From positions 1 through 25,007 of the IMG/VR virus record IMGVR_UViG_3300028393_000311: 25,007 nucleotides of DNA; one strand, given 5' to 3'. Origin of the DNA: a virus. The position numbers and the translations under genes were made by a program. The notes under the pieces were generated by a model. That model was not told the DNA's origin, did no database searches, and saw nothing but the letters and a program-made list of their open reading frames with translations. Shown here in pieces: positions 1 through 25,007 of the stretch; the first letter of the stretch is position 1; each line of letters starts with the position of its first letter.

Positions 1-12
1 AGTAGTATTACA

Positions 13-408
13 CTATTTTCCATGTTTTTCATTTTGAGTTTTAACATTATGGCATTCTGTACAGAGCACCTGCAGATTATCTATTTCACAAAATAATCTT
101 TCTATAAATTCTCCAAGATCATTAGCAGATCTAAGACTACCAGCAGGTTTAATATGATCTACATTAATTTTCTTATCAGGAAACCATGATAGACATTCAG
201 CACACTGATATTCAAATTTCTGTCTCTTTAATGGACCCTTATAAGCCCTACGAGCTTTCATCTTACATTGTGTAATAGGTTTCCAAAATCTAGACTTCTG
301 TCTAAGAGCACTTCTAATAAAACTCCAAAATGCTGAATCAGTCATTGTTCCTGCATTTCTAGTTTTTACTGCTGCTCCTTTTCTAGGGGCTATTTTCTTT
401 TTAACCAT
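13..408 (-). CDS. HNH-type nuclease-like protein
   Basis: A 131-residue protein with an HNH-type zinc-binding nuclease pattern. A CxxC pair lies at residues 69-72, the core VDHIKPAG at 83-90, and IDNLQVLCTECHN (CxxCH) at 109-121. The N-terminal 65 residues are strongly basic, which suits DNA binding. Unlike the homing endonuclease at 8542 it carries no NUMOD repeats, and it overlaps the primase gene by 8 nt as the last gene of the replication module. It is therefore more likely a resident recombination or processing nuclease than a mobile one. HNH proteins of this build range from structure-specific to restriction-type nucleases, and the substrate cannot be told from the sequence. Confidence 0.8.
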   Translation of the reverse strand: MVKKKIAPRKGAAVKTRNAGTMTDSAFWSFIRSALRQKSRFWKPITQCKMKARRAYKGPLKRQKFEYQCAECLSWFPDKKINVDHIKPAGSLRSANDLGEFIERLFCEIDNLQVLCTECHNVKTQNEKHGK

Positions 409-1372
409 TTCTTAATTTTTTATCTAAGATAGGAACTAATCTGTCTCTTACAGCTTTAGCACCAAAATCTTTTATTGAATCAGATACATCCTTACTCATA
501 GGTAAGACTGTAATTTCTATAAAGGGATACTTCTCTTTGTACTTTTTCATTGACTCCATACCTGGTTCATCATAATCAAACAACATTATAATCTTATTGA
601 ATCTGTTTTGTAACTCTTCCATAAGATCTTGTTTAATCATAGTGTTCTCACTATCAGGAGCTATTACATCTATCTCAAGTTTGAGAGACTTGATTGCCAT
701 TACATCTTTAAGACTTGAAGTGATGATAAGATTCTTGTGTCCTTGTAGTTGTTCCCAACCCTGGACATAGTTTCCCACCTTAATAAACTTCTTATCTAAA
801 GTTTTGGGCTGGTAGATTTTATATAGAGTACCATCTTCTTTAAAATAACCATATAGATAGAGACCTTTAATACAAAGCTCGTCTTCATCTTTGGTCATAC
901 AATAACTTTCTAGTGGCTTCACATTGTGTGCCTCAAGTAGTTTAGATCCAATATTGAACTTAGTCCATAAATATTGATCTTGGGTACTCCACTTTCTAAC
1001 TATAGAGCTTGTCACTTTATATCTAGAAGCTTTCTGAAACTTTTCTATATCATATCCTCCATTGTTATGAAGAACATAATCATTATATTTTTCTACTATT
1101 AACTCACATGCTTTATGAAATGATAGATCTGTTATATCTTTTACAAAATCTACAGCACTACCTCCTTTGCCTGTTGAGAAATCTTTATACCTATAGATAT
1201 TACTCTTGTCAGTATAAATACACATGCTAGGAGTACGTTCTTTAGGATTAAATAAAGACTTAATCTTCACATCTTGGCCTGTAAGTTTTTCTTTAAGTTT
1301 ACAAAAGTGCTCAAATATAAAAGACACTGGTATATCTTTTACATCATGCACTAGATTCTTTGTGTTGAACAT
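401..1372 (-). CDS. DnaG-like primase with Toprim domain
   Basis: A 323-residue protein, probably the replication primase that makes RNA primers for the lagging strand. Residues about 36-95 resemble the CHC2-type zinc-binding domain of DnaG in layout (LFNPKERTPSMCIY, then YKDFSTGKGGSAVDF), but the zinc cysteines are missing. The Toprim domain spans about 214-304. It has the metal-binding FDYDEPG at 265-271 and KDVSDSIKDFG at 294-304. The usual catalytic Glu of Toprim motif 1 is replaced by the ITSSLKDVMA stretch, a variant I believe is common in phage primases. The neighbouring DnaB-type helicase gene supports the role. A terminator-like hairpin separates it from the upstream gene, so some transcripts probably end before it. 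Confidence 0.8.
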   Translation of the reverse strand: MFNTKNLVHDVKDIPVSFIFEHFCKLKEKLTGQDVKIKSLFNPKERTPSMCIYTDKSNIYRYKDFSTGKGGSAVDFVKDITDLSFHKACELIVEKYNDYVLHNNGGYDIEKFQKASRYKVTSSIVRKWSTQDQYLWTKFNIGSKLLEAHNVKPLESYCMTKDEDELCIKGLYLYGYFKEDGTLYKIYQPKTLDKKFIKVGNYVQGWEQLQGHKNLIITSSLKDVMAIKSLKLEIDVIAPDSENTMIKQDLMEELQNRFNKIIMLFDYDEPGMESMKKYKEKYPFIEITVLPMSKDVSDSIKDFGAKAVRDRLVPILDKKLRNG

Positions 1373-1388
1373 ACAGATTCTTTTTAAA

Positions 1389-1426
1389 AAATAAGGGGAG
1401 AAGTAGAAACTTCCCCCCGTTTATTT
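1389..1426 (-). terminator. Hairpin terminator between SSB-like gene and primase
   Basis: The arms AAATAAGGGGAGAAG and CTTCCCCCCGTTTATTT pair almost completely around the loop TAGAAA, with one G-poor bulge. The A-rich and T-rich outer arms give a T-tract on both strands. It lies in the 68-nt gap after the 1441-2058 gene. It would attenuate, not necessarily abolish, reading into the primase gene. Confidence 0.7.
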
Positions 1427-1440
1427 ACTAAAACTAGAAA

Positions 1441-2058
1441 TTAAAGATTAAAATCATCATTAGCTGGTTCAAAACCACTCACTGCTTTAGATACTAATGG
1501 AGAGAAATGATACTTGTTTGTTTTATCAAACTTGTTCAATTTACTTTCATCAGCAGAACAAAACTTGTACTTAGGTAAAGACAATCTTACAATTGTTTTT
1601 CCATTATACTCATCTTCTTTACCTGCCAAAAACCAATATATATCATTGCCTTTAAGAATAGCAACAGCTGCATCCACCCACTGTTCAATAGATGTAATAT
1701 TAGCATTCTTAGATAGAGCATCAATCTCTTTCCTAAGACCCAATTCATTAGAAATAACAATAATCTTACTTAAGATTTCATTTTTATTTACATCATCACT
1801 ATTGAAATCAGCAATATAAATACTACCACTAACACGAGCAGTTTGACCTGTATATTTTGGACCTTCAGGATCTTCTCTATCAATAGCCCAGCCTTCAAAT
1901 CCTACAGATGCAGGACCTTCTAGTGTAAGTTCTAAAGATTTTTTACCTGTTTTAGCAGTCCTTACTTGAGCACCATAAATGTGTGCATAAACTACTCCGG
2001 CTTCAAAAGATTTTCCTAATCCTGTGCCTTTTACGTCTTGACCTTCTGTTTTGAACAT
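1441..2058 (-). CDS. Probable single-stranded DNA-binding protein
   Basis: A 205-residue protein. I do not see a diagnostic OB-fold signature. The inference of an SSB rests on three points: its place between the primase and a Sak4-like ATPase, a beta-strand-rich N-terminal half (VVYAHIYGAQVRTAKTG, KSLELTLEG), and an acidic, aromatic C-terminal tip (ANDDFNL) like the partner-binding tip of bacterial SSBs and phage gp32-like proteins. The start is preceded by the A/C-rich leader AAAAAACAAAAC shared with two other genes of the window. Alternative: a replication accessory protein of unknown fold. Confidence 0.55.
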   Translation of the reverse strand: MFKTEGQDVKGTGLGKSFEAGVVYAHIYGAQVRTAKTGKKSLELTLEGPASVGFEGWAIDREDPEGPKYTGQTARVSGSIYIADFNSDDVNKNEILSKIIVISNELGLRKEIDALSKNANITSIEQWVDAAVAILKGNDIYWFLAGKEDEYNGKTIVRLSLPKYKFCSADESKLNKFDKTNKYHFSPLVSKAVSGFEPANDDFNL

Positions 2059-2060
2059 GT

Positions 2061-2072
2061 GTTTTGTTTTTT
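2061..2072 (-). promoter_or_regulatory. A/C-rich translation leader, copy 1
   Basis: On the minus strand this is AAAAAACAAAAC, ending 2 nt before the ATG of the SSB-like gene. The same 12-mer stands before the gene starting at 3366 and, as part of an identical 15-mer, before the internal MoxR ATG at 12397. Bacteroidota genes commonly use A-rich leaders in place of a Shine-Dalgarno sequence. Confidence 0.5.
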
Positions 2073-2089
2073 AATTTTTAATAATTGAT

Positions 2090-2773
2090 TTAGTTCTCAT
2101 AGTCTTTGATAGATTTCACTACATACTGTAAGTCATTTTGTATTTCCAATGTGGGAAACATTCCTCTAGGAGACTTACATGTATTTTCACCATTGGTTTG
2201 GGTTTCAAATACATACCTAATGTCACCTTCCTTGTTTCTTTTGGCTTTTCCAAACAATACAATAGAAAATAATCCTTCTAAAGTTAGTTTTTCATCAACC
2301 ATTTTACCAATTGTTTTTGCTTTGAACTTACGTTTACCTTCCATATCTGTTGCTTCTTCTGCATGAGTAAGGAAGAATATGAGAAGGTCCTCTCTCATAT
2401 CCTTAGGCATACGAGCAATTCTAGCTAGGTGTGCACCTATCTGTGTGAATTTCTCATACCCTTTCTCATTAGCTTTGTCAAAGAATTCAAAGGAACTCAT
2501 GTACTGAAAGTCATCTACAACTATTGTTTTAATCTCAGGACGTTTCTCACTAACATACTTAATACAAGCTTCTATATTCTCAGGACCAGCTTTGTCATAC
2601 ATATTACCTGAAGGATTTTCTTTACTCCAGATAGTGTACTTCTTTCTCCATCCTTTAAATGGCAAAGGCTTGTTAGCCACGTTAATAATAAATGTTTCTT
2701 TTGGATCTAATGCCTCAATGCTAGTAGATTTACCAGCACCAGACTCTGCAATAATTAATACTCCTTGTGCCAT
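2090..2773 (-). CDS. Sak4-like P-loop ATPase (recombination/replication)
   Basis: A 227-residue RecA-fold ATPase. Walker A is AESGAGKST at residues 9-17, almost at the N-terminus. Walker B is TIVVDDFQYM at 83-92, and FFLTHAEE at about 153-160 fits a RecA-type sensor position. Size, very early Walker A and the VVDDFQ motif match the Sak4 group of phage single-strand annealing and recombination ATPases. Members of that group are often encoded next to an SSB, as here. It would load on single-stranded phage DNA with the SSB during recombination-dependent replication. A simple AAA-type NTPase of other function is the alternative. Confidence 0.72.
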   Translation of the reverse strand: MAQGVLIIAESGAGKSTSIEALDPKETFIINVANKPLPFKGWRKKYTIWSKENPSGNMYDKAGPENIEACIKYVSEKRPEIKTIVVDDFQYMSSFEFFDKANEKGYEKFTQIGAHLARIARMPKDMREDLLIFFLTHAEEATDMEGKRKFKAKTIGKMVDEKLTLEGLFSIVLFGKAKRNKEGDIRYVFETQTNGENTCKSPRGMFPTLEIQNDLQYVVKSIKDYEN

Positions 2774-2781
2774 ATTTGGGT

Positions 2782-3366
2782 TTATTTGATTTTGATAAGG
2801 TCATTAAGCCATACTTTAGCACTAACAGGTTTTCCTGATAGCATGGCATAATAGTCTCTGATAGTCATATCAGAATATGGAGCATCCTCCATAGGTGATG
2901 GTGCTTTAGGAACCATAGCAATAGCTTCTTGAGCTTTTTGTGTAGGTTTAAAAACACTATCAGAAGTTCCTGTAAAGGCTGATACTTTACTAATAGCCAC
3001 TGAACTTCTATGTACAACTTTTAATTCTTCAAGGGGAACTAAATAAGATCCTCTTGAGTTAAGTTCATACTCTTCTTCAAATGAAGGTGTATAAGGCACT
3101 CTATACACTTTTCTATCTGAATCAGTTGGATTTAAGTCTGAGTCAATGAGCTCAAAATAAAATCCTTTTGGTTTTTTAAACTCTGATGGAAAAATTCCTA
3201 CTACAAGTCTTTTTTGTTCATCTAAGAACTGAGTCTTCATGTTAAAATCATAAATACCAATACCTAAATCAGCAATAAGTTCTGCATTGAAATCTCTTAT
3301 TTCTTTTGTTTTTAGGATTTTGTACTTTGTCCTTTCATCTTCGGACATGCTGTGTAAAATACTCAT
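2782..3366 (-). CDS. Conserved phage protein of unknown function
   Basis: A 194-residue soluble protein without a recognisable catalytic motif. The centre (about 40-115) looks beta-rich. A Pro/Ser/Lys-rich linker at about 140-160 leads to a short C-terminal motif, MTIRDYYAMLSGKPVSAKVW, followed by LNDLIK. I have the impression that this type of C-terminal motif recurs in Bacteroidota phage proteins of replication regions, but could not check it. It sits directly between the helicase and the Sak4-like gene, so a replication accessory role is plausible. The start at 3366 is supported by the shared A/C-rich leader immediately upstream. Confidence 0.7.
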   Translation of the reverse strand: MSILHSMSEDERTKYKILKTKEIRDFNAELIADLGIGIYDFNMKTQFLDEQKRLVVGIFPSEFKKPKGFYFELIDSDLNPTDSDRKVYRVPYTPSFEEEYELNSRGSYLVPLEELKVVHRSSVAISKVSAFTGTSDSVFKPTQKAQEAIAMVPKAPSPMEDAPYSDMTIRDYYAMLSGKPVSAKVWLNDLIKIK

Positions 3367-3369
3367 GTT

Positions 3370-3384
3370 GTTTTGTTTTTTGTG
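3370..3384 (-). promoter_or_regulatory. A/C-rich translation leader, copy 2
   Basis: Minus-strand CACAAAAAACAAAAC, three bases before the ATG at 3366. It is identical over 15 nt to the sequence at 12409-12423 and over its last 12 nt to that at 2061-2072. The stretch contains no G, so it is likely an unstructured ribosome-loading leader. Confidence 0.5.
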
Positions 3385-3395
3385 AATGTGAATTG

Positions 3396-4451
3396 TTAAA
3401 TTGTTGGACCATTTGTATTTGTAAATCTATTAGCTGTTCTTCTTTGTGGAGGCTGACCTGTTGGATTGGCTGCTTGAGGTTCTCCTACTTCTATCATTCT
3501 TTGTTTAGCAAACTCTGCTTTAAGAAATATTAAGTTGGTATCATCTGCACTGTTTCTTGACTTAAGAATATGGCAAAAGATATCATCTGTTTTACATGGA
3601 TATTCTTTACGGCCATAACTTTCTATATCAGCTTTGTATGGTCTAGTTAAGACTAAGACCATGTCAGAACCTTGTTGTAATGCATCCCCACCAAATATAT
3701 CAGCACTAGTTGGATAGTTTCCTACAGTACCAGGCATCTTTCTAAGAGGATCATCAATACTTCTATTAAGTTGAGAGATCATAAAGACAACTATTGGTAG
3801 TTTATTCTTTACTTTCATTAACATCTCTACAGTGTTATAGAGAGTATTGATCTTCTCTTTTTCTGTTATGTCTTTCTTAATTAACCAACTATGATCTATA
3901 GTTACAATTAGTGGTTTACCACCTAGCCCTTCATAAGCTTTGTAAATAGCTTCTTCCATTGACTTAACTGTAATAGGTTCATTAATTTGGCATCTAAAGT
4001 TACCAAACTTATGGAATGTTCTAGTATCATTAAGATAGTTTTCCATCATCTTAATAGCAAAATCATCCACTTGTTTATGTGTACTCAACACTTGATTGTA
4101 GTCAAGACCCACTTGAGATGCAAAGTCTCTAGATGCTGTTTGCTTAGCACCCATCTCAAACTGAAATTCTAAAATATTGAAATCTTGTGTAGGATTAAGA
4201 AACTTAGCTTCTCTTAGTATTTGACTAACAAACATTGTTTTGCCTGAACCAGGTCTAGCACCTATAGTTAACATTGATCCCCACTCTAATCCTGCTACCC
4301 CTGAATTATTAATACCACTCCAGGGAAGACTTAAAGATTTAATTTTACCAGACTGCCTGTCTTTTATATATTGTAGACCTTCTTCTAGTATCTCAACATA
4401 CGTTTTAATACCAAAGGGTCTATCCTTTTGTGGAAGATTGAGAATATTCAT
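3396..4451 (-). CDS. DnaB-type replicative helicase
   Basis: A 351-residue RecA-fold helicase. Walker A is GARPGSGKT at residues 64-72, Walker B IVTIDH at 182-187, the H3-like motif FMISQLNR at 223-230, and KSRNS at 297-301 supplies the arginine-finger region. This is the C-terminal motor domain of DnaB. The N-terminal collar domain of full-length DnaB (about 450 residues) is absent or much reduced, as in several phage helicases. The last 30 residues are Pro/Gln/Arg/Asn-rich and probably disordered. The start overlaps the stop of the preceding small gene (TAATG), so the two are translationally coupled. Confidence 0.9.
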   Translation of the reverse strand: MNILNLPQKDRPFGIKTYVEILEEGLQYIKDRQSGKIKSLSLPWSGINNSGVAGLEWGSMLTIGARPGSGKTMFVSQILREAKFLNPTQDFNILEFQFEMGAKQTASRDFASQVGLDYNQVLSTHKQVDDFAIKMMENYLNDTRTFHKFGNFRCQINEPITVKSMEEAIYKAYEGLGGKPLIVTIDHSWLIKKDITEKEKINTLYNTVEMLMKVKNKLPIVVFMISQLNRSIDDPLRKMPGTVGNYPTSADIFGGDALQQGSDMVLVLTRPYKADIESYGRKEYPCKTDDIFCHILKSRNSADDTNLIFLKAEFAKQRMIEVGEPQAANPTGQPPQRRTANRFTNTNGPTI

Positions 4452-4636
4452 TAATTTAATCCTAGTTTTAGTTTTGTAAAGGTATATAACTTTAAGGAAA
4501 TTATCAAAATAATTTCAATCAAATAATACTTCCAGAAAGAAATATTTATGATAAAAGTGTTTATTATAAACCAGTTAACAAAACTAAATATTAGTCCAAT
4601 TATAAGACTATGTACCAATTTTTCATATACTGTCAT
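4451..4636 (-). CDS. Small membrane protein
   Basis: A 61-residue, very hydrophobic protein with two probable membrane helices (about 10-30 and 34-52). It has a short basic tail, KLYTFTKLKLGLN. It is placed inside the replication operon, with its start inside the end of the upstream gene and its stop overlapping the helicase ATG. That tight packing is the main argument that it is translated. AT-rich sequence can produce hydrophobic open frames by chance, so confidence is moderate. No function is suggested beyond a possible membrane tether. Confidence 0.5.
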   Translation of the reverse strand: MTVYEKLVHSLIIGLIFSFVNWFIINTFIINISFWKYYLIEIILIISLKLYTFTKLKLGLN

Positions 4637-5210
4637 TATCTAATAGTTTTGGGTTATCAATTATCTGTTGACAATAATCAGCAAGTTTTGAACTCACTTC
4701 TTTTGTCTGTGGATTATGTTTTTTTATAAAATAGCTGCTTGTTGCCATATACATATAGTTTTTCTTTCTAAAGGCTTCATTGTAATAATCTGTTGCATCT
4801 AGTATAAGATCCCAGTCATATTCTGGATATGTCTTAAAAAACCATACAAACTTATCTTTTAACTCTTGTACAGATTGTCTAGCTAATTCACCTGAAGGCA
4901 ATCTTTTAGCTGGAAATGCTTCTCTATACTCTGTAATCTTTTGATTAAAATCTTCACCAAGTACAGCTGCTGTTACTTTTTTCTTTGTTTTAACCAAATA
5001 AGTCTCAAATTCATTAAGTATAACAGCTGCTTTGTTAGTTAAACCCCCTGATTCATCTATTAAGCCCTTATGTTGAGCAAGCATTCTTTCAGCATCTACG
5101 TTAATTAGTGCTTTAGAAGGTACTATCTTCTCTCTACAACAGTCTAAAAAATAAATTTGATTAGGACTCACATTCCACTTGATCAAGGTACTCCATAGTT
5201 GATGACTCAT
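4623..5210 (-). CDS. Replication-module protein, possible helicase loader
   Basis: A 195-residue protein with no motif I can identify. The predicted structure is mainly helical. The C-terminal half (about 105-185) includes LKDKFVWFFKTYPEYDWDL and a YYNEAF/YMYMATSSYFIKK region. It overlaps the DnaA-like gene by 50 nt and lies directly upstream of the helicase. That is the position often taken by phage helicase loaders or origin-binding partners. Function is inferred from position only. Confidence 0.6.
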   Translation of the reverse strand: MSHQLWSTLIKWNVSPNQIYFLDCCREKIVPSKALINVDAERMLAQHKGLIDESGGLTNKAAVILNEFETYLVKTKKKVTAAVLGEDFNQKITEYREAFPAKRLPSGELARQSVQELKDKFVWFFKTYPEYDWDLILDATDYYNEAFRKKNYMYMATSSYFIKKHNPQTKEVSSKLADYCQQIIDNPKLLDNDSI

Positions 5211-5631
5211 AATCTTTCTTTATTTTGTTATATATTAAATAATATTTGCTTTTAAATCCTAAATCTGTTTCATATAAATTTTTAAATGTATTTATATTGT
5301 GAATAACTGTTGTGTGATCTTTACCACCCATGTATCCACCTAGTTCCTTAAGTGAATAACCCATTGTTCTTCCTATATAAAAGAAAATACTTCTTAGCTC
5401 AACTAGTGGCCGGGATCTATCTTTAGAAGATAACCTAGGTATTCTACCATATAACATAGGTAAATAAGGCTCAAAATAGGTTTCTAGCTGTACAAGTGTA
5501 ATTACCATCTTACCATTATTCTTCTCATCTGTTAAGACTGTAGGTCTATACCCAACTTTCTCATAAAATTTATCAGAAAATTCCTTTATTAGCTGATTTT
5601 CTATTTTTTTCTTGTACTCTTCTGAATTCAT
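5161..5631 (-). CDS. DnaA domain IV-like replication initiator
   Basis: A 156-residue protein whose central part (about 70-115) matches the DNA-binding domain IV of DnaA. It shows the helix-turn-helix with YSLKELGGYMGGKDHTTVIH, where GGKDHTTVIH corresponds to the DnaA signature GGRDHTTVLHA that contacts the DnaA box. The AAA+ domain of DnaA is absent, so it could bind an origin but not remodel it alone. It is the first gene of the leftward replication operon. A consensus DnaA box lies about 280 bp away at 5907. Alternatives are a competitor of host DnaA or a transcription regulator using the same fold. Confidence 0.75.
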   Translation of the reverse strand: MNSEEYKKKIENQLIKEFSDKFYEKVGYRPTVLTDEKNNGKMVITLVQLETYFEPYLPMLYGRIPRLSSKDRSRPLVELRSIFFYIGRTMGYSLKELGGYMGGKDHTTVIHNINTFKNLYETDLGFKSKYYLIYNKIKKDYESSTMEYLDQVECES

Positions 5632-5751
5632 AACTTTTTTAGGTTTTATCTTTTAAATTGATTATATTATATTGTAGAGAAAGGCATCAAATTTAGACTT
5701 TTTCCACGATTATTTATATGTATTTTATAACTTTTTATACTTTTTTAGGAA
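5632..5751. promoter_or_regulatory. Divergent control region, possible origin
   Basis: A 120-bp AT-rich gap between the leftward replication operon and the rightward lysis module. On the minus strand TAAATTTG at 5688-5695 fits the Bacteroidota -7 element TAnnTTTG, about 57 nt before the DnaA-like ATG, but no TTTG is visible at the right distance upstream. A 7/9 DnaA-box-like TTTTCCACG lies at 5702-5710. No clear rightward -7 element was found. Rightward translation starts after AGGAA at 5747-5751. Confidence 0.5.
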
Positions 5752-6081
5752 ATGAGTCTACCAATCCCAAAAAACAAGCCCACTGCTGCTGGTAATGCAT
5801 TAAAACTTTACGTATTTCCAGTTTTAGTAACTGTCTTAGCAAGTCTTATATGGAGAGATGTCACTGAAATGAGAAGTGATATTAAAGCACTTTTAGCTCA
5901 GTCTAATGTGGATAAGACAAAAATTGAAACACTTGAAAGAGATGTTAGATCATTAGAACAAGCAGTTTTTAACAAAAAAGCTATTGTTCAAGTGAACTAT
6001 CCATTAAAAGATGGTCTTTACTATAAGCATGAAGAAATATTTAATATAGAAAAATATCTACCTAAGAAAACTATTATATAA
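5752..6081 (+). CDS. Membrane-anchored coiled-coil protein
   Basis: A 109-residue protein with one probable membrane helix (LYVFPVLVTVLASLIW, residues 19-34). A heptad-like coiled coil follows (about 36-72; MRSDIKALLAQSNVDKTKIE onward), then a C-terminal tail with YPLKDGLYYKHEEIF. The arrangement of a single helix plus coiled coil recalls small phage lysis accessories and superinfection membrane proteins, but no family is recognised. It is the first rightward gene. Its coding sequence contains a perfect DnaA-box consensus at 5907-5915. Confidence 0.65.
   Translation: MSLPIPKNKPTAAGNALKLYVFPVLVTVLASLIWRDVTEMRSDIKALLAQSNVDKTKIETLERDVRSLEQAVFNKKAIVQVNYPLKDGLYYKHEEIFNIEKYLPKKTII
5907..5915 (-). 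promoter_or_regulatory. Consensus DnaA box
   Basis: The plus strand reads TGTGGATAA, i.e. TTATCCACA on the minus strand, an exact match to the bacterial DnaA box. It falls within codons of the 5752-6081 gene, close to the gene for a DnaA-domain protein. One exact 9-mer in 25 kb can arise by chance. Confidence 0.35.
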
Positions 6082-6083
6082 TT

Positions 6084-6434
6084 ATGGCACAGTATCCTCA
6101 AGGCATTTTTCAAAGTCTACAATATCTTTTAAAGAAAGTTAAAGTACTTGCTTTACAGAAACAAACTATATATCCTGCATTAAATGCACCTTCTTCTTAT
6201 GTATTACCTGGAAAAGGTGTATATACATTTACTGGTACTGGTAGTATAGTATTTCCTTCTGCAGCTTTAATGCAAGGACAAACTATTGTAATTTTATCTA
6301 CAACAGGCATTATTAATATTTCATCAGTATCATCTATAGTTAATGGGATAACTACAATAACAACTCTTGGTGGAGGAAGTGCCTCAAGTTTAACTGCAGT
6401 AAATGGTATTTGGTATTTAGTAAGTCAAACTTAA
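6084..6434 (+). CDS. Beta-rich protein, possibly virion-associated
   Basis: A 116-residue protein with a helical N-terminus (IFQSLQYLLKKVKVLALQKQ, 8-27). The rest is a Gly/Ser/Thr-rich region with regularly spaced beta strands: GVYTFTGTGSIVF, GQTIVILSTTG, SSLTAVNGIWYLVSQT. Such a short helix followed by a repetitive beta domain is typical of phage fibre, tail-tip or head-decoration modules, which often lie near lysis genes. No catalytic motif or signal peptide is seen. The structural role is inferred from composition only. Confidence 0.6.
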   Translation: MAQYPQGIFQSLQYLLKKVKVLALQKQTIYPALNAPSSYVLPGKGVYTFTGTGSIVFPSAALMQGQTIVILSTTGIINISSVSSIVNGITTITTLGGGSASSLTAVNGIWYLVSQT

Positions 6435-6445
6435 TATAAATAATA

Positions 6446-7051
6446 ATGAATTCTAAAAACATATCATATATTATTATTGCTGTACTAATTATAATTATTT
6501 TTTTAGGAAGATGTTCTAATTCTACAATTATAACTCCTCCAAAGATTATAAGAATTGTAGATACAGTTAGAATTACAGATACCATAAAATCTAAGCCCAA
6601 GTTAATTAAAGTAGAATCTACTCCAAGAGAACAGTGGGATACAGTTTATATTCCTGATACTTCTTATAGAGGTCTTAAGAGACAATATCTTGATATGGCT
6701 GATGACTATCTATCTAATAAGTATTATAGTGATACAGTGTATATAAAAGATTCTATTAATGGTTGGTTGTATATTAAGGATACAGTAAGAAAGAATACAT
6801 TAACAGGACGAGGTCTTGAGTATTCTTTATCATATCCTAAAGTGACTACTATTATAACATTGCCTGCTCCTAAAGTTAGGCAATTATACATTGGAGGTGA
6901 ACTACATGGTAATAAAATTAGTCCTATTTCAGTAGTTGCTGTTGGACTATTATATAAAGATAAAAAAGATCAAATATTTGGTGTGAGTGTAGGATATTCA
7001 GATCAAATTATATTTGGTGTTTCAAGTTACTGGAAAATTAAACTAAACTAA
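6446..7051 (+). CDS. Membrane-anchored, spanin-like envelope protein
   Basis: A 201-residue protein. The N-terminus is an uncleaved signal anchor (ISYIIIAVLIIIIFLGRC, 6-23). The cysteine at its end lacks a good lipobox. Next comes a repetitive periplasmic stretch with IVDTVRITDTIK, DTVYIPDTS, DTVYIKDS and IKDTVRK. The C-terminal 65 residues alternate like membrane or amyloid beta strands (LYIGGELHG, GVSVGYSDQIIFGVSSYWKI). Position before the holin and endolysin genes and the bipartite architecture suggest a spanin-like function spanning the periplasm. Bacteroidota phages carry DTV-repeat proteins of this sort, often annotated as DUF6808-type, but that family match is from memory. Confidence 0.6.
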   Translation: MNSKNISYIIIAVLIIIIFLGRCSNSTIITPPKIIRIVDTVRITDTIKSKPKLIKVESTPREQWDTVYIPDTSYRGLKRQYLDMADDYLSNKYYSDTVYIKDSINGWLYIKDTVRKNTLTGRGLEYSLSYPKVTTIITLPAPKVRQLYIGGELHGNKISPISVVAVGLLYKDKKDQIFGVSVGYSDQIIFGVSSYWKIKLN

Positions 7052-7056
7052 ACCAC

Positions 7057-7266
7057 ATGTTAAAGAAAATTATTACATTCATTAAATCCCTGTTTAAAAG
7101 TCAAGAAACATTTGAAGCTCCTACTATTGACTTTCATATTGATCTCAAGAAAGTAGATGAAATTATTAATGATTTTCCTGTGCTTCCAGAGATCTCTCAT
7201 ACAGCATTTACAGAATTACCTGTTCTTCCTAAAAAGAAGAGAGTATACAAGAAAAAACAAAAATAA
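7057..7266 (+). CDS. Small basic protein of unknown function
   Basis: A 69-residue protein with an amphipathic, lysine-rich N-terminus (MLKKIITFIKSLFKS). Its centre contains two near-repeats, FPVLPE and LPVLPK, and it ends in a very basic tail (KKKRVYKKKQK). No membrane helix of full length is present, but the N-terminus could lie on the membrane surface. It is positioned 5 nt after the spanin-like gene and 12 nt before the holin-like gene. A lysis accessory role is possible but rests on position alone. Confidence 0.6.
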   Translation: MLKKIITFIKSLFKSQETFEAPTIDFHIDLKKVDEIINDFPVLPEISHTAFTELPVLPKKKRVYKKKQK

Positions 7267-7278
7267 ATCCTAATCCCT

Positions 7279-7536
7279 ATGAAAAAACTACTATCAGCTA
7301 TCAGAGAAATACTTTCTGATGAAACTCAAAGACTCTCTTCTAAAAGAGTGGTAGGTATTATGTGTGCAATAACTTTATGTATTACACTATATGTAAATAG
7401 TTTTTCTGAAGAACACGTTGCTCCATCTGCTATTCTTGTAGAAACAGTGGGTGCTGTTACATTTGGTTGTTTAGGTTTATCAAGTGTAGATAAATTTATT
7501 AAAACTAAAAAAGAAGATTCTAAAACTGAAGAATAA
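7279..7536 (+). CDS. Holin-like membrane protein
   Basis: An 85-residue protein with a charged N-terminus (MKKLLSAIREILSDETQR), two probable membrane helices (about 24-41 and 51-68) separated by a short loop, and a Lys/Glu-rich C-terminus (KTKKEDSKTEE). Size and topology fit a class II holin. It would form inner-membrane lesions that release the GH19 endolysin two genes downstream. Its stop overlaps the next ATG (TAATG). The small membrane proteins encoded at 5752 and 9200 are other holin candidates, so which of them triggers lysis is not settled. Confidence 0.65.
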   Translation: MKKLLSAIREILSDETQRLSSKRVVGIMCAITLCITLYVNSFSEEHVAPSAILVETVGAVTFGCLGLSSVDKFIKTKKEDSKTEE

Positions 7537-7949
7537 TGGCTTTAAAAAACTTTGGAATAAAATTAGCTGATAAGATTGCAAGTTTTGTAGGTTCTTGGGA
7601 ATTTATTATACTTCAATCTGTAGTTTTAATAGTATGGATGGTTATTAATTTAGATAATATGGTTTCGTTTGATCCATATCCTTTTATATTAATGAATTTA
7701 TTCTTATCAGCCCAGGCAGCTTATGCTACTCCTATGATTCTTATGAGTTCTAATAGACAAGCTGAAAAAGATAGAGAAGAACTATTGAAAGATCTTAAAG
7801 TTGATCAAAGTTCAAATGAATTATTACATTCTGTAATCGTTCTTCTTGTAAAACTAAAAGAAGATATTAAATTAGATAGACAATCAATTAGAGATCATAG
7901 TGAGATTCTTAAAGAATTAAAAGAACTTAAGAAAAATAAAAGCAAATGA
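7536..7949 (+). CDS. DUF1003 family membrane protein
   Basis: A 137-residue protein with the hallmark layout of DUF1003. It has GSWEFIILQSVVLIVWMVIN (19-38), FDPYPFILMNLFLSAQAAYA (45-64) and MILMSSNRQAEKDRE. Two membrane helices are followed by a cytoplasmic, partly coiled-coil tail ending in Lys-rich sequence. DUF1003 proteins are widespread bacterial inner-membrane proteins of unclear function. It sits between holin and endolysin genes with 1-nt and 4-nt overlaps, so it is co-translated with the lysis genes. It may be a second holin, an antiholin or a host-derived membrane protein recruited to lysis. Confidence 0.85.
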   Translation: MALKNFGIKLADKIASFVGSWEFIILQSVVLIVWMVINLDNMVSFDPYPFILMNLFLSAQAAYATPMILMSSNRQAEKDREELLKDLKVDQSSNELLHSVIVLLVKLKEDIKLDRQSIRDHSEILKELKELKKNKSK

Positions 7950-8542
7950 ACTTAGATAAACTAAAAGGACATATTCCAGAAGATGTGTTAAAGCAAATTC
8001 CAGAAGTAATGGAGAAGTTTGAGATTAATACATCTCAACGTCTAGCTCACTTTTTAGCTCAGTGTGCTCATGAATCTGGTGGGTTTAAACTTACACAAGA
8101 AAACCTTAACTATGGAGCTAAAGGCTTACGTGGTACATTTGGTAAATACTTTCCTACGGATGCATTAGCTGCTGCTTATGAAAGAAAACCTGAGAAAATA
8201 GCTAACAAAGTTTATGCTAATAGAATGGGTAATGGAGATGAAGCTAGTGGTGAAGGTTGGAAGTTTAGAGGTCGTGGTTTCATCCAATTAACTGGTAAAG
8301 ATAACTATAAAGCATTTGATGCTTTTGTACCTGAAGATCTAATTGCTACACCAGAACTAGTAGCTAGTAAATATCCATTATTATCTGCTGCATGGTTTTT
8401 TCATAAAAACTGCCTCAAGAAAGCTGATCTTGCTCCTACAGGTAATGCTGTAATTATTGTAAGTAAGTGTGTAAATGGTGGTACCAATGGTTTGAATGAA
8501 CGTATAGAAAACTTCAATCATTATTATAAATTGCTTAGTTAA
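7946..8542 (+). CDS. GH19-family endolysin (chitinase-like lysozyme)
   Basis: A 198-residue glycoside hydrolase of family 19, which in phages cleaves the peptidoglycan glycan strand. The catalytic Glu lies in CAHESGGF (E43). The second acidic residue is in the GNGDEASGEGWKFRGRGFIQLTG region (E99 or E103). RGRGFIQLTG and VNGGTNGLNERI are family signatures. It has no signal peptide, so export depends on the holin. The last 21 codons (8480-8542) are probably not the original ones: a homologous 63-bp 3' end lies after the downstream HNH gene. The stop overlaps the HNH ATG (TAATG). Confidence 0.92.
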   Translation: MNLDKLKGHIPEDVLKQIPEVMEKFEINTSQRLAHFLAQCAHESGGFKLTQENLNYGAKGLRGTFGKYFPTDALAAAYERKPEKIANKVYANRMGNGDEASGEGWKFRGRGFIQLTGKDNYKAFDAFVPEDLIATPELVASKYPLLSAAWFFHKNCLKKADLAPTGNAVIIVSKCVNGGTNGLNERIENFNHYYKLLS

Positions 8543-9138
8543 TGAATTATCAAAAAATATATGATGATTTAATGTTTGATAGATTGTTATTAAAAAAACA
8601 AAGGCATCTAGATAAAAAACAAGGAGTTTATTTTGAGGGTCATCATATAATTCCTAAATCTAAAGGGGGAACTGGTAATAGTACTAGAGCATTAAATCAC
8701 TCTAATATAGTTTTACTTACTGCTCGTGAACATTTTTTAGCTCATTGGTTACTTTGGAAAATATATAGAGATAGATCATCTGCTTTAGCATTTCATAAAA
8801 TGATGTCTACCAATAATTACCAAACTAGAAGTAAATCATCTAGAGGGTATGAAGAAGCAAGATTAGCTTTTAGTGAAACTAATAAAGGTAATCAGTATGG
8901 TAAAGGTGTTATAAAAGTTATATCTGAAGAACAGAAAAAAAATCATTCTAAGTTAATGAAAGGTAAATATACTGGAAAAGCTAATCCTTTTTATGGTAAA
9001 AAACATTCAGAAAAAGCTATTAATAAAATTAAACAAAGAATGCTAAATAGACCTAATGTTACTTGCAACCATTGTAATAAAGAAGTTGATCAATTAAATG
9101 CTATTAGGTGGCATTTTGATAACTGTAAAATGAGATAG
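8542..9138 (+). CDS. HNH homing endonuclease with NUMOD3 repeat
   Basis: A 198-residue free-standing homing endonuclease. The HNH core runs from GHHIIPKSKGG (33-43) through LNHSNIVLLTAREHFLAHWL. A NUMOD3-type DNA-binding motif, GKANPFYGKKHSEKAINKI, lies at about 150-168. A short zinc-finger-like C-terminus (CNHC ... HFDNC) ends the protein. Codon use is more AT-rich than in the endolysin gene, as expected for a recently acquired element. It is inserted exactly at the endolysin stop, and a relic of the endolysin 3' end follows it. The recognition site is therefore probably in endolysin alleles lacking this insert. Confidence 0.9.
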   Translation: MNYQKIYDDLMFDRLLLKKQRHLDKKQGVYFEGHHIIPKSKGGTGNSTRALNHSNIVLLTAREHFLAHWLLWKIYRDRSSALAFHKMMSTNNYQTRSKSSRGYEEARLAFSETNKGNQYGKGVIKVISEEQKKNHSKLMKGKYTGKANPFYGKKHSEKAINKIKQRMLNRPNVTCNHCNKEVDQLNAIRWHFDNCKMR

Positions 9139-9200
9139 GTACAATAGGATTAGAAGATCGTATTAAACATTTTGATGAATATTATAAACTACTTGCATAA
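9138..9200 (+). pseudogene. Displaced 3' end of the endolysin gene
   Basis: The sequence translates from GGT at 9138 as GTIGLEDRIKHFDEYYKLLA followed by TAA. It aligns without gaps to the endolysin terminus GTNGLNERIENFNHYYKLLS (8480-8542). By my hand count 12 of 20 residues and about 42 of 63 nucleotides agree. It has no start codon of its own. The TAA overlaps the ATG of the next gene (TAATG), the same junction that the endolysin now has with the HNH gene. This is best read as the original endolysin 3' end, left behind when the HNH element arrived with a replacement tail. Confidence 0.85.
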
Positions 9201-9511
9201 TGTTTAGCTATCCTAATTTGTGGGTGATGATGCTTGGTGTATTCACTGCTATGTTTTTTATTGTTGGTTGTGTTCATTATGTAAATAAATTATTTATAAA
9301 TGACACAAAAGATGTACTAGTTAGATTTATTTTATTAGTATTTGCTGCATTAGTTGGAGTATTTATAGTGGATAAGGTGATAGCATTTAAAATAAAGCTA
9401 TTATCAGATGAACAAAACAATCAATTATTTGAATTAATAAAAACATTAACCCTCATGATTTTTAGTTACTATTTTGGTACACAAAAACATGAAGACAAGA
9501 AAGAAAAATAA
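9200..9511 (+). CDS. Small membrane protein, holin-like
   Basis: A 103-residue protein with three likely membrane helices (about 7-28, 40-58, 78-92), ending in FSYYFGTQKHEDKKEK. The short, charged C-terminus after a YYFG turn is common in holin-like phage proteins. Before the homing endonuclease inserted, this gene directly followed the endolysin gene with a TAATG junction, which supports membership of the lysis cassette. It could be the true holin, an antiholin, or another membrane protein. Confidence 0.65.
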   Translation: MFSYPNLWVMMLGVFTAMFFIVGCVHYVNKLFINDTKDVLVRFILLVFAALVGVFIVDKVIAFKIKLLSDEQNNQLFELIKTLTLMIFSYYFGTQKHEDKKEK

Positions 9512-9639
9512 TGGCAAAAGGTAAATCTCTAGGAGATACAAGAAAAGTTTCATTTGGTAGACGTAAACAAGGAAATGCTAAGAAATCTTTCAATAAGCAT
9601 AATCCTCGTCCTAAAAAGTACCAAGCACAAGGTAGATAA
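9511..9639 (+). CDS. 42-residue basic protein
   Basis: A very short gene: the product begins MAKGKSLGDTRKVSFGRRKQ and ends KKYQAQGR, with about a third of the residues Lys or Arg. Its ATG overlaps the stop of the preceding gene (TAATG), and it is the last rightward gene before the bidirectional terminator. Very small basic proteins with a Y-x-x-QGR end recur, to my knowledge, in Bacteroidota phages and are easily missed by gene finders. The charge suggests nucleic-acid binding or a minor virion component. Function unknown. Confidence 0.7.
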   Translation: MAKGKSLGDTRKVSFGRRKQGNAKKSFNKHNPRPKKYQAQGR

Positions 9640-9689
9640 CCCTCTCACATATATCTGTTAGTGCCTCCTTCCAACTAATAGAAAAGAAA

Positions 9690-9715
9690 AGGGCCCCTAT
9701 GTTAATAGAGGCCCT
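9690..9715. terminator. Bidirectional terminator between convergent modules
   Basis: The arms AGGGCCCCTAT and ATAGAGGCCCT pair at 10 of 11 positions around a short GTTA loop. TTTTC follows on the plus strand and TTTTCTTTTC on the minus strand, so the hairpin can end both the rightward lysis transcript and the leftward VWA transcript. Confidence 0.85.
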
Positions 9716-9722
9716 ATTTTCA

Positions 9723-11225
9723 TTAGTATACTTCTCCACACATTCCTACTTTTCTAATAGTGGTACCATCAAATACTACGACCTGACCTTTAGATGCATA
9801 CTCTTCAATAACATTTGGACTAAATCCATCAAAAGAAGCTCCCTCTACACCAATGAAGAATGCTTTCTCAGAATACTTACTACAACAATCTTCTGCATCT
9901 GTGATTACTAATGCATTAGTATCATTACGTTCAATACTTCTAATAGCTTCATCAATGGTAGTACCACCTCCACAGTCAATCATAGAGATAGATATAAGAT
10001 CATTCTTAGACTTCTTCACTCTGTTATCAAACTTGTAGACATCATTAAGCATATCCATAGACTTAAGTTTAGCAGCAAATGCTTTACAAAAATCTATCTT
10101 ACTTATTCTTTGTCCTTCATCATTTAATACACCACAACTAGAGCTCATAGATCCTGATACATCTATATAGAGATCTATCTTACCAATTTTCTTGGTGTTC
10201 TTTACCTGTACATCTTCTGCAAAGATTTTTCTAAGCTTAGGATGCAACAGTTCATATTCTTCTAGACCAGCTATATTGTCACTGTTAAACAGATCTTCAT
10301 ACTCAGTCTTTTGATTAGAGCTGAAGTAGCTTACAGACTTGTCTAGTAGCTTCTTAATCTTCTCTTTAAGAGATCCCATAGAGAGATTAATTCTCTCAAG
10401 CTTAGCTGCAATTTGTCTAAGATAGTCAGGACTCAATTTAGCTGCTTCATTACCATCACCTGCCTGGTTAGCACTCTCAAACATCTGCTCTTGAACTTCT
10501 TCATCCATTACACTATCTATGTCTTTACACAACTCCTGGGCTTTCTGTAAAGCATCTTCTAGCATACTTTTACCTTGTCTGCTGTCCATCATCTTCTCCA
10601 TGGCTTTTTCTACACCATCATTATCAAAATCAGACTGACCATTCAATCCATTCTTAATATCTTCAGCTGCAGCAGGATCTGTAAATTCCATCATAGTCAT
10701 CCTTGTAATAAAATAACTAATGATATTACGTGCATAGATAGCAGATTTTAGATTGCTATTCTCAGACATGATCTTACCCACTGGATTATTAGCTCTCTCT
10801 AAGAACTTGAACTTAGTGTGGTTCTTCTCGTCTCTGTCCTCAAACTTAAGATCTTCAATCTTGTTGTAGTACATCTTAAAGACATCCTTTACCATATGAT
10901 TAGGAAACTTTCTGTAGTTTTCACTAAGTTTAGTTTGAAAACCTGTCATACTAGGTTGTTTATCTGGAGCAATCTTCTTGAAGTCAGTGCTCTTGATAAA
11001 CTTCTCATAGTTTTCTTTTACAGATTTACTATTCTGCATATGAGTATCCATGATATTCTCAAGCCTACGTTCATCAATATAATGCATGTAGGGTTTAATA
11101 AGATCTGGTTTTTTGTAGAAGTTAATTTTACCAAATAAGCCCTGGTCATCTTTATAATGGGATTTGATTTCTCCCTTCTTTACTTTTTCTAGAATGGTAT
11201 ATACATTCTTATATTCTTTTGCCAT
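9723..11225 (-). CDS. VWA-domain protein, partner of MoxR ATPase
   Basis: A 500-residue protein. The C-terminal von Willebrand A domain (about 345-500) has a complete MIDAS: DVSGS at 355-359, the conserved Thr in GGGTTID (420-425), and the acidic ITDAED at 441-446. The N-terminal 340 residues are mostly helical and charged, with a possible coiled-coil region at 205-300, as in ViaA- or CobT-type VWA proteins. It lies directly downstream of a MoxR-type AAA+ ATPase gene, the usual genomic pairing in which the VWA protein brings a metal-dependent partner to the ATPase. The target of a phage-encoded pair is unknown. Confidence 0.85.
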   Translation of the reverse strand: MAKEYKNVYTILEKVKKGEIKSHYKDDQGLFGKINFYKKPDLIKPYMHYIDERRLENIMDTHMQNSKSVKENYEKFIKSTDFKKIAPDKQPSMTGFQTKLSENYRKFPNHMVKDVFKMYYNKIEDLKFEDRDEKNHTKFKFLERANNPVGKIMSENSNLKSAIYARNIISYFITRMTMMEFTDPAAAEDIKNGLNGQSDFDNDGVEKAMEKMMDSRQGKSMLEDALQKAQELCKDIDSVMDEEVQEQMFESANQAGDGNEAAKLSPDYLRQIAAKLERINLSMGSLKEKIKKLLDKSVSYFSSNQKTEYEDLFNSDNIAGLEEYELLHPKLRKIFAEDVQVKNTKKIGKIDLYIDVSGSMSSSCGVLNDEGQRISKIDFCKAFAAKLKSMDMLNDVYKFDNRVKKSKNDLISISMIDCGGGTTIDEAIRSIERNDTNALVITDAEDCCSKYSEKAFFIGVEGASFDGFSPNVIEEYASKGQVVVFDGTTIRKVGMCGEVY

Positions 11226-11239
11226 AAGACTTAATTTAA

Positions 11240-11272
11240 AAATAGGAGAGCCTTATTAAGACTCCCCTATTT
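11240..11272 (-). terminator. Hairpin terminator between MoxR and VWA genes
   Basis: AAATAGGAGAG and CTCCCCTATTT pair, and the inner CTT ATT AAG extends the stem. The T-tract downstream on the minus strand is interrupted (TTAAATTAAG), so termination is probably partial. This would set a MoxR to VWA expression ratio above one. Confidence 0.65.
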
Positions 11273-11278
11273 AGTTTA

Positions 11279-12934
11279 TTAAAATGGTAAACTAGAAGAA
11301 GCTACTTCTTCTTTGAACTCATCTGATACATTATAACTAGCACGAGCTGGGTGATTAGATAGGATCACTGAGATAGTACCTTCCATATCTTCCACTTGAC
11401 TCTCATCCATAATACCTCTACTAGTATAAGCATTGATCAAGCTCTCAATCTCTGCTACAGCTAGTTCTAGACCTTCCCCTGTACTTTGAGAATGCAACAT
11501 CTCAATCTTACTCATCACAGCCTTAACTTCTGGTGATACTAGTTTACTATCTAGTTCAGAAGCTGCTGCTTGAGAGATCATGATTTGTGCAGTCTTTACA
11601 AGAGCTTTGTCTATACTGTTATCCCAAATATAACTAACAGCTTTAGCAAGCCTTGGTACAAAAGTCAAGGTTCTGTCACTAGAACTCTTGTAGCCCACTT
11701 CTAAATACTTGTCTAGCTTACTGCTAGGGATCTCTATAGTATCCATTTCTGCTTGATTTGGAATACCAATGTTAAATTTCTCTTTATAATTTCTAGCACC
11801 CTTAGCATAATACTTACTCATGTCACCTGCTGATACACGGTTTACAGTCATCTTCAACATAAATCTGTCCCAGAATGGAGAGTCTTTCTCATCTTTAGGT
11901 ATTTCATTACAAGTGGCAATAAATAACTTCCATTTACATGGGATTTTACTCTTACCATTGAATAAGAACTTCTCGTTCATTACACCCAACATAGCATTTC
12001 TAATGGCACTACTGGCTTTGTCTACCTCGTTGATAATAACAATATCAGCATCTGCTACAGGAGCATTTAGTTCATATGTATTCTGTGTAAACAACTTACC
12101 TAAGTCAGGCATACCCTTGATCTCTGATGCTTTAGTACCTTCATCAGTCTCTAGAATATACATCTTGTTTTGGAAATCTTCTGCAGTCATTTTACCATCC
12201 TTGTTCAACCATGCCTTAGCATATTCTATAATAGTTTTTGTCTTTGCTACACCTGGCTCACCTACTAGTAATAGAGGTAGTCCTGTAGCTTCTGCTAATG
12301 CAAGCATCTTAAATACTTCTTCCTTATTGATTAAGGAAGTTTCAATTGTTCTCACTTCTTGAGTTGTCTTTTTAGTAATTGACTTTACTTTTGCCATTTT
12401 GTTTGTGGGTTTTGTTTTTTGTGTTTTAAATGATTCTACTAAATCAAATGATCTTTCTGATATCATTCCATTATAGGTTTTGTAAACAGGATTAGTTTGT
12501 ATACAATTTCCTATTGGAGGAGTAACTTTATAACCTTTCTCATTAGAATATATACCTTTTTCTATAATAATTACTTCTCTACCCACTTCTTCAGGAGCAC
12601 AACCTATACCTGATTGAGTAACTTTTACTTTATCTCCAATTTCAAATTTATAATTCATATTTGCAGGTTGATTAGGAACAGGCACCCATCTCTGGATGCC
12701 TGCACTGTTAGCTTTTACTTCCCAATATCTACCATCATTACCTGGTAGTATAGTACCTACTGGATATGCTGTAGCACTATCTGTAGGACTGGGTCTATTA
12801 GAGGCTGGCAAAGATGTCTGCTGCTTCATTTGATGCCAAGATTGGCTCCCTGTCAACCACAGATACTGCTGGTTGTTGTGTAGTACCACTTGTCCTGTCA
12901 GTTGTGGATCCTTTGGTTTGCCCTGTGGTCTCAT
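11279..12934 (-). CDS. MoxR-type AAA+ ATPase with N-terminal extension
   Basis: The open frame encodes 551 residues. The MoxR ATPase occupies about 195-551: Walker A GEPGVAKT (225-232), Walker B IVIINEVDK (298-306), sensor 1 FIATCNE (338-344) and arginine finger DRF (356-358). Such ATPases act as remodelling chaperones with a VWA partner, here the next gene. The first 180 residues hold two small motifs (GNDGRYWEVK with RWVPV; then a KOW/SH3-like FEIGDKVKV region). The internal ATG at 12397 begins a standard 372-residue MoxR and carries the A/C-rich leader also found before two replication genes. So the long form may be a fusion, or two products may be made. The distal ATG overlaps the upstream gene by 137 nt. 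Confidence 0.85.
   Translation of the reverse strand: MRPQGKPKDPQLTGQVVLHNNQQYLWLTGSQSWHQMKQQTSLPASNRPSPTDSATAYPVGTILPGNDGRYWEVKANSAGIQRWVPVPNQPANMNYKFEIGDKVKVTQSGIGCAPEEVGREVIIIEKGIYSNEKGYKVTPPIGNCIQTNPVYKTYNGMISERSFDLVESFKTQKTKPTNKMAKVKSITKKTTQEVRTIETSLINKEEVFKMLALAEATGLPLLLVGEPGVAKTKTIIEYAKAWLNKDGKMTAEDFQNKMYILETDEGTKASEIKGMPDLGKLFTQNTYELNAPVADADIVIINEVDKASSAIRNAMLGVMNEKFLFNGKSKIPCKWKLFIATCNEIPKDEKDSPFWDRFMLKMTVNRVSAGDMSKYYAKGARNYKEKFNIGIPNQAEMDTIEIPSSKLDKYLEVGYKSSSDRTLTFVPRLAKAVSYIWDNSIDKALVKTAQIMISQAAASELDSKLVSPEVKAVMSKIEMLHSQSTGEGLELAVAEIESLINAYTSRGIMDESQVEDMEGTISVILSNHPARASYNVSDEFKEEVASSSLPF
12409..12423 (-). promoter_or_regulatory. A/C-rich leader before the internal MoxR start
   Basis: Minus-strand CACAAAAAACAAAAC, identical over 15 nt to the leader at 3370-3384. 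It stands 11 nt before the ATG at 12397, yet it lies inside the long MoxR reading frame, where it is read as part of KTQKTKPTNK. Its presence argues that 12397 is, or recently was, a real start. Confidence 0.5.
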
Positions 12935-13148
12935 CTTTAGTATCGTCTATGATGTTAAAAATAGTAAAGCTTGTTTCTACACCCTTAAGTGCTGGATGTT
13001 TTTGGATTGCCATAATCTGCTGTGGATTAGCAGCATACTTTACTTCTATACTACCACAACCTAAGTCATCTTTCTTAAGCCATGTAAAACCATTGTTAAG
13101 ATCATTTACTAATTGACTGACTGTTAAGTCTACTTTCTTGATTGCCAT
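12798..13148 (-). CDS. Small protein with low-complexity acidic/Thr-rich tail
   Basis: The ATG at 13148 (MAIKKVDLTVSQ, 116 residues) is preferred over the one at 13178, because it follows the stop of the UDG gene by one base. The first 75 residues look folded (QLVNDLNNGFTWLKKDDL, then EVKYAANPQQIMAIQKHPAL). The C-terminal 40 are rich in Thr, Gly, Ser, Asp and Gln and likely disordered. The last 137 nt overlap the long MoxR reading frame in another frame. No known domain is recognised. Between UDG and MoxR it may be an adaptor for the MoxR system, an inference from position. Confidence 0.65.
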   Translation of the reverse strand: MAIKKVDLTVSQLVNDLNNGFTWLKKDDLGCGSIEVKYAANPQQIMAIQKHPALKGVETSFTIFNIIDDTKDETTGQTKGSTTDRTSGTTQQPAVSVVDREPILASNEAADIFASL

Positions 13149-13149
13149 G

Positions 13150-13866
13150 TTACCAGTTGATTTTGAATGATGGACCATTTAGTCCGTTAATAATTTTGTT
13201 GCATTGATTAAATAAGTTACCACAATCCCATACTGTCTTTGTATAAGCAGCAGAGGCTGGGTGACTAACCTTGATGATGTGGTGGTGATCACCAATCATA
13301 CTTTCTAATTCTTGTGCTTGTTTACCTAATAGAACAAAGATTAATCCACTATCTGTATAGTTTAAGATATCCATAGTATAAGCTATGAAATCTTGCCATA
13401 TAGCATAGTGAGATCCTACTTTGTCCACCTGACATGTAAGTGCACTATTTAATAATAAAACTCCCTGGTTAGCCCATCTGGTTAGATTTGGATCTTGATA
13501 AGTTGGGAAGTCTTCATACACGTTTCTCTCAATAGCCTCAAACATATTCTTGAGACTAGGTTGAGGTTTACCTGTATTGCTACAACTAAATGCAAGTCCA
13601 TCGGCCACACCAAAATGTGGGTAAGGATCTTGTCCTATCATAATAACTTTTAGTTTATCATGTGGACATTCTTCAAATGCTCTGAATACTTGTTTAAGAG
13701 GAGGAGTAAATCTTTTACCATCTTCTCTTAATTTATATAATGTGTCTAAGATCTTATCAAAGTCTGAGCTTTGAATAAAACCTCTAAGCTTATTTGCCCA
13801 ACCTGATGGTTGTAGACGTTCTACTAGCTTACACTTAACTTCTTCTAAATTTATTTGTTCTGTCAC
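13150..13866 (-). CDS. ung: Family-1 uracil-DNA glycosylase
   Basis: A 238-residue uracil-DNA glycosylase, which removes uracil from DNA. Motif A is GQDPYPHFGVADGLAFS (78-94) with the catalytic Asp80. The family's usual GQDPYH has Pro in place of His here. LLLNSALT (137-144) supplies the uracil-recognition Asn140, and SHPASAAY (201-208) is the HPSPLS-type motif with His202. Length is near that of family 1 (about 225). The frame starts with GTG (minus strand) at 13866; no nearby ATG gives a complete N-terminus. Phages use it for repair, or to exclude uracil from replicating DNA. Confidence 0.93.
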   Translation of the reverse strand: MTEQINLEEVKCKLVERLQPSGWANKLRGFIQSSDFDKILDTLYKLREDGKRFTPPLKQVFRAFEECPHDKLKVIMIGQDPYPHFGVADGLAFSCSNTGKPQPSLKNMFEAIERNVYEDFPTYQDPNLTRWANQGVLLLNSALTCQVDKVGSHYAIWQDFIAYTMDILNYTDSGLIFVLLGKQAQELESMIGDHHHIIKVSHPASAAYTKTVWDCGNLFNQCNKIINGLNGPSFKINW

Positions 13867-13885
13867 AATCTTTATATTAATTTTG
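13854..13885 (+). promoter_or_regulatory. Bacteroidota-type promoter for the gene at 13915
   Basis: TTTG at 13854-13857 and TAATTTTG at 13878-13885 are separated by 20 nt. Both match the published Bacteroides consensus (TTTG near -33, TAnnTTTG near -7). The predicted start of transcription is a few bases downstream, just before the coding region. It overlaps the 5' end of the divergent UDG gene. Confidence 0.7.
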
Positions 13886-13914
13886 TTACAAACTATTTTA
13901 TGGAAAAAATAAAA

Positions 13915-14220
13915 ATGATTAAAAAAGATGCTATTGTTGATATTAAAATTGGAGCTGGCTTTATTTCAAGATTAAATGAAATATTAATGCAGCTTACAAC
14001 TGATAAAAACAAAGAAGATCTTGAAAAATACAGGAAAGAAGCAGAAGAAAATAAAGGTTTCTCAGAACCTTGGATGGAGTCAGCTACCACTGTAGGTATT
14101 CTACTAAGAGAAATACAGAATGAAGCTGAAAAACAAGGAATGACTTATGAAACTACAGTAGATGAAGTAACTAAAGAACTAAAAGATCTTATTTCTGAAG
14201 AAATTCCTACTGAAGAATAA
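13915..14220 (+). CDS. Isolated rightward gene, small acidic protein
   Basis: A protein of 101 residues from the ATG at 13915 (MIKKDAIVDIKIGAGFISRL). Another ATG at 13900 would add five residues. The later one is preferred because the promoter predicts a transcript starting near 13892, and because an A-rich stretch precedes it. The protein is helical and Glu/Lys-rich, with the middle motif ENKGFSEPWMESATTVGILL and an acidic tail (DLISEEIPTEE). It is the only rightward gene in a 12-kb leftward region and ends inside the 3' end of the opposing gene. Its own promoter suggests separate timing, perhaps early or lysogeny-related. Function unknown. Confidence 0.75.
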   Translation: MIKKDAIVDIKIGAGFISRLNEILMQLTTDKNKEDLEKYRKEAEENKGFSEPWMESATTVGILLREIQNEAEKQGMTYETTVDEVTKELKDLISEEIPTEE

Positions 14221-14599
14221 AACCAACCTGCTCACCAATTTCAATTGCTGCCTGTATAGCTAGTGATAGTTCCTCTCTAGAACAATCTCCAAAGCTTTTA
14301 GCTAGGAAATATTCTTTACCAGAAACTTCTCTTGCTATACAGAGACCAGCTCTATCTTTTACCAACAGCTTCATGTTCTCTACAGTTTCTCCTATGTGCA
14401 TACTTAACTGTTTAAGCATTACATGTAGTTTAGCCAGCTGTGGCAGAGTACCATCATCATGCTGCTCTTCATAGAAGAATTCTACTATTGCTCCATCAGC
14501 TAGTCTAGATACAAACAATTCATATTGTTTTGCTGCTGCTAATGTAAGAGGCTTTAATAATCCTCTTTCTTTTTTATACTTACCGTTTAGATGATTCAT
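14207..14599 (-). CDS. Possible NinB-like recombination protein
   Basis: A 130-residue protein. The order of elements recalls the NinB/Orf-type recombination mediators: a basic N-terminus, a beta region (GAIVEFFYEEQHDD), a helix with LAKLHVMLKQLSMHIGET, and a final helix (REELSLAIQAAIEIGEQVGF). Those proteins help load recombinases on single-stranded DNA. The resemblance is in layout, not in clear motifs, so the call is tentative. Its start overlaps the stop of the SF2 helicase gene (ATGA), so the two are translationally coupled, which fits a recombination role. Confidence 0.6.
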   Translation of the reverse strand: MNHLNGKYKKERGLLKPLTLAAAKQYELFVSRLADGAIVEFFYEEQHDDGTLPQLAKLHVMLKQLSMHIGETVENMKLLVKDRAGLCIAREVSGKEYFLAKSFGDCSREELSLAIQAAIEIGEQVGFILQ

Positions 14600-15687
14600 A
14601 CATCAAAGTATTTAATTTTTGATTGGTCTAGATCTTTAAGAGCTTCTTCCACCCACTTCTCATCTATTGTACCTTTATAACAAAGTATATGGATAGTAGC
14701 TGTTTCATCAGGATTAAGTCTTAGAAGTCTACCTATACGTTGATTACTCTTTCTCTCATTACCATATGCATGCATGATAATGCCGGCTCTTAGTTGAGGT
14801 ATGTTTACACCCTCATTGAGCTGAAGTACACATGATAGTTTATCTATGTTACCTTCTTTAAAATTCTGTAAATTTAGTTCTGCATCTGGATTCTTAGAGT
14901 GTACAGAATACCTACAAGTTCTGTCTGCCTGATCTTGTGTGTTACAAAATAGTATACACTTTTCATCAATATCATTTAGAAGAGTCTTTGCATAGGTTTC
15001 TTTAGTCATAAAATCCATTAATGCTCTCATCCTCATAATAGAAGTTATCTGTCTTTGCTTAGGACCATTAGCTTCATATACACGTTCACTCCAATAATTA
15101 TAATTCTTGGTTTCTGATGTATAGAACTCTTTGTCTTTAAGTTTTACAAGAAGATTATTACTATTTGAGAGATTCATCCTGTGTACTATTATTCTATAAT
15201 CATTTAGAATATCATCAGCCACTGCATCATCTGTGATATATGTAAACTTCATTGGGCAAAACTGGGTAACCATTCTACCTTTATCTGAATCTTGATATCT
15301 TGGTGGAGTGCCTGTCAGTCCTAGTATTCTACCACCAAACATTCCTAAGAAGTTCAAGTGAGAGTCTAAAAGACTATGACATTCGTCTAACACTACAATA
15401 TCAAAATCTTGTGGGTTGTATTTGTTTAGAGATAAATAGGTGGTAAATTCTATACTGCTTATATCAATCTTAAATCTATCAGCATCATTTCTCCAAGAAT
15501 CAAATATAGAAAGCTTGGGTGCTACAACCAGCACCCTAAGCTTCTCTACACTGTTAACTTGCAAATGATCAACATATTTAAGACCTATAAGAGTTTTACC
15601 TACACCCATTGAGATGCCTAAACCACATCTTTTGTTGTTTAATGCTACTGTTAAAGCATCTTTTTGGATTTGGTCTCTTTTACTCAT
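14596..15687 (-). CDS. Superfamily 2 DNA helicase/ATPase
   Basis: A 363-residue SF2 helicase. Motif I is SMGVGKT (26-32), motif Ia VLVVAPKL (52-59), motif II DECH (101-104), motif III GLTGTP (123-128), and motif VI QRIGRLLR (316-323). These give a complete two-RecA-lobe motor. It lacks extra nuclease or accessory domains, so it is a minimal phage helicase like those acting in branch migration, replication restart or R-loop removal. Its ATG overlaps the preceding stop (TAATG). The substrate cannot be deduced. Confidence 0.9.
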   Translation of the reverse strand: MSKRDQIQKDALTVALNNKRCGLGISMGVGKTLIGLKYVDHLQVNSVEKLRVLVVAPKLSIFDSWRNDADRFKIDISSIEFTTYLSLNKYNPQDFDIVVLDECHSLLDSHLNFLGMFGGRILGLTGTPPRYQDSDKGRMVTQFCPMKFTYITDDAVADDILNDYRIIVHRMNLSNSNNLLVKLKDKEFYTSETKNYNYWSERVYEANGPKQRQITSIMRMRALMDFMTKETYAKTLLNDIDEKCILFCNTQDQADRTCRYSVHSKNPDAELNLQNFKEGNIDKLSCVLQLNEGVNIPQLRAGIIMHAYGNERKSNQRIGRLLRLNPDETATIHILCYKGTIDEKWVEEALKDLDQSKIKYFDV

Positions 15688-15932
15688 TAGTCAAATACTC
15701 TTTGTACTGTGTTATCAAATGGATTAAACTCTACTTGATTGTATGATCTGTATTTTCCTTTAGGGAAAACCATTTTATCATGTTCATCATGTGTAAGAAT
15801 ACCCATGTCAGCTAACATAAATGTAATGCTATTAGGTGTTTCATTATATTCCATGTCTTTCTTAGACTCTAGAATATGTTTGTGCCCGATGATTTCTCCT
15901 TCACCAAGAACAATTCTCTTTGCTTTTTTCAT
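15687..15932 (-). CDS. GHxH-type small conserved protein, possibly a fragment
   Basis: An 81-residue protein with GEGEIIGHKHIL (10-21), then GILTHDEHDKMVFPKGKYRS and QVEFNPF, ending QRVFD. This order (GEVTGHAH, then a THEEH motif, then a QxEY/RRVAD end) is that of a conserved bacterial and phage family of unknown function, from memory. Family members usually begin with an extra QGDVLL strand, which is lacking here. A matching RQGDIIVAKI is found near the end of the preceding 254-residue protein. The His/Glu motifs could bind a metal. Operon position directly before the SF2 helicase. Confidence 0.75.
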   Translation of the reverse strand: MKKAKRIVLGEGEIIGHKHILESKKDMEYNETPNSITFMLADMGILTHDEHDKMVFPKGKYRSYNQVEFNPFDNTVQRVFD

Positions 15933-15943
15933 ACTGTTTAATT

Positions 15944-16708
15944 TTAAGTTTCTGAATACATGAGGTTTAAATAATCTTGTTTACCTAGATGATACATTGT
16001 AGCCGAAGTTACGTCTTTATCTATTTCATCCTTGATTTTAGCTACAATAATATCACCTTGTCTATAGATTTTTTCTACATCTCCAATAGGTACATCTAGT
16101 CTAATAGTCCAGGCAATTGCTCTAATAGCATCTGACTTCTTTTCTTCAGGATTCATTGACCACCAGCTTTCTGATGCTGCATCTTTTGGTACATACAACC
16201 AATATTCTCTATTAGTAGTGGTGCACCAACATCTTACAGCAAACACAGGGTCTGGCTTGCCTCCCCATCTGTTTCTTTCATAGAGTTTATCACCTTCCAT
16301 TTCATAAAGTTCATACACGTCTTCAAACTCATGTGTATATTCTTTTAAAGAATCATCCCATCTAGCTCTTTTCTTTTTAATTACTTGTCTATCTAATAAC
16401 TTTGGATCTAGTTCTTTAAATAACTTTTCTACACCAATAGCATCAAAATAAACACGTCTATCTTCTGTATTAGGTACTTTAAGTGCTTCTTCTACTGTTA
16501 TGGGTTTTACTCCAGCCCAGCATTCTTGTACAAATAAGTCAAAATCTTTAAGACTTTCATGAATAATAACTTCTTTTTGAAAATCTCTATAATCTTCTTG
16601 ATATTTAGTCTTCCATAATCTTAATGCATCAGTAAGATTAAATCCTTCTCTATTGTTTACTATATATTCTATTTCTCCGTACTTAATCTTCTGTTTCATT
16701 GTTTGCAT
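15944..16708 (-). CDS. Conserved protein, DUF6745-like
   Basis: A 254-residue protein. The central and C-terminal parts resemble DUF6745 in order: an acidic YELYEMEG strand, DPVFAVRCWCTTTNREYWLY, then SDAIRAIAWTIRLDV. This is a tentative match from memory. It ends with RQGDIIVAKIKDEI and a 25-residue tail. RQGDII is the usual N-terminal strand of the GHxH family, whose remaining part is encoded by the next gene after 11 nt. So the two genes may have arisen by fission of one reading frame. Its start overlaps the upstream gene by about 26 nt. Function unknown. Confidence 0.7.
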   Translation of the reverse strand: MQTMKQKIKYGEIEYIVNNREGFNLTDALRLWKTKYQEDYRDFQKEVIIHESLKDFDLFVQECWAGVKPITVEEALKVPNTEDRRVYFDAIGVEKLFKELDPKLLDRQVIKKKRARWDDSLKEYTHEFEDVYELYEMEGDKLYERNRWGGKPDPVFAVRCWCTTTNREYWLYVPKDAASESWWSMNPEEKKSDAIRAIAWTIRLDVPIGDVEKIYRQGDIIVAKIKDEIDKDVTSATMYHLGKQDYLNLMYSET

Positions 16709-17420
16709 TTAATTGTTTGTCAATAGCTGCTGCTGTTTCATCATCAAGTTCTAGTACAATAGGATTTTCCCGTTCATCATTTACTGTAATTTCTACTTGT
16801 TTAATAGTAAATACTAAATTTTCACCATCATCAGTAGCATTATCTCTATTTAGTGTCCAAACATCATTACAATTTGCAACTTCACCATGTCTACTAAATA
16901 GATGATCAAACTCACTTTCTAATATTTCTTGTAATGCTGTACAAAATACTGAATGAGTGTCCGTGAGAAAACCATTCTTTACAATAAATCTTGCATTCAC
17001 TGTACATTTTTCATCATAACCTGCTACTTCACATTCTACAATAAAACTATTAAACCACAATGCTTTAGGAATCTTAATAGTAATGTCTGAATCTATAACA
17101 TCTATTTGATCTTCACTATAATAATCTACACCAACAAATGTACTGGTTGTTGGATCATATATAGCTTCTCCTGAAGCATTAAATTCACCAGCCCAGCTAC
17201 CATAATCTAATAGATTATCAACTCTATCTACTAGAGCTCTAGTGTATTCATTATCTACTTGAACATCATCTATTTCAAAGTGAGCCCATCCTGAATCATT
17301 ACCACCTTCCCATACTAGTTTAAGCTCCCCTTGATTTTCATGTTCGTAATTACACCATTCTATAATTGATTTTACTTTAGAATTCTCCTTCATAAGTTTT
17401 AGTTTGTCTGTTAGTGTCAT
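16683..17420 (-). CDS. Conserved protein of unknown function
   Basis: A 245-residue acidic protein. A recognisable feature is KLVWEGGNDSGWAHFEIDD (34-52), followed by LLDYGSWAGEFNASGEAIYD. The order of a G-x-DSG strand and a later glycine/aspartate-rich strand recalls DUF6878, but only loosely. A beta-rich second half and an acidic C-terminus (ETAAAIDKQLNANNETED) complete it. It is overlapped at both ends by the neighbouring genes, so it belongs to one transcription and translation unit with them. No catalytic motif is visible. Confidence 0.7.
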   Translation of the reverse strand: MTLTDKLKLMKENSKVKSIIEWCNYEHENQGELKLVWEGGNDSGWAHFEIDDVQVDNEYTRALVDRVDNLLDYGSWAGEFNASGEAIYDPTTSTFVGVDYYSEDQIDVIDSDITIKIPKALWFNSFIVECEVAGYDEKCTVNARFIVKNGFLTDTHSVFCTALQEILESEFDHLFSRHGEVANCNDVWTLNRDNATDDGENLVFTIKQVEITVNDERENPIVLELDDETAAAIDKQLNANNETED

Positions 17421-17787
17421 AATCTAATTTTTCGTCTGCTATTTCTCTTAGCATTTTTCTACCTTCTCCAGGCTTATACATCCACCCTTGTGGTGTCATA
17501 CAATCTAGATAATCTTTAATGGTTGGTATTTTACCAATGTCTTCCATAACATGTTGTTCAGCTATAGTTCTAACAGGTACATCTTTTCCGTCTGAGTTAG
17601 TAATTACTGTTCCAAATTTTTCCTCACACCAAAAAATGCCCTCTGAATGATGACGTAATGCTCTATGTCTCATATCAGGGTATGCACTCTTAGTTTCATC
17701 AAAAAAATCATGAATTTTTATATAATCCTGCCATACTCCCCCATGTTTACGGCTGGAGCTGAGGCTGTGGTGATATGGATGACTCAT
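17377..17787 (-). CDS. DUF6915 family protein
   Basis: A 136-residue protein that closely follows the DUF6915 pattern as I know it: HPYHHSLSSSRKHGGVWQDY, then IHDFFDETK, RHRALRHHSEGIFWCEEKFG, TNSDGKDVPVRTIAEQHVMED and IP. The many conserved His, Arg and Asp residues suggest metal or nucleotide chemistry, perhaps a nuclease. No function has been established to my knowledge. The family is scattered in bacteria and mobile elements. The C-terminal 25 residues (EIADEKLDYDTNRQTKTYEG) extend beyond the family core and overlap the next gene. Confidence 0.85.
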   Translation of the reverse strand: MSHPYHHSLSSSRKHGGVWQDYIKIHDFFDETKSAYPDMRHRALRHHSEGIFWCEEKFGTVITNSDGKDVPVRTIAEQHVMEDIGKIPTIKDYLDCMTPQGWMYKPGEGRKMLREIADEKLDYDTNRQTKTYEGEF

Positions 17788-18038
17788 TAATAATACAATT
17801 TACGTGTTGGATAAATTTCATTCCATCTGTTTACTAAATCATCCCAGTAACCACTTTCTGTTTTATATTTAATGATGACAGCTACTAGTTCAGGAAAAGC
17901 CATTGATAATTTAGCTTGATTGATTACATCTGCTTTAAATACAGTGTCTATAAAGGAAGTCAAAAATGATCCTTGTAAATTAAGTTTATACATGCAAAAT
18001 TCATATTCTGCTTCTGTAAAATTAGTTAGTGTTTCCAT
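17787..18038 (-). CDS. Small protein of unknown function
   Basis: From the ATG at 18038 the product has 83 residues (METLTNFTEAEYEFCMYKLN). A start at 18101 would add 21 unconvincing residues and overlap the upstream gene by 80 nt, so the shorter form is preferred. It is largely helical and has GYWDDLVNRWNEIYPTRK near its end. The stop is immediately adjacent to the start of the DUF6915 gene. It may be functionally linked to DUF6915, by adjacency alone. Confidence 0.6.
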   Translation of the reverse strand: METLTNFTEAEYEFCMYKLNLQGSFLTSFIDTVFKADVINQAKLSMAFPELVAVIIKYKTESGYWDDLVNRWNEIYPTRKLYY

Positions 18039-18222
18039 TATTTTTAGCTTTACATTTTTCACAATGTTGTGGGGGTAAATAAAGACCTTTAGAAAGAGCA
18101 TATTCTACTTCTTCTTTAGTAAAGTCTTCACCTGTTTTAATAATCACTCTACATCCAGAACAAAGCATGGCTAACATACCACTATTGAACTTGACTTGAG
18201 CTCTGGGTTTCTCCTTCTTCAT
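18022..18222 (-). CDS. Small zinc-ribbon-like protein
   Basis: A 66-residue protein with two Cys pairs, CSGC (21-24) and CEKC (54-57), the spacing of a zinc ribbon. Between them is a short helix (TKEEVEYALSKGLYLPPQHC). It overlaps the preceding gene by 41 nt and the following one by 17 nt. Proteins like this often bind nucleic acid or another protein through one zinc. Confidence 0.6.
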   Translation of the reverse strand: MKKEKPRAQVKFNSGMLAMLCSGCRVIIKTGEDFTKEEVEYALSKGLYLPPQHCEKCKAKNNGNTN

Positions 18223-18562
18223 CTATCATTATTTTTACTCGTTTACCTTTAACAACATTATTGATGATATCTTCTATCTGTTGTCTTTGTTCAACATCAA
18301 GTCTCATTAGCTGATCAGTGATATGATCTATACCAAGAGAGTCAGACATTTCTTCTTTATAGAATTTACGTGTTTTCTCACTGAGCCTATCATATACATC
18401 ATTAATGATATAGTCACACTTCTGTACATAACCAGTAAAAGTGTTTTTAATGGTGCCTTTTGAAGTAATTTTGATATCCTCAAAGTATTGCTTGGCAATA
18501 TTGATATGATGTAATCCTTTGGCTAATGAAAACTTATCATCAGAAAATTGTTTCTCTATCAT
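18182..18562 (-). CDS. Helical protein of unknown function
   Basis: A 126-residue, mostly helical, charged protein. Segments include KGLHHINIAKQYFEDI, CDYIINDVYDRLSEKTRKFY and QLMRLDVEQRQQIEDIINNV. The C-terminal QSSSQVQ lies in the region that overlaps the zinc-ribbon gene. It starts 4 nt inside the preceding gene. No known motif. Confidence 0.6.
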   Translation of the reverse strand: MIEKQFSDDKFSLAKGLHHINIAKQYFEDIKITSKGTIKNTFTGYVQKCDYIINDVYDRLSEKTRKFYKEEMSDSLGIDHITDQLMRLDVEQRQQIEDIINNVVKGKRVKIMIDEEGETQSSSQVQ

Positions 18563-18804
18563 CTGTATTTTCTTATAAGTTTAAAAATCTCTGTAATGTC
18601 TGTAAAATCTAGTTCTTGTCCCATTCTTACAGGTAGAAAAGCTATAGTAAAGCCATGATTACCTTCAAAGTAGTCTTCATACTTGATTCTATTGCCATTT
18701 ACACTATCTATATAAATCCATGGATAGTTACCTATTAACTGTACATCTATGTTTAGCTTCTTCATTCTTTGAATAAAGACATCTAATTTTTTAAAATCAC
18801 TCAT
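18559..18804 (-). CDS. Small protein of unknown function
   Basis: An 81-residue protein, mixed alpha/beta: a helix (LDVFIQRMKKL), strands (VQLIGNYPWIYIDSVNG), GFTIAFLPVRM, and a final helix (ITEIFKLIRKYR). It overlaps both neighbours by a few bases, with ATGA-type coupling to the next gene. No family recognised. Confidence 0.6.
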   Translation of the reverse strand: MSDFKKLDVFIQRMKKLNIDVQLIGNYPWIYIDSVNGNRIKYEDYFEGNHGFTIAFLPVRMGQELDFTDITEIFKLIRKYR

Positions 18805-19084
18805 TTGGTTGTGGTTTTAGATTGTAACTAATTTCTCTAGCCATACTTAGTAAAGTAGAGTTTACTGAACTGAATAGTGTTCCAACTGTAGACAATTGAG
18901 AGACACTTGCTTTTGCATACAAGTCATCAACTTCTTTTTTGAGTATTTTACTTTTCATTAATAGCTCTTCAACAGCATTCATTAATTCTACATCAGGCAT
19001 TGATTCACCTTTAGTAGGTAGGCCATCAGGTTTTACAATACCTTCTTGGTTAGCCCAGTTTACATTTCCTTTAATTATGCTCAT
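18797..19084 (-). CDS. Helical small protein of unknown function
   Basis: A 95-residue protein. After an extended N-terminus (MSIIKGNVNWANQEGIVKPD), a coiled-coil-like helix follows: DVELMNAVEELLMKSKILKK, then SVNSTLLSMAREISYN. It overlaps the Cys-rich gene by 14 nt and the next gene by 8 nt. No family recognised. Confidence 0.6.
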   Translation of the reverse strand: MSIIKGNVNWANQEGIVKPDGLPTKGESMPDVELMNAVEELLMKSKILKKEVDDLYAKASVSQLSTVGTLFSSVNSTLLSMAREISYNLKPQPNE

Positions 19085-19283
19085 CTTTCTTTGGTTTTAG
19101 TATTTCTTCTAATTGATTTCTTATTAATTCAGCATTGTCTCCCCAATACATATCACACTTCCCATTATCTTCTATAGGAGGATCAGTAAACCATGATTGA
19201 TATTCACTGGGTCTTGCTGTATATCTATAACAACCTTCTTTGTGGGAACAGTTTGTCCCTTTACACATTGTAATATCAGGCAT
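19071..19283 (-). CDS. Cys-rich small protein
   Basis: A 70-residue protein: MPDITMCKGTNCSHKEGCYR, then WFTDPPIEDNGKCDMYW. Four Cys at about 7, 12, 18 and 43 fit one metal site. Proteins beginning M-x-D-I-x-MC-x-G-x-x-C are, in my recollection, common in Bacteroidota phages and remain uncharacterised. Confidence 0.7.
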   Translation of the reverse strand: MPDITMCKGTNCSHKEGCYRYTARPSEYQSWFTDPPIEDNGKCDMYWGDNAELIRNQLEEILKPKKDEHN

Positions 19284-19294
19284 ACTCTTGAGTT

Positions 19295-19516
19295 TTAAGG
19301 AGTTATTAAATTACCATCACCATATTGTGTTGCATAGTATTCATCTATTAGCATATCTAATTTCTTAGATTCAATAAAAGCTTCTACTACTTCTTCTTCA
19401 TTGTAATATTTTCTTGGTTTGTTATGAATATATTCTTTTTCATTAAGAGAATACCATGAACCATCTTTATAAGCATGCCAGCTATTTTCTTTTAGCCATT
19501 CTAAAAATTCTACCAT
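19295..19516 (-). CDS. Small protein of unknown function
   Basis: A 73-residue protein rich in Trp, Tyr and Glu (FLEWLKENSWHAYKDGSWYS), with a C-terminal helix (EEEVVEAFIESKKLDMLIDE). No motif is seen. It is placed between the Cys-rich protein gene (12-nt gap) and an HTH-like gene (5-nt gap). Confidence 0.6.
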   Translation of the reverse strand: MVEFLEWLKENSWHAYKDGSWYSLNEKEYIHNKPRKYYNEEEVVEAFIESKKLDMLIDEYYATQYGDGNLITP

Positions 19517-19520
19517 AGTT

Positions 19521-19715
19521 TTAATATTTAAAATATTCTTCTTCTTTTACTTTAGGATAAAGCAGTCTTAGATTTTGATAGAACACAGCCTTGGTTATCT
19601 TTAGTTGTTTAAAGATGTCTTTGTTCTGTATCTTTTTATAATTGTTTTTTATAAAATTGATTTCTCTATTGCTGAGGGTACAATTCTTCTGATTCTTGAC
19701 TTCTCGTGCTGTCAT
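19521..19715 (-). CDS. Small helix-turn-helix protein
   Basis: A 64-residue protein whose centre, LSNREINFIKNNYKKIQNKD followed by IFKQLKITKAVFYQNLRLLY, has the length and hydrophobic spacing of a Sigma-70 region 4- or homeodomain-like helix-turn-helix. That makes it a possible small phage transcription regulator. It overlaps the upstream gene by 50 nt. Confidence 0.6.
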   Translation of the reverse strand: MTAREVKNQKNCTLSNREINFIKNNYKKIQNKDIFKQLKITKAVFYQNLRLLYPKVKEEEYFKY

Positions 19716-19923
19716 TGTCTAAATGTTTTTTTACTTCTCTCCAATATTTAAATCTAAGTACATTTTGTTGCTGTCTGCTTTCATCTATAAGTTTTTCTAC
19801 TATTATCAAAGCACACTGTTTGTTATAGTGCTTTTCTTTTTTATAGTCTCCTAATGCAAATAGAGGTCTTGTAGATATTTCATATTGATTAACTAATTCA
19901 TTTGCTTGTTCTATAGGTGTCAT
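19666..19923 (-). CDS. Helical small protein of unknown function
   Basis: An 85-residue protein (MTPIEQANELVNQYEISTRP) with a helical centre (NKQCALIIVEKLIDESRQQQ) and a charged tail that overlaps the HTH gene. It begins at the stop of the next upstream gene. The opening T-P-I-E-Q-A-N-E-L is typical of small Bacteroidota phage proteins. Function unknown. Confidence 0.65.
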   Translation of the reverse strand: MTPIEQANELVNQYEISTRPLFALGDYKKEKHYNKQCALIIVEKLIDESRQQQNVLRFKYWREVKKHLDNDSTRSQESEELYPQQ

Positions 19924-20465
19924 TATTTATTTTTTAATTTTTCTCTATACCATTTACAAGCCATAACCCAAGCTCTTACTTCTACTCTACTTGGTTTGCA
20001 CAATCCCTCTTTATTATACCATTCTTTAGCACCTTTCTCTATTTCTTCATCTGATATTTCTTTTGTAAGTTCAGCTATAGCAGCATTATATCCTTTTGCA
20101 TACCCATTCTTATACATCACTTCATCTTGTTCTGTACATCCATCACAACCTTCCCAAGACATAACCTTTCTAATAATCTTAGCATTAGTAACTCTTTCTT
20201 CATTTTTTTGGGTTTCAGTATAATCTTTTTTAAATGTTTCAGCAATTCTCTGGATTTCAGTTAAGGGTGTTGTTAATATAGTATATGTATATTGATATTC
20301 TTTCCCTTCCTCATAAGCATCTATAATCTCTTGCTTGTGCATTTCTTTAGCTTGTTCAAAGTCTTTTGCAAAGTCTTCTATAGTATACTTCTTAGCATTG
20401 TGGTGACCTTCATACCAAGACAAATACATCTGAAATCTTTCTTCTAACCATTCTATTGATGTCAT
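19923..20465 (-). CDS. Conserved phage protein, unknown function
   Basis: A 180-residue protein. It begins MTSIEWLEERFQMYLSWYEG, a kind of opening common in Bacteroidota phage proteins, followed by DFEQAKEMHKQEIIDAYEEG. The middle contains CDGC and the YKNGYAKGYNAAIAEL repeat-like helix. The end is AWVMACKWYREKLKNK. Start and stop overlap both neighbours by 1-4 nt. No catalytic motif. Confidence 0.7.
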   Translation of the reverse strand: MTSIEWLEERFQMYLSWYEGHHNAKKYTIEDFAKDFEQAKEMHKQEIIDAYEEGKEYQYTYTILTTPLTEIQRIAETFKKDYTETQKNEERVTNAKIIRKVMSWEGCDGCTEQDEVMYKNGYAKGYNAAIAELTKEISDEEIEKGAKEWYNKEGLCKPSRVEVRAWVMACKWYREKLKNK

Positions 20466-20839
20466 AATTTTTGATTAAGAATTTGAATTAATTTAATTAA
20501 ACAAACTAGTTCTGCTTGTTCATATGTACTCTGTGGTGTATGTATATTTTCTTTTCTCCATCCATCACGAGTTATTGGAACATAAAAAACATTACTAGAA
20601 TCATTTATACCTTTTTCTCTTCTTATTTCATGATGTAGATTGAACTTCTCTCTAAACCATCTAAATGCTTGTTGGTATAGTGGTGCAATAATATTCCCTA
20701 AACGAATAGTATCTTGACCAGTGTTTGATACATAATGCCAAAGTTTACCTTTTTCATCAAAACTACCAAAACAGGGTTCATCAAATCCTAATTCTTTTAA
20801 AGCTAATGCTTGTTGATATGGAATAAATTCTAATTTCAT
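20462..20839 (-). CDS. Conserved phage protein, unknown function
   Basis: The ATG at 20839 (MKLEFIPYQQALALKELGFD) is preferred: it lies one base after the stop of the upstream gene, and the family I recall begins there. The motifs APLYQQAFRWFREKFNLHHE and YEQAELVCLIKLIQI match a protein family that is, from memory, very widespread in Bacteroidota phages and prophages. Product length 125 residues. Function not established. Confidence 0.75.
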   Translation of the reverse strand: MKLEFIPYQQALALKELGFDEPCFGSFDEKGKLWHYVSNTGQDTIRLGNIIAPLYQQAFRWFREKFNLHHEIRREKGINDSSNVFYVPITRDGWRKENIHTPQSTYEQAELVCLIKLIQILNQKL

Positions 20840-20840
20840 G

Positions 20841-21071
20841 TTATTCTGTTTCATATTGTACATTAATTAATGCTGCTTTACAGGCTGAGTCTTTAGATAG
20901 TAGTTCCATCATGTATTCATATCTCATGATAGTAAGATCTTTAACACAGTCTTCACTCTTTAATGAATCACATTCATTCTGAATTTTTGTTGCTACAGTC
21001 TTTTCTGTATAAAATCCTATTAATGTTCCTATAATAAGGGACATAAGGATGATTAGTAGTGTATTCTTCAT
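20841..21071 (-). CDS. Small membrane-anchored protein
   Basis: A 76-residue protein with an N-terminal membrane helix (TLLIILMSLIIGTLIGFY, 4-21) that could act as an uncleaved signal anchor. A Cys-containing external domain follows: CDSLKSEDC and SACKAALINV. Its topology places the C-terminus outside the cytoplasm. It is the first protein gene after the tRNA-like element. Envelope function or superinfection exclusion is conceivable, without direct evidence. Confidence 0.6.
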   Translation of the reverse strand: MKNTLLIILMSLIIGTLIGFYTEKTVATKIQNECDSLKSEDCVKDLTIMRYEYMMELLSKDSACKAALINVQYETE

Positions 21072-21086
21072 AATTATAATTTTTAG

Positions 21087-21158
21087 TAGTTAGAGCATGA
21101 TTCGAACATGCATATCCCATCTACATTGACAGGGTGTTACCAATTTCACCATCTAACT
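21087..21158 (-). tRNA. tRNA-like element, best-fit anticodon GUA
   Basis: A 72-nt cloverleaf can be drawn on the minus strand. The acceptor AGTTAGA pairs with TCTAACT (7 bp). The D arm is GGTG/CACC around a loop containing GG. The T arm is GCATG-TTCGAAT-CATGC, a perfect stem and canonical loop. The anticodon arm is weaker: TGTCA and TGGGA pair with a G-G mismatch, around ATGTAGA (anticodon GTA). The discriminator is A and CCA is not encoded. Bacterial tRNA-Tyr normally has a long variable arm, absent here, so isotype assignment is uncertain. It could be a degenerate or unusual phage tRNA. Confidence 0.5.
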
Positions 21159-21292
21159 AACCACAACTATTACTCCCCTGTACAAGTTGTCAATACAGCT
21201 AACTTACGATTTAGAGGACTGTTGCACCTGTGCAAGAGTGTAAACTCTATTCTGAGAGGTGTTCCTGAGCTTTCGATCCCATGGCCTGTGGG
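21159..21292 (-). other. Non-coding, strongly structured stretch
   Basis: A 134-bp gap with no convincing gene on either strand. It contains tandem short hairpins: AAGTT/AACTT (21184-21205), TTGCA-CCTG-TGCAA (21222-21235) and AGAGT-GTAA-ACTCT (21235-21248). A less AT-rich tail, with TTTCGATCCCATGGCC, follows. It abuts the tRNA-like element. A second tRNA-like fold was sought, but no valid T arm was found. Confidence 0.4.
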
Positions 21293-21544
21293 CTAATTAT
21301 CTAATAGATTTCTCCATTTTAATTGTGTTTCATAAGGATTTTTTACATACTCATTTAACTCATCCATAGCTTTACCTACAGATTCAAATGGTATTCTTTT
21401 ACATCCTACAGATACAATACAACCTCTTGAAAGAAATTCTATTGTAATAGTATAATCTTGTAATGCTCTTATACTAGAAGGAGTTTCTCTTTGTTCTGTA
21501 GGCACTGGCATTGTTAATTCATTTTCTTCTAATAATGGTCTCAT
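21293..21544 (-). CDS. Conserved small protein
   Basis: An 83-residue protein. The C-terminal half (ITIEFLSRGCIVSVGCKRIP, then FESVGKAMDELNEYVKNP) has the beta-beta-alpha layout of small phage proteins with VGCK-R-I-x-F motifs. These are common in Bacteroidota phages from memory and unassigned. The N-terminus is extended and acidic. It is separated from the coiled-coil gene by 21 nt. Confidence 0.65.
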   Translation of the reverse strand: MRPLLEENELTMPVPTEQRETPSSIRALQDYTITIEFLSRGCIVSVGCKRIPFESVGKAMDELNEYVKNPYETQLKWRNLLDN

Positions 21545-21565
21545 GTTATTTTATTTTTGGTTGGT

Positions 21566-21775
21566 TTAAAATACTGTATTACCTGCTACATTTTTAAGCA
21601 TTAGTACACATTCTTCTACTAATTCTTTAGTTTCTTCAAGAAGTCTTTCTAATTGTTCTATATAATGCTTTTGCTTAGCAATAATATCATTATTAAGTTC
21701 TGATATTTTTTTATAGCTTTCTAACTGCTCCTTTAATGCAGTAATATACTGATTTTGTAATTCTTCTACCTTCAT
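21566..21775 (-). CDS. Coiled-coil small protein
   Basis: A 69-residue protein that is one long amphipathic helix: EELQNQYITALKEQLESYKK, then IEQLERLLEETKELVEECVL. Likely a parallel coiled coil and a protein-interaction piece. No membrane helix or catalytic residue is present. Confidence 0.6.
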   Translation of the reverse strand: MKVEELQNQYITALKEQLESYKKISELNNDIIAKQKHYIEQLERLLEETKELVEECVLMLKNVAGNTVF

Positions 21776-21814
21776 TTTTTGTAAACTTTAAAGTTAATGA
21801 TTTGTAAACTAATG

Positions 21815-21895
21815 TTAACCTATAGGTGTTGTTAAAGTAGGTAAATGCCACCATTCATTACCATAACTGGTATTACAGGTGGTAAAACTGGTCAT
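21815..21895 (-). CDS. Tiny open frame or gene-end relic
   Basis: A 26-residue frame (MTSFTTCNTSYGNEWWHLPT ending TTPIG) fills the gap after the GIY-YIG gene. The composition, with two Trp and NTSYGNEWWHLP, is less like random AT-rich sequence than expected. No start signal is seen. It may be a short gene, or the 3' remnant of a gene disrupted by the homing element. The rest of the gap (21776-21814) shows nothing. Confidence 0.25.
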   Translation of the reverse strand: MTSFTTCNTSYGNEWWHLPTLTTPIG

Positions 21896-21906
21896 TCTGT
21901 ATCGTT

Positions 21907-22824
21907 TTATGACTCGTTAAGTCTAGACTGTGAGAAACCCAGCTCTTTAGCTTCTTCAGGGTGTTTTTTCCATAAATATCCATATGCTTGTTTTTGTTTG
22001 CCATTAAAACAATTTTTAATAGCTGTTCTACTAGATAACTTTAAATCTTTTATAACTGTTTCTAAATTATCATAAATTTTTATTAAAATACCATCTAAAG
22101 AATATTGAGCTATTTGGTTTTTATAATAAGAATCACAAGTATTGTCATAAGACCATATATAACCTCCAGCTGTTTTTCTTTGTTTATTTGTTACTTTAAA
22201 AATAGAAGCAGCATCTATATTTGTAATATTACTAGCTTCAAAAACAGATTCATAAGTATGTATACAATTACATTGTTTATCATATTGATATACAAAATGT
22301 TTACCTTTATTAGGAACATTTACTGTAATTTTTTGTAAATAGTTTTCTGTATACCATTTCCAAATATAATTACCACATGTAGTAGATACTCCATTTAAAT
22401 TAGCATATATACTTTTATCTTTAACTTTTAAAGTATATGTAATTTCTAATACATTATTCCAAATTTGTATAAAATTACCTTCTAAATCATATTGAATAAT
22501 TTTTTTAGGATCTCCACTTTTATGTTCACCACCAGAAGATATATTAGCTAATAAACCTGTATTATGACATATTCTACCATATTTTTTAATTAGATCTATT
22601 TCAGCTTGCATACATTCATCTTGGTTTTCATAAGTTTTTATAATATCTACTATAATTTGTTTTTTATTTTTAGACCAAATTTTATTCCATATAGGATTTC
22701 TTTTACCAGGTCCAAATTCATATGCTCTAGAATATCTACCTGGAATATCTGAACCAATACCAACATAAAATACTTCATTAGTATCTGGTCTTGTGTGAGT
22801 ATAAAGATAAAATTGTTTGTTCAT
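21907..22824 (-). CDS. GIY-YIG homing endonuclease with three NUMOD1-like repeats
   Basis: The start at 22824 (MNKQFYLYTHTRPDTNEVFY, 305 residues) is preferred, because the longer frame needs a TTG start and adds a sequence without family character. The GIY-YIG nuclease core has YLYTHTRPD ... VFYVGIGSDI, Arg in GRYSRAYEFG, and the Glu/Asn region QAEIDLIKKYG ... NISSGGEH. Then come three NUMOD1-type repeats of about 50 residues: IIQYDLEGNFIQIWNN ... GNYIWKW, VYQYDKQCNCIHTYES ... GGYIWSY and IAQYSLDGILIKIYDN ... YGYLWKK. These DNA-binding repeats identify a free-standing homing endonuclease. It is AT-rich in comparison with the flanking genes. Confidence 0.92.
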   Translation of the reverse strand: MNKQFYLYTHTRPDTNEVFYVGIGSDIPGRYSRAYEFGPGKRNPIWNKIWSKNKKQIIVDIIKTYENQDECMQAEIDLIKKYGRICHNTGLLANISSGGEHKSGDPKKIIQYDLEGNFIQIWNNVLEITYTLKVKDKSIYANLNGVSTTCGNYIWKWYTENYLQKITVNVPNKGKHFVYQYDKQCNCIHTYESVFEASNITNIDAASIFKVTNKQRKTAGGYIWSYDNTCDSYYKNQIAQYSLDGILIKIYDNLETVIKDLKLSSRTAIKNCFNGKQKQAYGYLWKKHPEEAKELGFSQSRLNES

Positions 22825-22881
22825 AATGTCATATAGTTTACTGTACAATACAATATATGACAAATACTACAAACTACCAAA

Positions 22882-23280
22882 TTATTCTCTAAGTTTTAAT
22901 CCCATTTCTATAGCTTCATCTGCTGATAAATTATCATGGATATATGTATGACAATTACGACATACTGCTTTCCATGTACCAACTTTTAGGTAATGTTTAT
23001 CTCTATCTTTACCAGAATAAAGGTGATGAACATCTGTACTAGTTCTTGTACATCCTACTAGTTTAGCTTCACAGCTAGGTTTAACTACTAAAAAAGCTTC
23101 TCTAAGTCTACCATAAGTATCCATCTCCACCCGTCTCTTTGCAGAGACAGGGGAAATAGACTTGGGTTTCTCAATATTGTACCAACATGATTGGCAGTAT
23201 TTTTCTTTACCATGTGACTTCCAGATGTGCTTCAGTTCTTCACATCCTGCACATAGTTTAAGTTTAGCTTGTATACTCAT
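22882..23280 (-). CDS. HNH endonuclease with N-terminal zinc finger
   Basis: A 132-residue protein. CAGC (10-13) and CQSC (29-32) form a probable zinc finger. The HNH core follows: C70 and C77, VHHLYSGKDRDKHY (84-97), then WKAVCRNCHTYIHD (103-116) with CxxCH and a final His. Lacking NUMOD repeats, it resembles resident phage HNH proteins involved in recombination or DNA processing rather than homing endonucleases. Its start overlaps the stop of the upstream gene by 4 nt. Confidence 0.85.
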   Translation of the reverse strand: MSIQAKLKLCAGCEELKHIWKSHGKEKYCQSCWYNIEKPKSISPVSAKRRVEMDTYGRLREAFLVVKPSCEAKLVGCTRTSTDVHHLYSGKDRDKHYLKVGTWKAVCRNCHTYIHDNLSADEAIEMGLKLRE

Positions 23281-23807
23281 GTTAACTGATAAAAGTTTAA
23301 AGGCAATAACTCAAACTCCATAAGTTTACCAATTATGTGTTGTTGTTTTACACCTAGTTCTTTGAATGGGATTTCTTCTTCTTTTGGTAAATCATCTATA
23401 TAACCTGTAGTTGCACACATAGCTTTTACTATAGAAGATTTAGGAAACAAAGATAACATAAAGTTGTCTAAATTAGAAAAGGTTATGTCTTGTTTCCAGT
23501 TACGTAATATTCTTTGGGCTCTAGCATAATTCCTTGTAACACTAACTTTAGTGGCTTCAGGCATTGCTGCTATTTCTTCTTTAGTGTAGGCTTTAAAACC
23601 ATATACCACTTTAGAATAAAGGTCTTTTTGTACAGGGGTAAGTTTAAACTCTTCTTCAATCTTCTGATACTTAGTAGTACCTTCTAACTGAATCTTACTT
23701 ACATAGGAGTTGTATCCTACATATTGGTGCTTGTTAGCATCTCCATATGATATTACCATACCATTAGAGTTACAAGAGATTGTCTTGTTTGTGTTTGTCT
23801 TTGACAT
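23277..23807 (-). CDS. Conserved phage protein, unknown function
   Basis: A 176-residue protein. Its central part, LTPVQKDLYSKVVYGFKAYT, then KEEIAAMPEATKVSVTRNYA and RAQRILRNWKQDI, is a basic helical region. I recall it as conserved in many Bacteroidota phages near HNH and replication genes. The conserved Arg/Lys-rich helices suggest DNA binding. The N-terminus (SKTNTNKTISCNSNGMVISY) is short and extended. Coupled to the HNH gene by a 4-nt overlap. Confidence 0.75.
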   Translation of the reverse strand: MSKTNTNKTISCNSNGMVISYGDANKHQYVGYNSYVSKIQLEGTTKYQKIEEEFKLTPVQKDLYSKVVYGFKAYTKEEIAAMPEATKVSVTRNYARAQRILRNWKQDITFSNLDNFMLSLFPKSSIVKAMCATTGYIDDLPKEEEIPFKELGVKQQHIIGKLMEFELLPLNFYQLT

Positions 23808-23848
23808 TGTGTGTAGTTTTAATTATTAATTAATTTCTATATAAAAAA

Positions 23849-23872
23849 GGGGCCTGTTATTAGCAGACCCCC
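23849..23872 (-). terminator. Rho-independent terminator
   Basis: GGGGCCTG and CAGACCCC pair around TTATTAG, with one mismatch. On the minus strand the stem is followed by TTTTTTATAT, a good T-tract. It ends the transcript of the 23898-24371 gene before the 23277-23807 gene. Confidence 0.8.
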
Positions 23873-23897
23873 TTCATTCTTCATTAACCCTTCTAAA

Positions 23898-24371
23898 TTA
23901 TAAAGTGGCTTCTTTACTATCTTCAGTCTTTAATAAAGACATAAGCTGTTGAGCACTCATTACTTCTCTAATCTCTGTGCTATTATTGTGAGATAACAAC
24001 TGATCATAAGCATTAGGATTAGTTGTATAGAATGATTGCCTATAAATAGGTTGATCATCTACACGACAAATGATACCTGTATTACCAGCAACTTTAAGAT
24101 CACGGTCTGGATTTTCTGTATTAAATGGGGTGAGAGACTCCACTACAACAATTTTACCTGGTAAAACATTACCTTGTCTATAGTTTGTTGCAATCAAATC
24201 TTCTACTTTACCTTTAATTAATGCTGACCTTTTTACATTTCTTAACCAACCTTGCTCGTTGATTTGGGTGGTTACTTGTTCTAAACGAATATAACCATAC
24301 TCTGGGTTATTTTGTGATACCCCAACTACATTACCATTTGGATCTGCTGTTACTACTACTTTGTTTTCCAT
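23898..24371 (-). CDS. Conserved phage protein, beta-rich, unknown function
   Basis: A 157-residue protein with regular beta strands (NKVVVTADPNGNVVGVSQNN; NVKRSALIKGKVEDLIATNY). A mid-section follows: GKIVVVESLTPFNTENPDRD, then TGIICRVDDQPIYRQSFYT. The helical C-terminus ends EVMSAQQLMSLLK. Terminators bracket it on both sides, so it is probably transcribed alone and strongly. A structural or single-strand-binding role is conceivable, but nothing definite is seen. Confidence 0.7.
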   Translation of the reverse strand: MENKVVVTADPNGNVVGVSQNNPEYGYIRLEQVTTQINEQGWLRNVKRSALIKGKVEDLIATNYRQGNVLPGKIVVVESLTPFNTENPDRDLKVAGNTGIICRVDDQPIYRQSFYTTNPNAYDQLLSHNNSTEIREVMSAQQLMSLLKTEDSKEATL

Positions 24372-24404
24372 AACTTTTTTTTGATTATTAATTAAACTAA
24401 AAAG

Positions 24405-24427
24405 CCCTTAACTACAACAGTTAAGGG
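24405..24427 (-). terminator. Rho-independent terminator
   Basis: CCCTTAACT and AGTTAAGGG form a perfect 9-bp stem around ACAAC. On the minus strand the stem is followed by GCTTTTTAG. It ends the transcript of the 24450-24701 gene. Confidence 0.85.
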
Positions 24428-24449
24428 TGCTCAGAATAAATATTGTTAT

Positions 24450-24701
24450 TTATTCGTCCTCTATATCAGCATCTAAGTCTGATAATTTATCTATCTCAGG
24501 AATATTAGTTAAGTCAGGTAATATTTCAGGAATGATTGCATTAGAATTATCATGCTTGCTCAGTATTGAGCCGTGCCATGGATTTTCATAAATATCTCCA
24601 TAGTTGTATGCAATAAGATATTCTAACTCTTCATCACTCATGTCAAAATACTGCTCTGTACTCATTTCTATTACCCTTCCATTTGGGAGTTGATAATACA
24701 T
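24450..24701 (-). CDS. Conserved small acidic phage protein
   Basis: An 83-residue protein. It begins MYYQLPNGRVIEMSTEQYFD, continues with a short helix (DEELEYLIAYNYG) and NPWHGSIL, and has a very acidic end (DKLSDLDADIEDE). The opening M-Y-x-Q-LP-x-G-x-x-I is, from memory, that of a small protein frequent in Bacteroidota phages. Terminated by the hairpin at 24405. Function unknown. Confidence 0.75.
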   Translation of the reverse strand: MYYQLPNGRVIEMSTEQYFDMSDEELEYLIAYNYGDIYENPWHGSILSKHDNSNAIIPEILPDLTNIPEIDKLSDLDADIEDE

Positions 24702-24780
24702 GTATGTATAGTTTATTACATAAATATAATAAAAAATATGAGCTACAATGCATTAGCAAATTATTCAATGGACTATAGGG

Positions 24781-24945
24781 CTATAAGTCTTTCTTTTTGC
24801 TTTTATTAGCATACATTTTCTTCTTCCAATAAGCATTAGTGGCATTGATATGCTCTTGCTTCTCTATAAGTTTTTCAGAACATTCTTTTAATGCTAATTT
24901 GGCCTCTACAAGTTCTTTCTTAGCTTTTCTACCAAATAAATCCAT
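24781..24945 (-). CDS. Short helical, Lys-rich protein
   Basis: A 54-residue protein: MDLFGRKAKKELVEAKLALK, then a helix through EKLIEKQEHINATNAYWKKK and a basic end (YANKSKKKDL). It follows the partial gene at the window edge by 2 nt, which supports translation in an operon. A palindromic GACTATAGGGCTATAAGTC (24771-24789) overlaps its stop. Function unknown. The gap 24702-24780 shows nothing else. Confidence 0.6.
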   Translation of the reverse strand: MDLFGRKAKKELVEAKLALKECSEKLIEKQEHINATNAYWKKKMYANKSKKKDL

Positions 24946-24947
24946 AA

Positions 24948-25007
24948 TTAATTTTTAAGTTTTTTAAATAGACCTGCAAATCTACCTGTTGTTTCTTTTG
25001 GTACAGT
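24948..25007 (-). CDS. C-terminal end of a gene entering from the right
   Basis: An open frame from the window edge to a TAA two bases before the next ATG. The last 19 residues are TVPKETTGRFAGLFKKLKN. Operon spacing is the only support; the product cannot be named. Confidence 0.5.
   Translation of the reverse strand, partial: TVPKETTGRFAGLFKKLKN

Follow-up and report, generated by a model that had tools for sequence, protein, structure and literature searches.

A phage HNH homing endonuclease gene that very probably brings its own replacement for the 3′ end of an endolysin gene

Here, we describe a homing endonuclease gene at the end of an endolysin gene in a 25,007-base virus record from IMG/VR, the whole of which we refer to as the window. 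The gene for a GH19 endolysin occupies positions 7946 to 8542 of the forward strand, and its stop codon (8540 to 8542) shares the bases TAATG with the start, at 8542, of an HNH homing endonuclease gene on the same strand (8542 to 9138). Directly behind that gene, positions 9138 to 9200 of the forward strand encode GTIGLEDRIKHFDEYYKLLA plus TAA, a second endolysin tail of 20 codons and a stop, which in turn shares TAATG with a forward-strand open reading frame for a hydrophobic protein of 103 amino acids (9200 to 9511). The endonuclease gene lies between a complete endolysin gene and a displaced endolysin 3′ fragment, the layout of a 3′-end-replacing element. The last 20 codons and the stop of the working gene (8480 to 8542, forward strand), which we call the patch, and the displaced fragment, which we call the relic, are colinear, 63 nt each, and end in TAA overlapping an ATG; they agree at 42 of 63 bases and 12 of 20 residues. 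An earlier interpretation made from the letters alone (the sequence-only reading) had given these same counts and had placed the endonuclease start at the endolysin stop, correctly to the base. The score of the relic against the endolysin tail (66) was reached by 0 of 5,000 Markov resamples of the region, the maximum among which was 45.

The reading frame of the relic differs from those of both the endonuclease gene and the endolysin gene, and it holds no in-frame ATG, GTG, or TTG. Because it is out of frame with both neighbors and has no usual start codon, the relic is probably untranslated. With the limits of the insert placed at the GGT codons of the two tails, it spans 8480 to 9137 (658 nt); the left edge of the patch is uncertain by some tens of bases and possibly lies up to about 25 nt further left. 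These limits are a small correction to the sequence-only reading. The insertion broke the TAATG overlap that would couple translation of the gene at 9200 to that of the endolysin, and the start of this gene now lies about 60 nt 3′ of the endonuclease stop.

The endolysin is chimeric, with a foreign 3′ end, and its open reading frame is complete (198 amino acids), as had been proposed when the enzyme was said to have been kept intact. It matches Pfam Glyco_hydro_19 and the PHROG 181 endolysins. Solved structures of phage GH19 endolysins resemble its AlphaFold model (pLDDT 95.5), the closest PDB entry being 9eoi, a GH19 endolysin (TM score 0.86). Since the duplicated residues, 179 to 198, contain the last helix of the predicted model (183 to 197), an insertion without a patch would be expected to truncate the fold.

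Residues 1 to 197 of the endonuclease match PHROG 655, “homing endonuclease” (E value 9e-47), and E32, H34, H35, N55, H64, and H68 are invariant among 20 HNH homologues; the HNH assignment rests on this match and on these residues, NUMOD3 being the sole Pfam match. Family match and catalytic residues are those of a free-standing phage HNH homing endonuclease (PHROG 655/mob type). The C terminus combines a zinc-finger-like CxxC...HFDNC motif with NUMOD3. A Foldseek search of the structure model against the PDB gave no match, and GTDB genomes held only four distant relatives, none of them informative. Over the N-terminal ~165 residues, the protein is 57 to 70% identical to those of loci L081, L084, L088, L089, and L171. 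The C-terminal DNA-binding part is swapped among homologues, with CxxC...HFDNC in the window, L085, and L174 and NUMOD1/HTH-like sequence in others.

In IMG/VR, none of the 80 nearest relatives of the endolysin carries the HNH gene. All 80 have a single tail, of the type GTIGLxDRIKHFxEYYxLL, which is like the relic and unlike the patch. The closest of them, L001, agrees with the relic at 50 of 63 bases and with the patch at 44 of 63. In L002, L005, L008, and L015, the homologue of the gene at 9200 starts exactly in the endolysin stop, again as TAATG. Because the tail overlaps this homologue in four relatives that are free of the HNH gene, the empty site is seen directly. L002, whose homologue of the 9200 gene is 75% identical, reads GGTGGTACAATAGG... 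through TAATGTTTAG..., and the relic in the window begins at the same GGTACAATAGG and enters the same TAATGTTTAG. These comparisons bear out two proposals of the sequence-only reading, that the native tail was stranded downstream and that relatives without the insert would have one tail, closest to 9138 to 9200 and followed directly by the next gene.

The patch has other affinities. When 156 other distinct tails were ranked by DNA similarity to it, the first four were those of L330, L346, L250, and L162, each of which has a related HNH gene directly behind its endolysin; HNH-free relatives have the other tail. Were the 14 HNH-bearing tails placed at random, four of four would be expected with a probability of 4e-5, a value not corrected for relatedness. 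The eight tails nearest to the relic are all HNH-free, as are the nearest endolysin cores. The displaced fragment is therefore like the empty relatives and the inserted 3′ end is foreign, and the comparison with tails of HNH-bearing phages that had been suggested as a check came out in favor of a homing element that brought a foreign endolysin tail with it. The best match to the patch, L330 (GTNGLNERIEYFNQFYKLLS versus GTNGLNERIENFNHYYKLLS; 85% amino acid and 75% nucleotide identity), would by this measure be a relative of the donor and not the donor itself, no exact donor having been found among these tails.

Across 158 distinct endolysin loci, tail type follows the endonuclease gene. The consensus HF.EY tail occurs in 2 of 16 HNH-bearing loci against 127 of 142 HNH-free loci, in a count that is not corrected for relatedness, in which some HNH-bearing endolysins are remote, and in which several HNH-bearing loci were included because the HNH gene itself served as the query, so that their frequency is not a prevalence. 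When the core is at least 80% identical to that of an HNH-free relative, tail identity is 0.68 for HNH-bearing loci (n = 8) and 0.93 for HNH-free controls (n = 129; p = 9e-7). Tree-independent pairs point the same way (5.7 agree, 0 disagree) with a median p of 0.03, which is only just significant. Individual loci illustrate the pattern: L250 and its relative L252 are 99% identical in the core and 65% in the tail, whereas L250 and L162 share 90% of tail residues with cores that are 46% identical. An identical block, TATAAATTACTATCTTAAAGTCCAATC, made up of the last endolysin codons, the stop, and the spacer before the HNH gene, is found in L250, L272, and L330 at the ends of different endolysins, and in none of the HNH-free loci. 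Furthermore, in scans of 2.9 million viral contigs for tail motifs, made without reference to HNH, ERIKEFKHFY occurred in three contigs and GTNGLNERIE in one, and in all four an HNH gene lies directly behind. Shared block and motifs are thus restricted to HNH-bearing phages, and the 3′ codons move together with the endonuclease gene. Because tails, block, and motifs track the HNH gene, the mobile unit is “endolysin 3′ codons plus HNH.”

The association has exceptions. L174 and L272 have a consensus-type tail despite an adjoining HNH gene, and L332, L334, and L356 have an altered tail without one; in the latter three, the endonuclease gene may have been lost after an earlier homing event. On the tree of endolysin cores, presence of the HNH gene requires 12 changes, at least 9 of them forced by supported branches. 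The gene is thus present or absent at one site among close relatives, and its scatter over the tree suggests that it was gained or lost repeatedly. L250 and L272 have closely related endolysin cores, and both have the HNH gene and the same spacer, with tails that differ (GTIGLSERIKEFKHFYKLLS versus GILGINDRIKHFNEYYKLLS), a difference that shows repeated exchange at this spot. Such tail exchange explains mosaic endolysin 3′ ends.

The replaced tracts differ in length. L272 and L270 are 83 to 100% identical before the last 30 nt and 77% identical within them, and between L250 and L252 identity falls from 90% to 67% from the NGG codons on. Patch lengths among loci range from about 5 to 20 codons. 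Break repair that copies a donor would be expected to give tracts of varying length next to an insert that stays the same.

Remnants of displaced tails were sought at other loci. The HNH frame of L330 ends in ...GYVIKYLKEYYDLLK and a stop, matching the end of a native-type tail, IKHFKEYYNLLK and a stop (score 49; 0 of 5,000 resamples), so that the C terminus of the endonuclease runs into ...IKYLKEYYDLLK and a stop, a native-type tail end. The DNA past this point is nearly identical to the 3′ flank of the endolysin gene in the empty locus L332 (core 92%). Since most of its upstream tail resembles that of L332, unlike the situation in the window, the part imported into L330 probably comprises only the last codons. 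In L346 (equivalent to L170/L088), at 4270 to 4420, the HNH gene ends in ...IKHYNEYYNS and a stop and is followed by RLKEFKTFWKLLG and a stop (score 45; 0 of 5,000). These short stretches may, tentatively, be two successive displaced endolysin ends, and stacked ends would possibly fit successive invasions, as in the clusters of the yeast WHO elements discussed below. Most other HNH-bearing loci have no recognizable relic, which may mean that a stranded tail arises only now and then, as a side product, and does not belong to the mechanism. When about 100 HNH loci were scanned for repetition of the 3′ end of the gene upstream, only two apart from the window scored clearly above their shuffles, L346/L170 (45) and L200 (143). 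In L200, a PHROG 655 HNH gene lies behind a 609-amino-acid thymidylate synthase-type open reading frame, and about 75 nt of the 3′ end of that frame recur, nearly unchanged, 3′ of the HNH gene (3772 to 3846 and 4774 to 4849). Because this copy begins with ATG, it may be a small gene; alternatively, the 3′ end of a different target gene may have been displaced here. No duplicated upstream tail was found at five insertion sites of the same HNH family in named T4-like phages.

The alternative that fares best is ordinary intronless homing into the 3′ flank of the endolysin gene with coconversion, as in T-even phages, in which case the stranded tail would be the product of one accidental, illegitimate right-hand join. 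Free-standing phage endonucleases are known to coconvert adjoining target genes, which become resistant, and L250, L272, L162, and L176 have altered 3′ codons and no full relic. However, the endonuclease gene in the window lies within the target open reading frame and not beside it, and L330 has, and L346 may have, a native tail remnant at the right end. On balance, we consider this account possible but doubtful.

Two colinear tails on either side of the HNH gene would likewise result if the endolysin tail had been duplicated in tandem around that gene and the working copy upstream had then diverged. Here, however, the dead copy is the conserved one and the working copy the deviant one, and on this ground we rejected a tandem duplication; the sequence-only reading had set aside a simple one because its copies would be near identical. 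The deviant tails, moreover, are common to HNH-bearing phages with cores as dissimilar as those of L250 and L162, and the block described above is common to different endolysins; a duplication is thus very improbable. As a virus record, the window derives from assembled sequence, and two related phages might have been misassembled at the endolysin gene. Several unrelated contigs, however, share this architecture and show tail swaps of the same kind, and the relic runs unbroken into the correct neighboring gene and its TAATG overlap, which leaves this explanation with an even slighter chance. That the HNH gene is flanked by two exon-like pieces might suggest a group I intron or an intein whose splicing to the downstream tail restores the endolysin, an idea we regard as next to impossible, given that the upstream frame is already complete, that the HNH frame is out of frame with it, that the HNH gene takes up all but about 60 nt of the insert, and that Rfam finds no group I intron in the window at gathering thresholds nor in 8200 to 9500 at relaxed ones.

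Our preferred reading, a mobile patch plus endonuclease gene, has counterparts outside phages. In the WHO elements of Torulaspora and Lachancea, which target FBA1, the gene receives with each integration a new 3′ end that is resistant, and the former one is displaced downstream (PMC7282813). As at the endolysin locus, a free-standing endonuclease gene lies behind the 3′ end of its target and brings its own resistant 3′ end, and the target stays whole without intron or intein (PMC7282813). The WHO endonucleases, in contrast, are intein/HO derived with zinc fingers, are encoded in the yeast nucleus, and have been tested for cleavage, whereas here an HNH enzyme is associated with a phage endolysin and a patch of about 15 to 60 nt, and the system is known from sequence. 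The endonuclease in the window matches phage HNH proteins and not WHO/HO, and it was therefore not assigned to the WHO family. The WHO study (Coughlan 2020, PMC7282813) does not mention phages. Mitochondrial mORFs with C-terminal duplication, known from atp6 of Allomyces macrogynus and from atp6, atp9, cox2, and nad3 of Glomus, are also alike in that a foreign C terminus and an endonuclease open reading frame are inserted, the native C terminus lies downstream, and the inserted copy is diverged while the native one resembles that of relatives (PMC3630166). They differ in having LAGLIDADG or GIY-YIG enzymes, in their location in fungal mitochondria, and in inserted C termini that can be much longer. 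By this comparison, the mechanism would be of the WHO/mORF kind and the enzyme family would not; the element appears to work like a WHO element without being one.

Within phages, the free-standing HNH (mob) and GIY-YIG (seg) endonucleases of T-even phages, such as mobE, segF, and segG, offer close parallels (PMC2988022). There, too, the genes are free standing, mobE has a UAAUG overlap, neighboring sequence is coconverted, and an HNH domain is joined to a C-terminal DNA-binding part. In contrast to the locus described here, these genes sit between genes or split one (nrdA of phage Aeh1), and a displaced 3′ end is not described in the passages considered (PMC2988022). An unorthodox HNH insertion without intron or intein is known from a phage methylase (PMC11855218); it differs in that the insertion is translated as an in-frame, read-through part of the host protein, the HNH lies concealed in another frame, and the 3′ end is not replaced. 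We found no description of this form of 3′-end replacement in phages in open-access PMC, and an earlier report may exist. The sequence-only reading had presented the locus as an insert plus repair patch that needs no intron or intein; the lack of an Rfam match agrees with this, while the strategy is not new to biology, as yeast WHO elements and mORFs do likewise.

We think it highly probable that positions 8480 to 9137 are a mobile unit, an endolysin 3′ patch followed by an HNH homing endonuclease gene, that was acquired by horizontal exchange and left the native tail downstream, with the patched allele presumably immune. The comparisons above show that the gene was inserted, that other 3′ codons took the place of the native ones, that the native end was displaced, and that the endonuclease gene has a scattered distribution; the following steps would account for these findings. 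The source would be a phage in which a different GH19 endolysin is followed by a related HNH gene. The HNH enzyme would nick or cut the empty endolysin 3′ end, and repair would copy the donor. To the left, the recipient's endolysin 3′ end would be overwritten with donor codons over a variable length, and the HNH gene would follow. The right-hand join would fall inside or just before the native tail, which for that reason would be kept as a dead downstream copy. The chimeric endolysin would remain full length, with an intron or intein unnecessary, and its altered last codons would presumably lie outside the target of the enzyme, making the occupied allele immune; the change of target site that the sequence-only reading suggested is thus plausible. 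Recombination could possibly be served by the phage's own Sak4-like annealing protein (2090 to 2773, reverse strand).

A broader proposal, to which we give even chances, is that phages host dedicated 3′-end-replacing homing elements that are convergent with WHO. Such elements would specialize on the last helix of GH19 endolysins and drive repeated end replacement across unrelated phages, and the stranded tail would be the right-hand recombination arm when homing next takes place.

Elsewhere in the window, the reverse strand carries three further nuclease genes (13 to 408, 21907 to 22863, and 22882 to 23280), among which are two small HNH proteins (PHROG 1985 and 2323) and a homing endonuclease match (PHROG 314). 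Also on the reverse strand, a 500-amino-acid protein with a weak PHROG 1314 match (9723 to 11225) adjoins a MoxR-type AAA ATPase (bpMoxR; 11279 to 12934), an unusual pair for a phage.

On the reading that we favor, a lysis gene can harbor a selfish gene and stay intact, with no need for splicing of RNA or protein. This extends to phages a mechanism known from yeast and from fungal mitochondria, and the endolysin loci compared here form a natural collection of alleles, presumably either cut-sensitive or resistant, with which homing can be tested.
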